Origin: Desulfofundulus salinus
GTDB taxonomy: Bacteria > Bacillota > Desulfotomaculia > Desulfotomaculales > Desulfovirgulaceae
Direction: 5' to 3'
DNA: 64,000 bases
NCBI RefSeq assembly: GCF_003627965.1
Contig: NZ_RBWE01000001.1
Location: 1,285,995-1,349,994 of the forward strand
Part shown: positions 1 through 64,000 of the stretch, one piece after another
How positions within the stretch are numbered: the first letter of the stretch is position 1
How the letters are laid out: each line of letters begins with the position of its first letter
Position numbers and translations under genes: made by a program
The notes under the pieces: generated by a model
What the model was told of the DNA's origin: nothing
Database searches by the model: none
What the model saw: only the letters and a program-made list of their open reading frames with translations

Positions 1-78
1 TACCAGGTAGATAGGCCGGGCGTGTAAGCCGGGTAACCGGTTGAGCGGACCGGTACTAATAGGTCGAGGGCTTGACCA
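1..78 (+). rRNA. rrl: 23S ribosomal RNA, 3' end (partial)
   Basis: The first bases carry the highly conserved 3' end of bacterial 23S rRNA, including the ACTAATAGGTCGAGGGCTTG block close to the mature end. Only the last part lies in the window; the gene begins upstream. The 5S gene follows about 160 bases downstream in the same direction, as expected for an rRNA operon. The exact mature 3' end is placed by eye. Confidence 0.93.
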
Positions 79-83
79 GAATA

Positions 84-111
84 GAAGTCGGAGGTCGGAA
101 GTCAGAGGTCG
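84..111 (+). repeat. Two tandem 14-bp units in the 23S-5S spacer
   Basis: Positions 84-97 (GAAGTCGGAGGTCG) and 98-111 (GAAGTCAGAGGTCG) are adjacent copies differing at one base. They lie in the transcribed spacer just after 23S. No tRNA gene is visible in this spacer. The function is unknown; such short repeats may simply be spacer microvariation. Confidence 0.6.
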
Positions 112-235
112 GATTTAAGAAGGAAATCGCTTACGCGATTTCCGGGGAAATTCGACTGAAGAGATCCGGTTTCCGGCTGAAAAGGCGAACTAAACTCCGC
201 TGTGAAGTTTTGAGGGAATACTAAAAGAATAAGTT

Positions 236-352
<117 letters not shown>

Positions 353-362
353 AATATTTTTC

Positions 363-398
363 ATACCCCCGGTCTATAACCCGGGGGTATTGTTATTT
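363..398 (+). terminator. Intrinsic terminator of the rRNA operon
   Basis: A perfect 10-bp stem (ATACCCCCGG at 363-372 with CCGGGGGTAT at 381-390), an 8-base loop and a T-rich tail (TGTTATTT). It follows the 5S gene by about 10 bases and closes the rRNA operon. Confidence 0.88.
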
Positions 399-542
399 GG
401 TGCGCTCACGAATTGAACGACTTGAGCGAGCAAAAAGCAAGACCAGCAAATATGGAAAGTGATTTTTAGGCTACTAAGTCACATATTGGATTAATTTCCC
501 ATAGTATGGTTTAGGAAAATGTTTAGTGACGGAGGTTTTTTG

Positions 543-1493
543 GTGTACCCGTTTCGTTATAAACAGTCTTTCGAGAACAACTGGTATTATGTGACCGATC
601 CTTTGGGTTTCCAGAGCCTGCAGGAGCACGGCAGGCTGATTACTTACCTGATTCCCTTCTGGTACGGCGTGACCTGGGAGGGCGGCCTTGCCGATCAATC
701 TGACCCCCGCTCCCTGGACCTCATTCGCCGCTTAAATCTGCCCGTTTTGGCTATCGTGCATAACTATGCCAGTCCGGAATACCGCACCCTCATTCACGCC
801 TTGTTGACCGATGATACCCTGCGCCGGGCACTGGTCAACAGCATTTTAAACATGCTCCGGCGCACCAGGTTTGCCGGGGTGAATATTGATTTTGAATTCG
901 TGCCCCCCGAGGACCGGCCATATCTAACCAAATTTATGACCGAACTTTATCAGGTCCTGAAGCCGGAAAGGTTTTTAACCACCATTTCCGTACCGGCCCA
1001 ACTGGATGACAATCCCCGCCATCCATTTTCCGGGGCTTTTAGTTACCCGGAACTGGGCGTGGTGAGCGACCAGGTGTACCTTCTGGCCTATGATGAACAC
1101 TTTGCCATGCCGGGGCCGATTGCTTCCATCGGTTTTGTGCAACGGGTTTTAACTTATGCCCTTTCGGTAATCCCCCGCATAAAAATCCGGCTGGGCATTC
1201 CCGTCTACGGTTATGATTGGACAGAAGGGGTGAACATACCGGAAACGCTATCCTACCGGCAGGCCATAGAGCGGGCCAGGGAACAAGGGGTTGCCCCCCG
1301 TTATGACGAAGAGGCCCAGGAATGGACCTACACCTACCAGGTGGACGGCGAAACCCACATCGTATGGTTTGAAGATGCCCGCAGCTTTGCCGCCAAACTG
1401 GCCCTGGTGCGGCGGGAAAACTTACGGGGAATTGGCGTGTGGCGCCTGGGTCTTGAGGACTCCCGTATCTGGGCTCTGGTTGGCACGCTTTAA
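543..1493 (+). CDS. Glycoside hydrolase family 18 protein
   Basis: A single-domain GH18 TIM-barrel protein of about 316 residues, related to the catalytic domain of the spore cortex hydrolases YaaH/SleL but without LysM repeats. The catalytic strand reads FAGVNIDFEFV, matching the GH18 DxxDxDxE region with the acid Glu at its end. Other barrel pieces such as LAYDEH and GIPVYGYDW also fit the family. A GTG at 543 preceded by GGAGG at 531-535 is the best start; an ATG at 519 in the same frame lacks a ribosome site. No signal peptide is visible, so it may act on glycans from inside, for example in the spore or forespore. The substrate is not determined. Confidence 0.85.
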   Translation: MYPFRYKQSFENNWYYVTDPLGFQSLQEHGRLITYLIPFWYGVTWEGGLADQSDPRSLDLIRRLNLPVLAIVHNYASPEYRTLIHALLTDDTLRRALVNSILNMLRRTRFAGVNIDFEFVPPEDRPYLTKFMTELYQVLKPERFLTTISVPAQLDDNPRHPFSGAFSYPELGVVSDQVYLLAYDEHFAMPGPIASIGFVQRVLTYALSVIPRIKIRLGIPVYGYDWTEGVNIPETLSYRQAIERAREQGVAPRYDEEAQEWTYTYQVDGETHIVWFEDARSFAAKLALVRRENLRGIGVWRLGLEDSRIWALVGTL

Positions 1494-1574
1494 CTTTTGT
1501 TATCACACGGGGTTAGTCTATAAAATAATTAAATCGATTAGATAAAGGAAATGTGTAACCAGGTAAAGAAATGT

Positions 1575-1605
1575 AAGACCTCAAAACACCAGGAGGTCTT
1601 TTTTT
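1575..1605 (+). promoter_or_regulatory. Terminator-like hairpin that contains the ribosome binding site
   Basis: AAGACCTC (1575-1582) pairs with GAGGTCTT (1593-1600), followed by seven T residues up to the ATG at 1606. The Shine-Dalgarno AGGAGG (1591-1596) sits in the 3' arm and loop edge. The element therefore looks like an intrinsic terminator whose closing arm is also the ribosome site of the next gene. It could terminate readthrough, mask translation, or both; which one operates is inference. Confidence 0.6.
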
Positions 1606-2877
1606 ATGACTGACTATCGCAAGTTGTGGTCTGATTTGGGAATGGACCTGGAAAAGCATGACCGGTTAACCAGTGCTTTACCTCTAATTTATGAAGAGGT
1701 TTACCTTCAGCAACCGGAACGCCCGCAGGCCATGGAGTACTTCGACCTGGTGGTGGCCGAAATTCATAGCCTGAGGATCGTCGAGCTGGTGGAGCACCGC
1801 CGGCGGGGAGGCAAAGTTTGCGGGGCCTTTTGCGTGTTCGTACCCGTGGAGATTATTCGTGCTGCCGGAGCCGTTGCCGTCGGCCTGTGCGGCGGGTCCC
1901 AGTTCTGGGTTCCCGACGGGGAAAGGGTTTTGCCCCGCAACCTTTGCCCGCTGATTAAAGCGTCGGTAGGTGCCCGTCTTAGCGGTACCTGTCCCTATTT
2001 CCAGTCCTGCGACCTCTTAATTGGCGAAACCACCTGCGACGGCAAAAAGAAAGCCTGGGAAGTCCTGGGTGAATATGCTCCCGTCTACGTAATGGACCTG
2101 CCCCAGATGAAACGGCCCCAGGACCTGGCTGCCTGGCGCGGGGAGATCGAGTTGTTCCTGGCCAGAATAGAAGAGTTAACCGGCTGCCGGGTGACCCCCG
2201 GGAGGCTGGCGGAAGAAATCCGCCTCCAGAACCGGCTGCGTCAAGCACTGGAACGCCTTTACCATACCCGCAAAGCCGATCCGGTGCCCATAAGTGGGAA
2301 GGATGCCCTGCTGGTTACCCAGGTTAGTTTTTACGACGATCCCCGTCGCTTCATTGATAAAACGGAAGCCCTGGTCGCGGAAGTCGAGGCACGCATTGCC
2401 TCCGGGCAGGGGGTATTTCCACCCGGAGCCCCGCGCATTCTTGTAACCGGCACTCCGATGGCCATTCCCAACTGGAAGCTGCATCACATTATTGAGACGG
2501 CCGGCGCCGCGGTGGTATGCGAAGAAACCTGCACCGGTACCCGCTTTTTCGAGCACCAGGTGGATGAAACCGGACGGACTCTGGAAGAGCAGTTGCAGGC
2601 CCTGGCCGAGCGCTATCTGAAAATTAACTGTTCTTGCTTTACTCCCAACTCAGGGCGCCTTGAAGATATTTTCCGCCTGGTTGAAGCTTACCAGGTTGAC
2701 GGTGTCATCTATTATAACTTGCAATTCTGCCACGGATATGCGGTTGAATATTATACCGTGGAGAAGGCTCTCAAGGAACAGGGTATTCCGGTTATGAAAG
2801 TGGAAACCGACTATAGCGAAGAAGATACCGGCCAGCTGCGCACCCGGGTGGAAGCCTTCCTGGAAATGTTACGCTAG
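1606..2877 (+). CDS. 2-hydroxyacyl-CoA dehydratase D-component family protein (double-cubane cluster type)
   Basis: A 423-residue member of the HgdB/FldC-like family. Cysteine motifs line the protein: GKVCGAFC, RLSGTCPYFQSC, CEETCTG and NCSCFTPN, all candidate iron-sulfur ligands. A single-subunit protein next to one ATPase activator, with no second dehydratase subunit and no CoA-transferase, matches the double-cubane [8Fe-9S] cluster proteins known from Carboxydothermus rather than classic heterodimeric dehydratases. These use ATP-driven electron transfer to reduce small molecules; the natural substrate is unknown. The start ATG follows AGGAGG and a T tract. The next gene, its likely reductase, begins 27 bases downstream. 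Confidence 0.85.
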   Translation: MTDYRKLWSDLGMDLEKHDRLTSALPLIYEEVYLQQPERPQAMEYFDLVVAEIHSLRIVELVEHRRRGGKVCGAFCVFVPVEIIRAAGAVAVGLCGGSQFWVPDGERVLPRNLCPLIKASVGARLSGTCPYFQSCDLLIGETTCDGKKKAWEVLGEYAPVYVMDLPQMKRPQDLAAWRGEIELFLARIEELTGCRVTPGRLAEEIRLQNRLRQALERLYHTRKADPVPISGKDALLVTQVSFYDDPRRFIDKTEALVAEVEARIASGQGVFPPGAPRILVTGTPMAIPNWKLHHIIETAGAAVVCEETCTGTRFFEHQVDETGRTLEEQLQALAERYLKINCSCFTPNSGRLEDIFRLVEAYQVDGVIYYNLQFCHGYAVEYYTVEKALKEQGIPVMKVETDYSEEDTGQLRTRVEAFLEMLR

Positions 2878-2904
2878 CCGGCCCCGAAAGGATGAAAGAA
2901 TTTA

Positions 2905-3675
2905 ATGACCGTCCTGGGAATTGACATCGGATCCCGGACCATTGCCATTGCAGTTTTAAATGAAAGGGGAGAGCTGCTGGCCGGCCATGTAGCGGACAGC
3001 GGGCCCCGCCCCCTGGAGCGTGCCCGGGAGATGGCCGGGAACCTGTCGTCATTCCGGCGTGTAGTGGCCACGGGCTACGGGCGCCACGGCGCCCGGGCGG
3101 ATTTTGCCACCGATTTGATTACCGAGATCAAGGCCCACGCCCTGGGTGCCCGTCACCTTTTTCCCTTCTGCCGCACCGTGCTTGATATCGGCGGCCAGGA
3201 CAGCAAGGTGATCCGGTTGGACGAACAGGGCCGGGTGGTGGACTTTATTATGAACGACCGCTGTGCCGCCGGAACGGGTAAATTTCTGGAGGTGATGGCC
3301 CAGGGGTTGGGTCTACCTCTGGAGGAAATAGTAGCCGCTGCTTGTACAAGTGATGGGGAAATAACCTTAAACAGCATGTGCACCGTTTTTGCCGAATCGG
3401 AGGTGGTATCGCTGCTGGCCGCGGGCCAGCCCGTGGGGGCCGTGGCCCGGGCCGTGCTCAACTCTATTTGCGATCGTACCATGAACCTGCTCCTCCGTTT
3501 AGGTATTGAGCCGCCGGTGGTTTTCACCGGCGGGGTGGCGGCTATCCCCGGGTTACCCGCTTATTTTGCACGGCGCATGGATCTTATGGATTTGCAGGTT
3601 CCCTCGTCTCCCCAACTGGTAGGTGCCCTGGGTGCGGCCCTGTACGGGATAAAGGTAAAGAAGGCCACGGGATAG
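2905..3675 (+). CDS. BadF/BadG/BcrA/HgdC-type ATPase, activator of the upstream iron-sulfur protein
   Basis: A 256-residue ASKHA-fold ATPase. The N-terminal phosphate loop reads GIDIGSRT; a second nucleotide motif is DIGGQDSK. Two cysteines that bridge one [4Fe-4S] cluster across a homodimer are seen in DRCAAGTG and NSMCTVFAESE. The family couples ATP hydrolysis to low-potential electron injection into its partner, here almost certainly the preceding gene. An AAAGGA ribosome site precedes the ATG. The stop codon lies inside a bidirectional terminator hairpin. It could equally be called the (R)-2-hydroxyacyl-CoA dehydratase activator; partner choice rests on adjacency. Confidence 0.88.
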   Translation: MTVLGIDIGSRTIAIAVLNERGELLAGHVADSGPRPLERAREMAGNLSSFRRVVATGYGRHGARADFATDLITEIKAHALGARHLFPFCRTVLDIGGQDSKVIRLDEQGRVVDFIMNDRCAAGTGKFLEVMAQGLGLPLEEIVAAACTSDGEITLNSMCTVFAESEVVSLLAAGQPVGAVARAVLNSICDRTMNLLLRLGIEPPVVFTGGVAAIPGLPAYFARRMDLMDLQVPSSPQLVGALGAALYGIKVKKATG

Positions 3676-3692
3676 CTCCCGTGGCTTATTTA
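3664..3692. terminator. Bidirectional terminator between convergent genes
   Basis: GCCACGGG (3664-3671) pairs with CCCGTGGC (3678-3685) around a 6-base loop, followed by TTATTT on the plus strand and a pyrimidine-rich stretch on the minus strand. The stop codon of the plus-strand ATPase (3673-3675) is in the loop. The minus-strand gene ends right beside it at 3686. Confidence 0.7.
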
Positions 3693-4300
3693 CGTGCGTT
3701 CATTTTTTCCCGGAACCAGCGGTGGATGTCATCCAGGGCCGGGGGCGCCACGTAGAACACATGGATGTTCGGGGGGAACTGGACCCCGTGATCTTCCCGG
3801 ATAAAAAGCAATCCTGCTTCTCCGTCTCCCAGGGTTTCATCAATCCGGCGGGAGATATGGGCAAATCTTTTTTCGCTGGCCTCCCGGTAGAACTTGCTGA
3901 TGATATCAAAAGTTTTCTGGCTCATGACTACTGAAAGGCAATTGCCCCAATCCATACTTTCGGTAAACAGTTCCATGTCCTCGGTGGCTTCCAGGCTGGC
4001 CCCCCGGTCGCACTTTTCCTTGATGATCCGGTAGCTTTTTTCGTGAAATTTCTCAATAATGCTCAGTCCAGTCTCCCCGCTTACGGTAAGGGATTCATGG
4101 TAAATTTTTTTGATTGGCCCCATTTTTTGTTCCAGGCCGTTTAATTGCTGTTCTACCTGCTGCCAGTAAGCATTGACCTTTTCGGAAAGATCTTCCGGCA
4201 TCTCCCTGGGGGTATAAACTAAAGGCACCAGATAAATTTTTCTGCCCGCCTGAAAATTATCAATGGAAGGCTTTTCAATCCTGCCGAGCACTTCAGACAT
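3686..4300 (-). CDS. Conserved hypothetical protein, 204 residues
   Basis: I do not recognise a named domain. The protein is soluble, charged and mostly helical by composition. A central glutamate/lysine-rich stretch (about residues 45-95) could form a helical hairpin or coiled coil, and the C-terminal part contains short strand-like hydrophobic runs (GLLFIRED, HVFYVAPP). There are no signal peptide, membrane segments or metal motifs. AAGGAGG lies 7 bases before the ATG, so it is well expressed by design. It stands alone, convergent with the iron-sulfur ATPase gene, so context says little. Confidence 0.75.
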   Translation of the reverse strand: MSEVLGRIEKPSIDNFQAGRKIYLVPLVYTPREMPEDLSEKVNAYWQQVEQQLNGLEQKMGPIKKIYHESLTVSGETGLSIIEKFHEKSYRIIKEKCDRGASLEATEDMELFTESMDWGNCLSVVMSQKTFDIISKFYREASEKRFAHISRRIDETLGDGEAGLLFIREDHGVQFPPNIHVFYVAPPALDDIHRWFREKMNARK

Positions 4301-4532
4301 AACTGCAACCTCCTTGTTACCGGAACTTTGTCCCCTCTGAATATAGCATATCGCCGTGCTTTTTGCCAGCCGCCATAAACTGTCCCCTGCGGTGGAAGGG
4401 CAGCCACTAAGGTAAATCCCAAATCTCCCGCCGCTTTATAAAAACTTTCCCTTTTTCAGGAGGAACTTGTGGTTAGCTGGCGAAAAATGACAACAGGTTC
4501 TTTTTGTTGCCTAAAATCAACGGAGGATTGCT

Positions 4533-6068
4533 ATGCTGGCTATTGTGAAAAGTACGGCCCTTTACGGACTGAACGGGCAGGTAGTGCAGGTAGAGGTTGA
4601 TGTAAGCAACGGGCTGCCTTGCTTTGACCTGGTGGGGTTGCCCGATCTAGCTTGCCGGGAATCCCGGGACCGGGTGCGCGCCGCCATGAAAAATTCCGGC
4701 TTTGAATTCCCGGCACGGCGCATAACGGTAAACCTGGCCCCGGCCGACCTGCGCAAGGAAGGCCCCCTTTATGACTTGCCCATTGCCGTGGGCATTCTTG
4801 CCGCTACCGGGCAACTGGATCAGTCCGCCGTAGACCGCTATGTGTTTCTTGGTGAGCTGTCCTTGAACGGGCAGGTGCGGGGGGTGGCCGGGGTGTTGCC
4901 CAATGTTCTGGCCGCCCGGGAACAGGGTTTACGGGCGGTGGTGGTGCCCCTGGATAATGCCGCCGAAGCTGCTCTGGTCAAGGATGTACAGGTTTACCCG
5001 GTACAGAGCCTGGGACAGCTAACCCGCTTTTTGCTCGGGGAAGAGGAAATTTCACCCTATAAGGTGGATCCGGTCCTGTTGATGAACCGGGTTGACGAAA
5101 ACGGGGCGGACATGGCCGATGTGCGCGGCCAGGCCACGGTACGACGGGCTCTGGAAGTGGCGGCCGCCGGGGGACACAACCTGCTGATGGTGGGAACCCC
5201 CGGTTCGGGTAAAACCATGCTGGCCAGGAGGTTGCCGGGCATATTGCCCGATCTTACCTTTGACGAAGCCCTGGAAATTACTAAAATATACAGTCTGGCC
5301 GGGTTGTTAAAGCCCGGGGAGCCCCTGGTGACCCAAAGGCCCTTTCGCTCGCCCCATCACAGTGCCTCGGCGGTGGGCCTGGTCGGAGGCGGGCGCCATC
5401 CCCGTCCCGGAGAGATCAGCCTTGCCCATCACGGCGTCCTTTTCCTCGATGAGTTGCCGGAATTTCACCGGGACGTGCTGGAGGCTTTGCGCCAGCCCCT
5501 GGAAGATGGAGTGGTAACCATCTCCAGGGTAAGCGGTGCGGTGACCTATCCCGCCAGTTTAATGCTTGTGGCTGCTGCTAATCCGTGTCCGTGCGGTTAC
5601 CTTGGCGATCCGGTCCGGGAATGCACCTGCACCCCCTATCAGGTGCAGCGTTACCTGGGGCGTATTTCTGGCCCCCTGCTGGACCGCATTGACATCCATC
5701 TGGAGGTTCCCCGGGTGGATTATGAAGACCTGGCCCGCCGGGAGCCAGGCGAACCGTCGTCAGAGATCAAAAAGCGGGTGGAAAAAGCCCGGGCCATACA
5801 GCGCCGGCGCTTTGGTTCTTCCGGGATTACCTGTAACGCCCGCATGACCCCGGCCCAGGTTCGCCGTTATTGTTCCCTCACCCGGGAAGCCCGCTCGTTG
5901 TTTTCATCCGTTTTCCGACAGTTGAACCTGAGCGCCCGTTCCCATGACCGGGTGCTCAAGGTAGCCCGTACTATCGCCGATCTTGACGGGAGCGATGTCA
6001 TTGACGCCGCCCACCTGGCCGAAGCGGTGCAATACCGCAGCCTGGAGGCGAGGTACTGGCCAGGATAG
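4533..6068 (+). CDS. comM: YifB/ComM family Mg-chelatase-like AAA+ ATPase
   Basis: A 511-residue protein with the full family layout: an N-terminal Lon-protease-like fold (about 1-170), an AAA+ core with Walker A GTPGSGKT and Walker B LFLDELPEF, the FRSPHHSAS segment, a four-cysteine cluster NPCPCGYLG...CTC, and a C-terminal Mg-chelatase subunit lid. Characterised ComM is a hexameric helicase that aids branch migration during natural transformation; whether this organism is competent is unknown. CGGAGG precedes the ATG. The last 483 bp are present again, collinear, at 28264-28746. Confidence 0.95.
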   Translation: MLAIVKSTALYGLNGQVVQVEVDVSNGLPCFDLVGLPDLACRESRDRVRAAMKNSGFEFPARRITVNLAPADLRKEGPLYDLPIAVGILAATGQLDQSAVDRYVFLGELSLNGQVRGVAGVLPNVLAAREQGLRAVVVPLDNAAEAALVKDVQVYPVQSLGQLTRFLLGEEEISPYKVDPVLLMNRVDENGADMADVRGQATVRRALEVAAAGGHNLLMVGTPGSGKTMLARRLPGILPDLTFDEALEITKIYSLAGLLKPGEPLVTQRPFRSPHHSASAVGLVGGGRHPRPGEISLAHHGVLFLDELPEFHRDVLEALRQPLEDGVVTISRVSGAVTYPASLMLVAAANPCPCGYLGDPVRECTCTPYQVQRYLGRISGPLLDRIDIHLEVPRVDYEDLARREPGEPSSEIKKRVEKARAIQRRRFGSSGITCNARMTPAQVRRYCSLTREARSLFSSVFRQLNLSARSHDRVLKVARTIADLDGSDVIDAAHLAEAVQYRSLEARYWPG

Positions 6069-6206
6069 GGGACTGGAACAAAACGTCCCTTATTTTGTCA
6101 TAAATTTTGAAGGTTCAGATGGGTCATAGGAGTCGGGATGAAATATGGTATGATTGACGTTATGACTCCCGGTATGGTAGGATTTGACCGCGAGGAGGTG
6201 CTGGCG

Positions 6207-6443
6207 ATGGAGAAGATAACCGTAAGCCTGCCTTCACCACTTCTGGCTGTCCTTGACGGGTTGGCTCGTAAGTGGTCCACCACCAGGAGCGATGCCGTTG
6301 CGGAGCTTATCCGCCGGGTCGAGCAGGAAGAGTTAGAAGAGCAGTTGAAAGAAGGTTACCTCGCGCTGGCGGAAGCCAATAGGAAGGACGCTGGGTTTTT
6401 CCTCCATGCGCAGGCCGAGGTGGTGTTGCGGGATGGAAATTAA
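6207..6443 (+). CDS. MazE-like ribbon-helix-helix antitoxin
   Basis: A 78-residue protein beginning MEKITVSLP, typical of a RHH DNA-binding strand, followed by two helices containing ARKWSTTRSDAVAELIRR. The acidic C-terminal half (EQEELEEQLKEGYLALAEANRK) is the usual toxin-wrapping tail. The ATG at 6207 has GAGGAGG 7 bases upstream; an in-frame ATG at 6138 has none. It overlaps the start of a mazF-type reading frame by 11 bases, as in genuine mazEF pairs. The partner toxin is truncated, so this is an orphan antitoxin or a repressor without its toxin. Confidence 0.8.
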   Translation: MEKITVSLPSPLLAVLDGLARKWSTTRSDAVAELIRRVEQEELEEQLKEGYLALAEANRKDAGFFLHAQAEVVLRDGN

Positions 6444-6624
6444 GCGTGGCGATGTTTTTCTGGTGGACTTTAACCCGGCGCGGGGGAGCGAGCAGGCGGG
6501 CATAAGGTCTGCTTGTTCAGAACAATGTTGGTGGTACGAAACCATTCTGCCGGAAGTGAGTCCGTTTCCTGAAAAAGGGAGCGGGCTTTTCTTTATGGTA
6601 GTACCTGCTGGACGTCCTATCTAA
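6433..6624 (+). pseudogene. Truncated mazF-type toxin gene
   Basis: The first 25 residues, MEIKRGDVFLVDFNPARGSE onward to AGIR, are the conserved N-terminal strand of MazF/PemK ribonucleases. After about position 6507 the similarity stops: the expected RPVLVIQ core is replaced by an unrelated 38-residue tail ending at 6624. The catalytic Arg and Thr regions of the toxin fold are missing, so it should not be active. The break lies just upstream of the Zorya operon and may mark the point where that island joined. Confidence 0.75.
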
Positions 6625-6797
6625 GCAGGCTTCAAGATGAAACCTGTTTTTGGTAACTGTTGGTCCAAGAGAGGACGGACAATAAAATAGGCATATGTTA
6701 ATATTTCAAGCAGGAAAAAGTGGAAAAGTGTAGAATTTCATAGCAAAAACAACCAGGTTTCTCATTTAGGTTGTGGAAACCATATAGGAGTGCGGCT

Positions 6798-8669
6798 ATG
6801 GAAAGTTCGTGGATTTCAATTATAATTCCCCTAGTGCAATTAAATGCTTCAATGTCACAGACCTCACTGGCTACCGTGATCGTATGGGTCTTCTGTCTAA
6901 TTATATTTGGTTGTTCCTTGAGGGGTTTCGTTCCTAAGCTTCGCAAACTTAGGTTAGGGTTAAAGGAATTCGCCTCGAATGTTGAAGCACTGGTCGCTCG
7001 GCAAATTGACTTTGATACCCTCAGCCACCGTTTAAATTCCCAGGATAATCCCGTGGTGGCAAGGGCCTGGAACGATTACGATTCGACGCTCCTCAAAGTG
7101 CCGGAGGGTGAGAAAGGCATACGGGTCTACTCCACAATTTCAGCTAGATTCATCTTTAACTCAGATGACCTTTTCCTTGAAAACTCAGGCCTGCATTCCG
7201 TAGCCCCAGCTCTTCTTACCGGTTTGGGTATTTTAGGTACTTTTTTGGGGTTGAGTTTGGGACTTACCAATGTCAATCTCGCAAGCGAGGATTTAGTCAC
7301 CTTAAAGCAGGGTATAAGAAGCCTGCTTGCAGGGGCACATACGGCTTTTGTCACTTCGGTATGGGGAATTGGTCTCTCTATAACCCTGACCTGGCTTAAA
7401 AAAATATATTTCAATCAAATTTCCGTATTGTTGGATAGGATATGCGATTGGCTCGATCAGTCGTTTCCCAGAAGACTAGCCGAGGCGTGGCTTTCTGAAG
7501 TATATAGGGAGGCCAGGGAACAGACCGCGGAACTGAAAAAATTCAACGATGAGCTTGCCTGGAGCATAGCCGCAGCCCTCGATGAAAAACTGGCGGCGCG
7601 GATAACGCCGGCACTTGAAAACCTGCTTGGCGCAATAGAAAAGCTCACAGAGACCGGGAGCGCGGAGGTAGCCCGGGTCATATCCCGTGAGGCCGGTGCA
7701 GAAGTAGTTAAGCTGGGAGAAATCCTCCAGCAAGCCTCTGATGTTTTAAGCAACACCTTACATGCGTCCTCTGAACTTCAGCGGAACATCGGCGAAACCG
7801 TAAGCCGACAGCTGGCGCTGACCGCTTCGCATGTTGAGGAAAGTCTCGGGAATTCCGTTGTCCGGTTTGGAGAGCTCACCCACCAGGTGGAGCGTGCGGT
7901 GGAACAAGTGCGTCAATCCATAGCCGAGCAAATCTTACAGCAAAAACAGTACTTTGAGGAATCCATGAATAGGTTACAGGAAACCACGAAAAGTTATCTG
8001 GAAGATTTTCTGGTAAAGGTTGACCATGCCGTCGGGCATGTAAGCGAACGGAGCAGCAATGTGGTTTCAGAAGTGGGCCACGAGATCGGCAGATTGTTAG
8101 AGGAACTAAGTGTTCATGTGAAGGAGTTGGGTGATGAATATACGGCCAGAAGGAACGATTTACGGGCGGCCGTGGACGAAATTACCACCCTGCTGGCCAT
8201 GATTGAGAAGTTGGTTGGAGAGGCGTCCAGAGTTTTGGATGCCTACCGGGAAAGCGCCCAGCCCGTGCGGGAAGCGGGCGTGATCCTCGCGAAGTCGGTA
8301 GAGACATTTACGGAAGCGGGAACCACGTTGCGGCAGGCAACGCAGGAGTTCAGTGGACTGTGGGACGAGTACCGCAGGCACTCCGCCCAGGTAGTGTCGG
8401 AAATAAGGCAGGCGCTTCAGCATACCGAGTCCGCATGGCGCGCCTACGAAAGCCGGTTGGGACAAATACGGCAGGAACTGGAGTCTGTCTTCGGAGTTAT
8501 TGAGGACGGGCTGCGTAGGTACGCTGAAACGGTCCATGAGGGAATGAGCAGGTACCTTAAAGAGCTGGATGGGGAAATGGGCAAGGCAATTGGGAGTCTG
8601 GGTGCCGCCGTGGGTGAACTGGGAGAGACGTTGGCAGATTTCCTTGAACAGCTTCATGAGCGGAGGTAA
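6798..8669 (+). CDS. zorA: Zorya anti-phage system protein ZorA (MotA/TolQ/ExbB-like motor subunit)
   Basis: A 623-residue inner-membrane protein. A first membrane helix lies near residues 20-40, and two more near residues 130-155 and 170-195 (ALLTGLGILGTFLGLSLGL and FVTSVWGIGLSITL), the ExbB/MotA signature helices. From about residue 220 to the end runs a very long helical tail, rich in Glu, Gln and Ala heptads, matching the cytoplasmic ZorA tail. Known Zorya complexes are ZorA5-ZorB2 proton-driven motors that sense phage attack and pass the signal through the tail. The start ATG at 6798 follows TAGGAG; an ATG at 6771 lacks a site. zorB starts 27 bases downstream. Confidence 0.93.
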   Translation: MESSWISIIIPLVQLNASMSQTSLATVIVWVFCLIIFGCSLRGFVPKLRKLRLGLKEFASNVEALVARQIDFDTLSHRLNSQDNPVVARAWNDYDSTLLKVPEGEKGIRVYSTISARFIFNSDDLFLENSGLHSVAPALLTGLGILGTFLGLSLGLTNVNLASEDLVTLKQGIRSLLAGAHTAFVTSVWGIGLSITLTWLKKIYFNQISVLLDRICDWLDQSFPRRLAEAWLSEVYREAREQTAELKKFNDELAWSIAAALDEKLAARITPALENLLGAIEKLTETGSAEVARVISREAGAEVVKLGEILQQASDVLSNTLHASSELQRNIGETVSRQLALTASHVEESLGNSVVRFGELTHQVERAVEQVRQSIAEQILQQKQYFEESMNRLQETTKSYLEDFLVKVDHAVGHVSERSSNVVSEVGHEIGRLLEELSVHVKELGDEYTARRNDLRAAVDEITTLLAMIEKLVGEASRVLDAYRESAQPVREAGVILAKSVETFTEAGTTLRQATQEFSGLWDEYRRHSAQVVSEIRQALQHTESAWRAYESRLGQIRQELESVFGVIEDGLRRYAETVHEGMSRYLKELDGEMGKAIGSLGAAVGELGETLADFLEQLHERR

Positions 8670-8696
8670 AACCGCTACGGGGGTGACCGGATTCAC

Positions 8697-9362
8697 ATGA
8701 ATTCTCGCTTTGCTTTTAGTTACCGCCGTGAAGGTGAAGAGAATCCCTTTCTCATTTCCATCAGTGACCTTATGGCCGGGCTTCTTACCATTTTTATGCT
8801 GGCACTTGCTTATTACGTCCTTAGTTTCGGCCAGCAGACGGCAAAACTCACGGAAAATGAAGATAAGAGGGCGGAAATACTTGAAATTCTGAGAAAGGAA
8901 TTACAAAATGCTGGTATTACTGTACGTGTAGATGAAGGAGTACTGCACCTGCCGGAAGGCATTCTCTTTGACGTGGGAGAGGCGGAAATTAAGGAAGAGG
9001 GCTGGCGGGCCATTAAGGTACTCGCGCCCGTTCTCAGCGACGTTCTGCAGCGCCCTGAGTACGCAGGTACGGTCGAAACGGTGTTTATAGAAGGACACAC
9101 CGATAACGCCCCCATCAGTACGCCCCGCTATCCGTCGAACTGGGAACTCTCGACACAGCGAGCCATAAATACTTGGAATGCCATGCAGAAGGTGTGCCCG
9201 GAGCTGGGAAACTTAACAAACAAGAGCGGTCAACCTCTGTTTTCGTGCAGCGGCTATGCCGACACCAGGCCTATTGCGTCGAACGACACCGTGGAGGGCA
9301 GGAGGGCCAACCGGCGCATCGACCTGCGCCTCACAATGACGCCTCCGGGAAAACCAGAGTGA
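8697..9362 (+). CDS. zorB: Zorya protein ZorB (MotB/OmpA-like)
   Basis: A 221-residue protein with one membrane helix (about 22-43, SDLMAGLLTIFMLALAYYV) that carries the conserved aspartate used for ion flow in MotB-type stators. It is followed by a periplasmic OmpA-like peptidoglycan-binding domain: IEGHTDNAPI, NWELSTQRAI and RRANRRIDLRL. Together with ZorA it forms the membrane motor of the Zorya system. In a Gram-positive cell the OmpA domain would bind the wall peptidoglycan. The gene lies between zorA and zorC with short gaps, a clear operon. Confidence 0.94.
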   Translation: MNSRFAFSYRREGEENPFLISISDLMAGLLTIFMLALAYYVLSFGQQTAKLTENEDKRAEILEILRKELQNAGITVRVDEGVLHLPEGILFDVGEAEIKEEGWRAIKVLAPVLSDVLQRPEYAGTVETVFIEGHTDNAPISTPRYPSNWELSTQRAINTWNAMQKVCPELGNLTNKSGQPLFSCSGYADTRPIASNDTVEGRRANRRIDLRLTMTPPGKPE

Positions 9363-9373
9363 GGTAAGGTACA

Positions 9374-10747
9374 ATGTCCGTTGGCAGAGAATTTCTTGAG
9401 AATTTTAAGCGGGTGATCATTAACGTTTTAAAACCGCCTGAAAGGTTTCCCGAGCCTCAAAAAGTTCGGGCAGCAGCGGCTAAAATTGCCGAAAAGTTCG
9501 AAGGAGAGCCCAAGAGTCCTGAAGACTTTGATCTTCAGCGGCTTGCCAGTATGGTTTGGGGTCTCTGGTTACGTGAGCATCGTACTGGACTGGAGAAGAT
9601 TGACTACCCTAGATTAAGAAAAATTCCCTGGATACTTTATGGAGGCCCTCGTCCCGTCGCAGCAGACCCGGATCTAACTGCTGCTCTCCTGGATCTTTTG
9701 GCCAGGAAATCCCGGGTAGCTTTTAGCCGGTTGCCGTACGTGTATCTTCTTGGATATGCTCCTGACCTGCCTGGCACGGAAATGATAAGGCGGGCTGTTC
9801 ATGATTTCCTTATTGGTTACGTCGGAAAGCGCCATCAATTTCTACTATGGAAGGAAGCCCTGATTTTTCTTTTTGTTCCTCAGGGACCTCGTAATACCGC
9901 CCATTGGCTCATGGAGCAAAGCGGCGAGCCCACTGCTGTACTGGGCTCTCTAGGTATAAGGGGACAGTTGCTTGCAGGGAGATTCGTCCGCCAGGTTGCA
10001 GCGCAAGTGTTGGGCGCCGTGTCCAAACGTTTTCCGGCCCACCTGGAGCTTTTGTTGAAGCTTTTGGTTGACGACGGAGGCCGGGTTCGTTTCCCCGACG
10101 TACTTTGCGAGGCAGCCTCTTTATTGATACCTGAAGCAGATAATCTCGATTCCGAGGACGTAAGGAAACAGCTAAAGCAGTTTTTCCTTAAACATTTGGG
10201 GGACCCCCGTTGGCCGGAAGGGCGAGTGAAGTGGAGTAGGGTTTCGGAGAAGGCCCGCCGCATAATGACGAAATGGCTTGCAGAGGAAGACATCCTTTTC
10301 TTTTTCGACATGCTCAGCCGGGTTGTGGACCAGACTACCTGGGAGTACAGGCGGGCCTTCTGGTCGTTTTACTTACCATATATTGATGCCACCTGGGTAG
10401 TGCTTTCTGCAGACGTCAGGGCACAGATAGGGGAACCGGCCGAGCAACGCATTCGCTCGGGTGCCTGTGGGGAGTTCAGTGGAAGCAACCAGGGCCGCAG
10501 CATGCTGGCCATTGAAATGGGTGGCTGGGTCTTCCTGGAATGGACACACTCCGGGTCCTGTCGGGGTTGGCGTAAGCAGGATTTCCCGTTGACTTTGGGG
10601 AAGCAACGTTACCGCATAAGCGAGGTTAATAGCATCTGGCGCAGCTGTTCACATTCACATGAAGTAAGGCACTATGGGTCGGAGAACTACAGGTGGCAGA
10701 ACGAATTTGCCGCGTGGCTCTCCAGTGAACTCGGGTTGCCGGACTAG
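9374..10747 (+). CDS. zorC: Zorya type I protein ZorC (EH-signature domain)
   Basis: A 457-residue soluble protein. The C-terminal third has the EH signature: FLEWTHSGSCRGW, with its Glu and His, then SHEVRHYGSENYRWQNEF. The rest is helical. ZorC is the hallmark of type I Zorya; it works with ZorD in the cytoplasm, where it binds DNA after motor activation. Position between zorB (11-base gap) and zorD (33-base gap) supports the call strongly. Type II Zorya would have ZorE (HNH nuclease) here, and none is present. Confidence 0.9.
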   Translation: MSVGREFLENFKRVIINVLKPPERFPEPQKVRAAAAKIAEKFEGEPKSPEDFDLQRLASMVWGLWLREHRTGLEKIDYPRLRKIPWILYGGPRPVAADPDLTAALLDLLARKSRVAFSRLPYVYLLGYAPDLPGTEMIRRAVHDFLIGYVGKRHQFLLWKEALIFLFVPQGPRNTAHWLMEQSGEPTAVLGSLGIRGQLLAGRFVRQVAAQVLGAVSKRFPAHLELLLKLLVDDGGRVRFPDVLCEAASLLIPEADNLDSEDVRKQLKQFFLKHLGDPRWPEGRVKWSRVSEKARRIMTKWLAEEDILFFFDMLSRVVDQTTWEYRRAFWSFYLPYIDATWVVLSADVRAQIGEPAEQRIRSGACGEFSGSNQGRSMLAIEMGGWVFLEWTHSGSCRGWRKQDFPLTLGKQRYRISEVNSIWRSCSHSHEVRHYGSENYRWQNEFAAWLSSELGLPD

Positions 10748-10780
10748 TTTTTAAGGTTTAATTGGGGGAGGCTCTTTTCA

Positions 10781-13700
10781 TTGTCCAGGGAAAGACTTTA
10801 CTGGGAGGTTACCGACAACGGCTTTCTATTCAGGTTTCGGGATTTATCGAGTGACCTAACTGAATGGGGTCGGGCCGACCTGGATCCATCGGATTCCCTT
10901 GCCGTCCAGATGCTTGAGCAGTTAACTTCCGAAGGGCGGGGTCACTATGTCGACAACGGCGTACTAATTCCACACGAGATGGTGGCCGACCTGGACGAGG
11001 AGGAACGGACGATCCTCGGCCTACCAGAACCATTTCCTTTCGACGTGGAGATAAAATCTTCCGGAACGCTGGACGCGCCGGACTTCAGATATCTTCTTCT
11101 TTTTATGAATGGTAAGGACCAACCCTTTGTAAATCCAGCACGGCAGGGCGCTTACTTAAGAGTGGGTGCGGATCAGGAATATCTTTTAACGGGCGACCTT
11201 TTTCGTCTGATCGAGTCCGTAGAAAGATTCAATGCCCGGGCGGGATCTATACCCCGCGCTGCCCCGGAAAGACTGCTGCGGTTCGCAGAAATTGCCGGCC
11301 TTGCCCGGAACGTCGGCGCCACCCTCGATCATTACCTGAACAGTCAGAGCGTGGTGACTCCGGAAAGGGTTTCTGTCCGGTTGCGGAGTTTGCCTGACGG
11401 GTCACTGGAGGTGGACCCGATATTCTGCGAGGAAGTTCCGGGCAAAGATGAGGGTTCCGAAGTACGGCCCTTACTTTCCCAGGAGGCAGAAGCAGACTTT
11501 CTCAAAAAGTTTGATGCCCTTCGGAACGTCAGGGACGTTTATCCCCTGCAGGACGGCGTCAAGGTGGTTCTCGGTGAGCGCCAGAAGGAGGCGCTCCGCC
11601 GGGTAAAGGCGTGCCGACGGCTTACCGGTGCAGAAAAGGAGGCCTTCCTGCGGGCACCGCAGGAATTTTTAGATCCCGAATTGATCGACCTCGATCACCT
11701 CGATCACTTCAGTGACCGCGTCGTAGAAATCGGCGTATACAGGCCCCGCTTCTTCCCGTTCCTGAGTGCTACCGGCGAATCGTGGTTTCCGGAGGGCGGA
11801 GTAATCGTCGAAACTGCCGGAGGGTCGAAAGGGGTCTACGTCTCTCCCGAGGAGGTTCCGGCCCTTAAAGAGCGGGTTCAGGAAGCCCTCAGCAGCGGCA
11901 AAACCGAAATCCGGTGGAAGGAAGAGGTTTTGCCCGTATCAGCCGACCTCACTGAGGCCCTTAAAGAACTGGACATCGCTTACAAAACAGTAAAGGATTC
12001 TTCTGTAGAATCACTGGCGCGGGCCAGGACGGTTACCAGGAAGATACTGATAATTAAGGACAATTTCGAAGAACTGGTTTATAAATGTGAAGAGAAGCCA
12101 CGTTCCGTCGAAATCGGCAGGCTTCCGAAGTACCTCAAGCCCGAAGTCCGGCTACTCGAGCACCAGTACGAAGGCATTAAATGGCTGCAGAACGCCTGGG
12201 TTTGTGGCCGTCGGGGTGCGCTTCTGGCGGACGACATGGGCCTGGGGAAGACCCTTCAGGCGCTTGTGTTTATGGCGTGGATCCGGGAACTTATGGACGA
12301 GGAATTCATTGAAAAGCGTCCCATGCTGGTGGTAGTTCCGCAGGTCTTATTGACTAACTGGGCGGAGGAGTACACCCGGTACTTGAAGCCGGAAGTTTTC
12401 GGTCCACCGTTAATTTTGCATGGAGATGTACTCCGGAGACTCCGCTATGATGGAGGAGAAAGTGAAGGTGAGGAACCGGGGACGTACATCAGGAAAAAAC
12501 GGCTGAACGTTGAATATGTGAAAAAAAGGAGACTTGTTATTACTACCTACGAAACCGTGCGTGACTATCAGGTTTCGCTTGGCCAGGTTGACTGGGGCGT
12601 GATGGTACTCGACGAAGCCCAGAAGATTAAAAACCCTACCGCCCTGGTAACGATGGCCGCGAAGGCCATGAAGTATGAATTCGGAATTTGCCTGACGGGA
12701 ACTCCCGTTGAAAATTCCTGGATCGACCTTTGGAGCATACTGGACTTTGCAATTCCCGGGCATCTCGAACCCCTCACCGATTTTGCCCGCAAGTACCATT
12801 ATCCCCTGAAGAAGCAGGGTACGGATGTGGAAGCCCTGGGGCGCGAGTTGAAAGAAAGGGTAGCTCCGTATTTTCTGAGGAGAACGAAGGAGGAGAATTT
12901 AAAGGGGCTGCCCGAAAAAAAAGTGATGTACTACCGCGTTCCCATGCCAGATTGCCAGTTGCGGCGGTACATGGAGTGTGTTACGCAAGCTCGGCGTACT
13001 CTTCCGGACCCGCAGGGCGGCGGGAGTGGTAGACACATATTAAGGGCCATTCAGTTGCTTTACGAGATTTCGCTTCACCCCGATCTTCCCTGTTTGAACG
13101 AGGCCAGTCTTGCTTCTCAACCGGCCGGGGTGTTTATTTCGGCATCGGCTAAGCTCCTGAAGACTTTTGAAATCCTGGACGACGTGCGCCGGGTGGGTGA
13201 CAAGGCGGTAATCTTTTTGCGCAGCCGAAAGCTGCAACGGCTGCTGCAGCGAGCAATATATGAGCGCTACGGGTTAAAAACGGCAATTGTCAACGGTGAA
13301 ACGCTGGGTGAGGTGCGTAAACGGCTGGTTGACGAGTTTCAGGCAAAGCCCGGTTTCAACGTGATCATTATGTCTCCCGACGCGGCGGGGGTCGGACTGA
13401 ACGTGGTGGCCGCCAACCACGTGATCCACCTCAGCCGTCCGTGGAACCCGGCTAAAGAGGACCAGGCGACAGACAGAGTCTACCGGATTGGACAGAAGAA
13501 AACGGTATTTGTACACATACCGCTGGCCGTTCATCCCCTATTTGAGGGGGGATCTTTTGATGAAAAGCTCGACCGCCTTCTGTCCAGAAAGCGACAACTA
13601 AGTACTACGGTCCTCCTGCCCCCTCAGGTCGAAGAGTGGGAGAAGCTATCTTTAGCTGAAGACGTCATTGCTTGTGATGCCGGGGAGCCGGAAGAAGGGT

Positions 13701-14155
13701 CATTCCTCACACTAAGGGATGTAGACGAAGCGGCACCCACGATTTTTGAAATGATTGTGGCCGCGCTGTTCAGGAAGATGGGTTACGTGGCGGAACCGAC
13801 GCCAACGCACGACCGGGGGGCCGACGTAGTGGCGGTAGTCGGTGAAAGTGGAGGCGCTCGGGGCATGCTTATTCAGTGCAAGCATGTAAAGCGACCGGGG
13901 GAAGCGGTGGGACCCGCCGCCGTACGGGAAATAGCTGCCGCACGCGGCATCTACGAGCTCCTTCACGGCTGTACATTTAATCTCGCGGTGGTCACGAACG
14001 CGTACGGTTTCACCAGGTCGGCCGTAGAATTGGCGGACGCCAACGGCGTGACTCTGGTGGCGAGGGAAAAACTGGCCGTGTGGTTAAGAGATTATCCGGT
14101 CGAGCATGCGGAGGTTTGGTTTAGTATTCATGGGGGTGGTAATCTTGTCCCCTAA
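10781..14155 (+). CDS. zorD: Zorya type I protein ZorD (SNF2 helicase with Mrr-like nuclease domain)
   Basis: An 1124-residue effector. About the first 440 residues form the family N-terminal region. The SNF2 core follows: Walker A DDMGLGKT near 485, Walker B VLDEAQKIKNP near 610, LTGTPVENSW, and motif VI DQATDRVYRIGQ near 895. The C-terminal 150 residues are a restriction-endonuclease-like (Mrr) fold with DRGADVVAV and IQCKHVK, the D-QxK catalytic pattern. ZorD degrades phage DNA once recruited. The start is TTG at 10781 with GGGGGAGG about 10 bases upstream. The small HTH gene downstream overlaps its end. Confidence 0.93.
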   Translation: MSRERLYWEVTDNGFLFRFRDLSSDLTEWGRADLDPSDSLAVQMLEQLTSEGRGHYVDNGVLIPHEMVADLDEEERTILGLPEPFPFDVEIKSSGTLDAPDFRYLLLFMNGKDQPFVNPARQGAYLRVGADQEYLLTGDLFRLIESVERFNARAGSIPRAAPERLLRFAEIAGLARNVGATLDHYLNSQSVVTPERVSVRLRSLPDGSLEVDPIFCEEVPGKDEGSEVRPLLSQEAEADFLKKFDALRNVRDVYPLQDGVKVVLGERQKEALRRVKACRRLTGAEKEAFLRAPQEFLDPELIDLDHLDHFSDRVVEIGVYRPRFFPFLSATGESWFPEGGVIVETAGGSKGVYVSPEEVPALKERVQEALSSGKTEIRWKEEVLPVSADLTEALKELDIAYKTVKDSSVESLARARTVTRKILIIKDNFEELVYKCEEKPRSVEIGRLPKYLKPEVRLLEHQYEGIKWLQNAWVCGRRGALLADDMGLGKTLQALVFMAWIRELMDEEFIEKRPMLVVVPQVLLTNWAEEYTRYLKPEVFGPPLILHGDVLRRLRYDGGESEGEEPGTYIRKKRLNVEYVKKRRLVITTYETVRDYQVSLGQVDWGVMVLDEAQKIKNPTALVTMAAKAMKYEFGICLTGTPVENSWIDLWSILDFAIPGHLEPLTDFARKYHYPLKKQGTDVEALGRELKERVAPYFLRRTKEENLKGLPEKKVMYYRVPMPDCQLRRYMECVTQARRTLPDPQGGGSGRHILRAIQLLYEISLHPDLPCLNEASLASQPAGVFISASAKLLKTFEILDDVRRVGDKAVIFLRSRKLQRLLQRAIYERYGLKTAIVNGETLGEVRKRLVDEFQAKPGFNVIIMSPDAAGVGLNVVAANHVIHLSRPWNPAKEDQATDRVYRIGQKKTVFVHIPLAVHPLFEGGSFDEKLDRLLSRKRQLSTTVLLPPQVEEWEKLSLAEDVIACDAGEPEEGSFLTLRDVDEAAPTIFEMIVAALFRKMGYVAEPTPTHDRGADVVAVVGESGGARGMLIQCKHVKRPGEAVGPAAVREIAAARGIYELLHGCTFNLAVVTNAYGFTRSAVELADANGVTLVAREKLAVWLRDYPVEHAEVWFSIHGGGNLVP

Positions 14156-14357
14156 CTCCGGAGAACTTCTGCTCCCGCGTGAGGTTGCGAGTATGTTCCG
14201 GGTAACCATCCGTACACTGGGCAATTGGGAAAGACGGGGCTTTCTAACGCCGGTTCGATTGCCGTCGGGTCAACGGCGTTATAGAAGAAGTGAAATTGAA
14301 GCGGTTACTGAAGAAGGGAAGCACGTGTCGAAACCTGAGCGGGGTGGAGGAAGTTGA
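14145..14357 (+). CDS. Small MerR/BldC-like helix-turn-helix protein
   Basis: About 70 residues with one winged HTH: LLPREVASMFRVTIRTLGNW, then RRGFLTPVRLPSGQRRY and RRSEIEAV, the helix-turn-helix and wing of MerR/BldC and excisionase proteins. There is no effector domain. The favoured start is TTG at 14145 after GGGGGTGG (14132-14139), which overlaps the end of zorD by 11 bases; ATG at 14130 in the same frame is an alternative. The overlap implies co-translation with zorD. It could regulate the Zorya operon, or be an accessory gene carried with the island. Confidence 0.65.
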   Translation: MSPNSGELLLPREVASMFRVTIRTLGNWERRGFLTPVRLPSGQRRYRRSEIEAVTEEGKHVSKPERGGGS

Positions 14358-14705
14358 TTAAGGTCCGAAATAACGTAGCTTACCGCTTCGGCCGTGATTT
14401 TGCTTACTCATCGCCATGTTCCTTACTGGTTGTAGGGGAAAAACTACCACATTAAGTACTAGTCTTGCGGTGCAAGATAAGGGTACCCAAGGACAAATAA
14501 CGGGTTTAATCCCTGTTAGTTAAAAGAATGTCGCAAAATAGAACTAGATATCAAGAGGGGTGATCTGTCCTATTTTAGCTGCCTTTTATTGTCAGAATAA
14601 GTTTCTGACCATTTGATTGCCATAGTTTAGGGCTGAATTCCCATTCATGCCTCTTAGAAGTTATTTCTTACCAGCTCGGAATCTGAATTTTGCAGGTCAC
14701 ACATA
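14358..14705. other. Intergenic region after the Zorya island
   Basis: About 350 bases, richer in A+T than the surroundings, without a convincing gene. A small hairpin (TCTTGC / GCAAGA, near 14463-14477) is visible but has no T tract. The flanking genes are convergent, so a terminator is expected here; none is obvious. It may be the right junction of the island. Confidence 0.5.
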
Positions 14706-16709
14706 TTAAATTAATAAAGGATTAAAGTCAACATCTTTAATGCCATACTCCTTCATTTTGCGGTAGAGGGTGCTGCGGGAAATTCCCAGGTGCCTGGCGG
14801 CTTCCGTTTTGCTTCTGAATCTTGCCAGACAGCTGCGGATCGCCTGTTCTTCGGCGCTTTTGATTAAGGCTGCTTCTTTTTTAGCCGGAGAGGTCTTCCT
14901 GGAAGTGACAGATTCGATCAGGCCCGGTGGAAGCAGGTCGGTGGTTATTACCGGTCCGGTAGCCAGGTTCACCGCCCGTTCCACCACATTTTGCAGTTCG
15001 CGGATATTGCCGGGCCAGTGGTAATTGAGGAACAGGTCCAGGACTTCGGGAGCAAAACCTTCCACGTCTTTGCCCAGGCGCCCGCTGATCCGCTTCAGAA
15101 AATGGGTGGCCAGTTCCCGGATGTCTGCTTTCCGTTCCCTTAACGGGGGCAACTGGATAACTATTACACTCAGGCGATAAAAGAGATCCCGGCGGAAGTT
15201 GCCTTTTTCAACTTCAAGCGCCAGGTCCTTGTTGGTGGCGGCGATGATGCGGACATTAACGGGAATGTATTCCCGCCCCCCTACACGCATCACCTGGCGT
15301 TCTTCCAGTACCCGCAACAGGGCAGCCTGCAGGTCGACGGGCATCTCTCCGATTTCGTCCAGGAAGATCGTCCCCTGGTCGGCCAGTTCGAATTTGCCGG
15401 GGTTACCGCCTTTCTTAGCCCCGGTGAAAGCGCCTTCATCGTAGCCGAATAGCTCGCTGGCAATCAAATCTCGCGGGATGGCGCCGCAGTTGATGGCCAC
15501 AAAGGGCTGTTCCGCCCGCACGCTGGCGTTATGGATGGCCTGAGCGAAGAGATCTTTCCCTGTCCCGCTCTCCCCCAACAACAGGACATTGCAGTCGGAG
15601 GCGGCGGCAGCTCGCCCAATTCTTAAAGCTTCTTTAAAACAATCTTCTTTCCCGAACAGTTCGGAAAAATGCACTCTGGCCCGGGAACCGACCAGCCTGT
15701 TGACGAGTCGATTGACTCTTTTGATTTCCTGCAGCACCACCACCCGACCCATGTCCTGTCCATCTTGGTCGATTAGCGGGCTGCAGCTTACGGTGCATCT
15801 AACCGTTTCGTGGTTTCTGGTCAGGTTTACCACCGTATCGGTAATGATCTTTTTCGAACGGACCAGGTTGATGAAATAGTAATTGCTTTCTTCGTCACCC
15901 AGGACCTGGGCCAGGTTCTGGCCGATGACCTTTTCCCTATCCAGATGCAGCAATCTGGCAGCCGACCGGTTCAGGTGAGTAATATAACCCAAGTTATCAG
16001 TGGTCACAATCCCGTCGCGAATAGATTCCATTATGTAGGTCTTGTACTGGTTGGCTAGAAGGTTTTCCCGCAGGGCTTTTTTCAGGGCCATCTGATTTTC
16101 GATGGCGCTCACGCCGGCCACCACCATACCCAGGGTATGGTGGTGTACTTTTTCAAAGGGTCCGGTGATGTCCAGGACTCCAATGATCTTGCCCTCTGCG
16201 TTCCGGATAGGTGCCGCCGAGCAGGTGGAGTTATAGGCGCAAATGCAAAAATGCTCGTAGCCGTAAACCTGTACCGGCTTACCTTCCACTAGGCTCAGGC
16301 CAATTGCGTTGGTCCCCATCACGTCTTCAGACCACCTGGCTCCCTCAACAAAATTGGCCTTCCTGGTAAATTCAATGCCTTCCTCATCTCCCACCACCAC
16401 CAGCAGGGTACCCTCCCGATCGGCCAGAGCCACCACAAAGCCGCTTCCCTTCACAACTTCAAAGAGGTTTTTGATAATGGGCAGGGCTACCTCCACCAGT
16501 TCCCTGTTCTCTTCAATTTTCAGGGCCAGCTTCTCCGGGGGCAGTACCTGCCGGTTCATTTTTAAAAAAGGGCTGACCCCGTATTCCATGCTTCTGGCCC
16601 AGGAAGCCCGGATCTTTTCACGCACCTTCCACTCCTGATCATGAGATAATCTCATCTGTTTCCACAGGGATAACATATGTTCTGAAGATTTGGTCATTTT
16701 AGAATTCAC
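14706..16709 (-). CDS. Sigma-54-dependent transcriptional activator (AcoR-like)
   Basis: A 667-residue enhancer-binding protein. Domains in order: a GAF-like sensor (about 60-215, of the AcoR type), a PAS domain (about 225-330), an AAA+ core (about 350-580) with Walker A GESGTGKD, the sigma-54 contact loop GAFTGA, Walker B IFLDEIGEMP and arginine finger region RRDLFYRLSV, and a C-terminal Fis-type HTH (EAARHLGISRSTLYRKMKE). It is divergent from the beta-oxidation operon, whose promoter has a good -24/-12 match, so that operon is its likely target. The signal is unknown; an acyl-CoA or fatty acid is a reasonable guess. Confidence 0.92.
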   Translation of the reverse strand: MNSKMTKSSEHMLSLWKQMRLSHDQEWKVREKIRASWARSMEYGVSPFLKMNRQVLPPEKLALKIEENRELVEVALPIIKNLFEVVKGSGFVVALADREGTLLVVVGDEEGIEFTRKANFVEGARWSEDVMGTNAIGLSLVEGKPVQVYGYEHFCICAYNSTCSAAPIRNAEGKIIGVLDITGPFEKVHHHTLGMVVAGVSAIENQMALKKALRENLLANQYKTYIMESIRDGIVTTDNLGYITHLNRSAARLLHLDREKVIGQNLAQVLGDEESNYYFINLVRSKKIITDTVVNLTRNHETVRCTVSCSPLIDQDGQDMGRVVVLQEIKRVNRLVNRLVGSRARVHFSELFGKEDCFKEALRIGRAAAASDCNVLLLGESGTGKDLFAQAIHNASVRAEQPFVAINCGAIPRDLIASELFGYDEGAFTGAKKGGNPGKFELADQGTIFLDEIGEMPVDLQAALLRVLEERQVMRVGGREYIPVNVRIIAATNKDLALEVEKGNFRRDLFYRLSVIVIQLPPLRERKADIRELATHFLKRISGRLGKDVEGFAPEVLDLFLNYHWPGNIRELQNVVERAVNLATGPVITTDLLPPGLIESVTSRKTSPAKKEAALIKSAEEQAIRSCLARFRSKTEAARHLGISRSTLYRKMKEYGIKDVDFNPLLI

Positions 16710-16843
16710 ACTCCTTACCTAGCGCTTGGGGCGCTAAGAAATGCCCTGGATTTTTAAAGACTTTGTTCTGTTTTATTTTAACACACGGATGACTTTGTTT
16801 CAGCAGCCGGCAGATAATTCTTTTTATGCCTGCACATCATGAG

Positions 16844-16862
16844 ACAGGTTGAAACAACCTGT
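16844..16862. promoter_or_regulatory. Inverted repeat, candidate activator binding site
   Basis: A perfect dyad ACAGGTTG-AAA-CAACCTGT lies about 130 bases upstream of the -24/-12 promoter and in the gap between the divergent activator gene and its presumed target. Both position and symmetry are typical of an upstream activating sequence for a sigma-54 activator dimer. Assignment to this activator is inferred. Confidence 0.6.
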
Positions 16863-16988
16863 GCCAGAGTGTCTTATTATGGGACATGTGGCTTTTAACA
16901 ATAGATATGCTTGCCTAAAAGTTAAACGTTCGATCCCCGTTTTTCTTAAAGATTTATCGATTTTAAAGATTTAAAAAATTTGTCCCTT

Positions 16989-17006
16989 AAGGAACGATTA
17001 TTGCGT
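16989..17006 (+). promoter_or_regulatory. Sigma-54 (-24/-12) promoter of the beta-oxidation operon
   Basis: AAGGAACGATTATTGCGT holds the invariant GG (16991-16992) and GC (17003-17004) exactly 10 bases apart and matches most of the consensus TGGCACG-N4-TTGC. Transcription would begin near 17015, about 40 bases before the first gene's ATG at 17053. The divergent sigma-54 activator gene supports it. Confidence 0.75.
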
Positions 17007-17052
17007 GTTTAAATTATCAGCGCCTAAGGGCAAAGGGGGTGAGATACAGAGA

Positions 17053-17469
17053 ATGGTCTTCGAGCAGATTCAGGTGGGCGACCGGGCCAGTTTCAGCAAG
17101 ACCGTCACCGAAAGCGATATTACACTTTTTGCAGGAATAACCGGGGATTTAAATCCGTTGCATGTGGACGCGGAATTTGCGCGGCAGACTGTTTTCGGGG
17201 GGCGAATTGCTCACGGGATGTTGACCGGCGGTTTAATCTCGGCAGTTCTGGGTACCAGACTGCCGGGACCCGGAACAATTTACCTGTCTCAATCGTTGCA
17301 GTTCCTTCGCCCGGTATATCCTGGCGATACCATAACAGCCGAAGTGGAAGTCATTGAGAAAGTTCCCCGCAAAAACAGATTGCGTTTGCGCACCACCTGT
17401 CATAACCAGAAAGGGGAGCAAGTACTGGACGGCGAGGCCGTGGTCATGCTGAAAGAAGAGGTGGACTGA
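17053..17469 (+). CDS. MaoC-like (R)-specific enoyl-CoA hydratase (PhaJ type)
   Basis: A 138-residue single hot-dog domain protein. The hydratase-2 motif is complete: an Asp in LNPLHVDAEFA and the His in GRIAHGML. It hydrates trans-2-enoyl-CoA to (R)-3-hydroxyacyl-CoA. ATG at 17053 gives the family's usual length and leaves room for a 5' leader after the sigma-54 promoter; a GTG at 17005 would lie inside the promoter. The AAAGGGGG site is rather far upstream (about 13 bases). Its stop overlaps the ATG of the crotonase gene (TGATG), so the two are translationally coupled. Confidence 0.9.
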   Translation: MVFEQIQVGDRASFSKTVTESDITLFAGITGDLNPLHVDAEFARQTVFGGRIAHGMLTGGLISAVLGTRLPGPGTIYLSQSLQFLRPVYPGDTITAEVEVIEKVPRKNRLRLRTTCHNQKGEQVLDGEAVVMLKEEVD

Positions 17470-18251
17470 TGAGTTATACAGTGGTGAAATACCAGAAAGA
17501 AGAGGGCGTGGCGCTGGTAACGTTGAACCGCCCGGAGAGTCTGAATGCCCTTAACAGCGCTGTGTTCATGGAACTGGGAGCGGTTTTTGACGAGATAGCA
17601 CAGGATCCGGAAGTGCATGCGGTTGTGCTCACCGGCAGTGGTGACAGGGCTTTTGCGGCTGGTGCTGACGTAAGCGAGTTGAAAAATCTTTCCCCCTTGG
17701 AGGCCAGGGAGTTTGCCCTGATGGCTTACCGCACCCAGGAGAAAATATGTAACCTGTCCAAGCCAACCATAGCTGCCCTCAATGGCTATACCCTGGGCGG
17801 GGGTTGTGAGCTGGCCATGTGCTGTGACCTGCGGATTGCCGCTGAAACGGCCAGACTTGGTCAACCGGAAATTAATCTGGGGATTATACCGGGTGGCGGC
17901 GGTACCCAGAGGTTGGCCCGCTTGGTGGGATTGAGCCGGGCAAAGGAACTGATCTTTACCGGCAAGATTATCACGGCGCAGCAGGCGCTTGAGTGGGGGT
18001 TGGTCAACCAGGTGGTGCCCGCCGGTCAGTTACTGGAAGAGGCTTTCAAACTGGCCCGGGATCTGGCCGGCAAATCCGCTCCAGCCCTGGCCTTGGTCAA
18101 GTCAGCTCTTGACAGGGGTATAAATATGGATCTTAGCAGCGCCTTGCATTACGAGATAGATTGTTTTGCCTGCTGCTTTGCTACCGAAGACCACCGGGAA
18201 GGAATTGCTGCGTTCCTGGAAAAGCGCAGGCCAGCTTACAAAGGAAGGTAG
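17469..18251 (+). CDS. Enoyl-CoA hydratase (crotonase family)
   Basis: A 260-residue crotonase. The oxyanion hole segments are FAAGADVSEL and GYTLGGGCELAM; both catalytic glutamates are present (GGGCELAM and GQPEINLGIIPGGGGTQRL). The enzyme forms (S)-3-hydroxyacyl-CoA from enoyl-CoA, probably crotonyl-CoA here, and thus works on the opposite stereochemical side from the MaoC protein encoded just before. Start ATG overlaps the upstream stop. A 75-base gap separates it from the dehydrogenase gene, which is short enough for one operon. Confidence 0.93.
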   Translation: MSYTVVKYQKEEGVALVTLNRPESLNALNSAVFMELGAVFDEIAQDPEVHAVVLTGSGDRAFAAGADVSELKNLSPLEAREFALMAYRTQEKICNLSKPTIAALNGYTLGGGCELAMCCDLRIAAETARLGQPEINLGIIPGGGGTQRLARLVGLSRAKELIFTGKIITAQQALEWGLVNQVVPAGQLLEEAFKLARDLAGKSAPALALVKSALDRGINMDLSSALHYEIDCFACCFATEDHREGIAAFLEKRRPAYKGR

Positions 18252-18326
18252 CTTTCGAACAATCAGCAAGTAAATTTATCTGTCAAAGTGAAAGAGTAAA
18301 ACCAGCAGGAAGGAGTTTATCAACCC

Positions 18327-19187
18327 ATGGATATTAAAACGGATATTAAAAAAGTTTCGGTAATCGGCGCCGGAACTATGGGCTCCGGCATCGCCCAGGT
18401 TTGTGCTGCCGCAGGTTACCAGGTGAGTCTGTACGACAGCTCTCCCCAATCCCTGGAAAAAGCTTTGGCCACCATTAAAAAAAGCCTTTCCAGGTTTGTG
18501 GAAAAAAATAAGATTTCCAGCGACGAGATGGCAAGCACACTGGCCAGAATCCAGATTGCAGACAGCCTGGCAGGCGCTGCCGCCGGGGCGGATCTAGTAA
18601 TTGAGGCTGTATTCGAAGATCTGGCGGTGAAAAAAGAAATCTTTGCCCAGCTCGATACGGTTGCGCCGGAACATGCCCTGCTGGCCTCCAATACTTCTTC
18701 CCTGCCCATAACAGCCATTGCCGCCGCCACAAAGAGGCCGGAAAAGGTCATCGGCCTGCATTTTATGAACCCCGTACCGTTGATGAAAGGGGTGGAGGTC
18801 ATCCGTGCCCGGCTCAGTTCGGATGAAGCGGTGGCAACCGGAATCGAATTTGTGAAAAGCCTTGGAAAAATTCCCGCCGAAGCGGTGGATTATGCCGGTT
18901 TTATTGTAAGCCGGGTGCTGGACGTCATGCTCAACGAGGCAGTGTTCTGCGTCATGGACGGCAACAAGCCTGAGGAAATTGACCGAGCTATGAAAGTATG
19001 CGCGAACTTCCCAATGGGTCCCCTCGAATTGATTGACTTGGCCGGGGCAGACATTTTGTTACATGTTATGGAATGCCTGCAGAAAGAATTCGGTGACAAG
19101 TACCGCCCGGCTCCCCTGCTGGCTCAGATGGTCAGGGCTGGGCATTTAGGCCGTAAAACTGGGCGGGGATTTTATGAATACAAGTAA
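18327..19187 (+). CDS. hbd: 3-hydroxybutyryl-CoA dehydrogenase
   Basis: A 286-residue NAD-dependent enzyme of the Hbd/PaaH family. The Rossmann loop is [13 protein letters not shown]; the catalytic His and Glu lie in [17 protein letters not shown], and the C-terminal helical domain includes [14 protein letters not shown]. It oxidises (S)-3-hydroxybutyryl-CoA to acetoacetyl-CoA, the step after the crotonase. AGGAAGGAG precedes the ATG by about 12 bases. The last codons overlap the start of the next gene (ATGA). Confidence 0.94.
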
Positions 19188-19984
19188 TGAACGAAAGGTT
19201 GGTTGAAATGATGAAGGTCCAGGAGTTGTTCAATCTTGAAGGAAAGGTGGCTGTAGTTACCGGCGGTTCCAGCGGACTGGGGGAGCAGGCGTCCGTCGCA
19301 CTGGCGGAGGCCGGAGCCTCTGTGGGGGTGGTTGCCCGGAAAGTGGAAAGGTGCGAGAGTACGGCGGAACGTCTCCGCTCCGTTGGAGTCAAAGCAATCG
19401 CGGTAAAGTGCGACGTAAGTAAGCCGGCCGATATCGACGCCATGGTGGAATCCGTGCTAAAAGAATTCGGCCGCATAGACATTCTGGTTAACAGTGCCGG
19501 CGTTACCTGGGGTGCTCCAGCCGAAGACTATCCCCTGGAGAGATGGCAGCAGATTCTTAATGTTAATGTTACCGGCACGTTTCTCTGTTGCCAGAAAGTC
19601 AGCAGAGTAATGATTGGGCAGCGGTACGGCAAGATCATCAACCTGGCCTCCATCGCGTCTTTCAGGGGGGCCGAACCGGAGGTCATGGACGCCGTAGGAT
19701 ATCAGACCAGTAAGGGTGCAGTGGCGATCATGACCCGCGACTTGGCTGCCAAATGGGCCCGGTACGGTATTAACGTTAACGCCATAGCTCCCGGCTGGTT
19801 TCGCACCCATATGACCAGGTCATTTCTGGAAATAAAAGGAGAAATGGTGTTAAAGCATATCCCTCTCCGGCGGTTTGGCGGAGAGGAAGATTTAAAAGGG
19901 GCTGTAGTGTTCTTAGCTTCAGAGGCGTCCAGATACGTCACGGGACATGTTTTATGTGTAGACGGTGGGTATCTCTGTATATAA
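19187..19984 (+). CDS. SDR family oxidoreductase
   Basis: A 265-residue short-chain dehydrogenase. Cofactor loop TGGSSGLG, NSAG, and the catalytic Ser-Tyr-Lys set: Ser in LASIASF and YQTSKGAV. The C-terminal end has the usual GHVLCVDGG. A basic residue after the first strands (ARKVER) is compatible with NADP. In this operon it may oxidise (R)-3-hydroxyacyl-CoA from the MaoC hydratase, complementing the (S)-specific dehydrogenase, but SDR substrates cannot be read from sequence. ATG codons at 19187, 19208 and 19211 are all possible starts; 19187 overlaps the preceding gene. Confidence 0.88.
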   Translation: MNERLVEMMKVQELFNLEGKVAVVTGGSSGLGEQASVALAEAGASVGVVARKVERCESTAERLRSVGVKAIAVKCDVSKPADIDAMVESVLKEFGRIDILVNSAGVTWGAPAEDYPLERWQQILNVNVTGTFLCCQKVSRVMIGQRYGKIINLASIASFRGAEPEVMDAVGYQTSKGAVAIMTRDLAAKWARYGINVNAIAPGWFRTHMTRSFLEIKGEMVLKHIPLRRFGGEEDLKGAVVFLASEASRYVTGHVLCVDGGYLCI

Positions 19985-20004
19985 GGGGAGAGGAGTGAAA
20001 TATT

Positions 20005-21225
20005 TTGAGCGATAATTTGAACGATATTGTTGTGGTTAGTGCCGTGAGGACTCCCTTCGGCCGATTTGGAGGTTCTTTAAAGGATATAGACTGTTATGAC
20101 TTGGGCGCCGTGGTAATGAAGGAAGTCCTGGCCCGCGTGGATCTCGACGCTGCCTTGGTGGATGAAGTTTTTTGGGGTGTGGGGGATACAACCTGCTGCA
20201 AAGATCCTTATACGCCGGTAGTTGCCCGTCAGTCCTTGCTTAAGGCGGGCCTACCGCCGGAAACGCCGTCCTGCTCCCTGGACAAGGCTTGCGTCTCTGC
20301 TATGTCTGCGGCAAACTACGGCTGCCGGACCATTCGGGCAGGTGAAGGTGAAATCATTATGGCTGGAGGGGTTACCAGCTTCAGCACCGTACCCTTCTTG
20401 TTACGCGGGCAGCGTTTTCAGGGTAAGAAATTGGGCCACCTTACTCTGGAGGACCCGCTATTTGAACTGGGATATAAGGATTACGCTCCGGTGGCTAAAG
20501 ATGCCGGGGAGGTAGCTCTTAAACACGGTATCGGGCGGGAAGAGCAGGATGCCTGGGCTGTCAGAAGTCACCAGCGTTATGGTGAGGCGCATGCGGCGGG
20601 AAAATTTCGGGAAGAGATGATGCCGCTGGAACTGCCGCAGAAAGATGGGTCGACCAAAGTCTTGGATATAGACGAACAGTACCGCCCCGGCACAACGATG
20701 GAGCAACTAGCTAGGCTCAAGCCCATTTACGGCAGCCCAACTTGTACGGCCGGCAACTCGCCGGGGCTCAACGATGGCGCAGCGGCTCTGCTTCTCACCA
20801 CCCGCAAAAAAGCGAAGGAACTGGGTCTGGAACCTCTGGCCACCATCTTGAACATGGTAAGCATTGCCACAAAACCTTCACTGTTGGCCGAAGGCCCGGC
20901 GGTTGCCATCAGTAAGTCGCTGACCAGATCCGGCTTAAGTATAGATGATGTTAATTTAATAGAAATAAACGAGGCTTTTGCCGCGGTGACCCTGGTGAGT
21001 ACCAAAATGCTGGCTGGCGGTGATACGGCAAAATACAAAGCCTTACAAGAAAAAGTTAATGTTAATGGTGGTGCTATTGCCATTGGTCACGCCAATACCG
21101 CCAGCGGGGCGCGGATAATGATGACGTTGATTTATGAATTAAGGCGCCGCGGTGGGGGGATCGGAGTAGCGGCTATTTGTGGGGGCCTAGCCCAGGCGGA
21201 CGCAGTATTGATTAAGGTTGGTTAA
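20005..21225 (+). CDS. Thiolase (acetyl-CoA acetyltransferase family)
   Basis: A 406-residue thiolase that splits 3-ketoacyl-CoA, here probably acetoacetyl-CoA, into acetyl-CoA units. The nucleophilic Cys is in SLDKACVSAM and the second catalytic Cys in AAICGGLAQADA. The NEAFAAV motif is intact. The third motif reads GGAIAIGHANTASGAR, where most family members have GHPLGASGAR, so the His is kept but the following residues differ. The start is TTG at 20005 preceded by GAGAGGAG. It lies between the SDR and acyl-CoA dehydrogenase genes in the same operon. Confidence 0.92.
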   Translation: MSDNLNDIVVVSAVRTPFGRFGGSLKDIDCYDLGAVVMKEVLARVDLDAALVDEVFWGVGDTTCCKDPYTPVVARQSLLKAGLPPETPSCSLDKACVSAMSAANYGCRTIRAGEGEIIMAGGVTSFSTVPFLLRGQRFQGKKLGHLTLEDPLFELGYKDYAPVAKDAGEVALKHGIGREEQDAWAVRSHQRYGEAHAAGKFREEMMPLELPQKDGSTKVLDIDEQYRPGTTMEQLARLKPIYGSPTCTAGNSPGLNDGAAALLLTTRKKAKELGLEPLATILNMVSIATKPSLLAEGPAVAISKSLTRSGLSIDDVNLIEINEAFAAVTLVSTKMLAGGDTAKYKALQEKVNVNGGAIAIGHANTASGARIMMTLIYELRRRGGGIGVAAICGGLAQADAVLIKVG

Positions 21226-21252
21226 AATGGTAACTGAGGAGGGTATAGAACT

Positions 21253-22392
21253 TTGGTAAGTTTTCAATTAACCGATGAACAAACAGCTATTAGGGACCTA
21301 GCGCGCAAATTTACCCAGAAAGAGATTGTGCCGGTGGCTGCAGAATATGACGAAAAGGCGGAGATGCCGTGGCCGGTTATTCAAAAGGCTTTTGAAATTG
21401 GTCTCTGGAACCTGAACATCCCTGAAAAATACGGGGGGCAGGGACTGGACGCGCTTACCCAGGTTCTAATTTACGAAGAGCTGGCCTACGGGTGCCTAGG
21501 CATTTTTGGCGCTTTTGGCGGTAACGCTCTAGCGGTCACACCTCTTTTAATTGCCGGTACCGAGGAACAGAAAGAAAAATTTCTGACTCCATTCTGCGCC
21601 AAGCCTTCGCTGGCCGCCTTTGCCCTAACCGAGCCCAACGCCGGTTCCGATGTATCCAATCTGGCCACCACGGCTACTCGCAAAGGCGACGAGTACATTT
21701 TGAACGGGACTAAGTGCTTCATTACCCACGGGGGGATAGCGGATCTTTACACCATCTTTGCGAGTACGGATAAAACCAAAGGCACCAAGGGTATCAGCGC
21801 TTTTCTGGTTCCAGGTAACACGCCGGGGTTGTATATGGGTAAAAAGGAAGATAAAATGGGCGACCGCGCTTCACATATTGGGGAGGTGATTATCGAGGAA
21901 GTACGGGTACCGGCTTCAAACCTCCTGGGGCGGGAAGGGGAAGGCTTTAAAATCGCCATGCGCACCTTGGATATTACCCGACCTAGTATCGGTGCCGCCG
22001 CCTTGGGTGTAGCCAGGCGGGCATTTGAAGAAGCTCTGAAATATTCAAAAGAGCGGGTTCAATTTGGCAAGCCCATCAGTGCTAACCAAGCCATCCAGTT
22101 CATGCTGGCCGATATGGCTACAGGCATCGAATGCGCCCGAGCCTTGGTGTGGAAGGCGGCTTGGCATATCGATCAGGGTAAACCTAATACCATGCTTTCG
22201 GCCATGTCTAAGTGTTACGCAAGTGATATGGCCATGAAGGTGACCGTGGACGCTTTGCAGATATTTGGCGGGTACGGTTATATGAAGGATTACCCGATGG
22301 AAAAGCTCATGCGTGATGTTAAAATAACGCAGATTTATGAAGGTACGAACCAGATTCAAAGGATGGTTATTGCCAGCCAGTTGCTCAGGTAG
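21253..22392 (+). CDS. Acyl-CoA dehydrogenase (short-chain type)
   Basis: A 379-residue FAD flavoprotein of the butyryl-CoA dehydrogenase type, the first oxidation of beta-oxidation. Signatures: FALTEPNAGSDVSNL around the FAD site, RVQFGKPISANQAIQF, QIFGGYGYMKDYPMEKLMRD, and the catalytic Glu in IYEGTNQIQR. The start is TTG at 21253 with GAGGAGG about 12 bases upstream. Electrons would go to an electron-transfer flavoprotein; no etf genes are in the window. A decayed fragment of a second such gene lies at 24855-25052. Confidence 0.94.
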   Translation: MVSFQLTDEQTAIRDLARKFTQKEIVPVAAEYDEKAEMPWPVIQKAFEIGLWNLNIPEKYGGQGLDALTQVLIYEELAYGCLGIFGAFGGNALAVTPLLIAGTEEQKEKFLTPFCAKPSLAAFALTEPNAGSDVSNLATTATRKGDEYILNGTKCFITHGGIADLYTIFASTDKTKGTKGISAFLVPGNTPGLYMGKKEDKMGDRASHIGEVIIEEVRVPASNLLGREGEGFKIAMRTLDITRPSIGAAALGVARRAFEEALKYSKERVQFGKPISANQAIQFMLADMATGIECARALVWKAAWHIDQGKPNTMLSAMSKCYASDMAMKVTVDALQIFGGYGYMKDYPMEKLMRDVKITQIYEGTNQIQRMVIASQLLR

Positions 22393-23079
22393 GCAGTGGA
22401 AAATTTACCGGTCGGGTGGGAAACGATGTTCCTATTCCTGCTTAACTGCTCGAAATTGGAAGTTGTAAGCTTAAGTTTATATTATTTGTATTATTAGAAA
22501 TTTTAAAAATAAAGCTAAATGTATAACCTGCAAAGCTTCCAGCTTTTAAACTGGCAGCTCAATAGAACGGTGGATTTGCTACTAAAGCAACACTTGGCTT
22601 TGGACAAACTGACCCGGCAAGGAATTGATAAAGTTTTTGTTTGCACCTTGGTAAAACTGAAGGACACAGGATAGGGCCTTAGGTTTCGCAAGTCCTGGTT
22701 AGGTAACCTTCAGTGCTTATTCCATTAAATGGTGCGACCCGGAGGGGGTAATATATCCCTTTGGGTGCTGGTTATAGTGTCCATTAACTGGACTTTGACA
22801 GCGATCCCTGAAACCCTTGTCATTACTCGACTTTTCGCGTGGTACAATTTAAGGGGTCCAGGAATTGGAAGTGACCTCATTCCTACAGCCTCAAGGCTTT
22901 CAAATTTTTAGGTGTCAAAGTCAAGATTAAGATTGGTTTTGTTAACTATGACGGATTGTAAAACAAAATTGCCATCATGATGCAAGAAACCAGATACTGC
23001 CATCAAGAGCTGTTAATTTTGCAGGTCATACTTAGAAGAAAATTTAAAAGACAATTATGAGTTTAGGGAGGTTTGCCCG
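22393..23079. other. A+T-rich intergenic region between acyl-CoA dehydrogenase and acyl-CoA ligase
   Basis: Nearly 690 bases with no supported gene. A 52-codon frame at 22519-22677 and a 60-codon frame at 22729-22911 are open, but neither has a ribosome site or recognisable domain. I see no sigma-54 match with the right GG-N10-GC spacing. The composition suggests decayed sequence plus the ligase promoter. Confidence 0.5.
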
Positions 23080-24675
23080 ATGATTATACCCCTTACCCCT
23101 CTGGATTTTAGACGCAGAGCACTTAAGCTTTACCCTGAAAAGACTGCCGTGGTTTGTGGCGACAAAAAGTTTACCTACCGCGAATTTGGAATTCGTACCA
23201 ACAAACTAGCTAACGGATTGTTGGACATGGGAGTAAAACGGGGAGATCGGGTTGCCTTTATTAGCTACAACTGCCACCGCCTGTTGGAAGCTTACTACGG
23301 TGTGTTACAGGCTGGAGCCGTTTTGTTGCCCATAAACATCAGATTTTCCCCCAGAGAGATAGCTTACATACTTAATGATTCGGAAGCAACGGCGCTGTTT
23401 TTTAACCCTGATTTCATTGATTTAATAAAACCGATCATGATTAATCTTAAAACGGTCAAAAATTTCGTGATGCTCTGCGACGAAAATGAATCTTATGACT
23501 TTGATGCTGACAATTATGAAAAGATGCTGGCCCGTTCATCACCTAATGATCCACCTGAACTGGAAATAGATGAAAATGAAATGGCCGAGCTTTTTTATAC
23601 CAGCGGTACGACAGGAGCTAACCCAAAAGGTGTGATGCTTACTCACCGCTCGCTGTACCTCCACGGACTCGGTGTGATTATCACCCACAACCTCAACGAC
23701 TCGGATGCCATGCTTCACACGATACCTCTTTTTCACGTAAACGGCTGGGGCACCCCCCAAGCGCTGACCTGTATGGGCGGTACCCACGTAATGTTGAAAA
23801 AATTCGACCCTGAAACCATCTGCCGGCTAATTGAGCAAGAGAAAATTACCAAGATATTCCTAGTTCATACTATGGCTAATATGTTAATGAAATACCCCGG
23901 GCTCAATAATCATGACTTTAGCAGCTTGAAAAGAATTGTGCTGGGCGGCGCGCCCGCTCCCTGGCAGATGATCAAAGAAATTGAGCAACGTTTGAAGTGC
24001 GAGTGCATTGCAGGGTACGGCTTAACGGAAACGTCACCTTATCTAACGTCGGGCGCCCTTAAAAGTTATCTCATGAATGAACCGGAGGAAGCAAGATGGA
24101 TCAGACAGGCCAGGACAGGATTAGAAGTAGTCGGAGTAGATCTCAGGGTGGTAAATGAACAGGGTGAAGATGTACAACGAAATGATCGGGAAGTTGGAGA
24201 GATTATTGTAAGAAGTAACTACGTTATGCAGGGATACTGGAAACTTCCTCAAGAAACAGCTAAAGTAATCAGGGACGGGTGGTTTTATACCGGTGATATG
24301 GCCACTGTTGATAAAGAGGGCTATGTCAAGATTGTGGATCGGAAGAAGGATATCATCATCAGCGGCGGCGAGAATATCGCCAGCATCGAAATAGAACGGG
24401 TGTTATACGAACATCCGGCAATATACGAATGTGCCGTTATCGGTGTGCCGGATGAGAAGTGGGGTGAAGTTCCCAAGGCTATCGTAGTTTTAAAAGAAGG
24501 CTACACGGCTGAAGAAGAAGAGCTGTTGAAGCATTGTCGGGAGCGCTTGGCCAAGTTTAAAGTTCCTAAATCAATAGAGTTTACCGATAGCCTACCCAAA
24601 GGAGGCACCGGCAAAATTCTCAAGCGGGTAATACGGGAAAAGTACTGGCAGGGATATGAAAAAAGGGTGTATTGA
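23080..24675 (+). CDS. Acyl-CoA synthetase (AMP-forming; medium/long-chain fatty acid-CoA ligase type)
   Basis: A 531-residue ANL-superfamily ligase. The phosphate loop is complete (YTSGTTGANPKGVMLTHR), followed by GYGLTETSP, the YTGDMA motif, DRKKDIIISGGENI and the catalytic C-terminal lysine in LPKGGTGKILKR. It activates a carboxylic acid to its CoA thioester using ATP, feeding the upstream beta-oxidation enzymes. GGGAGG sits 8 bases before the ATG. It is 690 bases from the operon and so may have its own promoter. Chain length preference cannot be read here. Confidence 0.93.
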   Translation: MIIPLTPLDFRRRALKLYPEKTAVVCGDKKFTYREFGIRTNKLANGLLDMGVKRGDRVAFISYNCHRLLEAYYGVLQAGAVLLPINIRFSPREIAYILNDSEATALFFNPDFIDLIKPIMINLKTVKNFVMLCDENESYDFDADNYEKMLARSSPNDPPELEIDENEMAELFYTSGTTGANPKGVMLTHRSLYLHGLGVIITHNLNDSDAMLHTIPLFHVNGWGTPQALTCMGGTHVMLKKFDPETICRLIEQEKITKIFLVHTMANMLMKYPGLNNHDFSSLKRIVLGGAPAPWQMIKEIEQRLKCECIAGYGLTETSPYLTSGALKSYLMNEPEEARWIRQARTGLEVVGVDLRVVNEQGEDVQRNDREVGEIIVRSNYVMQGYWKLPQETAKVIRDGWFYTGDMATVDKEGYVKIVDRKKDIIISGGENIASIEIERVLYEHPAIYECAVIGVPDEKWGEVPKAIVVLKEGYTAEEEELLKHCRERLAKFKVPKSIEFTDSLPKGGTGKILKRVIREKYWQGYEKRVY

Positions 24676-24854
24676 ATCCGGGGAGAACAATTCAACCGTC
24701 ATCAATATCCGTAGCAAGAGTTACCGGCTACGTGAACGCAAGGCTTCACGGCTATGCGAATCCTACGATCCGGGTTTCCCTGGTCATTTCGTAAAACAAT
24801 CATTGCGCTCCTTAACCGATTTTGCCAGTGGATGTTGCCAGTTGGAACTGATGG

Positions 24855-25052
24855 TTGGCAAGTACTTGTTTCTAGTGCATACCAGGCTATCCAGTTTATG
24901 TTGGCAGATGTGGCAATAAGTATTGAGAACGTCCGCGCGTTGCTCTGGAGGATCGCTTGGCAGATTGACCAAGGATAGTCGAATGTAGTACTCTCGGCCA
25001 TGTCAAAATGTTGTGCAAGTGAAATTACTACGAAGATGGACTCCAGAGGATA
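24855..25052 (+). pseudogene. Decayed acyl-CoA dehydrogenase fragment
   Basis: Translation gives YQAIQFMLADVAISIENVRA, then LWRIAWQIDQG, a TAG stop at 24976-24978, and in the same frame VVLSAMSKCCASE. This aligns block for block with the intact gene (NQAIQFMLADMA..., WKAAWHIDQG, TMLSAMSKCYASD at about 22087-22230). Only the FAD/acyl-binding helical piece survives, with stops on both sides. No further remnants of that gene are evident in the rest of 24676-25342, which otherwise holds no gene. Confidence 0.8.
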
Positions 25053-25342
25053 AGAGGGGTGACCGGTGGATTTGTTATAAACCATTCTTACCTCTAAAGG
25101 GATGAACTCTTTGGTGACGACATAGTCAGTGAGCATTTTGAGTTTGTTTGTAGTAGTTGTCTACTGAAAATTATTTGTATAGGTTACAATAAAGAGACTC
25201 ACCTCCAGTAATTATCTAAATATACCAAATAATTTGGAAATCCATCCCAAAAAATGGCAATATTCCTTAATTTTTAAGGTTGTTGGGGTTTTACGAGAAG
25301 CAAAAGAAATTATTAAACCAAAAGAAAGGAGGCAAGTAAAAT

Positions 25343-25528
25343 ATGGACACTTTCTTGGGCATTCCGTGTAAAGGTTGGCCTTCCATTGCTCTGTGGATTG
25401 CCGTCATCATTATTCCCTGGACGTATTCCCTGTATTTTTTAAAGCAGATTGATCGTTCAGGGGTAGAACGATGGGGTGCCAAAACAGCAAAAAAGGATCA
25501 ATCAAGCAACAATTTATCAATTCATTAA
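25343..25528 (+). CDS. Small symporter accessory membrane protein
   Basis: A 61-residue protein with one membrane helix (about residues 13-33, WPSIALWIAVIIIPWTYSLY) and a polar C-terminal tail. Short one-helix proteins of this kind are found directly upstream of sodium:solute symporters and are named symporter small accessory proteins. AAAGGAGG precedes the ATG by 10 bases, and the symporter begins 21 bases after the stop. Its exact role, stability or targeting of the transporter, is not known. Confidence 0.75.
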   Translation: MDTFLGIPCKGWPSIALWIAVIIIPWTYSLYFLKQIDRSGVERWGAKTAKKDQSSNNLSIH

Positions 25529-25549
25529 AAAGTGAAGGAGTGAGTAAGC

Positions 25550-27097
25550 GTGAATGCGGTGCAGGTTACGGTTTTTATCATATATTTTATTTTATTAATT
25601 TATTTCAGCAGGCAGGGGTATAAAAAAGCAGGTACCTTAGATGATTTCACGGTGGGCGGATGGAGTATGGGGTTGGTAATCAACGTGGCCACTTTTACCG
25701 CTACCTGGGTAAGCGCGGCATCCGTGCTGGGTGTCCCTAGCATGCTGTACGGTGTAGGTTTTGCCGCTATCACTGGCTGGTTTGCGGGCTGGTTTTTTGC
25801 GAACGCCCTTATGCCAATTTTAGCTTACAAAATAAGGAGACCGGAGTTTCCCGTCAGAACTGTTCCTGAGTTTATGAGATTGCGTTACGAACCCTTTGCA
25901 GAAAGAAGCTATATCCAGATTATTGCTTCTTTAACCATGATCGCTGGTTATTTAATTTATGTCACTATCCAGATTAAAGGATTAGGTATGATAATTGCTA
26001 CGCTAACAGGTATACCATATGAAGTAGGCGTTTTCGTATTTGCATTTTTTATCCTGGTAACTGTTTTTGGCGGCATGTGGTCAGTAGCTACCACCGACCT
26101 ATTTAACACCGTTATAATTATGATCGGCTTGGTCATTGCTGCCATAGCTATTTTACCTCAAGTTGGCGGCTGGTCCGAAATGTTTGCTAGGGCGATGGAA
26201 ATTTCAACACCAGCCGTACAAGGAGGTAAACCTACACCACCAGGAGGCCTGCTGGATCCACTAGGTACCTTTACTCTTTCAGCCATGATCGGAATATTTA
26301 TCTCTAACTCTTTGGGCGCCTCGGTGGCTCCCCACTGGCCTACGCGCCTACTTGCGGCCAAAAATTTGCGAACTGCCATCCTAACTCCTTTAATTTCAAC
26401 GTTTATAATTGCAATTGTCTTTCTTTGCTTAATGGTTTTGGGTATCGGGGGTCGTGTACTTGTTCCCACTATGCCTGCCGGTAAACAAACAGACTGGGTT
26501 ATGCCCATGTTGATTTCCCAGTTTATGAACCCCGTAATTGCCGGTATAATGCTGGCAGCAATATTTGCGGCAGCTCTTTCCACGGCCAACGCCATGACGT
26601 TCCATAGCGCTCTAGCAATAACCTATGACATAATTCGTAATTTAAGCCGTAAAACAATCAACCCACAAACTCTAATAACCATGACCAAATTTACGTTAGT
26701 CATCTTAGGCATTGTTGCGATTATTTTGGCTCTTAACCCTCCTGCATTTATAGCTATGGCTGCCGCGTGTGTTTTCGGCCTTTTCGGTGGGACTTTCATT
26801 GCCCCCATGTACCTGGGCCTGTACTGGAAAAAAGCCAATAAATTGGGAGGTTATCTAGGTTCCATAGTTGGTGGCTTAACTTATGTCATCACTAACTACC
26901 TGATCACAATCAAAGCGATGCCTGGCACAATTCCGGCAATCGTGCTGGCAGTGGCTGCATCCACTCTTTGCATCGTCATAGCCGCTTATGTTTCTCCGCC
27001 ACCACCGAGAGAAGCCTGGGAACCTTATTTTGAGCCAGAAATCAGCGAAAATACCAGACAGGTTATCTTTAAGGCCATGAAAAACATATCCAAATAG
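25550..27097 (+). CDS. Sodium:solute symporter (SSS family)
   Basis: A 515-residue integral membrane protein with about 13 hydrophobic helices. Family features include the unwound-helix region TFTATWVSAASVLGVPSML near residue 45 and ALSTANAMTFHSALAITYDI near residue 345, which corresponds to the sodium-site helix 8. It resembles the acetate/monocarboxylate and pantothenate branch. Its place after the fatty-acid genes suggests uptake of a short-chain carboxylate. The start is GTG at 25550 following GAAGGAG. The accessory gene upstream makes a two-gene unit. Confidence 0.9.
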   Translation: MNAVQVTVFIIYFILLIYFSRQGYKKAGTLDDFTVGGWSMGLVINVATFTATWVSAASVLGVPSMLYGVGFAAITGWFAGWFFANALMPILAYKIRRPEFPVRTVPEFMRLRYEPFAERSYIQIIASLTMIAGYLIYVTIQIKGLGMIIATLTGIPYEVGVFVFAFFILVTVFGGMWSVATTDLFNTVIIMIGLVIAAIAILPQVGGWSEMFARAMEISTPAVQGGKPTPPGGLLDPLGTFTLSAMIGIFISNSLGASVAPHWPTRLLAAKNLRTAILTPLISTFIIAIVFLCLMVLGIGGRVLVPTMPAGKQTDWVMPMLISQFMNPVIAGIMLAAIFAAALSTANAMTFHSALAITYDIIRNLSRKTINPQTLITMTKFTLVILGIVAIILALNPPAFIAMAAACVFGLFGGTFIAPMYLGLYWKKANKLGGYLGSIVGGLTYVITNYLITIKAMPGTIPAIVLAVAASTLCIVIAAYVSPPPPREAWEPYFEPEISENTRQVIFKAMKNISK

Positions 27098-27146
27098 TGA
27101 TGTTTCTGGACCTTCGGTACAACGTTTCTACCAGAAACGATTTAAA

Positions 27147-27377
27147 GTGACATTGGTGGTAGTCCGCGGTACCAGCGAAAGGATTATTGCCCATATTCAG
27201 GACCACGAGATATGTTTTGCCATTCCCTGGGTACGGCTCGAAGATGTGCTTACTGGCTTGGGAGCAACCCATAAAGCGGGTGCCATGCGCTTCCCCAATC
27301 CTTTTCTGGGTATGCGTAGCAGGCTGGTGTTTCCGAAAAGTTACCATGCTCTGGAGAAAGCTTTTGGGATAAAATGA
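27147..27377 (+). CDS. Hypothetical protein, possibly a gene remnant
   Basis: A 76-codon frame with protein-like composition (TLVVVRGTSERIIAHIQ at its start). I recognise no family. The frame is open upstream into the end of the symporter gene and the GTG at 27147 has no ribosome site, so it is either a remnant whose 5' end was lost or a chance frame. The region 27098-27427 holds nothing else except the hairpin at 27392-27419. Confidence 0.25.
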   Translation: MTLVVVRGTSERIIAHIQDHEICFAIPWVRLEDVLTGLGATHKAGAMRFPNPFLGMRSRLVFPKSYHALEKAFGIK

Positions 27378-27391
27378 TAAAATAAAGCTAT

Positions 27392-27419
27392 TTAAGGGCG
27401 CAAAAAAAAGCGCCCTTAA
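27392..27419 (-). terminator. Strong hairpin, probable terminator for leftward transcription
   Basis: TTAAGGGCGC (27392-27401) pairs perfectly with GCGCCCTTAA (27410-27419) around eight A residues. On the minus strand it is followed by a T-rich stretch (TAGCTTTATTTTATC). It lies 8 bases outside the left end of the IS66-type element. On the plus strand the downstream sequence is not T-rich. Confidence 0.55.
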
Positions 27420-27478
27420 GTATATGGGTAAGCGTAAAATAAACCCCACCTTGCAATCAGGTGGGGACATAATCTGGC

Positions 27479-27670
27479 TTATTTATTAGCCCTGCAGACA
27501 GGGGGTAATGAATTGGACCAGGGGAGCAACTGATCCAGGGCGTTACTATCTTTAGGGTCCAGGTTGGGAAGTTTTTCAAAAAGATAACTGAGGTACTGGA
27601 AAGGATTCAACCCATTCTCCTTTGCCGTTTCTATGATGCTGTAAGTAATAGCGCTGGCCCGGGCTACCAT
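27479..27670 (-). pseudogene. IS66 transposase (TnpC) C-terminal fragment
   Basis: 63 codons reading ARASAITYSIIETAKENGLNP..., QYLSYLFEKLPNL and LLPWS, the typical C-terminal end of IS66 transposases. The catalytic DDE core is absent. It overlaps by a few bases the end of the tnpA-type fragment in another frame, so the internal deletion junction lies at about 27665-27670. Confidence 0.85.
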
Positions 27671-27786
27671 AACTGCCTGGGGCTGATGCCTTCATGGGCG
27701 GCGCACCATTCTCTGACGCTTTGCCCACTCATCTTGTATTCGGCTATTCGGGTTTCCCATAGCGCTTCCCGTTCGGCTTTGGTCAT
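27664..27786 (-). pseudogene. IS66 accessory gene (tnpA-type) N-terminal fragment
   Basis: From ATG at 27786 the frame reads MTKAEREALWETRIAEY, then SGQSVREWCAAHEGIS and PRQLW before a TAG at 27664. This is the HTH start of the small IS66 accessory protein. A GAGGAGG site precedes it. It is truncated at the same deletion junction as the transposase fragment. Confidence 0.8.
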
Positions 27787-27879
27787 AAGAAAAAATCCTC
27801 CTCATCGAGCTTATTTTTTGAGGAAGATTATCCCTTAAACTTGGGTATTGTGCCAAGGTGGGTTGTGTTTGACGCTTAC

Positions 27880-28256
27880 CAAAGTTTTTACATCAACACC
27901 AATTGCGAGCAAATTCTTCTTTGGTAAAGCCGTGATACATCAGAGCTTTTCTAATCCTTTATCCGAGAGTTTTTTCCGGGAGACACTCGAAACAGCCCAA
28001 GTGAAATATTTGTACATTAAGGGCATCTGCTAATTTGCGCAAATTCGAGAGGCTGACTTTACACCTACTCGTTTCGAGATTACTAATAGCCTCCGGTGTC
28101 ATATTTACTACTGCCGCCAGGTCCCTTATAGTCATATTTTTTGCGACTCTAGCCTTGCGAAGACGGGCTCCTGGAGTATCACCATCCCAAAGATGGCCGA
28201 GTAGCCATGCGGGTAATTTCGTCCGCCGTTCTATAGAAAGGTCAAGGTTATTCTCC
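27880..28256 (-). pseudogene. Broken XRE-family regulator gene
   Basis: Minus-strand translation gives SIERRTKLPAWLLGHLWDGD, then GARLRKARVAKNMTIRDLAA and TPEAISNLE, a clear XRE helix-turn-helix. It is followed by a TAA at 27959-27961, then a second HTH start (RIRKALMYHGFTKEEFAR) and, after a frameshift, IGVDVKTL. The IS66 element begins directly after that leucine. There is no start codon: the 5' side runs into the comM copy. The gene is thus damaged at both ends and in the middle. Confidence 0.75.
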
Positions 28257-28263
28257 TCACGGT

Positions 28264-28746
28264 TGTCCCTGCGGCTTCCTGGGCGATCCGGTCCGGGAAT
28301 GCACCTGCACCCCCTATCAGGTGCAGCGTTACCTGGGGCGTATTTCGGGCCCCCTGCTGGACTGCATTGACATCCACCTGGAGGTTCCCCGGGTGGATTA
28401 CGAGGACCTGGCCCGCCGGGAGCCGGGCGAACCGTCGTCAGAGATCAAAAAGCGGGTGGAGAAAGCCCGGGCCGTACAGCGCCGTCGCTTTGGTTCTTCC
28501 GGGATTACCTGCAACGCCCGCATGACCCCGGCCCAGGTTCGCCGTTATTGTTCCCTCACCCGGGAAGCCCGCTCGTTGTTTTCATCCGTTTTCCGCCAGT
28601 TGAACCTGAGCGCCCGTTCCCATGACTGGGTGCTCAAGGTGGCCCGTACTATCGCCGATTTTGACGGGGGCGATGTCATTGACGCCATCCACCTGGCCGA
28701 GGCGGTGCAGTACCGCAGCCTGGAGGCCAGGTACTGGCCGGGGTAG
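28264..28746 (+). pseudogene. comM: Duplicated 3' third of comM
   Basis: These 483 bases align with 5586-6068 at a constant offset of 22678, with no gaps and only scattered substitutions. The copy starts within the cysteine cluster (CPCGFLGD) and ends at the same stop codon. It lacks the Lon-like and Walker regions and has no start signal, so it cannot be functional alone. Changes include Arg to Cys in DRIDIHLE and Arg to Trp in SHDRVLKV, suggesting relaxed selection. It adjoins the broken XRE gene. Confidence 0.92.
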
Positions 28747-29131
28747 ACGCCCTTTGCCGCCGTTTGCTTTTCCGGCCCGGACAATCTGTTAAAGACTGGC
28801 CGGAGACAGGGGCCTGATTTTAACCGGGCGGGGGAATGCCCCGGACTCCACGGGAAGAAGACGCCGGAGGAAATAATCGAGGTTGACGGTTTTAAAAGTG
28901 AAGCTGGCCTTGACCGGGCGGCAACATCACCCAAACCGGTGATTACAAACCCCGGGACGCCGCTTCCGGCCTCCGTCCCGCCGGTCGCTCGCCGTTTGCA
29001 CGTACCCCTCCTGGGATCCGGCCGGGAGCCGTTCCGAAAAAAATTACCTCCGGTAAGCGCCGGCGGTGAATTCTTTAGATTTATGGCCGAAAGCTAAAAT
29101 GAGAGATGAGATAACCAGGAGGAGTGGGACG
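28747..29131. other. Intergenic region before the chemotaxis receptor gene
   Basis: About 385 bases, G+C-rich in the first 250, without a supported gene or a clear terminator. The frames present have no ribosome site or known motif. The last 60 bases turn A+T-richer and carry AGGAGG (29117-29122) for the GTG at 29132. Confidence 0.5.
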
Positions 29132-30775
29132 GTGAAAATTCGCTGGAAGATATTAATTGGCTACATTATCGTGCTGTTGGTTTTTGCCGTTGCGGCCGGT
29201 TTCCAGGTTTACCAGATGCGCCAGGCCAGGGCGGGTTACGAACGGATTATCCAGCGGGAGGTTTTCAAAGCCGCGGAGGCGCAGAAGTTCCTCCTGCTTT
29301 TCCAAAGGCTGCCCATTTTGTTCTAGAGCTACATCTTAACTGGCAACGAAGCGGAATTTAAAAATTACAGCAACCAGAGCGCCGAAGCTGTGCTGCAGCT
29401 CAGGAAGCTGGAGGACCTTTGTGATTCGGAGGAGGAAAAAGCGCTGATCAAGGAGATCCAGCGCAAGCTGGATGATTACCGGTCAGTGGCGGGGTATTTA
29501 ACAACCCTGAAAACGCAGGCGATCGACTATGAGGCGGAATTAAAAGCCCTCCCCGCCACCGGGAGCAATATGGCCAGAAGAATGGATTTAATCGGGCAAC
29601 TGGAGGATCTTCAAGAAGAAATATCTTCCTATCTTGCGGAAAAGCACGGCGTGATAGATGCGGCGCTCAAGGCGGGCCAGGATTTTGTGAGTTTGCAGGA
29701 AAAATCCCTGCAGTCGGCGGTTGAAAGCAACAGCGTCCTGGTAAACAAGATAGAAATGGTGAACTACCTGGCCGTCGGCATGGCCATGCTTTTGGGCTTG
29801 CTAATCGCCTTTTGCACCGGACAGTTGATCGCCCGGCCCGTTCAGATGGTGGAGGGGGGCGTCTCCCGCATAGCCGCGGGTGATTTGTCCGTGGCCGACC
29901 TCAAAAGCAGCTCCCGGGACGAAATTGGTTCCCTGGCACGTTCGTTTAACCAGATGAAGCAAAACCTGCGGGAAATTGTCCAGAAGGTGGCCGAAGGAGC
30001 ACGTTCCATTTTCCACGCCGCCAGCCAGCTGTCCGAGAGCGCCCGGCAGACCAGCGAGGGGGCCACCAGCACTGCTTCCACTATTTCCGAAATTGCCGCC
30101 GCCGTTGAAGACGGGGCCGGTAATGCCGGGCAGGTGGCGCAGGCCGCTGAAAAGGCGGCGGCTCTGGCCGAAGAGGGCCAGGCCAAAGTGGAAAGGCTGG
30201 TCACCCAGATGGAGAGCATCGAGCACTCGACCAACCAGGTGGCCAGGGCCATTGCCGAGTTGGGGGAGACCTCCCGGGAAATTTCGAAAATTGTCGAAAT
30301 GATTACCGGCATTGCCGACCAGACCAACCTCCTGGCTTTGAACGCCGCCATCGAGGCGGCTCGGGCGGGCGAGCGGGGCCGGGGGTTTGCCGTGGTGGCG
30401 GAAGAAGTAAGAAAGCTGGCCGATCAGTCGGGCGACGCGGCGAAGGATATTTACCAGCTGGTGCAGCGGATTCAGGAAAGGGCCGCGGGCACTATTGCGA
30501 ACATGGAGGAAAATGCCCGGCAGGTGCAGGCCGGTAATTTCATCGTCAGGGAAGTGGGGGAACTTTTTACCGGAATTACGGAAACAGTCCGGAAACTAAA
30601 CAACCAGATTCAAGAGGTGGCGGCCGCCACCGAGCAAATCGCCGGCAACGTGCAAAATGTGGCCGGTACCACCCAGGAGCAAACGGCGGCCATGGAAGAG
30701 GTTTCAGCTGCGGCGGAGAGCCTGCAAAAACTTGCCGCTGAACTGGAAGAAGCGGCCGCCCGGTTTAAGATTTGA
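29132..30775 (+). pseudogene. Methyl-accepting chemotaxis protein gene with an in-frame TAG
   Basis: From GTG at 29132 (AGGAGG upstream) the frame encodes a membrane helix (about 6-27), the start of a four-helix-bundle sensor, then TAG at 29324-29326. The same frame continues without interruption to 30775: the rest of the sensor bundle, a second membrane helix ([16 protein letters not shown]), a HAMP domain and a complete signalling domain with the conserved tip ([20 protein letters not shown]). One C-to-T change (CAG to TAG) explains the stop. Without suppression, only a 64-residue peptide is made. It may be a recent inactivation or a sequence error. Confidence 0.85.
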
Positions 30776-30777
30776 AA

Positions 30778-30790
30778 TGGTGCCAGGCAC
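30778..30790. repeat. REP-like palindrome TGGTGCCAGGCAC
   Basis: GTGCC-A-GGCAC is an 11-base palindrome inside TGGTGCCAGGCAC, immediately after the chemotaxis gene. Sequences of this type are scattered in many Clostridia genomes and resemble repeats linked to REP-associated (Y1, TnpA_REP) transposases. Only this copy was noticed in the window, so family membership is inferred. Confidence 0.4.
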
Positions 30791-30834
30791 TTAACTTATT
30801 AACTTAATTTAGGTAAGCATGTGTCCGCGGCCGG

Positions 30835-30873
30835 CGCTCCGGTGGATTTAACCTCGGCCGGAGCGTTATTCTT
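30835..30873 (+). terminator. Probable terminator after the chemotaxis receptor gene
   Basis: CGCTCCGG (30835-30842) pairs with CCGGAGCG (30858-30865); the loop is 15 bases and a T-rich run (TTATTCTTGT) follows. It lies 60 bases after the stop codon. Confidence 0.6.
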
Positions 30874-31002
30874 GTCGGGGCCGGGGTGAGGGATGGCCGT
30901 TACCGTTGAGATATATTTACGGGGGTTGCCAGGCGGAACTCCCATGGGATAAGATAATGCTGAAGTGATTTCAGCTTAATTTTCGAGGGAGGTGCGCGCC
31001 AG

Positions 31003-31200
31003 GTGATGGAATGCCATGTGGAAAAAAATAAAATTCAATGTACCTGCACTTATGAGCCCTGTTCCCGGAAAGGAAAGTGTTGTGAGTGTATTGCCTATCA
31101 CCGTAAACAAAACCAGCTGCCCGGTTGTTTCTTCCCCCCGGATGTTGAAAGGACGTACGACCGTTCCATCGCCCGGTTTATTCAGTCTTACCGCGGTTAA
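31003..31200 (+). CDS. Cysteine-rich small protein (DUF6485 type)
   Basis: A 65-residue protein with eight cysteines: [28 protein letters not shown]... and [16 protein letters not shown]. The spacing and the [13 protein letters not shown] end are those of a small Clostridia family known as DUF6485, presumably metal or iron-sulfur binding. GGGAGG lies 10 bases before GTG 31003; ATG 31006 is equally possible. Its last 23 bases overlap the end of the convergent membrane protein gene. The function is unknown. Confidence 0.75.
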
Positions 31201-31531
31201 AAACTTCTAATAAACCCATTTCATCGGGCCGTTTTTTTCTGGCCAGGGGGTCCGAGAGGTATTCATGGGTACCGCTGGCTGCTGCCGCCACTAAAAAGGC
31301 GTTTACAAGCGCCAGCCCCACCGCTTCCAGGCTTAAGGTCCCCCGGACGGCCACCACAAACAGTTGGGTTAAAAAAGCTACCGCGATGGCCAGCGGGCGG
31401 ACGGCCCAGTCTCCCCACCGTTCCTTAATGGGAGTTTTCAGCAGGGCGGTAACTATGGAAACAAAAAGAACCAGCCCGCCAAAGGTGCTTAAGGTTTCCA
31501 CGGTGAAGAAATCATGGGGGATTTCAGGCAT
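31178..31531 (-). CDS. Small holin-like membrane protein
   Basis: 117 residues with about three hydrophobic helices ([34 protein letters not shown] and [16 protein letters not shown]) and a charged tail ending near LARKKRPDE. The layout is that of small phage-holin-like proteins widespread in Firmicutes chromosomes; no other lysis or phage genes are nearby, so a lysis role is not supported. AAAGGAGGG precedes the ATG by 5 bases. Confidence 0.65.
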
Positions 31532-31667
31532 TGGATTCCCTCCTTTGTGTCGCGCTTTTGCTGTATACTATGTATGCCATGTGTGATGTGTACCCGTACA
31601 CACTTGAAGCGTTGCACCCGGCATGTCGTGGAAGCATCTTGCCTGAGCCATGAGGGGGTGTGACTTT

Positions 31668-31946
31668 TTGCTGCGCAAGCGCGTTTATATCAGCGGCAAA
31701 GTGCAGGGCGTGTACTTTCGTGTTTATACCCGGGATGCGGCCGTCAAATTTGGCGTAACCGGTTGGGTGCGTAACCTCAAAGACGGCCGGGTGGAGGCCA
31801 TCTTTGAGGGCGAAGATGGGGCGGTAGAGCAAATGCTCCGCTGGTGCTGGGAAGGGTCGCCTTCTTCCCGGGTGGAAAAAGTAGAAGTGATCGATGAACC
31901 TTACCGGGGAGAATTCAATGATTTTACCATTGCTCCTACGGTCTAG
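31668..31946 (+). CDS. acyP: Acylphosphatase
   Basis: A 92-residue enzyme of the acylphosphatase fold. The phosphate-binding loop GKVQGVYFR with its essential Arg, and the catalytic Asn in GWVRNLKDGRVE, are both present. It hydrolyses carboxyl-phosphate bonds such as those of acetyl or carbamoyl phosphate. TTG at 31668 has AGGGGG 9 bases upstream; the ATG at 31650 has no site. Stand-alone gene. Confidence 0.93.
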   Translation: MLRKRVYISGKVQGVYFRVYTRDAAVKFGVTGWVRNLKDGRVEAIFEGEDGAVEQMLRWCWEGSPSSRVEKVEVIDEPYRGEFNDFTIAPTV

Positions 31947-32082
31947 CTTTTTAGAGCTCCCTTTTTACCGCGGGGGCTTATTTTTTATTTCAAGCATTTT
32001 TTCTTTTCGGTAAAAAAGGAATCCATCGTATTATCGCGAAATAACAATATAGCAACCCAATAGTAACAAAGGGGGATCAACC

Positions 32083-33792
32083 ATGGATGAAAAAAGAAAA
32101 AGAATATTGATTATCGGAGGCGTGGCAGCGGGGCCGAAAGCGGCTGCCCGGGCCAGGCGCTGCGACCCCGGGGCGGAAATAACTATTGTTGAAGAGGGAA
32201 GTTTCCTTTCCTATGCTGGTTGCGGCATGCCCTTTTACATTGGAGGCATGGTGGAAAAGCATGAGGAGCTGATGGCTACGCCGGCAGGGGTGGTGCGGGA
32301 TGTGGCCTTTTTCCGCAATGTTAAGGATATTAACGTACTCACCGGTACCAGGGCCGAAGCCATCGACCGGAAAAATAAGACCGTCCGGGTGACCAATTTA
32401 GCCACCAATGAAACGTACGACCTCCCCTACGATAAGCTGGTTCTGGCTACCGGCAGCAAACCGGTCCGGCCGCCCATTCCCGGTGTGGATCTGGCCGGTG
32501 TATACACACTGGGGAATCTGGATGAAGCCCGGGCTGTTCGCCAGGCGGTTGAGCAGGTTGCCCGCCGGGTGGTCATTATTGGGGGCGGCTTGATTGGCCT
32601 GGAACTGGCCGATGTCCTGGGAACAAAAGCCGAGATCACCATCGTGGAGATGATGGACCACGTTTTATCAACCCTTTTAGACCCGGAGCTTTCCATCCTT
32701 GTGGAAAGGGTTCTGCGCGGCAAAGGTGTGCAATTAATCCTGGGCAGCAGGGTGGAACGCATTGAAGGTGATGGGAATGGTGCTGTGGCCCGGGTCGTCA
32801 CCACCGCCGGTTCCTTTGACGCGGATCTGGTGGTTGTGGCGGCGGGGGTAAGGCCGCGGGTGGAACTGGCCCGGGAAGCGGGGCTCGATCTCGGTGAAAC
32901 GGGAGCCATTAAAGTAAATGAGTATCTGCAGACTTCGGATCCGGATATCTATGCCGGCGGGGACTGCGTGGAAAACACCCACCTCATTTCCGGCCGGCCG
33001 GTATACACCCCCATGGGCTCTGTGGCGAACCGTCACGGCCGGGTAATTGGCGATAACGTGGCCGGAGGCCGGGACACTTTCCCCGGAGTTTTGGGAACAG
33101 CCATTCTCAAAGTTTTTGAAATGAATATCGGCCGTACGGGCCTTTCCGAAAGCGAAGCCCGCCGCCTGGGTTACAATGTACAGTCCTTTATCTGCCCTGC
33201 GCCCGACCGGGCCCATTTTTACCCGGGGAGCAAGCCCATTATCATCAAGCTGGTGGCCGATGCTTCCACCCGCAAGCTTCTGGGTGCCCAGATCCTGGGA
33301 CCGGGGGATATTGGTAAACGTCTTGATGTGGCGGTGGCGGCCCTGAGCATGGGGGCAACGGTGGATCAGCTGGCCTCTTTTGACCTGGCTTATGCGCCGC
33401 CCTTCTCCACCGCCCTGGATCCCCTTACCCATGCCGCCAACTGCCTGCGCAACAAGCTTGACGGGCGGGCCAGATCCATCAATCCCCTGGAGGTGAAGAA
33501 ACGCCTTGCGGCCGGGGAGGATTTTGTGCTTCTGGATGTGCGTACCCCGGCGGAGTTTAATGAAGTGCGCCTGCCCTATCCCAATGTGGTATTCATACCC
33601 CTGGGCAAGCTGCGGGAACGGGCTAAGGAACTGCCTAAGGACCGTGAAATCATTGTTTTCTGCAAGGTAAGCCTGCGGGGCTGGGAGGCCCAGACCATTC
33701 TGGCAAGCCTGGGCTTTACAAACGTAAGCTTCTTTGAAGGAGGCATTGCCGCCTGGCCCTTTGAGCTGGATACCAGCCCGCGCCAGTCATAA
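32083..33792 (+). CDS. FAD-dependent CoA-disulfide/persulfide reductase with C-terminal rhodanese domain
   Basis: A 569-residue fusion. The N-terminal two-dinucleotide-binding oxidoreductase has FAD motif IIGGVAAGPKAA, the redox Cys in SYAGCGMPFYIGG, an NADH motif VIIGGGLIGLELA and YAGGDC. Residues from about 465 form a rhodanese domain with active Cys in FCKVSLRGWE. This architecture is CoADR-RHD, also called NADH-dependent persulfide reductase (Npsr). It reduces CoA persulfide or polysulfide, fitting a sulfur-active anaerobe. An AAAGGGGG site precedes the ATG, and a strong terminator follows, so it is monocistronic. Confidence 0.92.
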   Translation: MDEKRKRILIIGGVAAGPKAAARARRCDPGAEITIVEEGSFLSYAGCGMPFYIGGMVEKHEELMATPAGVVRDVAFFRNVKDINVLTGTRAEAIDRKNKTVRVTNLATNETYDLPYDKLVLATGSKPVRPPIPGVDLAGVYTLGNLDEARAVRQAVEQVARRVVIIGGGLIGLELADVLGTKAEITIVEMMDHVLSTLLDPELSILVERVLRGKGVQLILGSRVERIEGDGNGAVARVVTTAGSFDADLVVVAAGVRPRVELAREAGLDLGETGAIKVNEYLQTSDPDIYAGGDCVENTHLISGRPVYTPMGSVANRHGRVIGDNVAGGRDTFPGVLGTAILKVFEMNIGRTGLSESEARRLGYNVQSFICPAPDRAHFYPGSKPIIIKLVADASTRKLLGAQILGPGDIGKRLDVAVAALSMGATVDQLASFDLAYAPPFSTALDPLTHAANCLRNKLDGRARSINPLEVKKRLAAGEDFVLLDVRTPAEFNEVRLPYPNVVFIPLGKLRERAKELPKDREIIVFCKVSLRGWEAQTILASLGFTNVSFFEGGIAAWPFELDTSPRQS

Positions 33793-33807
33793 GGCTTAAT
33801 AACTACG

Positions 33808-33848
33808 GGCGCCCGGTGGTTTTCTCATCCGGGCGCCTTAATCTTTTT
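33808..33848 (+). terminator. Intrinsic terminator after the CoA-disulfide reductase gene
   Basis: GGCGCCCGG (33808-33816) pairs with CCGGGCGCC (33829-33837), loop 12 bases, then TTAATCTTTTT. It lies 16 bases after the stop and before recJ. Confidence 0.85.
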
Positions 33849-33899
33849 CCATTGCCAGGCTTGTGGGAGTTCATTTATAATCTACTTGAGGTAGGAAGT

Positions 33900-36761
33900 A
33901 TGCAAAAAATGGTAAAAGAAAAAGTCTGGCGTGTTAAAGAAGAAAATCCGGTGTTGCAGCAAATCCTCTCCCGGGAGTTGGAAATTTCGCCGCTGCTTGC
34001 CCGTCTACTGGTCAACCGGGGAGTGTTGACGGTTGAAGATGCCCGGCTTTTTCTTAAGGGCAATTTAAATCAGGCGGGAGATCCATACCTGCTACCGGAC
34101 ATGCACCGGGCCGTAGCCAGAATTCTGGCGGCCATAAAGAACCGGGAGAACATCCTGGTTTACGGAGATTATGATGCGGACGGCATTACAGCCACCGCCC
34201 TTATGGTTAAGGTTTTGGAGCGATTGGGTGTCCGGGCGGATTATTACATACCCCACCGCTTAACCCAGGGCTACGGCTTGCATGAAGATGCGTTACATTG
34301 GGCCCGGCAGGCCGGGGTCGATCTCCTCATCACCGTGGACTGCGGTATCAGCGCAAAAAAGGAGGTGGAAGCAGCAAACAGGGCCAGCGGGCCGGAGATC
34401 ATTATCACCGATCACCACCAGGTACCGGAGGAAATTCCACCCGCGCTGGCGGTAATTAACCCTCAAAGAAGGGATTCCCCCTATCCCTTTAAGGAACTGG
34501 CCGGAGTAGGGGTGGCCCTGAAACTGGCCCAGGCGCTTTTGCAGGCTGCCGGAGAGGGAGAAACTGCCTGGCATGATTATCTTGACCTGGCCTGCCTGGG
34601 AACGGTAGCCGACATTGTACCCCTCACTGGGGAAAACCGCCTGCTGGTCAAGCACGGTTTACCCAAACTGGCGGCCACAGCCAATCCCGGACTGCAGGCC
34701 CTGATGCAGGTAAGCGGCGTGAAGGCGGAAAAAATAGGCACCAGGGAGGTGGGTTTTGCCCTGGCTCCCCGGTTGAATGCTGCCGGCCGCATGGGTGACT
34801 CCCGGATGGCCGTGGAACTCCTGCTTTGCCTGGACCCGGTACGGGCCGGGGAACTGGCGGCACAACTGGACCGGGAGAACCGGGAGCGCCAGCAGGTGGA
34901 GTCCCGGGTTCTGGCGGAGGCCCTGGGTATGCTGGATGCCCTGGGTCGTACCCGGGATCTGGTGGTGGTACTGGCTTCACCCGGCTGGCATCCTGGCGTT
35001 ATTGGCATTGTGGCCTCCAAGCTGGTGGAAATTTTATACCGGCCCGTGTTGCTGGTATCCCTGGATGGCGGCCAGGGGAAGGGTTCCGGCCGCAGTATTC
35101 CCGGCTTTCATCTTTACCAGGCTTTATCTTCCTGCCGGGAGCATTTGCTGGCCTTTGGGGGGCATGAGGGTGCGGTGGGTTTTACCATAGCTGCCGACCG
35201 GGTGGACGCCTTGCGGGAAGCCATTAATGATTATGCCGCCGGTGTTATGTCCCCGGACTTGTTGCGGCCCGGGCTGGAGATAGACGCCCTGGTTTCACTG
35301 GGAGACATTCCCTGTGAAGTGGTGGCCGAGCTGGATAGCCTGAGCCCTTACGGCCATGGCAACCCCGAGCCGTTGCTGGCCTGCTGCGGTGTGGCGGTAA
35401 TTAATTGCCGGGAAGTGGGGCGGGACGGCCGCCACCTGAAATTGCTGGTGCGGGAGAATGGAACGGTACGGGATAGCATTGGTTTTGATCTCGTCGGTTA
35501 TCTGGAGAATCTTGCTCCGGGAGAAGCCGTGGATCTGGCGTTTGTGCCTTCCCTCGACCGGTGGAACGGCAATGTACGGGTGCAGCTGGAAATCAAGGAT
35601 CTGCGACGAGCCAGAGACTGGGAAGAGGTATCGCCACGGCAGGAACCTGGCATATTCCCGGATCGGGGGCTGGATGATTTTCTGGTTGCTCTGCATACTG
35701 AAGTTGAAAAATCTCCGGTCCAGAGCCCTTATTTCTTTTTTCCTGAATTTATCCAGCGCAAACTGGCAGAATATGAGCAAAAGGGGTCCGGTCCTCTCGG
35801 AGCGACACTGCAAATTCCTGGCGGCCTGAACTTCCATGAAGCTACCCCCCGGGTTGCCTGTACTGCAGAAAGGGCAACGGATACTTTGCAGCTAACCGCA
35901 GAACTCCCCTTTCGGATAGAAGACTTACGGGGGCAATTTGCCCGGCCATCCTGGCTCGCCGGGCTGGCCGACGCGAGGCAGCGTCTTCTGGTGGTGGTCG
36001 GTTCGGCCCACCGCACGGTCGAGCTGGCCTTTTACCTGCGCCGGGCTTGCTCCGGCCCCGGGAGGCAGGTGGCCTTTTGCCACCCCTGGCTGAGCAGCCG
36101 GCGGCGGGAACTGCTGCGCCAGCTTTTTGCCCAGGGGGAGATAAACGTGTTGCTGACCACGCCGGCTCTGGCCCCCGCCCTGGCCGGTGCCGGGACCGGC
36201 CACCTGGTGATTTATAACCTGCCCTACCATCGTGAGGAGTGGGACCTGCTGCTGGCGGCGGCCCTGGCGGGAGAAGTACAGTCTCTCTGGCTGCCCTTTG
36301 GTGCGGAAGACATGCAGGAGGCCCGTTTTTACCTGGCGGCCCTGGCGCCGGACAGGGATCCCCTGGCCAGGTTGTATACCCTTTTACACCGGGCCACCAG
36401 GGAAAACAGTGCTCGCCCGCATGGCCGGGAGGCCGGGTCCGTGGAAACGGGTGGGGATGGCTTTTCCCGCCAGCTGGCCGGCCTGCTGCGTCGCGGCGGC
36501 TGCCCCTGGGTGCAGGATTTTACAGTGGCCCTGGGTTTAAAGGTCTTTTCTGAGCTGGGTTTGGTGGAGTGGTCGCCCCCGGGAAGCGGGTGGCCGGTTT
36601 CTTTGCGTCCTGCAGGCGGGCAAAAGCTGTCCCTGGAGGCGTCCCCCACTTACCGCCGGCTGCACCAGCTCAAAAAAGAGGCCCTGGCCTGGCAAAAACA
36701 CGCCCTGGAAGCCCCCGTTCGGGAAATTGTTGCCGGTCCTTTAACAGAAGGGAGGCGGTAA
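33900..36761 (+). CDS. recJ: Single-stranded-DNA-specific exonuclease RecJ, with a long C-terminal extension
   Basis: A 953-residue protein. The DHH nuclease core (about 65-570) shows YGDYDADGITAT, TVDCG, ITDHHQ and the DHHA1 part with FGGHEGAVGFT; an OB-fold follows. It degrades single-stranded DNA 5' to 3' in recombination and mismatch repair. Beyond about residue 670, a 280-residue extension contains LLVVVGSAHRTVELAFYLRR, INVLLTTPALAPALAG and HLVIYNLPYHREEW, which resembles the C-terminal half of an SF2 helicase. ATG 33900 follows GAGGTAGG. apt starts one base after the stop. Confidence 0.93.
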   Translation: MQKMVKEKVWRVKEENPVLQQILSRELEISPLLARLLVNRGVLTVEDARLFLKGNLNQAGDPYLLPDMHRAVARILAAIKNRENILVYGDYDADGITATALMVKVLERLGVRADYYIPHRLTQGYGLHEDALHWARQAGVDLLITVDCGISAKKEVEAANRASGPEIIITDHHQVPEEIPPALAVINPQRRDSPYPFKELAGVGVALKLAQALLQAAGEGETAWHDYLDLACLGTVADIVPLTGENRLLVKHGLPKLAATANPGLQALMQVSGVKAEKIGTREVGFALAPRLNAAGRMGDSRMAVELLLCLDPVRAGELAAQLDRENRERQQVESRVLAEALGMLDALGRTRDLVVVLASPGWHPGVIGIVASKLVEILYRPVLLVSLDGGQGKGSGRSIPGFHLYQALSSCREHLLAFGGHEGAVGFTIAADRVDALREAINDYAAGVMSPDLLRPGLEIDALVSLGDIPCEVVAELDSLSPYGHGNPEPLLACCGVAVINCREVGRDGRHLKLLVRENGTVRDSIGFDLVGYLENLAPGEAVDLAFVPSLDRWNGNVRVQLEIKDLRRARDWEEVSPRQEPGIFPDRGLDDFLVALHTEVEKSPVQSPYFFFPEFIQRKLAEYEQKGSGPLGATLQIPGGLNFHEATPRVACTAERATDTLQLTAELPFRIEDLRGQFARPSWLAGLADARQRLLVVVGSAHRTVELAFYLRRACSGPGRQVAFCHPWLSSRRRELLRQLFAQGEINVLLTTPALAPALAGAGTGHLVIYNLPYHREEWDLLLAAALAGEVQSLWLPFGAEDMQEARFYLAALAPDRDPLARLYTLLHRATRENSARPHGREAGSVETGGDGFSRQLAGLLRRGGCPWVQDFTVALGLKVFSELGLVEWSPPGSGWPVSLRPAGGQKLSLEASPTYRRLHQLKKEALAWQKHALEAPVREIVAGPLTEGRR

Positions 36762-36762
36762 A

Positions 36763-37281
36763 ATGGACCTGAAACAGAAAATTCGTGTGATTCCGGACTA
36801 TCCCCGGGAAGGAATTAGCTACAAGGACATCACTCCTTTGTTGCGGGACGGTCAGGCCTTCCGCTATGCCGTCCAGTCCCTGGCCGCCGAGTGCAAAAAT
36901 AAAAGAGCAGAACTGGTGGTCTGTCCCAAGGCCCGCGGCTTAATGATCGGGGCACCACTGGCCTACATCCTGGGAATTGGGCTGGTGGTTTTGCGCAAGC
37001 CGGGCCAGTTGCCCGGAGAAGTTTTTACCTGGCACTACGACCTGGAGTTTGGCGGCGATGCTCTGGAAGTGCATCGGGACGCCATCCGGCCGGGGCAAAA
37101 GGTGCTGGTGGCCGATGAACTTCTGGCCACCGGCGGTACGGCCTACAATGCCATCCGGCTGGTGGAGGAACTGGGAGCAGAAGTGGTGGGGGCAGTCTTT
37201 TTGATTGAACTAACCGGGCTTGGGGGCCGGGTTAAACTAAGAAATTATGACACAATCTCCCTGGTGCAGTATAATTATTAA
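36763..37281 (+). CDS. apt: Adenine phosphoribosyltransferase
   Basis: A 172-residue purine salvage enzyme that makes AMP from adenine and PRPP. The PRPP-binding motif VLVADELLATGGTA and the N-terminal DYPREGISYKDITPLL are both typical. GGGAGG lies 8 bases before the ATG. The order recJ-apt-rel is conserved in Firmicutes, and the genes are probably co-transcribed. Confidence 0.96.
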   Translation: MDLKQKIRVIPDYPREGISYKDITPLLRDGQAFRYAVQSLAAECKNKRAELVVCPKARGLMIGAPLAYILGIGLVVLRKPGQLPGEVFTWHYDLEFGGDALEVHRDAIRPGQKVLVADELLATGGTAYNAIRLVEELGAEVVGAVFLIELTGLGGRVKLRNYDTISLVQYNY

Positions 37282-37320
37282 AGGAACAGTTTTTGCTTAA
37301 CTTCTAGGGAAGTGACTTTA

Positions 37321-39468
37321 ATGCTCCAGGATCTGGTACACAGGGTAATTTTATATAATCCTCAAGCAGACGTGGCCCTTTTGAGCAAGGCCTATCGTTT
37401 TGCGGAACAGGCCCACCGGGACCAGAAGCGCATCTCGGGAGAACCCTTCATCACCCACCCCGTGGCGGTAGCCCATATTCTGGCGAACCTGGAGATGGAC
37501 TTGCAGACCCTGGTGGCCGGCCTGCTCCATGACGTGGTGGAAGATACCAGCGTCACCCTGGAGGAAATCAAGACCACATTTGGTGACGAGGTGGCCCTGC
37601 TCGTAGACGGAGTGACCAAGTTAAGCCGCCTTGAGTACCGGTCCAAGGAGGAGCATCAGGCTGAAAATTTGCGCAAGATGTTTTTAGCCATGGCCCAGGA
37701 CATCAGGGTAATCCTGATTAAACTGGCGGACCGTCTGCACAACTTGCGCACCTTGAAGTACCACACTGAAGCCAAGCAAAAGGAAATAGCCAGGGAAACC
37801 CTGGAGATCTACGCTCCCCTGGCCCACCGCCTGGGTATATATCATTTGAAATGGGAACTGGAAGATCTGTCCTTCCGTTACCTGGAGCCGGAAAAGTATT
37901 ACGAACTGGCCGAACGGGTATCCCGCACCAGGCGGAAGCGGGAGGAATATATCAGGGGAGCCATTCAGATTTTACGGCGGAAGCTGGCCGAAGTAGGCAT
38001 TTTTGCCGACATCCAGGGGCGGCCCAAGCATCTGTACAGCATTTATACCAAAATGCAGAAACAACAAAAGGACCTCAGTGAAATTTACGATGTGATGGCT
38101 GTACGGGTGGTTGTAGAGTCGATACGGGACTGCTACGCCGTCCTGGGTACGGTGCATACCCTCTGGAAGCCCATCCCCGGTCGTTTTAAGGACTACATCG
38201 CCATGCCTAAATCAAATATGTACCAGTCCCTGCATACTACCGTTGTCGGCCCGCAGGGAGAACCCCTGGAAATCCAGATCCGCACCCGGGAAATGCACCG
38301 TACGGCCGAGTACGGTATTGCCGCCCACTGGCGGTACAAGGAAGGCGGCAAAACGGACCGGGACCTGGATCAAAAGCTGGCCTGGTTGCGGCAGATTCTG
38401 GAATGGCAGCGGGAGCTGCGGGATGCCAGGGAATTCATGGAAAGCTTAAAGATCGACCTGTTCTCCGACTCGGTGTTTGTCTTTACGCCGAAGGGAGATG
38501 TGGTGGAACTTCCGGCGGGATCGGTGCCCATCGACTTTGCCTACCGGGTGCACACGGAAGTGGGGCACCGCTGCGTGGGGGCCAGGGTCAACGGGCGCAT
38601 CGTACCCCTTGACTACCAGCTGAAAAACGGTGACATTGTCGAGATTCTCACTTCAAAAAACGCCGTGGGCCCCAGCCGGGACTGGCTCAACGTGGTCAAG
38701 ACCTCCCAGGCCAAGAACCGCATCCGCCAGTGGTTTAAAAGGGAACAGCGGGAGGAAAACATCATCAAAGGGCGGGAGGCGCTGGAGCGGGAGGCCCGTA
38801 AGCAGGGTGTGGATGTGGAATTACTCAAAGGGGAGAGGGTTGTACAGTTCGGGCGGCGGTTCAACCTGGCCACCGTCGAAGATGTGTATGCGGCCGTGGG
38901 CGACGGTACCCTTACCGCCCAGGCGATAATAAATCGCCTCAAGGAAGAAATCAAAGCGCCAAAGGTTCCACCCGGGACAACCCGGCCTGCAAGGGCGAAA
39001 CCTCACCAGGAATCCGCATCCGCCCAGGGGATCCGGGTTAAAGGGACCGGCAACCTCCTCATCCGGCTGGCCCACTGCTGCAACCCCATACCCGGGGACC
39101 CCATTGTCGGCTACATTACCCGGGGGAGAGGAGTGTCCATTCACCGGGTAGACTGCCGCAATGTGGTTTTGTTTCAGCAGAGGGAAAAGGATCGTTTGGT
39201 GGAAGTGGCCTGGGATGGGGATTTCCAGTCCCCCTTCCTGGTTAAACTGGAAGTGTCCGGTATGGACCGGGCCGGGCTTTTGAGCGATGTCATGGCCATT
39301 TTGAGCGAATTGAAAATCAGTGCCAACTGGGTAAATGCCCGGGGGCTGAAAAACCAGCAGGCCGTAATTGAATTGCTGCTGGAAATGAAAAGCAAGGAGC
39401 AGCTCGATTTAATTGTCAATCGCATTAACCGGGTAAAGGATATATATGAGGTCAGGCGCACCAGCTAA
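37321..39468 (+). CDS. relA: Bifunctional (p)ppGpp synthetase/hydrolase Rel
   Basis: A 715-residue long RSH protein. The N-terminal HD hydrolase domain shows [11 protein letters not shown] and LLHDVVEDT; the synthetase domain has [14 protein letters not shown]; a TGS domain ([21 protein letters not shown]), a zinc-finger-like region ([20 protein letters not shown]) and an ACT domain follow. It makes and breaks the stringent alarmone in response to uncharged tRNA on ribosomes. ATG 37321 has AGGGAAG at a proper distance; GTG 37312 lies too close to it. Confidence 0.96.
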
Positions 39469-39482
39469 AAGAGGGATTGATC

Positions 39483-39932
39483 ATGCGGGCAGTAGTGCAA
39501 CGGGTAACCAGGGGTTCGGTCACGGTTGATGGGGAACGGGTGGCGGTTATCGGGCCCGGGCTCGTGGTGCTGCTGGGGGTCGGGCGGGAAGATGACGCCG
39601 GTGATGCCCGTTACCTGGTGCAAAAAGTGGCCCATTTACGCATTTTTGAGGACGAACAGGGCAAAATGAACCGCTCGGTGCTGGACACCAGGGGTGAAGT
39701 GCTGGTGGTCTCCCAGTTCACCCTTTACGGCGACTGCCGGCAGGGCAGGCGGCCCGGTTTTGACCGGGCCGCCAGGCCGGAACAGGCCCGGGAGCTCTAC
39801 GAGCTTTTTGTCCGCCTGCTGCGGGAAGAGGGCCTGGCAGTGGCCACCGGCGTCTTTGGTGCCTACATGCAGGTGGAGATCATCAACGACGGCCCTGTGA
39901 CCATGCTCCTGGACAGTAAGAAGGAATTCTAG
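39483..39932 (+). CDS. dtd: D-aminoacyl-tRNA deacylase
   Basis: A 149-residue enzyme that removes D-amino acids from mischarged tRNA. Both active-site motifs are visible: the VSQFTLYGD block and [18 protein letters not shown] 39483 follows GAGGG; a TTG at 39477 is less likely. It lies 14 bases after rel, the usual arrangement in Firmicutes. Confidence 0.95.
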
Positions 39933-39968
39933 TGGAGCGACGCTAATCAAGAAAATGAGGAGGTATGC

Positions 39969-40601
39969 TTGTTGATTTTAGAGGGATTTCCCGTAGGGTC
40001 TATGGAAGCCAACTGTTACATCATTGGTTGCCCGGAAACCAAAGAAGCTGCCGTGGTGGATCCTGGGGCCGAAGGGGGCCGCATCTTGCGCCGCCTGGAA
40101 CAATTGAGCTTGAAGTGCCGTTATATCATTTTAACCCACGGTCACGTGGATCACATCGGTGCCCTGGGACAGGTTAAAGAGGCCACGGGGGCCGGGGTGC
40201 TCATCCACCGGGATGATGCCCACATGCTTACCAGCGCCGGCAGCAACCTTTCACTCTACATGGGTTTATCCATCAGTTATCCCCCGGCAGATCGTCTTCT
40301 GGAGGACGGGGATGTCATTACCGTGGGTAAGCAAACCCTGCGGGTCATACATACTCCCGGTCACACTCCCGGCGGCATTTGCCTGGAAGTGGGGGACAGC
40401 CTGATTACCGGGGACACCCTTTTTGCCGGTTCAGTGGGCCGTTCCGATTTTCCGGGGGGCAGTCACCAGCAGTTGATCAAATCGATTAAAGAAAAACTCC
40501 TCTGCTACCCACCGGAAACCAGGGTGCTCCCCGGTCATGGGCCGGCCTCCACTATTGGTGAAGAAGCCAAATACAATCCCTTCCTGAACGGGCAGTGGTG
40601 A
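39969..40601 (+). CDS. MBL-fold metallo-hydrolase (glyoxalase II-like)
   Basis: A 210-residue metallo-beta-lactamase fold protein. Zinc ligands are in LTHGHVDHIG, the second His in HTPGHTPGG, the Asp in ITGDTLF and the last His in LPGHGP. The family includes hydroxyacylglutathione hydrolase-like thioesterases; in the rel-dtd neighbourhood of Firmicutes its substrate is not known. GAGGAGG (39957-39963) directs a TTG start at 39969 or 39972. Confidence 0.9.
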   Translation: MLILEGFPVGSMEANCYIIGCPETKEAAVVDPGAEGGRILRRLEQLSLKCRYIILTHGHVDHIGALGQVKEATGAGVLIHRDDAHMLTSAGSNLSLYMGLSISYPPADRLLEDGDVITVGKQTLRVIHTPGHTPGGICLEVGDSLITGDTLFAGSVGRSDFPGGSHQQLIKSIKEKLLCYPPETRVLPGHGPASTIGEEAKYNPFLNGQW

Positions 40602-40626
40602 AAAAGGCCGGGGACTCCCGGTCTTA
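40602..40626 (-). terminator. Terminator for the minus-strand kinase gene
   Basis: On the minus strand GACCGGG and CCCGGCC form a stem with a 4-base loop, followed by TTTTT. It lies directly after the kinase stop codon at 40628 and between convergent genes. Confidence 0.75.
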
Positions 40627-40627
40627 A

Positions 40628-41674
40628 TCATGGCATTCCTCCTTCCCGGTGAAGTATGGGGAGGCTGATGGTTACGGTGGTACCCTTTCCCGGTACACTT
40701 TCTACCTTTATATCACCCTGGTGTTTATGTACAATCTGTTTGGCGATGAACATGCCCAGGCCCGTGCCGGATGCTTTGGTGGTAAAAAAGGGTTCAAAGA
40801 TGTTTTCCAGAACAAGTTCATTCATACCCATTCCAGTATCGGAGATGGTGATTAAAAGCTCCTGGGTACGGCAACTGGTTTCAATGGTAACCTGTCCACC
40901 TTCGGGCATGGCTTCCAGCGAGTTTTTAATGATGTTCACCAGCACCTGTTTCATCTGCTCGGGATCAATCCATACCGGGGGCAGCACTTCAGGGATAACC
41001 TGTCTGATGGTAATATCTCTCAGAGCAGCCTCGCTTTCCATTAAGAGGCAAACCTCGGACAGCAGTTTTTCCGGGGCGTAACGTTTCCAGCAGGAACATC
41101 CCGGCCGGGCCAGCTGTAAGAAATCGGTAATAATGGCGTTGGCATGGTCTATGGCTTCCAGCATGATGTCCAGGTATTCCTGCTGCTTGGGAAAATTGTG
41201 GCTTTCTTCTTTTAGCAGCTGCAGAAAACCTTTAATGGTGGTGAGAGGGTTTTTCACTTCATGCACCACCTGCGCGGCCAGCTGGCCCATAATTGCCAGT
41301 CTATCTGCTTTCATTACCGTCTGCTGCATCTCCCTGAGGTGGGCGTTTTCCGTGAACAGGGCCAGCGCTCCGGTAATGGTCCCGCCGGCGGTAATTATGG
41401 GCCGGCAGCTTGCCGCGAGAATGCTTGTGTGGGGTACCGGGAGAACCTCCTCTGCTCTGATCTGATCATAAACTTTGCCGGTGTAAAGGGCCTCCAGAAG
41501 TTTTAATTTATTGGTACCAGGATAAATTTCCGGGTACCGTTGCCCGATCATCTGTTCTGCTGGAAGGCCGGTACGATTTGCCAGGGTGCGGTTAAAAATT
41601 CTGATCCTGGCCTGGTGATCGATAACGAGCAGCCCGGCGGGGAGGTTGTCCCAGATGAAATCAGGGGAAAACAT
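40628..41674 (-). CDS. PAS-domain sensor histidine kinase
   Basis: A 348-residue soluble kinase. An N-terminal PAS domain (about 8-110, GLLVIDHQARIRIFNRT) is followed by a HisKA helix with the phospho-accepting His in VHEVKNPL (near 138) and an ATPase domain with N box NIIKNSLEAM, G1 DTGMGM, F box FEPFFTTK and G2 GTGLGM. There is no membrane segment, so it senses a cytoplasmic signal. AAGGAGG precedes the ATG. No response regulator is adjacent. It lies 84 bases after the winged-helix gene of the KaiC-like cassette and probably shares its transcript; it also resembles the sporulation kinases (KinA/KinB type). Confidence 0.9.
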   Translation of the reverse strand: MFSPDFIWDNLPAGLLVIDHQARIRIFNRTLANRTGLPAEQMIGQRYPEIYPGTNKLKLLEALYTGKVYDQIRAEEVLPVPHTSILAASCRPIITAGGTITGALALFTENAHLREMQQTVMKADRLAIMGQLAAQVVHEVKNPLTTIKGFLQLLKEESHNFPKQQEYLDIMLEAIDHANAIITDFLQLARPGCSCWKRYAPEKLLSEVCLLMESEAALRDITIRQVIPEVLPPVWIDPEQMKQVLVNIIKNSLEAMPEGGQVTIETSCRTQELLITISDTGMGMNELVLENIFEPFFTTKASGTGLGMFIAKQIVHKHQGDIKVESVPGKGTTVTISLPILHREGGMP

Positions 41675-41758
41675 GGTTTTGTCCTCCTTAAAAATGAGCT
41701 GGTCTTTGACCTTCTCTGCTCCCGGAGTATGACTTAATGGAAGAAGCTTTCATCAGCC

Positions 41759-42076
41759 TTAACTCTGGTGGGCTTGAGCTGAGGGGTCGCTGGAGAAACA
41801 CTCATTTTTTGTGTTTTCCCCCGCATTAAGGGTGATGAATTCCCCATGTTTCAGGCGGTAGATGGCTGCACCTGAACCCTGATGGCCAACAAGTATACCC
41901 AGAGCGACAAGGGAGGATACCGCCAGGGATACCGCCGAGAGGGGCCGGTGTAGCCGTCTGGCCAGGCCTTCAATGGTATCCCGGGTATAGGGGTTGGCCC
42001 GAAAAAAAGCCAGCAGTTCAATGCGCACCATACTTAACAGGACTGGATCAACCTGCTCGGTGGGAGGCCTTTTCAA
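41759..42076 (-). CDS. Winged-helix protein of the KaiC-like cassette
   Basis: A 105-residue protein with a helix-turn-helix of winged type: RDTIEGLARRLHRPLSAVSL followed by LVALGILVGHQGSGAAIYRL as recognition helix and wing. The polar C-terminal tail (about 25 residues) has no motif. The TTG start overlaps the stop of the upstream V4R gene (TTGA), implying translational coupling. It could be the DNA-binding output of the cassette. No autonomous family name can be given. Confidence 0.75.
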   Translation of the reverse strand: MKRPPTEQVDPVLLSMVRIELLAFFRANPYTRDTIEGLARRLHRPLSAVSLAVSSLVALGILVGHQGSGAAIYRLKHGEFITLNAGENTKNECFSSDPSAQAHQS

Positions 42077-43080
42077 ACCCCCTCACCCCTACTCATTAGC
42101 TGGGGTTCCACCGGCAAAGTTAAGAACTCGCAACAGGGATATCCCATGGATTGACACTGAACTTCCTCACAAAAAATTTCCCTCTGGAGCAACTCAGTTA
42201 AACAGGCAGCGAAAGTGCCCCGGAGGAGATCGCAAACCACCCTGGGGGTACGATAAAGTTCCCCGTATTTGCTTATGGAGTCCACCTGGAAGGAGTCGTG
42301 GCAGCGGATAACTGCCTTGCCGGCATCCGCTTCCAGAGAAATCAGTTCCATGTGGCCCAGGCCGTGCTGTTTCAGCTCATCCAGGAGGATATTCAGACAC
42401 TCCAGGGCTTCGGGATACATTTTCCTGGCCCGGCGGGCAAGTCTAAGCCCGGACCGGAACCCGGCATCATAAAGCACGTGTACCAGTACGTGGGGTGCAT
42501 GTTCCCGGATGGATGCCAGGATGGAGGCGTAGGTGGCCATGGGCATGAGCATGGCCCGCTCGCCTGCGATTTTCAGCATGTGTCCTTCCCGGATGACAAT
42601 TTCACTGCGGGGAAGGGGGCTGGGGAAGAGTCTGCCGCGGCAGATATTTTCTTGTTGAGCGACTTCGATGGAGTAGGTATAGTCCAGGTGCAGGAAGCTT
42701 TTTAGCACGCCCCGCAGGGCATTCATCCGGATGCAGTACATGGGAAATTCTTTATGCTGTGCATGGACGCAGAAGTCCCGATAAACACACCTGGAGAAGT
42801 TAACCTGCACGTGGATTTCTTTACCTTCCTGCTGAAGGTGATAATCTGATGCCTGCAGGAATCCTTTGTTTTCCAGCAATTTTAAGTAGCTGGTGCATAT
42901 ATCTACAGGTTCGTCTGAGGTGATTTCTAACTCGTTGCCGTGCTCGTTCAGGACATGCAGGGCGGTGCCCTGTACTATCTCCTCCATCCAGTAACGGCCG
43001 CTGAAAGGAAGGCGGTCCATGGTTTCCATTATACTTGAATACATATACCCAATTACTTTTATAGCAAAATTCTGGCTCAT
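42073..43080 (-). CDS. V4R-domain sensor protein
   Basis: A 335-residue soluble protein. The N-terminal 110 residues include a winged-helix-like stretch without a clear name. The C-terminal half (about 165-325) has the V4R (4-vinyl-reductase) pattern: ISLEADAGKAVIRCHDSF, RTPRVVCDLLRGTFAACLTE, and the cysteine end EEVQCQSMGYPCCEFLT. V4R domains bind small ligands, hydrocarbons or metals and often act as sensor modules. ATG overlaps the stop of the upstream KaiC-like gene, and its own stop overlaps the next start, so three proteins are made in close ratio. Confidence 0.82.
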   Translation of the reverse strand: MSQNFAIKVIGYMYSSIMETMDRLPFSGRYWMEEIVQGTALHVLNEHGNELEITSDEPVDICTSYLKLLENKGFLQASDYHLQQEGKEIHVQVNFSRCVYRDFCVHAQHKEFPMYCIRMNALRGVLKSFLHLDYTYSIEVAQQENICRGRLFPSPLPRSEIVIREGHMLKIAGERAMLMPMATYASILASIREHAPHVLVHVLYDAGFRSGLRLARRARKMYPEALECLNILLDELKQHGLGHMELISLEADAGKAVIRCHDSFQVDSISKYGELYRTPRVVCDLLRGTFAACLTELLQREIFCEEVQCQSMGYPCCEFLTLPVEPQLMSRGEGV

Positions 43081-43796
43081 GTTCCCACCTCCATATTGGT
43101 AAATACCAGAATGCCAAAGACCGGATCTATGGTAAACGGGTACTTGTTGGCCACAAAGCGCTGGCTCTTAAGCTTACCTACCTGCAGCATCCGGCTCGGG
43201 TGGGTGGGGGACCCGCTGAAGTTCATTTTCAGGATGACATTGTACAGGTGGCTGGTGACCGTAATTAAGCGCTCCGGCAGAACCCCGCTGACGAAAATGT
43301 CCATGGTAAGAACTCCCTGTCTTCTGAGCCACTTCAGCCGGCTGCGATGAAATTCCACAATTTCGTTGCTTTCCATGTTGGTCATGAGTGTGCTCAGACT
43401 GTCCACCACCAGGCGTAACCGCTGTCCGGCAAATTGCCGGATAATTGACTTTTCCAGGACAAAATACTTATCGAGGCTGCGCTGGTCGTAAAGGCAGTAG
43501 GTTTCGGAACTTTCTTCCTCTTCGTAGGCGTCCACAAACACCAGGCGGTTCAGCTCCTCATAAACCCGGGTACCCACCTTAAAGCTTAAAAGGTGCCTGC
43601 GCATTACATGTGGCGGTTCGTCAAATGCTACGTAGATGCAGGTGTCCCCGCAGCGGAGCCCTTCTTTGATAAATTCTCCCGCCAGGACGGATTTGCCCAC
43701 ACCGGTATCTCCCAATACCATGATCTGGGAACCGTAGCTCAGCCCCTTTTCCAGGGTCTGGTCCAGTCCTTCCACACCAAAATAAGCCGGGTACAC
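43077..43796 (-). CDS. Single-domain KaiC-like (RecA/RAD55 superfamily) ATPase
   Basis: A 239-residue ATPase of the KaiC/GvpD group. Walker A is GDTGVGKS (about 28-35), the catalytic carboxylates are in YVAFDEPP, and Walker B is LRLVVDSLSTLMTN. Only one RecA fold is present, unlike the 458-residue neighbour with two. AGGAGG precedes a GTG start by 8 bases, and this start is one base from the neighbour's stop. Such single-domain proteins often serve as regulatory partners in archaeal and bacterial signalling loci; the function here is unknown. Confidence 0.85.
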   Translation of the reverse strand: MYPAYFGVEGLDQTLEKGLSYGSQIMVLGDTGVGKSVLAGEFIKEGLRCGDTCIYVAFDEPPHVMRRHLLSFKVGTRVYEELNRLVFVDAYEEEESSETYCLYDQRSLDKYFVLEKSIIRQFAGQRLRLVVDSLSTLMTNMESNEIVEFHRSRLKWLRRQGVLTMDIFVSGVLPERLITVTSHLYNVILKMNFSGSPTHPSRMLQVGKLKSQRFVANKYPFTIDPVFGILVFTNMEVGT

Positions 43797-43797
43797 C

Positions 43798-45174
43798 TTA
43801 CCAACCTCCTATGCGGGGGAAAACTCGAATGCCAGAGGCGTTGATCTCCATCAGGTGGTTGCCCATGACGTGGTTCACTCCTCGTAATTTGTAAACCTCC
43901 AGATATCTTAGGCGACGGTTGTGAGAAAGGTTAGATTTAAGTAAAATAATTCCCTGCATAATGGACTCTACTATTGAACTGATCGGACTGTCTTCCATGG
44001 CTGGAAACAGAAGGAGGCTGGTGCACCCCAGGTTATTTAATTGGCTTACGAGGTAATATATTCTCTCTCTTATAAGTACCGGGTCTTGTAGTTGGGACAA
44101 TAGCCCTGCTAGAGAATCAATTACCAGCCGCTGGGTCCCCGTAGACTGCACCAGTTTTCCCAGTTCCACAATCATCTCATCAATATCCGTTCCCACCATG
44201 GATTTATAAAGCACTTGTACCTTTTTCTCCTGATGCAGGGAATACAGATCCCAGCCAAAGCTGCCAGCTGTGGCAAAAAGCTGGGCCGGGGTTTCCTCCA
44301 GGGAAAGGTATAATCCCTTTTCCCCGCAGTTCCTGGCACCTTCCACCAGGAACTGCAGTCCCAACACCGTTTTTCCTGTACCAGAACTGCCGTATACAGC
44401 CACGGAAATTGCCGGTGGAAAACCGCCGCCCGTTACTTCATCCAGGCCGGCCACACCTGTCGGGATGCGGCAGCTTTCTCCGGCACAGGGACAGGCTCGG
44501 GGCTGGTTCCTTAAGGTAAAAATCCTGATTCCGCACGAAGAAATTTTAAAGGTATGCTTGCCGGGAATATGTTCCTGGCCTCTGGATTTAACCACTTCCA
44601 GCATGCGCTGCTTGCGCCAGTTGTCCTCGGAGCGGTTGTGCAGGTGTATGACCGTATCCACCACGTATTCCTCAAAGTTATGGCTGCGACCACCTGTTTC
44701 TCTTTCCTTGATGAGAAAGGCAGTCAGGCCTAGGCGCCGCAGTCCGTTACAGAAACTATAAATTGCCTGGCGCAGGGCCAGAGGCTCACTGATCGCATTA
44801 CGAAAATGGGTAATGCTGTCCACCACAATACGCCTGGCCCCTATTTCCCTGGCCACATCTTCAACCAGGCTCTCCTGCACATCCAGCAGGAGTTCCGGTG
44901 AGGTACAAACCACCCGTAGCTTGTTGCCCCTTTCCAGTGCCCGCAGATGCCAGCCAAAATTGAGGGCGTCCCGGTAGATGGATTCCGGAAACTGCTCGCA
45001 GGTGATCACCAGGCCGCTTTCGTTAAAGTGCGTGATCCCTCGGTAGATAAACTCTATCCCGAAGGTGGTTTTGCCGGCTCCCGGAGGACCATCGATAAGT
45101 ATCATGTTACCCCTTAAAATGCCTCCAAAAAAAAGTTCATCCAGTCCTTCGATTCCCGTTCGGACAATTTCCAA
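43798..45174 (-). CDS. Two-domain KaiC-like ATPase
   Basis: A 458-residue double RecA-fold protein. Domain 1 has Walker A GPPGAGKT (29-36), Walker B RIVVDSITHF and an altered catalytic pair TCEQ. Domain 2 has GSSGTGKT (about 260-267), SLEET and RLVIDSLAGL. Near residue 395, DSPISSIVESIMQGIILLK lines up with the KaiC autophosphorylation segment DSHISTITDTIILL, so the phosphosite serine may be kept. Start is TTG at 45174 behind AAGGGGGG. A run of (AAAGG) repeats lies just upstream. There are no kaiA or kaiB genes, so a clock role is not supported. Confidence 0.87.
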   Translation of the reverse strand: MEIVRTGIEGLDELFFGGILRGNMILIDGPPGAGKTTFGIEFIYRGITHFNESGLVITCEQFPESIYRDALNFGWHLRALERGNKLRVVCTSPELLLDVQESLVEDVAREIGARRIVVDSITHFRNAISEPLALRQAIYSFCNGLRRLGLTAFLIKERETGGRSHNFEEYVVDTVIHLHNRSEDNWRKQRMLEVVKSRGQEHIPGKHTFKISSCGIRIFTLRNQPRACPCAGESCRIPTGVAGLDEVTGGGFPPAISVAVYGSSGTGKTVLGLQFLVEGARNCGEKGLYLSLEETPAQLFATAGSFGWDLYSLHQEKKVQVLYKSMVGTDIDEMIVELGKLVQSTGTQRLVIDSLAGLLSQLQDPVLIRERIYYLVSQLNNLGCTSLLLFPAMEDSPISSIVESIMQGIILLKSNLSHNRRLRYLEVYKLRGVNHVMGNHLMEINASGIRVFPRIGGW

Positions 45175-45193
45175 TTTTCATAACCCCCCTTTC

Positions 45194-45213
45194 TTTCCTT
45201 TCCTTTCCTTTCC
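45194..45213. repeat. Pentanucleotide repeat (TTTCC)4
   Basis: Four perfect TTTCC units, AAAGG on the minus strand, with imperfect flanking units, lie 20 bases before the start of the two-domain KaiC-like gene and adjacent to its ribosome site. Slippage here would change the leader length by five bases per unit and could affect translation. Every unit also resembles a weak Shine-Dalgarno. Confidence 0.75.
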
Positions 45214-45411
45214 TTCTTTTTGTAACTTTCTCCATTATTCGCTGCTTGCATCTCAGATCCTCTCGTATTAAGGGCAAATTTTATTAAAATACTGCAGATT
45301 ATGATATTTTGCGAAATCATAACAGGCAGGAAAATTCTAGACCAGGAAAGAAATAACTTTGGTAGGAGATACAAGGAATGGATGAAAAAAGAGAAAGGGG
45401 AGGAAATGCTC

Positions 45412-47097
45412 ATGAAATTTATTCCTGCTCTCTTGGGGGAACACAACCTGAAGGACTATGCTCGAGCCAGGGAAGAGTTTGATTTTCAAAACGTGGAGAA
45501 AGAGTTTAGCTGGTATGCTACTGGACGGGTAAATATCGTTTACGAAGCCGTGGACCGTCAGGTGGAAGAACGGGGGTTGGGGCAACAGGTTGCCCTTTAT
45601 TTCGAATCGGGGGACAGGCAGGAAGAGTATACCTTTGGCCGCTTGCAGAGCGAGGCCGCCCGGTTTGCTGCGTTTTTGAAAAAATACGGCCTGCAAAAGG
45701 GCGACCGGCTGGGTATTTTTATGCCCCGCAGTCCGGAGCTCTATATCAGCTTTTTGGGGGCCGCCAGGCTGGGGGTGGTGGTCGTGCCCCTTTTTGAGGC
45801 CTTTATGGCCGAAGCCCTGAAGGATCGCCTGGGGGACTGCGGGGCGGTAGCCGTGGTAACCACTCCCGAACTTTATCCCCGCCTGCCCCTGGAACAATTG
45901 CCGGCTTTAAAGCACGTTTTTGTGGTGGGGGAAAACGTCCCGGCCGGTACGGTGGACTGGCACAAGGAGATGTCCCTGGTTACGGAAACGCCCCCCATGG
46001 AGTGGGTGGGCAGGGAGCATCCTTTATTTATCCTTTATGCTTCCGGAGCCGACGGCAAGGCCCGGGGACTGGTACACGTGCACAACATCATGGTCGGCCT
46101 GTTGATCACCGCCCGCTGGGTGCACGACCTGCGGCCCGGCGACGTTTACTGGTGTACCGCCGATCCGGGCTGGATCACCGGCATTGCCTACGGCTTCCTG
46201 GCTCCCTGGTTGCTGGGGATTCCGGTAGTGGTGCGGGGGGGCCGGTTTAATGCCGAAGACTGGTGCGCCACCCTGGCCAAATACCGGGTGTCGGTGTGGT
46301 ACAGCGCTCCTACGGCCTTCCGCATGATCATGTCCGGGGGTGAGGAGCTGTTGTCCCGGTACGATTTAAGCCGCCTGCGCCACGTTTTGAGTGTAGGCGA
46401 ACCCCTGACGGAAGAGGTAATGGAATGGAGCCTGGCCAAGCTAGGGCAGCCTATCTACGATACCTGGTGGATGAGCGAAACGGGCATGAACATGATTTGC
46501 AATTACCGCTGCATGCCCATTAAGTTTGGTTCCATTGGCCTTCCCTTTCCGGGGATCGAAGCGGCCGTAGTGGATGATGAAGGCCGGGAATTACCCCCGG
46601 GCAAGATCGGCAACCTGGCCATTCGTGCCGGATGGCCAGCCCAGTTCCGGGCGGTGTGGAATGACCCGGCGCGTTACGAGGAATATTTCCGTTACAAACC
46701 CTGGTTTATGTCCGGTGACGCCGCATACAGGGATGAGGATGGCTACTTCTATTTCCAGGGGCGCCTGGACGGTGTGATCAATACCTCCGGTGAGCGGGTA
46801 GGTCCCGCGGAGGTGGAAAGTAAACTGGAGGAGCACCCGGCAGTGGCCCGGGCCGGGGTGGCCGGAAAGCCCGACAAATTGCGGGGGGAAATCGTCAAGG
46901 CCTTTATTGTCCTCAATCCCGGTTATACCTGGTCAGACGAGCTGGCCGCGGAACTGCGTGAGTTTGTCAAGACGGGCCTGGCGGCCCACGCTGCCCCCCG
47001 GGAGTTTGAAGTCAAGGAATCCATCCCCCTGACCAGGGATGGCCGGGTGGATCGCCGGGTACTGCGGGAATGGGTGCTGGGATTGAGTGAAGATTGA
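45412..47097 (+). CDS. Acetyl-CoA-synthetase-like protein with eroded catalytic motifs
   Basis: A 561-residue ANL-superfamily protein, close in layout to AcsA: YDTWWMSETGM, FMSGDAAYRDEDGYFYFQGR and GVINTSGERVGPAEVESKL are all present. Two key motifs are altered. The phosphate loop reads YASGADGKARGLVH instead of YTSGTTGKPKGVVH. The C-terminal catalytic lysine of the GK motif is Arg (SIPLTRDGRVDRRVLRE). Adenylation should be strongly impaired, so it may be a pseudo-enzyme that binds acyl-CoA or adenylate. GGGGAGG sits 8 bases before ATG 45412. It is divergent from the KaiC-like cassette, sharing its upstream region. Confidence 0.8.
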   Translation: MKFIPALLGEHNLKDYARAREEFDFQNVEKEFSWYATGRVNIVYEAVDRQVEERGLGQQVALYFESGDRQEEYTFGRLQSEAARFAAFLKKYGLQKGDRLGIFMPRSPELYISFLGAARLGVVVVPLFEAFMAEALKDRLGDCGAVAVVTTPELYPRLPLEQLPALKHVFVVGENVPAGTVDWHKEMSLVTETPPMEWVGREHPLFILYASGADGKARGLVHVHNIMVGLLITARWVHDLRPGDVYWCTADPGWITGIAYGFLAPWLLGIPVVVRGGRFNAEDWCATLAKYRVSVWYSAPTAFRMIMSGGEELLSRYDLSRLRHVLSVGEPLTEEVMEWSLAKLGQPIYDTWWMSETGMNMICNYRCMPIKFGSIGLPFPGIEAAVVDDEGRELPPGKIGNLAIRAGWPAQFRAVWNDPARYEEYFRYKPWFMSGDAAYRDEDGYFYFQGRLDGVINTSGERVGPAEVESKLEEHPAVARAGVAGKPDKLRGEIVKAFIVLNPGYTWSDELAAELREFVKTGLAAHAAPREFEVKESIPLTRDGRVDRRVLREWVLGLSED

Positions 47098-47224
47098 TGC
47101 GGCCTTCACCCTCATTATACCATGCCTTTTTCATTCCTATCCTGAAAACTTCCTTTTTCGGGCAGGATTTTTAATATAGTGATAGAAAAATAAATCTTAA
47201 GAGATTTTTTCGGGGGTGCGGTCA

Positions 47225-47974
47225 TTGGCACAAAAAAAGATTGCCGTATACGGTGCTAGAGAAGGAAGTGGCAAAACCGTGGTGGCCCGGGAACTGGCCG
47301 GGGCTTTTCACCTGCGGGGGAAGAAAACCCTGCTGGTGGATATGGTTTTGGGGGAAGGTCAGGTAACCCGGGCTCTGGGACTGTCACCCGAGCCAAACCT
47401 GGGTCAGTGGCTCCAGGAAATTGACAGGCAAATAAAAAGCGGCCAGCCCTATTTTGAACTGCATTTTTCTCCGGAGGAGATAACTTCTTATATCCAGCGC
47501 CACTATACCGGGCTGGACGTTCTGGCCACCAGCCCCGTGGATTTTCCTGGACAGGCGGCGGGAATGGTGGAAGTAGTGGTCACCCACTTAAGAAGCCTGC
47601 CCTATGAAGTGGTTATTTTTGATACCCGTTCGGGTATCCGGGAGTACATTTTGCGTATTTTGTCCATGGTGGATGTCGTACTTCTGGTGGAAGACGGCTA
47701 TCACTATCATATTCAGCATGTGGCTGAAGTTCTGGAGCGCCTGCGGGAAGCCGGCGTGAAGACAGATCATTTTCAGCTTGTGTATAACCGTATGCCTTCC
47801 GTGGTTGACGAATCCCCCGAGGAAGCGGCTGCCGATTTAGGGCTGCCACTGGCGGGCGTGCTGCCCGAACATCCGGAACTACGCCAGCAGCGTGGTGGTA
47901 TTAAGATTTTATCCCACGAAGTTGTAGATCATTATACTCATGCGATGGATGACTTAATTGTGCGTCTGGAGTAG
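47225..47974 (+). CDS. ParA/MinD-superfamily ATPase (CpaE-like)
   Basis: A 249-residue deviant-Walker ATPase. Walker A is REGSGKTVVA with the strand IAVYGA; further motifs are LLVDMVLGEGQ (switch I) and EVVIFDTRSGIREYILRIL (switch II). The family positions complexes on membranes or nucleoids; CpaE-like members act with type IV pilus/Tad genes, none of which are nearby. TTG 47225 has GGGGG 8 bases upstream; GTG 47216 lies inside that site. No partner gene is evident, so the role stays open. Confidence 0.75.
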   Translation: MAQKKIAVYGAREGSGKTVVARELAGAFHLRGKKTLLVDMVLGEGQVTRALGLSPEPNLGQWLQEIDRQIKSGQPYFELHFSPEEITSYIQRHYTGLDVLATSPVDFPGQAAGMVEVVVTHLRSLPYEVVIFDTRSGIREYILRILSMVDVVLLVEDGYHYHIQHVAEVLERLREAGVKTDHFQLVYNRMPSVVDESPEEAAADLGLPLAGVLPEHPELRQQRGGIKILSHEVVDHYTHAMDDLIVRLE

Positions 47975-48102
47975 TATTTCCCGCGGTGTTTTTAGAAATC
48001 GGGTAGCAGGCTAAAAAGGGCAAGGCGGGTCGTCCGATCATCTTCCAGGAGCAGGACCGGCCGCGCCAGGGTCGTTTTGCATAAAAGGCCTTTCCGGCGC
48101 GG

Positions 48103-48131
48103 TTGACAAAACTTTTCCTTTTGCATACAAT
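48103..48131 (+). promoter_or_regulatory. Sigma-A promoter of the hisS-aspS operon
   Basis: TTGACA (48103-48108), a 17-base spacer and TACAAT (48126-48131). It lies 120 bases before hisS, just after an inverted repeat CCGCGCC/GGCGCGG that may end the upstream gene's transcript. Confidence 0.85.
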
Positions 48132-48155
48132 GAAGGGCAGAAAGTTACGGGAAAT

Positions 48156-48214
48156 ACTCCCGTCCTGGCTGTGTTTCCAGGGCATGGCCAGGTGCGGGAG
48201 TTTATTCTGTTTTT
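48156..48214 (+). promoter_or_regulatory. Leader hairpin with T tract, candidate attenuator of hisS-aspS
   Basis: ACTCCCG plus CCTGG (48156-48168) can pair with CCAGG plus CGGGAGT (48188-48201); TTTATTCTGTTTTT follows. It lies between the promoter and hisS, so it would be transcribed. The conserved T-box sequence AGGGTGGNACCGCG is absent, so if this is an attenuator it is not a standard T-box. Confidence 0.5.
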
Positions 48215-48251
48215 GGTTTTAAGCAAAACATAGTGTTTGGGAGGGAAAGCC

Positions 48252-49535
48252 ATGTTGACCACCCGACCCCGGGGAACCAGCGATATACTACCCGGTCAGG
48301 TAGAGAAGTGGCAGTATCTGGAGCAGGTGATCCGCCGTCTCTGCCGGGAGTACGGGTATTCGGAGATCCGCACGCCCATTTTCGAGCATACGGAGCTTTT
48401 TGAGCGGGGTGTGGGTGAGACCACCGATATTGTTCAGAAGGAAATGTACACTTTCCGGGACCGGGGTGGGCGCAGTATCACTTTAAGGCCCGAGGGCACC
48501 GCCGCGGTTGTGCGGGCCTACCTGGAGAACAAACTTTATGCCGGCCCCCAGCCGGTGAAGCTCTACTACACCGGTCCCATGTTTCGCTATGACCGCCCCC
48601 AGGCGGGGCGTTACCGCCAGTTCCACCAGTTTGGGGTGGAAGTTCTGGGTTCCCACGACCCGGCGCTGGATGCCGAGGTGGTGGCCATGGCCATGGACCT
48701 TTATGCCCGGTTGGGTTTAAAGGACCTGGAACTGCATATCAACAGTGTGGGTTGCCCCCGCTGCCGGCCGGTGTTGCGGGAAAAACTGCAGGATTTTTTC
48801 CGTGCCCGGCCGGACAAGCTGTGTCCCAATTGCCGGGACCGGCTGGAGCGCAATCCCCTGCGCATCCTGGACTGCAAGGAGGAAAGCTGCCGTGAGGCAG
48901 GCCGGGGAGCTCCCACTTCCCTGGACCATCTCTGCCCGGGGTGCGGCGATCATTTTCAGGCAGTATTAAAGCACCTGGACAATTTGGGGATTGCCTACAC
49001 GGTGGACCGCAGCCTGGTGCGTGGGCTGGACTACTATACCCATACGGCCTTTGAGATTATCGCCCGGGGCATTGGGGCCCAGAACTCCATTGGCGGCGGG
49101 GGACGCTATAACGGCCTGGTGGAAGAATGTGGCGGCCCCGACATCCCCGGGATTGGCTTTGCCCTGGGCCTGGAGCGCATCCTTCTCACCATGGAGCAGC
49201 AGGGTGTCGCCTTTCCCCGGCCCCCGAAACTCGACGTTTTCCTGGCTACGGCCGACGCGGCGGCTCAGGACCAGGCTCTGGTCCTGGTTCAGAAACTGCG
49301 GCGGGAAGGGCTGGCTGTCGACAGGGATTACCTGGGGCGGAGCTTAAAGGCCCAGATGAAATATGCCGGCAAACTGGAGGTTGGTCTGGTGGCCATCCTG
49401 GGGAGCGACGAGCTTGAGCGCGGAGTGGTCGCCCTGCGGGATATGGCCACGGGCAACCAGGAAGAGGTGCCCCTGGACCGCCTGCCGGAAGAGATCAAGC
49501 AACGTTGTTCTGAAGTCAAGTTACAGTATAGCTAA
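48252..49535 (+). CDS. hisS: Histidyl-tRNA synthetase
   Basis: A 427-residue class II synthetase. Motif 1 region, motif 2 ([22 protein letters not shown]), the histidine-specific loop [13 protein letters not shown] and motif 3 ([13 protein letters not shown]...GFALGLERI) are all present, followed by the anticodon-binding domain. It charges tRNA-His. ATG 48252 follows GGGAGGG. aspS starts 16 bases downstream, the usual Firmicutes pair. Confidence 0.97.
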
Positions 49536-49551
49536 AGGGGAGTATGGTGGC

Positions 49552-51351
49552 ATGATCGATACGATGCAAGGGCTAAAACGTACCCACCACTGTGGTCTGT
49601 TGCGTACCGAACACGTGGGCCAGACGGTGGTGTTGATGGGCTGGGTACAGCGCCGCCGGGATCACGGGGGTCTGATCTTTATTGACCTGCGGGACCGTTC
49701 CGGCCTGGTGCAGGTGGTCTTTAGCCCGGACCGGGCCGGCCGGGCTTTTTCAAAAGCCGGGGCCGTGCGCAGTGAGTACGTCCTGGCCGTGGTAGGGCAG
49801 GTGGAGGCCCGCCCTACCGGCACGGAAAACCCAAACCTTGCCACCGGTGAAATTGAGGTAGTGGCCCGGGACATGCGCATTTTAAACCCGGCCAAAACCC
49901 CGCCCTTCTACATTGAGGACGGGGTGGATGTGGATGAAAACGTACGGCTGCGCTACCGTTACCTGGATCTGAGACGGCCGGAAATGCAGCGGGCCCTCAT
50001 TTTAAGGCACCGGGCGGCCAAGGTGGTGCGGGATTTTCTGGATATGCATGGTTTTCTGGAGATTGAAACTCCCATGCTTACCCGGAGCACTCCCGAGGGT
50101 GCCCGTGATTTCCTGGTACCAAGCCGTTTAAACCCGGGGCGCTTTTATGCCCTTCCCCAGTCCCCCCAGCTTTTCAAGCAGATCCTGATGGTGGCCGGCA
50201 TGGAGCGGTATTTCCAGATCACCCGCTGTTTCCGGGACGAGGATTTGAGGGCCGACCGCCAGCCCGAGTTTACCCAGATCGACATTGAGATGTCCTTTGT
50301 GGATGTGGACGATGTCCTGGAACTGATGGAAGAAATGATGGCTTACCTGTTCCGGGAAACCATCGGGGTGGAGGTGCCCCGGCCATTTCCCCGGCTGTCC
50401 TATCAGGAGGCCATGGATCGATTTGGCACCGACAAGCCCGACACGCGCTTTGGGATGGAATTGAGGGACGTTACCGACATCGTGGCCGGGTGCGGCTTCA
50501 AGGTTTTTGCCTCGGCGGTAGCGGCCGGGGGCCAGGTGAAGGGAATTAACGCTAAAGGCTGCGCCCACTTCAGCCGCAAGGATATTGACGATTTAACCGC
50601 CTTTGTGGCCAATTACCGTGCCCGGGGCCTGGCTTACTTTTTCGTTACCCCCGATGGGGTTAAGTCGCCTATCGCCAAGTTTTTTACCGGTGAAGAGATT
50701 GAGGCCATTTTAAAACGTTTGGAAGCCGAACCGGGGGACCTGCTGCTTTTCGTGGCGGATCAACCGGCGGTTGTGGCCGCTTCCCTGGGGGCGCTGCGCG
50801 TGCAGCTGGCCCGGCGCCTGGACCTGATCCCCGGGGATACTTTTAACTTCCTCTGGGTGGTGGATTTTCCCCTCCTGGAATATGACGAGGAGGAAAAACG
50901 TTTCGTCGCCGTCCATCACCCCTTCACTTCCCCCAGGGAAGAGGATATTCCCCTGTTAAAGACGGAGCCGGAGCGGGTGCGTGCCCGGGCCTATGACCTG
51001 GTTCTAAATGGCATGGAAGTGGGTGGGGGCAGCATCCGTATTCATCGCCGGGACGTGCAGGAGCAGATGTTTGCCGCGATCGGGCTGGGCCCCGAAGATG
51101 CCCGGGAAAAGTTCGGTTTTATGCTGGAAGCCTTTGAATACGGTACGCCTCCCCACGGCGGCATTGCCTTTGGTTTTGACCGGCTGGTTATGCTTATGGC
51201 CGGAAAGAAAACCATCCGGGACGTGATTGCGTTCCCAAAAACTCAAAGCGCCACCGACCTGATGACTCATGCTCCCGGGGAGGTTTCCCCGGAGCAGTTG
51301 AAGGAGCTGCACATCCGGGTTCACCTGCCGCCGGAGGTAAAAGCAAAGTAA
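49552..51351 (+). CDS. aspS: Aspartyl-tRNA synthetase
   Basis: A 599-residue class II bacterial-type enzyme. An N-terminal OB-fold anticodon domain ([20 protein letters not shown]), motif 2 ([22 protein letters not shown]), the bacterial GAD insertion domain, and motif 3 ([13 protein letters not shown]) are visible. It charges tRNA-Asp and, in organisms using the transamidation route, also tRNA-Asn; discrimination cannot be judged here. AAAGGGGAG precedes ATG 49552. 6S RNA follows. Confidence 0.97.
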
Positions 51352-51368
51352 CGAAAGCCACAAGGCAC

Positions 51369-51397
51369 TTGCCAAAGGCCGCGGTTTGTGTTAACAT
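51369..51397 (+). promoter_or_regulatory. Promoter of the 6S RNA gene
   Basis: TTGCCA (51369-51374), 17-base spacer, TAACAT (51392-51397). It lies just after aspS and about 6 bases before the inferred RNA start. Confidence 0.6.
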
Positions 51398-51402
51398 AAT
51401 AG

Positions 51403-51596
51403 CTGCAAAGGCAATTACCCTGCTATGTACGTGGACTCCTTGAAGTTTTGAGCCAACACCTATACAAAGGGAGCCCGGCCTCTGGCTGTGGCTTGTACGC
51501 CTCGCACAAGAGGACACAAAAAGCAGCCAGGAGGGCACCCACCTTGTGAGACCGGGTTCAAGAAACTTGAGGGTTCACGGCATTAGTGGGGTTTTT
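51403..51596 (+). ncRNA. ssrS: 6S RNA (SsrS/BsrA type)
   Basis: The roughly 190-base interval between aspS and tcdA is where Firmicutes 6S-1 RNA is found. The 5' segment from 51422 (CTATGTACGTGGACTCC...) pairs along its length with the 3' segment ending near 51586 (...CTTGAGGGTTCACGGCATTAG), giving the long closing stem interrupted by a central bubble that mimics an open promoter. A further apical hairpin (GCCTCTGGCTG / CAGCCAGGAGG) fits too. The RNA ends near GGGGTTTTT. It binds and inhibits sigma-A RNA polymerase. The ends are approximate. Confidence 0.8.
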
Positions 51597-51613
51597 GTAA
51601 CGTTACTTGCAAG

Positions 51614-51648
51614 AAGGTTTCCGGCCCTGATGCCGGAAACCTTTTCTC
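51614..51648 (+). terminator. Strong intrinsic terminator after 6S RNA
   Basis: AAGGTTTCCGGC (51614-51625) pairs perfectly with GCCGGAAACCTT (51632-51643) around a 6-base loop, then TTCTCGT. It lies before the start of tcdA. Confidence 0.85.
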
Positions 51649-51666
51649 GTGTTCCGGAGGTGTGCG

Positions 51667-52383
51667 GTGGAAGGGCGTTTTTCACGCACGGAGCTGCTAA
51701 TCGGGGAAAAAGGTCTGCAAATACTCGCCGGGAGCCGGGTGGCCGTTTTCGGCCTGGGCGGGGTGGGTTCCCACGCCGCCGAGGCCCTGGCCCGGGCCGG
51801 GGTGGGGAATCTGATGCTGGTGGATTTTGACCGGGTTAGCCCCAGCAACATAAACCGCCAGCTTCATGCCCTGACTTCTACCGTGGGAGAACCCAAGGTT
51901 CTGTTAATGGCGGAACGGGCGAAGCTCATTAACCCGGACATCCACGTCGAAGCAAGAGTGGAACGCTATTTGCCCGGACTGGCGGAGCAGTTTTTCAACC
52001 CTGCACCCGATTATGTGGTCGATGCCATTGACGATGTTCCCGCCAAGGTTGATCTCATTGCCAGCTGTGTTCACGCGAACATTCCGGTGGTTTCCAGTAT
52101 GGGGACGGGCAATAAGCTTGACCCTGCTGCCTTTAAGGTGGCGGATATTTCCCAGACCGCCGTTTGTCCCCTGGCCCGGGTAGTCCGGCGCCGCTTGCGC
52201 CAGCTGGGCATTACTTCCGGGGTAACCGTGGTTTTTTCTACGGAGCCTCCCAGGCGGTGCGGGTTCGGGGGCGAAAGCCCTGCAGTGCCGGGGAGCATTT
52301 CCTTTGTGCCGCCGGTAGCCGGGTTTATCCTGGCCGGGCTGGTCGTACGCGGTCTGTTGTCCTGTAATGGGTATACTATGTAA
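51667..52383 (+). CDS. tcdA: tRNA threonylcarbamoyladenosine dehydratase
   Basis: A 238-residue ThiF/E1-like ATPase. The nucleotide loop FGLGGVGSHAAEALARAG, DFDRVSPSNINRQ and VDAIDDVPAK are the family motifs. It cyclises the t6A modification at position 37 of ANN-decoding tRNAs. GTG 51667 has GGAGG 6 bases upstream; the GTG at 51649 lacks a site. In B. subtilis the orthologue YrvM has the same place next to 6S RNA and aspS. Confidence 0.93.
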   Translation: MEGRFSRTELLIGEKGLQILAGSRVAVFGLGGVGSHAAEALARAGVGNLMLVDFDRVSPSNINRQLHALTSTVGEPKVLLMAERAKLINPDIHVEARVERYLPGLAEQFFNPAPDYVVDAIDDVPAKVDLIASCVHANIPVVSSMGTGNKLDPAAFKVADISQTAVCPLARVVRRRLRQLGITSGVTVVFSTEPPRRCGFGGESPAVPGSISFVPPVAGFILAGLVVRGLLSCNGYTM

Positions 52384-52387
52384 CGAA

Positions 52388-52417
52388 TTGACAGGGACTT
52401 TTGGCGGGTATTATAAT
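52388..52417 (+). promoter_or_regulatory. Sigma-A promoter of trxA
   Basis: TTGACA (52388-52393), an 18-base spacer and TATAAT (52412-52417), about 70 bases before the thioredoxin start. Confidence 0.8.
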
Positions 52418-52488
52418 TAGAAGGTAGTCAGTTGTCCCTGTGGGAGAGTGAGGGGGATTACAGTTTATCTGGGAAAGGGGAGAAAGGT

Positions 52489-52818
52489 GTGGTCAGCGAG
52501 AATATTCATACCTTAACAGACGCCACTTTCAGAGAGTTTGTAGCAGCGGCCCAGGTTCCCGTACTGGTGGACTTCTGGGCTGAGTGGTGCGGCCCGTGTA
52601 AGATGATTGCCCCGGTGGTGGAGGAAATAGCTGCGGAATATGCAGGCAAGGTACAGGTAGCCAAGCTTAACGTAGATGAAAACCAGAAAACACCGGCAGA
52701 CTATAAAGTTATCAGCATCCCCACTCTGATCGTCTTTAAGAATGGACAGGAAATAGAGCGTTCTATTGGTTTCAAAACTAAAAAGGAAATCAAGGCCCTG
52801 CTTGACAAGCACTTATAA
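52489..52818 (+). CDS. trxA: Thioredoxin
   Basis: A 109-residue classical thioredoxin. The redox motif [13 protein letters not shown] and the cis-proline loop [12 protein letters not shown] are complete. It is the general protein disulfide reductase of the cytoplasm. GTG 52489 follows GGGGAGAAAGG and gives the standard family length; an earlier TTG at 52432 would add 19 residues not seen in the family. Flanked by its own promoter and terminator. Confidence 0.96.
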
Positions 52819-52846
52819 ATCTCATCATTCCGCGGTGGAAAGAATT

Positions 52847-52883
52847 AAGGCACGTTCGGCAACGAACGTGCTTTAAATTTTTT
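52847..52883 (+). terminator. Intrinsic terminator after trxA
   Basis: AAGGCACGTTCG (52847-52858) pairs with CGAACGTGCTTT (52863-52874) around GCAA, with an AAATTTTTTT tail. Confidence 0.85.
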
Positions 52884-52960
52884 TGCGTAAACGTATTATC
52901 TCGTTAAAGAAATGACCATACTATTAGCAAGGTCGGGGATTTCAAAGGGAGGTGAAATCT

Positions 52961-53236
52961 GTGACGGGAATCAGTCTGGTGGAGTACTTTCAGAAAGTGA
53001 GTGAACGCCTGCCTACTGAAGCGGAAAGGGTCCTGATTGCCCTGATGGAACAGGGCAGCATGAATAAGGAGGAACTTTCCCTGACGGCAAAGGTAAAAAG
53101 GGCCGTTTTAGACCACGTGGTCATGCAGCTCTATGCCCTGGGCCTGGTTGATGTCTCCACCGAAGGCAAGAGTAAAATCTGCAGTGTGACCAAACTGGGC
53201 GGGGACTTTTTAACCCTGATCAAGAAGGCCAGCTAA
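52961..53236 (+). CDS. Small winged-helix protein
   Basis: 91 residues with a DNA-binding-like winged helix: LIALMEQGSMNKEELSLTAK, VLDHVVMQLYALGLVDVS and the wing SKICSVTKLGG. No cofactor or partner domain. GGGAGG lies 7 bases before GTG 52961. It is bounded by terminators on both sides, so it is a single-gene unit. Targets are unknown, and no named family is recognised. Confidence 0.7.
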   Translation: MTGISLVEYFQKVSERLPTEAERVLIALMEQGSMNKEELSLTAKVKRAVLDHVVMQLYALGLVDVSTEGKSKICSVTKLGGDFLTLIKKAS

Positions 53237-53262
53237 ACATGGCCGTTCAACTGACTGGTTGG

Positions 53263-53289
53263 CGCCGGCTTGGAAGCCGGCGTTTTTTT
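53263..53289 (+). terminator. Intrinsic terminator before rarA
   Basis: CGCCGGCTT and AAGCCGGCG (53263-53282) form a stem-loop followed by TTTTTTT. Confidence 0.8.
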
Positions 53290-53317
53290 AGTATAATTTA
53301 CCTGAGGTGAGTTTTCA

Positions 53318-54604
53318 ATGGACAACCTGTTCACCCAGTCCCTGGAACGCACGCTGGAGCGGGAGGCTCCCCTGGCCGATCGGATGCGCCCCACCACCCT
53401 GGATGAATTTGAAGAGCAGGCTGCCGTTGTGGGCAAGGGCACGCCCTTGCGCCGGGCCATCGAAGCCGACCAGCTGCGTTCCATCATTCTGTGGGGCCCG
53501 CCGGGGACGGGGAAAACCACCCTGGCCCGTATCATCGCCCGCATGACCCGGGCGCATTTTACCAGTCTCAACGCGGTCATGGCCGGGGTAAACGATATCC
53601 GCCGGGTGGTCCAGGAGGCAAGGGACCGGCGGGCCTATTACGGTCAAAAAACAATCCTCTTCATAGATGAAATTCACCGCTTCAACAAGGCCCAGCAGGA
53701 CGCCCTCCTCCCCTCGGTGGAAAACGGCTTGATAACCCTCATTGGTTCCACCACGGAAAACCCCATGTTTACCGTCAACCGTCCCCTTTTAAGCCGTTCA
53801 CAACTCTACCGCCTGGAACCTCTATCCGGTGAAGCCATTTACCGTATCCTGCAGCGGGCGCTTGCCGATAAAGAACGGGGCCTCGGGAAGTACCGGGTTG
53901 AAATCGAGCCGGAAGCATTGCGGCATTTCGTCCGGACGGCCAACGGTGATGCCCGGGCAGCCCTGAACTTTTTGGAAATGGCGGTGCTGACTACTCCCCC
54001 CGGCGAGGAAGGGGTACGGCGCGTTGATCTGGCGGTGGCCGAACAGGCCTCGGGGCGCCTGGTACTCAAATACGACCGGGAAGATGAGCATTACGATGTG
54101 GTCTCCGCCTTCATCAAGAGCATGCGGGGTTCCGATCCCCAGGCCACCGTTTACTGGCTGGCCCGCCTTATTTATGCCGGGGAAGATCCCGCCTTTATCT
54201 GCCGGCGGATGATGATCCATGCCGCCGAGGATGTGGGCCTGGCCGATCCCCGGGCCCTCCTGGTGGCCACCGCCGCGGCCCAGGCCGTGGAGCGGGTGGG
54301 ACTGCCGGAGGCCCGCATTATTATGGCCGAGGCCGCCCTGTATATCGCCAGGGCGCCCAAGAGCAATTCGGTGATCCGGGCCATTGACCGGGCCATGGCC
54401 GTGGTGGAAAAGGAGAGATCTCACCCGGTGCCCGTTCACCTGCGGGATGCCAGCTATCCCGGCGCTGCCGCCCTCGGCCACGGGAAGGGCTACAAGTACC
54501 CCCACGACTACCCGGGCCACCATGTGCCCCAGCAGTACCTTCCCCCGGAATTAACGGGTAAGGTGTTTTACGAGCCTTCCGGGCAGGGAGAAGAGAAGGA
54601 ATAA
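53318..54604 (+). CDS. rarA: Replication-associated recombination protein A (RarA/MgsA)
   Basis: A 428-residue AAA+ clamp-loader-like ATPase. Walker [12 protein letters not shown], Walker [21 protein letters not shown], sensor 1 LIGSTTENP, and the C-terminal tetramerisation region with [21 protein letters not shown]. It acts at stalled replication forks. GAGGTGAG precedes the ATG by 8 bases. In many Firmicutes it sits beside the iscR-iscS genes, as here. Confidence 0.95.
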
Positions 54605-54629
54605 ATCTTAGTGTTTTACTCGGTTTTCA

Positions 54630-54658
54630 TTGACACCCCTGATGGGATATGTTACAAT
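54630..54658 (+). promoter_or_regulatory. Sigma-A promoter of the isc cluster
   Basis: TTGACA (54630-54635), a 17-base spacer and TACAAT (54653-54658). The following 40 bases contain CCGAGTAATTTAGTATGATT, an imperfect dyad that could be an IscR site by position, since iscR is usually autoregulated; the operator call is weak. Confidence 0.8.
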
Positions 54659-54726
54659 CATCCCAAGAAATCCGAGTAATTTAGTATGATTTGAACATGG
54701 ATTCATAACCCGGGGGAGGTGACGGT

Positions 54727-55164
54727 TTGCGCCTGTCCACCAGGGGACACTACGGTCTTAAGGCCATGTTCGATCTGGCTCTACATTACGGGACGGAACC
54801 CATTCCCTTGAAGAGTGTGGCCGAAAGACAAAACCTTTCCGAGCACTATCTGGAACAGCTGATTGCCAGGTTACGCAAGGCCGGTTTGGTCAAAAGTGTC
54901 AGGGGAGCCCAGGGGGGGTATATCCTGGCCCGGGAGCCGGGGAAGATTACGGTGGGTGAGATAATCCGGGCCCTGGAGGGACCCATTGCGCCGGTGGAAT
55001 GCGTCAAGGAAGTGGATCCAAAAGAATGCGACCAGGCTGACTACTGCATTAGCCGTATTGTCTGGGCCCGGGTACGGGACAGTATCGCCGAGGTACTGGA
55101 TTCCATCAGCCTGGCCGATATGTGCCGCGATGCCGCAAAGATCCATCAAACCAGGGAGCTTTGA
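54727..55164 (+). CDS. iscR: Rrf2-family regulator IscR
   Basis: A 145-residue winged-helix repressor. The HTH covers IPLKSVAERQNLSEHYLEQL, with wing GGYILAREPGKITV. Three cysteines in VECVKEVDPKECDQADYC are the ligands of its [2Fe-2S] cluster. It senses cellular iron-sulfur status and normally controls its own operon. Start is TTG 54727 with GGGGGAGG 8 bases upstream. Cysteine desulfurase begins 26 bases after its stop. Confidence 0.93.
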   Translation: MRLSTRGHYGLKAMFDLALHYGTEPIPLKSVAERQNLSEHYLEQLIARLRKAGLVKSVRGAQGGYILAREPGKITVGEIIRALEGPIAPVECVKEVDPKECDQADYCISRIVWARVRDSIAEVLDSISLADMCRDAAKIHQTREL

Positions 55165-55190
55165 CCAAAAAAGAGGAGGCTAGACGCTGT

Positions 55191-56417
55191 ATGACCCGTC
55201 GAGTTTATTTCGACCACAGTGCCACTACTCCCGTACACCCGGAAGTGGTGGAGGAAATGTGCCGCTTTTTAAAAGATAATTTCGGTAATCCCACCAGCCT
55301 GCATTACTTTGGCCAGAAGGCCCGGAAGGCGGTGGAAGAAGCCAGGGAAAAGGTGGCCGCGGCTATTGGTGCCAATCCCGCCGAAATTGTTTTCACCAGC
55401 GGCGGTACGGAAGCCGATAACATGGCCATTCACGGAGTGGCCTATACCAACCGCAACCGGGGCAACCACATTATTACTTCTGCCGTAGAACATCATGCCG
55501 TCCTCAATACCGTAAAAGCCCTTGGCAAGCAGGGATTTACCGTTACCATTTTGCCGGTAGACCAGTACGGCATGGTCAGCGTGGAAGACGTAGCAGCCGC
55601 CATTACCGATAAGACCATTTTAATTACCATTATGCATGCCAACAACGAAGTGGGTACCATCATGCCCATTGCCGAAATCGGGCGCCTGGCCAGGGAAAGG
55701 GGCATTTTATTCCATACCGATGCGGTGCAGAGTTTTGGTAAAATTCCCGTCAATGTCGATGAATTAAACGTAGACCTGTTGACCATCTCCGGGCATAAGA
55801 TCTATGGCCCCAAAGGCATTGGCGCCCTTTATATCCGTAAAGGTACCCGCTGGAGACAGACCCTCTTCCATGGCGGCGCCCAGGAACGGCTGCGCCGGGC
55901 GGGGACGGAGAACACTCCCGGAATTATTGGCCTGGGCAAGGCAGCGGAGCTGGCCATGGCCAATATGGAGCAGGAGGCGGCTTACCTCACCAGGTTGCGG
56001 GACAGGCTCATTCGTGAGGTGACGGAAAAAATAAGTCACGTGCGTCTCACGGGCCATCCCACCAAACGTCTGCCCAACCATGCCAGTTTCTGTTTTGAGT
56101 TTATTGAAGGCGAGTCCATGCTTTTAAGCCTGGACCTGCAGGGTATTGCCGCTTCCAGCGGCTCGGCCTGCACTTCCGGTTCCCTGGAGCCATCCCACGT
56201 TTTGCTGGCCATGGGCATCCCCCACGAAGTGGCCCACGGTTCCATCCGTATAACTCTGGGCAGGGATAATACGGAAGAAGATATCGATTACTTCCTGGAG
56301 GTCATGCCACCGATTGTGGAAAGGCTACGGGCCATGTCTCCCCTGGATCAGGAGACGGAATTTGCCCTTTCCGACCGGTGTAACGGTTGCCGGGTCAGTC
56401 ATACCTGTCGTGTTTAA
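55191..56417 (+). CDS. iscS: Cysteine desulfurase (IscS/NifS)
   Basis: A 408-residue PLP enzyme that takes sulfur from cysteine for cluster and tRNA thiolation. YFDHSATTP starts the fold, EHHAV and the PLP Lys in SGHKIYGPKG follow, and the persulfide Cys is in SSGSACTSGSLEPSHV. An extra C-terminal cysteine tail (RCNGCRVSHTC) is unlike E. coli IscS and could bind a metal. AGAGGAGG precedes ATG 55191. Confidence 0.95.
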   Translation: MTRRVYFDHSATTPVHPEVVEEMCRFLKDNFGNPTSLHYFGQKARKAVEEAREKVAAAIGANPAEIVFTSGGTEADNMAIHGVAYTNRNRGNHIITSAVEHHAVLNTVKALGKQGFTVTILPVDQYGMVSVEDVAAAITDKTILITIMHANNEVGTIMPIAEIGRLARERGILFHTDAVQSFGKIPVNVDELNVDLLTISGHKIYGPKGIGALYIRKGTRWRQTLFHGGAQERLRRAGTENTPGIIGLGKAAELAMANMEQEAAYLTRLRDRLIREVTEKISHVRLTGHPTKRLPNHASFCFEFIEGESMLLSLDLQGIAASSGSACTSGSLEPSHVLLAMGIPHEVAHGSIRITLGRDNTEEDIDYFLEVMPPIVERLRAMSPLDQETEFALSDRCNGCRVSHTCRV

Positions 56418-56434
56418 GGGGGTTCGCCAAAGCG

Positions 56435-56806
56435 ATGTATTCAGAAAAAGTAATGGACCATTTTACCAATCCCCGCAATGTGGGAGAAATTCCCGATGCC
56501 GATGGCGTGGGCCAGGTGGGCAACCCGGTATGCGGGGATATCATGAAAATCTATATTAAAGTAAAAGATAATATTATCGAGGACATTAAGTTTAAAACCT
56601 TTGGTTGCGGGGCGGCCATTGCCACCAGCAGCATGGTAACCGAACTGGTTAAAGGGAAGACCCTGGAAGAGGCCATGCAGGTGAGCAACAAGCAGGTGGC
56701 CGAGGCTCTGGGCGGGCTGCCTCCCCAGAAAATGCACTGTTCCAACCTGGCCGCTGATGCCCTGCATGCGGCCATCCAGGATTACCTCAGCAAAAAGAAC
56801 GGGTGA
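56435..56806 (+). CDS. iscU: Iron-sulfur cluster scaffold IscU/NifU
   Basis: A 123-residue scaffold protein. The three conserved cluster cysteines lie in GNPVCGD, FGCGAAIA and KMHCSNLA, with the GD aspartate following the first. It assembles [2Fe-2S] and [4Fe-4S] clusters with sulfur from the preceding desulfurase. AAGGGGG lies about 12 bases upstream of ATG 56435. mnmA starts 4 bases after the stop. Confidence 0.95.
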   Translation: MYSEKVMDHFTNPRNVGEIPDADGVGQVGNPVCGDIMKIYIKVKDNIIEDIKFKTFGCGAAIATSSMVTELVKGKTLEEAMQVSNKQVAEALGGLPPQKMHCSNLAADALHAAIQDYLSKKNG

Positions 56807-56810
56807 AATT

Positions 56811-57914
56811 ATGAAACCAAGGGTTGTCGTGGCCATGAGCGGCGGCGTGGACAGTTCGGTCACTGCCGCCCTTTTGGTTGAAAGGGGCTATGAAGTAATC
56901 GGGGTGACCATGCAAATCTGGGATCCCAGCGTCACCGAGGTGGCCGGGGAACACGTGGGCTGTTGTTCCCTGGCCGCCGTTGAAGACGCCCGCCGGGTGG
57001 CCCACCGGCTGGGTATTCCCTATTACGTGCTTAATTTCCGCGAAATTTTTGAGGATAAGGTGGTAAACTATTTTTGTGCGGAATATCTCCGGGGGCGGAC
57101 ACCCAACCCCTGCATTGCCTGCAACCGCTATATCAAGTTTGAAAGCCTGCTGCAAAAGGCCCGCTCCCTGGGAGCCAGTTATGTGGCCACAGGCCATTAT
57201 GCCCGGATAACTTACGATGAGGACCGGAGGCGTTACGTTTTGCGCCGGGCGGCCGACACCCACAAAGATCAAACTTATGTGTTATACAACATGACCCAGG
57301 AGCAACTGGCGCACACGTTGATGCCTTTAGGGGATTATACCAAGGAACAGGTGCGCCGCATGGCGGCGGAAAGGGACCTGCCGGTGGCGGAAAAGCCTGA
57401 AAGCCAGGAAATCTGCTTTATCCCCGATAACGATTACCACCACTTCTTAAGAGAGCGGGCGGGGGCTGAAATTAAGCCGGGGCCTTTCCTCGATCTCCAG
57501 GGTAACGTTATTGGCCAGCACCGGGGTATACCCTTTTATACTATCGGCCAGCGCCGGGGATTGGGCATCGCCGCGGGGCAAAGGCTCTATGTGGTGGACA
57601 TTGACCCCGAGCGCAATGCTGTTGTGCTGGGGCCGGAGGATGCCGTCCTGGGGGATGAGCTGGTGGCGGAGGACAATAATTTTATTTTAATTGAAAAGCT
57701 GACCGCACCAATGGAAGTATCCGCCCAGATCCGCTACAATTCCCGCCCGGCACCGGCGGTCATCAGCCCTCTGGATGATGACCGGTTACTGGTTCGTTTT
57801 GCCAAACCCCAGCGGGCCATCACCCCCGGCCAGTCGGTGGTCTACTACCAGGGGGACTACGTGGTTGGTGGAGGCATTATTGCCCAGAGGCGCTCTGGCC
57901 CACATAACGGCTAA
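56811..57914 (+). CDS. mnmA: tRNA-specific 2-thiouridylase MnmA
   Basis: A 367-residue PP-loop ATPase. The loop reads AMSGGVDSSVTAALL; the catalytic cysteines are in NPCIACNRYIKF and SQEICFIPD. It thiolates U34 of tRNA-Lys, -Glu and -Gln using sulfur from the adjacent desulfurase, and the genes are therefore grouped. A later part contains the YTIGQRRGLGI motif. Start ATG 56811 follows the iscU stop closely, so translation is likely coupled. Confidence 0.96.
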   Translation: MKPRVVVAMSGGVDSSVTAALLVERGYEVIGVTMQIWDPSVTEVAGEHVGCCSLAAVEDARRVAHRLGIPYYVLNFREIFEDKVVNYFCAEYLRGRTPNPCIACNRYIKFESLLQKARSLGASYVATGHYARITYDEDRRRYVLRRAADTHKDQTYVLYNMTQEQLAHTLMPLGDYTKEQVRRMAAERDLPVAEKPESQEICFIPDNDYHHFLRERAGAEIKPGPFLDLQGNVIGQHRGIPFYTIGQRRGLGIAAGQRLYVVDIDPERNAVVLGPEDAVLGDELVAEDNNFILIEKLTAPMEVSAQIRYNSRPAPAVISPLDDDRLLVRFAKPQRAITPGQSVVYYQGDYVVGGGIIAQRRSGPHNG

Positions 57915-58029
57915 GATGTTTCCAGTATTTAGGGCTTGTTGCGACAAATGGCGAGACGTGACGGCGTATTTTTTTTGTTCCGGCCGGGCATAATGCAGGT
58001 GTAAAGGATGAAACAGGAGGCGAAGCTAT

Positions 58030-58203
58030 TTGAATTGCCCGGTTTGTGGTGGTAAAGCTACCGGGAAAGTGGGCCAGGACCAGTATTACTGCTGGGATTG
58101 TTGCGTAGAATACCGCATCAATAAAGAAGGTGTGCAGATTTACGAACTGGCTGAAGATGGCAGTCTGGTAGCCTTTGATCCGCATAACGAATTCCTGCTT
58201 TAA
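58030..58203 (+). CDS. Small zinc-ribbon protein
   Basis: A 57-residue frame from TTG 58030, with AGGAGG 9 bases upstream. It begins LNCPVCGGKATGKVG and continues QYYCWDCCVEY, giving a CxxC...CxxC zinc ribbon, then a short acidic end. No catalytic domain. It is followed 15-25 bases later by another small gene and both probably share a transcript. Function unknown. Confidence 0.7.
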   Translation: MNCPVCGGKATGKVGQDQYYCWDCCVEYRINKEGVQIYELAEDGSLVAFDPHNEFLL

Positions 58204-58227
58204 TTTTTCGCCAGGGGGGTGAAGGTG

Positions 58228-58422
58228 GTGCGTATGGGCTTCTGGCGCGGTGTCATTGCCGGCAGTGTACTGGGAGCAGTGATCGGTATTCTCATGGCCC
58301 CCCCACAAAGAAAACCGGAGCAGAGGAGTATTTTTCGCATTGTGCGGAGCAGCCGTCCCGGGTCCAGGACACAAAGGATACTCCGGGGAGTGACCAGCAG
58401 AGTCAGCGATATTATCCGCTAA
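58228..58422 (+). CDS. Small YtxH-like membrane protein
   Basis: About 64 residues: one N-terminal helix with glycines (GFWRGVIAGSVLGAVIGIL), then MAPPQ and a strongly basic tail (RSSRPGSRTQRILRGVTSR). The glycine-rich helix and APP turn resemble YtxH/gas-vesicle-like stress proteins. GGGGGG at 58213-58218 supports GTG 58228; GTG 58219 and ATG 58234 in the same frame are possible. A terminator overlaps the stop codon. Confidence 0.65.
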   Translation: MRMGFWRGVIAGSVLGAVIGILMAPPQRKPEQRSIFRIVRSSRPGSRTQRILRGVTSRVSDIIR

Positions 58423-58451
58423 AGTGAGGAAATTCCTCACTTTTTCTTTTT
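58421..58451 (+). terminator. Intrinsic terminator overlapping the stop codon
   Basis: AAAGTGAGG (58421-58429) pairs with CCTCACTTT (58435-58443) and a TTTTTCTTTTT tail follows. The first base pairs include the end of the TAA stop. Confidence 0.85.
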
Positions 58452-58504
58452 ATGCTAAGGTTATCCCCACTTTTAACCTAGCCATTAACAGCGCATAAAA
58501 TGCC

Positions 58505-58708
58505 GCTGTTTTGCACGAAGCGAGCGACCTTGAGCCAAGCAGGTGCCAAACTTAGCAAGACCGAGGGCGGAGGCGGGGCCGAGGGCATGGATGCCCGAGG
58601 CCGGCCCCTGAGGTATGGATGCCGAATGGGCCGGGAACCCCGCCGGAGCCCGAGGTCGAGCGCTAGTTTGGCCTGCGAGGCGAACGGAGCGAGCGCGTGC
58701 AAAACAGC
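58505..58708. repeat. Large self-complementary intergenic element
   Basis: GCTGTTTTGCACG (58505-58517) is the exact reverse complement of 58696-58708. Nested inside, GCCAAACTTAGC (58545-58556) pairs with GCTAGTTTGGC (58662-58672), GGCGGGG pairs with CCCCGCC, and a short apical hairpin GGGCATGGATGCCC is present. The 204-base unit can fold as one long branched hairpin, is G+C-rich and contains repeated GCGAGCG and GGCATGGATGCC strings. No T tract follows. It looks like a mobile or structured-RNA repeat rather than a gene; an open frame through it is incidental. Confidence 0.7.
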
Positions 58709-58763
58709 AGGCGAGTACAGAGTTACCTGCTGAATCTTAATACAAACGTTCAAAGCCTCTCCC

Positions 58764-58793
58764 TTGACACCGTACAGGCACTTTTTGTATAAT
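58764..58793 (+). promoter_or_regulatory. Sigma-A promoter of alaS
   Basis: TTGACA (58764-58769), an 18-base spacer and TATAAT (58788-58793), 75 bases before the GTG start. The leader has no T-box consensus. Confidence 0.85.
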
Positions 58794-58867
58794 TACTCCG
58801 AAATTATGATGGGCTTTCCTTACACCGGCGAAGAGCGGTTTTTCTTTTTAAACGGGAGGTAAGTATC

Positions 58868-61504
58868 GTGACCGGGAAGGAGATCAGGGAAAAATTTCTC
58901 AAATTTTTTGAAGCGAGGGGGCACCGCATTCTGCCCAGCGCTTCCTTGATTCCCACGAACGATCCCAGCCTTTTATGGACGGCCGCGGGAATGGTTCCCT
59001 TTAAACCTTATTTCACGGGTGCCGCCAAACCGGAGGTGCGGAGGGTAGCCACCTGCCAGAAGTGCCTGCGCACGCCGGATATTGAGTCGGTTGGCCGTAC
59101 GGCCCGGCATCATACCTTCTTTGAGATGCTGGGCAATTTCTCCTTTGGGGATTATTTTAAAGAAAAGGCCATCCCCTGGGCCTGGGAGTTCACCACCAGG
59201 GTTTTGGGATTGCCGGAGGAAAAGTTGTGGATTTCCATTTACCTGAATGATGATGAGGCCTTTGACATCTGGCACCGGGAGGTGGGCGTCCCCGCCGAAC
59301 GCATTGTGCGCATGGGCAAAGACACCAACTTCTGGGAAATCGGGGTTGGTCCCTGCGGTCCCTGTTCGGAGATTTACGTTGACCTGGGAGAAGAGCGGGG
59401 GTGCGGTTCCGCCGGCTGCGGGGTGGGCTGCGACTGTGACCGTTACCTGGAGATCTGGAACCTGGTGTTTATCCAGTTTTTCCGGGATGAAGCCGGGAAT
59501 TATACGCCGCTGGCCAGCAAGGGTATTGATACCGGTATGGGTTTGGAGCGGGTAGCTTCCGTGTTGCAGGGAGTGCCCAGCAACTTCGATACCGACCTGT
59601 TCCGGGAAATCATGGATTTTACTGCCGGCCTGGCGGGCGTAAAATACGGTGCCGACGGCAAAACCGACATGGCTCTGAAGGTAATTGCCGATCACTGCCG
59701 GGCGGTCACTTTTGCCATTTCCGACGGGGCCCTGCCTTCCAACGAGGGGCGGGGTTATGTACTCCGGCGGCTTTTGCGCCGGGCGGTGCGTTTTGGACGG
59801 GTGCTGGGACTGCACGAACCTTTCCTTTACCAGGTGGCCGGGGCGGTGATCAAACAGATGGCCGGTGCCTATCCCGAGCTGCCGGCCAATCAAGGGCATG
59901 TGCTGAAAATAATCCGCAGTGAAGAAGAACGTTTCGGAGAAACCCTGGCCCAGGGTACGGAAATTTTGAACCGTCTGGTTCAGGAGGCCAGGGCCGCCGG
60001 CTCCACGGTCATCCGGGGAGAGGATGCCTTCCGCCTTTATGACACCTACGGTTTTCCCCTGGAGTTAACCCGGGAAATGGCTGCCGAGGAAGGGTTAACC
60101 GTGGATGAGGAGGCTTTTGCCCGGGCCATGGAGGAGCAGCGGGAAAGGGCCCGCCGCGCGCGCCAGGAAACGGAATACCTTTCCGAGAAGGACGCCTTTT
60201 ATCAAGTACTGCGGGATAAGCTGGGGGAAACCCGTTTTGTGGGCTACGATACCCTGGAAGCCCGGGGTAAGGTTCTGACCCTGCTTAAAGAAGGGCGTCC
60301 GGTGGACAAGGCGGTTGCCGGTGAGGAAGTGGAATTCATCCTGGATGTGACTCCCTGTTATGCCGAATCGGGCGGGCAGGTATCCGACCACGCCCGGGTC
60401 AGCGCCCCTGAACTGGAGGTTCAGGTCCTGGAGGTTTCCCGTCCTGTTGAAGGACTCATTGTTCACCGGGGCAAAGTCCAGAACGGGGTTTTGAAGGAAA
60501 ATGATAGCGTACTGGTAGTGGTTGACGGTAAGCGCCGCCGCGACACTGCCCGCAATCATTCGGCGACCCACCTGCTCCATAAGGCCTTGAAGGAAGTCCT
60601 CGGCCCCCACGTGAATCAGGCCGGTTCTTTAGTGGAACCGGATCGCCTGCGCTTTGACTTTACCCATTATGCTCCGGTGTCCCCGGAAGAACTGCACCGC
60701 ATAGAGGAAATGGTAAACCAGGCGGTGCTTGAAAATCTCCCGGTCCAGACCTTCATTACCTCCCTGGAAGAGGCGCAGGCCATGGGGGCGGCTGCCCTCT
60801 TTGGCGAGAAATACGGGGAACATGTCCGCGTGGTTAAGATGGGGGACTTCAGCCTGGAACTTTGTGGCGGTACCCATGTGAGATCCACCGCTGAAATTGG
60901 GCTTTTTAAATTAATTAGCGAGGGCAGTGTGGGTGCCGGGTTGCGCCGGGTGGAGGCGGTGACCGGTGCCGGGGCGCTGCGTTATGTCCGGGCCCGGGAG
61001 GAACAGCTGGCCCAGATCGCGTCCCTGGTCAAGGCTACCCCGGCGGAAGTGGTACACCGGGTGGAGTCCCTGGTGAAGGAAGTAAAAGAACTGGAACGGG
61101 AAAGCGAAGGGTTGCGTGCCCGGCTGGCCCGTTACGAAGTGCAGAGCCTGCTGGAACAGGTGAAAGACCTGGACGGCGCCAAGTTCCTGGCCGCTAAAAC
61201 CAGCGCTCCCGATATGGACAGCCTGCGGGCAATGGTGGACCTGTTGCGGGAGCGGCTTGGTTCGGCGGTAATTCTCCTGGCCAGCCCGGCAGGGGAAAGG
61301 GTCAACCTGGTGGCGGCAGTGACGAAAGATTTGCTACCCAGGGGATTACATGCCGGCAAGCTGGTTAAGGAAGTGGCTTCCATGCTTGGCGGTGGAGGCG
61401 GCGGAAGGCCGGAGATGGCTCAGGCAGGAGGCAAGGATGCCTCCCGACTCCAGGAGGCGCTGCAAAAGGCCTACACCGTGGCTATAGGACAGTTAAAGAG
61501 CTAA
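58868..61504 (+). CDS. alaS: Alanyl-tRNA synthetase
   Basis: An 878-residue class II enzyme. Aminoacylation core with PSASLIPTNDPSLLWTAAGM, GRTARHHTFFEMLGNFSFGDYF written here in part as HHTFFEMLGNF, and GVGPCGPCSEIY; the editing domain has the zinc ligands HSATHLLH and CGGTHV; a C-terminal DHHA1/C-Ala region ends with GGGGGGRPEMAQAGG. It charges and proofreads tRNA-Ala. The GTG 58868 start follows CGGGAGG. The ireB-ruvX cluster downstream is the common Firmicutes order. Confidence 0.97.
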   Translation: MTGKEIREKFLKFFEARGHRILPSASLIPTNDPSLLWTAAGMVPFKPYFTGAAKPEVRRVATCQKCLRTPDIESVGRTARHHTFFEMLGNFSFGDYFKEKAIPWAWEFTTRVLGLPEEKLWISIYLNDDEAFDIWHREVGVPAERIVRMGKDTNFWEIGVGPCGPCSEIYVDLGEERGCGSAGCGVGCDCDRYLEIWNLVFIQFFRDEAGNYTPLASKGIDTGMGLERVASVLQGVPSNFDTDLFREIMDFTAGLAGVKYGADGKTDMALKVIADHCRAVTFAISDGALPSNEGRGYVLRRLLRRAVRFGRVLGLHEPFLYQVAGAVIKQMAGAYPELPANQGHVLKIIRSEEERFGETLAQGTEILNRLVQEARAAGSTVIRGEDAFRLYDTYGFPLELTREMAAEEGLTVDEEAFARAMEEQRERARRARQETEYLSEKDAFYQVLRDKLGETRFVGYDTLEARGKVLTLLKEGRPVDKAVAGEEVEFILDVTPCYAESGGQVSDHARVSAPELEVQVLEVSRPVEGLIVHRGKVQNGVLKENDSVLVVVDGKRRRDTARNHSATHLLHKALKEVLGPHVNQAGSLVEPDRLRFDFTHYAPVSPEELHRIEEMVNQAVLENLPVQTFITSLEEAQAMGAAALFGEKYGEHVRVVKMGDFSLELCGGTHVRSTAEIGLFKLISEGSVGAGLRRVEAVTGAGALRYVRAREEQLAQIASLVKATPAEVVHRVESLVKEVKELERESEGLRARLARYEVQSLLEQVKDLDGAKFLAAKTSAPDMDSLRAMVDLLRERLGSAVILLASPAGERVNLVAAVTKDLLPRGLHAGKLVKEVASMLGGGGGGRPEMAQAGGKDASRLQEALQKAYTVAIGQLKS

Positions 61505-61528
61505 GCGGGTTTTGACCCGCTTTTTTTA
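61505..61528 (+). terminator. Intrinsic terminator after alaS
   Basis: GCGGGT (61505-61510) and ACCCGC (61515-61520) form a stem with loop TTTG, followed by TTTTTTT. It begins at the stop codon. Confidence 0.85.
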
Positions 61529-61618
61529 TCCTGGTAGTTTTTTGACAATAGAGGAAAAAGGGTTGGACCAACGAATATAGATCCCAGAGGGGGTTATATT
61601 CTTAAAAAGGGGGGGCTT

Positions 61619-61894
61619 TTGGCCGTGAGCAGGGAAACTTCCGAAAATACCGTTATGTTCAAGGTTGAAGCGGAGGAAGTAAACCAGGCGAAGGAAATAC
61701 TGCTTTCAGTGTATGCCGCGCTGAAGGAAAAGGGATACAATCCGATCAACCAGCTTGTAGGCTATTTATTATCCGGGGACCCGGCCTATATTACCAGCCA
61801 CAACAATGCCCGCAGCAAAATCAGGCGGCTGGAACGGGACGAGCTGCTGGAAGAGCTGGTGAGAAGCTACTTAAAGGATGCAGAAGCTATTTAA
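61619..61894 (+). CDS. ireB: IreB family regulatory phosphoprotein
   Basis: A 91-residue protein of the UPF0297/YrzL family. Conserved parts are [31 protein letters not shown] and [19 protein letters not shown]. In Enterococcus it is phosphorylated by the Ser/Thr kinase IreK and tunes cephalosporin resistance. GGGGGG is close upstream of TTG 61619; GTG 61625 is a possible alternative. It is the first gene of a run with ruvX and yrzB, interrupted here by an aldo/keto reductase gene. Confidence 0.92.
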
Positions 61895-61921
61895 AGGTTT
61901 TTAGAAAGAAGGAAATACCTT

Positions 61922-62869
61922 TTGGAGTACCGGATACTGGGTCAAACGGGGATAAAAGTGTCCCGCCTTTGTTTCGGTGCCCTTACAGTTGGTCCACTGC
62001 AGGCCGCCCTCCCGGTGGATAAGGGGGCAGCGGTGATCCGCCGGGCACTGGAAGCAGGTGTGAATTTTATTGATACAGCAGAGTATTACCAGACTTACCC
62101 ATATATTTATGAAGCCACCAGGGGCTGGGCGGGAGAAGTAGTGGTTGCCTCCAAGTCCTATGCTTATACCTGGCAGGGGATGCGGCAAAGCCTGGAAGAG
62201 GCATTGAGGGCCCTTCACCGGGAATATATCGATATTTTTCTCCTCCACGAGCAGGAATCGGCCCTGACCATCCGGGGGCACTGGGAAGCGGTGGAGTATC
62301 TATTAAAGGCCAGAAAAGAAGGATTGGTAAGGGCCATCGGCATCTCCACCCACAGTGTGGAGGGTGTACGGGCGGCGGCCCGCATAGCTGAATTTGATAT
62401 CATACATCCAATTATCAATATAGCCGGGATTGGCATTCAGGGAGGAACCAGAGAGGATATGCTGGCAGCCATTGCCGAGGCCGCCAGCTTTGGCAAGGGT
62501 ATATACGGCATGAAGGCTTTAGGGGGGGGGCATCTCATACCCAGGGCGCAGGAAGCGCTTGCCTTTGTCCTTGGCATTCCCCAGCTGGCCAGTGTGGCCG
62601 TGGGAATGCGGACCGTGGCGGAAGTGGATTTCAACGTGGCAGTTTTCAGCGGGATGCCGGTTCCATCCGGGCTCTGGGCCAGGGTGGGGCGTCAAAAACG
62701 CCGTTTACATATTGAGGATTGGTGCAGTGGCTGCGGGCGCTGCGTGGAAAGGTGCGGGGCGGGGGCGCTGTTCCTGACTGGCGGGCGGGCGGCGGTTGAT
62801 CCTTTAAAGTGCCGCTTATGTGGCTATTGTGGCGCAGTTTGTTCGGACTTCTGCATCAAGGTGATCTGA
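61922..62869 (+). CDS. Aldo/keto reductase with a C-terminal two-cluster ferredoxin domain
   Basis: 315 residues. The N-terminal TIM barrel is of the aldo/keto reductase type (ILGQTGIKVSRLCFGA, NFIDTAEYY, SKSYAY), with a diverged His region (LLHEQES). From about residue 265 a bacterial ferredoxin domain has two complete cysteine sets, CSGCGRCVERC and CRLCGYCGAVC, for two [4Fe-4S] clusters. The fusion suggests electron transfer between ferredoxin and an NAD(P)-type or other site. AAGAAGGA precedes TTG 61922. The substrate is unknown. Confidence 0.88.
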   Translation: MEYRILGQTGIKVSRLCFGALTVGPLQAALPVDKGAAVIRRALEAGVNFIDTAEYYQTYPYIYEATRGWAGEVVVASKSYAYTWQGMRQSLEEALRALHREYIDIFLLHEQESALTIRGHWEAVEYLLKARKEGLVRAIGISTHSVEGVRAAARIAEFDIIHPIINIAGIGIQGGTREDMLAAIAEAASFGKGIYGMKALGGGHLIPRAQEALAFVLGIPQLASVAVGMRTVAEVDFNVAVFSGMPVPSGLWARVGRQKRRLHIEDWCSGCGRCVERCGAGALFLTGGRAAVDPLKCRLCGYCGAVCSDFCIKVI

Positions 62870-62897
62870 GGGCCAAGGGAAAGAGAGGAATGACTTT

Positions 62898-63341
62898 TTG
62901 GGTTTGCGGATATTGGGATTGGACGTAGGAGAAAAAACCATTGGAGTGGCGGTAAGCGATCCCCTGGGGTGGACGGCTCAAGGAATAGGGGTCGTTCGCC
63001 GGGACCGGCCAGATGGCCACGTGATGGCGGAATTAAAAAAACTGGTTCAGGATTACCAGGTGGAGCTAATAGTGGTGGGCTTGCCCCGCAATATGAACGG
63101 TACCCTCGGCAGGCAGGGTCAAATGGTGCTCGATTTTGCCCGCCAAATCGGTGCCGAACTGGGCCTGCCGGTAGAAACATGGGACGAGCGTCTCAGTACC
63201 GCCAGTGCGGAAAGGATTTTGCTGGCTGCCGATGTCAGCCGGGCCAAACGTAAGAAAATAATTGATAAAATGGCAGCGGCAGTTATTTTGCAGGGCTATT
63301 TGGATTCCCGGAATAAAAAGGCCGGAAATGGGGAAAATTAA
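62898..63341 (+). CDS. ruvX: Putative Holliday junction resolvase RuvX (YqgF)
   Basis: A 147-residue RNase H-like nuclease. The conserved acidic sites are in GLDVGEKTIGVAVSD and WDERLSTASAE; VGLPRNMNGT is the central motif. Family members act on junctions and in 16S rRNA maturation. Start TTG 62898 with GAGAGGA upstream. It follows the aldo/keto reductase gene by 28 bases. Confidence 0.93.
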   Translation: MGLRILGLDVGEKTIGVAVSDPLGWTAQGIGVVRRDRPDGHVMAELKKLVQDYQVELIVVGLPRNMNGTLGRQGQMVLDFARQIGAELGLPVETWDERLSTASAERILLAADVSRAKRKKIIDKMAAAVILQGYLDSRNKKAGNGEN

Positions 63342-63421
63342 CTATAGCTTTTTTAATTCTCACGGTTAAGAGCAGGGGAGCAATCGTTGGATTTTGGTCA
63401 GGCCGTAGGGTTACTGGTTTC

Positions 63422-63451
63422 TTGACAAAAAGGTTGCTCTTGATATAGAAT
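63422..63451 (+). promoter_or_regulatory. Sigma-A promoter of yrzB
   Basis: TTGACA (63422-63427), an 18-base spacer and TAGAAT (63446-63451), about 30 bases upstream of the gene start. Confidence 0.75.
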
Positions 63452-63482
63452 AGGCACAACTTGTTAAAAAGAGGTGAGGGAT

Positions 63483-63788
63483 ATGCCCGAACAGGAGCTG
63501 GAACTGGAAGAGGTAATCACACTGGTGGATGAAGACGGCCAGGAGCAGGATTTTGAGGTTATCGATATCGTACATTTGGAGGGCTCCAAATACGCCATTT
63601 TGCTCCCCCTGGAGGAAACTGGTGACGATGAGGGGGAAAATGAAGGGGATGATGAGGGCGAGGCCATTATCCTGAAGTTTGAAAAGGATGAGGACGGCAA
63701 CGAAATCCTGGTCGATATTGAAGATGACGAGGAGTGGGAAAAGGTAGCCGATTACTGGGAGGAAATGATAGCCGGTGAGGATTCCTGA
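63483..63788 (+). CDS. yrzB: DUF1292 protein YrzB
   Basis: A 101-residue very acidic protein. The family core EEVITLVDEDGQEQDFEVID and KYAILLPLEE is clear, followed by a Glu/Asp/Gly stretch (GDDEGENEGDDEGEA) longer than usual, and an ILKFEKDEDGNEILVDI end. It accompanies ireB and ruvX in most Firmicutes; function unknown. ATG 63483 follows GAGGTGAGGG. Confidence 0.9.
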   Translation: MPEQELELEEVITLVDEDGQEQDFEVIDIVHLEGSKYAILLPLEETGDDEGENEGDDEGEAIILKFEKDEDGNEILVDIEDDEEWEKVADYWEEMIAGEDS

Positions 63789-63818
63789 TTGGGACAGGGT
63801 AGTTCACCACAGGTAGAG

Positions 63819-63862
63819 AAAAGCTGGGGACAGGGGGCACCTGGATCATCCAGCTTTTTTAT
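63819..63862 (+). terminator. Intrinsic terminator after yrzB
   Basis: AAAAGCTGG (63819-63827) pairs with CCAGCTTTT (63850-63858); the loop is long (22 bases) and the T tract (TTTTTT) is strong. Confidence 0.7.
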
Positions 63863-63992
63863 TTCCAACCTGCACTTGTCGCCGGCAAGTTTCACACTGT
63901 CCCCCTTCACAGGTGGCTTATATTTTAAATATCCATGAACTTGTGATGGAACTTTTTTGCCCTTTATGTCGTCTTAAGACAGGGGGGAGAAA

Positions 63993-64000
63993 ATGAGGAG
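63993..64000 (+). CDS. Possible start of the next gene (partial)
   Basis: AGGGGGGAG (63981-63989) is placed correctly before an ATG at 63993, and only eight bases of the frame lie in the window. Nothing can be said about the product. The stretch 63863-63992 has no other gene. Confidence 0.35.

Follow-up and report, generated by a model that had tools for sequence, protein, structure and literature searches.

We analysed a 64,000-nucleotide stretch of Desulfofundulus salinus DNA (the window), which opens at the end of an rRNA operon and continues through a glycosyl hydrolase family 18 (GH18) gene into the gene for a double-cubane-cluster protein (DCCP). The features around the start of the DCCP gene are as follows.

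1 to 79, + strand: 3′ end of the 23S rRNA gene of the upstream rrn operon (Rfam RF02541)
237 to 352, + strand: 5S rRNA gene (Rfam RF00001, 113.9 bits)
363 to 390, + strand: strong terminator-like hairpin after the 5S gene, presumed rrn terminator (scan; −18.5 kcal/mol)
519 to 1493, + strand: GH18 gene (PF00704, E = 1.3e-25)
1519 to 1540, + strand: A/T-rich block, candidate UP element roughly between −38 and −59 relative to the predicted +1 (17/22 identical to D. australicus)
1544 to 1552, + strand: −35 box AAAGGAAAT of a sigma-H-type promoter (matrix, consensus)
1565 to 1571, + strand: −10 box AAAGAAA (consensus RNNGAAT), after a 12-nt spacer (matrix, consensus)
1575 to 1582, + strand: hairpin 5′ arm AAGACCTC (sequence; 8/8 kept in D. 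australicus)
1576 to 1578, + strand: predicted +1 (A1576, G1577 or A1578) within the 5′ arm (from the distance to the −10 box and the purine)
1583 to 1592, + strand: hairpin loop AAAACACCAG (sequence, folds)
1591 to 1596, + strand: Shine-Dalgarno (SD) AGGAGG, 9 nt 5′ of the ATG (sequence)
1593 to 1600, + strand: hairpin 3′ arm GAGGTCTT, holding the GAGG of the SD (sequence, folds)
1599 to 1605, + strand: T7 tract, abutting the ATG (sequence)
1606 to 2877, + strand: DCCP gene (NF040772, PF06050)
2905 to 3675, + strand: BadF/BcrAD-type ATPase (activase; BcrAD/BadFG-type) gene (PF01869, TIGR00241)

The GH18 gene ends 112 nt before the DCCP ATG on the same strand. DCCP scored 521.2 bits against NF040772 (double_cubane; equivalog cut-off 350), which upholds the name given to the gene in the original prediction, and it is presumably co-transcribed with the activase gene. 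When the GH18–DCCP gap was scanned, no terminator was found besides the hairpin at its end, which is itself missing from the output of the terminator scan, a program that takes loops of 3–8 only. Searching positions 1–5000 of the window with Rfam at the gathering score returned the 23S and 5S rRNAs alone, with no riboswitch, T-box or known leader. A short ORF that begins with the ATG at 1551 and overlaps the DCCP start was dropped from consideration, D. australicus being without an ATG there (by eye).

Shape, rarity and conservation of the hairpin

Positions 1575–1605 read AAGACCTC-AAAACACCAG-GAGGTCTT-TTTTT, and the DCCP ATG follows at 1606. The stem consists of 8 perfect base pairs closed by a 10-nt loop, the SD is split, with its first two bases in the loop and its GAGG in the stem, and the T7 tract makes up most of the spacer between SD and ATG. 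The original prediction had placed here a terminator-like hairpin whose T7 runs up to the ATG and which contains the SD, and it was accurate on both points. Folded alone, 1575–1605 gave −9.9 kcal/mol at 37 °C. The GC-rich stem with a T-tract directly after it is the shape of a Rho-independent terminator, and termination itself is predicted from this shape.

The exact hairpin pattern has a single occurrence in the genome. Our survey covered 464 kb of the same genome (20 stretches plus the window) and took in the 361 gene starts whose SD has 4 nt or more; a contiguous, Watson-Crick-only stem of at least 8 bp over the SD was found at DCCP alone (1/361), while three starts had at least 7 bp; spacers with at least 6 T were present at five starts, and DCCP was the only one to combine such a spacer with a stem of at least 7 bp. 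With G-U pairs unlimited, stems of at least 8 bp over the SD were found at 38 of the 361 starts. Among shuffles in which the last 15 nt were fixed and one G-U was allowed, 2/2000 reached the stem of the DCCP hairpin. The 101-nt region around the hairpin has an ordinary overall stability (z = −0.34), and the hairpin is no more than average when set against the T-run hairpins of the genome sample, all of them putative terminators (−7.3 to −9.8 vs. a median of −8.0, n = 87). The hairpin shape is real and locally rare.

Some relative of the DCCP protein was present in all 60 genomes searched, with one close copy in each of the nine genomes of the family. We read the upstreams of 110 orthologue loci, dropped 11 near-identical ones and counted 99. 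Watson-Crick stems of at least 8 bp (8–9 bp) over the SD were found in 5/99 upstreams, all from one genus (five distinct upstreams, six genomes). This Watson-Crick-only scan excludes D. copahuensis because of one G-U pair; allowing one G-U raised the count to 7/99 by adding D. copahuensis (9 bp) and the AT-rich locus L013 (9 bp), whose stem was reached by 86/2000 shuffles. A comparable stem is absent from the remaining 92 upstreams. The earlier suggestion that the same logic might apply in orthologues at large is not borne out by the 99-upstream comparison; what stands is that the hairpin is kept in 6/6 genomes of the genus examined, and that D. copahuensis has another one.

Five of these six genomes are near-identical in the hairpin region by descent. 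D. australicus retains the two arms around a longer loop. Compared with the window, D. australicus matches at 8/8 positions of the 5′ arm, at 6/8 aligned loop positions (plus insertions), at 8/10 of the −10/initiation region and at 14/15 from the SD to the T-tract; the other, unassigned gap positions match at 13/28, and fourfold sites of the gene are 56% identical. Since the loop, the −10 region and the stretch from SD to T-tract are also conserved, the arm is kept within a run that is kept whole. In D. copahuensis the corresponding position is occupied by another hairpin, CCTTCCCGG/CCGGGAGGG, with C and T6 after its stem, and 4/2000 shuffles reach it.

These observations bear on a possibility that we regard as unlikely, a neutral coincidence in which the start region of a promoter, a T-rich spacer and a good SD happen to pair. 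It would suit the restriction to one genus with five of six genomes alike by descent, the conservation of the whole run beyond the arm in D. australicus, the 38 starts with long stems under unlimited G-U pairing and the ordinary stability of the 101-nt region. Against it are the intact 5′ arm in D. australicus, set beside 56% identity at fourfold sites, the single Watson-Crick stem of 8 bp among 361 starts, and the presence in D. copahuensis of a second hairpin, of another sequence, at the corresponding position.

A candidate sigma-H-type promoter at the hairpin

Comparing relatives side by side, we found a sigma-H-type element, AAAGGA(A/T)(A/T)T-N12-RNNGAA(T/A), at 1544–1571, just 5′ of the hairpin. 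The sigma-H consensus given in the accessible part of PMC8510167 is RNAGGAWWW for the −35 and RNNGAATWW for the −10 region. The −35 box of the window fits the former, and its −10 region, AAAGAAATG, has two mismatches to the latter (GAAA, and the final G); GAAT is found in the −10 of D. thermobenzoicus and D. copahuensis, and a GAAA −10 occurs also in the spoVG picks of 9/9 genomes. Against RNAGGAWWT-N11/12-RNNGAAW, a consensus broadened from GAAT to GAAW after the sequences had been viewed, the promoter of the window matches at 16/16 positions. Scores of at least 15/16 were obtained in 12/99 orthologue upstreams (1.6 expected from shuffles), three of which (L037, L071, L084) come from unrelated groups and are perhaps due to chance, and scores of 16/16 in 5/99 (0.15 in shuffles), four of the five being near-identical copies from the genus. 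At least 15 was reached in four of five distinct family lineages, with differing spacers.

A matrix was built from spoVG and spo0A of the same genomes (seven unique training sites, one of which, L171, was wrongly placed), with spoIIAA left out, its motif having been found in 1/9 loci. It scored the window at 12.64, D. copahuensis at 14.18 and D. thermobenzoicus at 11.05, where scores of at least 12 and at least 11 are expected 0.02 and 0.03 times per 125 nt, respectively, on a background of the whole 400-kb sample including coding DNA, for which shuffles of orthologue upstreams are the fairer control. The scores of D. australicus (7.7) and Desulfovirgula (6.1) were low or unremarkable. SigH is encoded in 9/9 genomes. 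In the own genome the sigma-H pattern has three sites with zero mismatches, including that at DCCP, and with one mismatch it is no commoner than a reversed control (53 vs. 48). The 12-nt spacer is poorly conserved (6/12 vs. D. australicus), as expected for a promoter. Judged from the sequence, the best promoter candidate is of the sigma-H type, and both its dependence on sigma-H and its +1 are predictions.

The usual distance from the −10 box to the transcription start is 5–7 nt, which would place the start at 1576–1578, inside the 5′ arm of the hairpin. In D. copahuensis the 5′ arm lies between the −35 and −10 boxes, i.e., upstream of the predicted start.

Three further observations concern promoters. 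Another zero-mismatch sigma-H-type site (L113, G000:C1:1896238-1896265) is situated some 170 nt 5′ of a long ORF resembling, by eye, an EF-G homologue. Loci L010, L011 and L012, which belong to another family of the order, have a variant promoter, ACAGGTWAT-N11/12-ATAGAAN, 5′ of DCCP. In Lachnospiraceae and similar groups (L069, L086, L092, L093, L096, L107), a common element around TGTTACGGTA was seen by eye some 40–110 nt 5′ of DCCP and is perhaps a promoter with a regulator site.

Neighbouring genes and predicted folds

Throughout the genus a same-strand GH18-like gene lies upstream of DCCP (6/6 genomes; assigned by family profile in the window and by similar ends in relatives), a 5S rRNA gene is present upstream in 5/5 genomes scanned (all but that of L002), and the GH18–DCCP gaps hold the hairpin in 6/6 cases, with no second terminator found there. 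In D. copahuensis, same-strand ORFs lie upstream, the last of them (mnmA-like by eye) ending 106 nt before DCCP, and apart from its own hairpin no other terminator was found in the gap by the scan. In D. thermobenzoicus the neighbour on the same strand lies 348 nt upstream and there is a separate terminator-like hairpin, GCGGTCTATGCAGGCCGC plus a T-tract, and Desulfovirgula has a divergent upstream ORF with a signal-peptide-like start (by eye); the SD hairpin is absent from both. Across these four contexts, the hairpin occurs where no other terminator was found behind a same-strand neighbour, which fits a terminator for upstream RNA. In the wide set, rough automatic calls placed a terminator in just 10 of 77 same-strand gaps, so that this context rule does not generalise; the automatic neighbour strand counts (77/20/2) are likewise rough, with the strand in Desulfovirgula miscalled. 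Since the rrn operon is already followed by a strong terminator-like hairpin (−18.5 kcal/mol), little rrn read-through may arrive at DCCP, and the main source of read-through may be the GH18 unit. As to the neighbourhood itself, a GH18-like gene stands between the rRNA operon and DCCP throughout the genus (519–1493 in the window), and D. australicus (L034, 453–1022) has an extra ORF between the 5S and GH18 genes.

Folds were computed at 37 and 60 °C, and those at 60 °C were weighted more because the growth optimum of D. salinus is 55–60 °C (accessible part of PMC11206085). In RNAs from 1450, 1497, 1533 and 1560, the hairpin pair 1580–1595 was predicted at 0.85–0.99 at 60 °C; at 37 °C it reached 0.98–1.00 from 1497, 1533 and 1560, and the RNA from 1450 was predicted without the hairpin at 37 °C (0.00) and with it at 60 °C (0.85). 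The same pair dropped from 0.99 in RNA from 1533 to 0.02 in RNA from 1578 at 60 °C. Own RNAs from 1576, 1577 and 1578 would retain 7, 6 and 5 bp, with stems of −9.0, −8.5 and −4.5 kcal/mol at 37 °C and −4.5, −4.0 and −1.4 kcal/mol at 60 °C, respectively.

The consequences for the SD depended on the start. For RNA ends at 1608–1635 and 60 °C, the predicted unpaired fraction of the SD was 0.29–0.30 in long RNA and the same from 1576–1577, 0.40–0.41 from 1578, and at least 0.48 from 1579 on; for RNA to 1650, starts at 1576 or 1577 gave 0.33–0.36. As the openness changes at 1578 and not at 1576–1577, the escape of the window species from masking hinges on one nucleotide, and the gain at 1578 is modest. 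At 37 °C, the own RNA of the window was predicted to be no more open than the long RNA (to 1650, 0.19–0.23 from 1576–1579 vs. 0.28 from 1497–1560; to 1620, 0.28–0.30 for long and own RNA alike). In D. copahuensis the SD went from 0.01 unpaired in long RNA to 0.57 from the predicted start at 60 °C, and in D. australicus, whose predicted own RNA keeps about 6 bp, from 0.14 to 0.20. Escape of the own mRNA from masking is thus predicted clearly in D. copahuensis only.

The 6–7 bp that would remain from 1576 or 1577 (−8.5 to −9.0 kcal/mol at 37 °C, −4.0 to −4.5 kcal/mol at 60 °C) also invite the explanation that the hairpin masks the SD and so controls the gene's own mRNA, either as a 5′-terminal stem-loop that slows initiation or as one opened by temperature or a bound factor. 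The residual stem of D. australicus, the equal pairing of the SD in short and long RNA at 37 °C and the fully conserved 5′ arm would agree with such control. We nevertheless think it unlikely to be correct, given that the own mRNA of D. copahuensis, whose predicted start is 3′ of the 5′ arm, cannot contain that arm, that a comparable stem is missing from 92/99 upstreams, and that no Rfam family besides rRNA appeared at the gathering score.

The least probable explanation, and one weaker than a terminator or insulator, is that a sigma-A-type promoter near 1497–1526 feeds a leader attenuator, which switches between termination and read-through into DCCP: a promoter-like match of 9/12 exists at 1497–1526 and the hairpin with its T7 is terminator-like, but that match is one of 15 in 8 kb (5.2 in shuffles), three of which reach 10/12, the hairpin forms at 0.99–1.00 in RNA from 1533 with no competing antiterminator predicted, no Rfam leader was found at the gathering score, and among the 99 upstreams the hairpin in the form seen in the window was not found outside the genus. 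Attenuation of the gene's own expression, as originally proposed, therefore fares poorly, with the sigma-H-type promoter just upstream predicted to start its RNA within the 5′ arm and no antiterminator predicted from 1533.

Proposed role and known parallels

The most economical account, to which we assign a probability of roughly 0.45, is that a terminator or insulator has been fused to the DCCP ribosome site, and that transcription of the gene itself begins at the hairpin, from a sigma-H-type promoter of its own. The hairpin would act as a modest Rho-independent terminator against RNA from the GH18 gene and the rRNA operon behind it. Read-through RNA would contain the whole stem, so that part of the polymerases would halt at T7, and in RNA that passes T7 most of the SD would be paired and hence masked. 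The DCCP–activase unit would be driven by its own promoter (1544–1571), whose RNA would start at 1576–1578 inside the 5′ arm and cut the stem to 5–7 bp. Weighing against this account is that a +1 at 1576 or 1577 would keep 6–7 bp and leave the masking at 60 °C unchanged (RNA end 1608–1635). A role in quieting stray read-through RNA is more likely for the hairpin than one as a switch.

A fuller version, which we consider doubtful, holds that one hairpin both terminates and, by folding back, silences RNA from the rRNA operon and its neighbour, that with a sigma-H promoter starting within the 5′ arm it is chiefly the transition-phase sigma-H RNA that is translated into the double-cubane enzyme, and that Desulfofundulus and D. 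copahuensis, with their different stems, represent at least two origins of the arrangement within the family, each behind a same-strand neighbour without a terminator.

In Tn10/IS10 fold-back inhibition, the ribosome site is hidden in read-through transposase RNA only, which shields the gene from outside promoters. The DCCP hairpin would likewise hide the ribosome site in read-through RNA and guard against outside promoters; unlike Tn10/IS10, it has a terminator tail, and no mobile element was recognised at the locus. With an ordinary intergenic Rho-independent terminator it shares the GC-rich stem and T-tract after a same-strand gene, but it overlaps the predicted start, the Shine-Dalgarno and the spacer of the next gene.

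The nearest known parallel, by analogy, is the mechanism of phage T4 gene e (lysozyme). According to the accessible part of PMC3014915, leader hairpins of gene e, soc, 49 and I-TevI hold the ribosome site in a helix on longer upstream transcripts, and late promoters just before the ribosome site of gene e yield RNA without the 5′ strand of the helix. As in that account, the DCCP SD is predicted to lie in a helix in long RNA (at 37 °C, not in RNA from 1450). Whereas the own RNA of gene e is described there as lacking the 5′ strand, the corresponding loss is predicted for DCCP in D. copahuensis, in the window at 60 °C only with +1 at 1577 or 1578 and not at 37 °C, and mostly not in D. australicus. 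Also unlike gene e as described there, the DCCP helix is followed by T7 and is terminator-like, the gene is chromosomal and the promoter is of the sigma-H type.

Within the same family, the spo0A upstream (L171–L179) resembles that of DCCP in having a terminator-like hairpin that overlaps a sigma-H-type promoter; there, unlike at DCCP, the −35 box is formed by the 3′ arm, which is located well 5′ of the spo0A ribosome site. In 7/9 genomes this spo0A hairpin, within about 100 nt upstream of the gene (e.g., L175, L178), ends in GGAG(T/A) followed by a T-tract, and in six of the seven its 3′ arm overlaps the −35 of the sigma-H-type pick G(C/A)AGGAG(T/A)T-N11-GTCGAA(T/A), so that terminator and promoter look nested.

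The accessible part of PMC8450116 does not mention read-through fold-back, and we do not claim the DCCP arrangement as unpublished, our literature search having been conducted mostly without subscription journals. The DCCP hairpin is unusual locally and of a known kind. In Calderihabitans maritimus, the accessible part of PMC7306483 reports the DCCP–activase pair as 5.5- and 4.5-fold down under CO.

A hairpin before a gene is not necessarily a leader switch, and the promoter must be located first. If the account given here is true, DCCP would provide a chromosomal, non-phage start site that distinguishes its own RNA from read-through RNA. In a thermophilic spore former, an enzyme family whose physiological role is unclear would also come under the control of a transition-phase sigma factor, and this would tell when the enzyme is needed.
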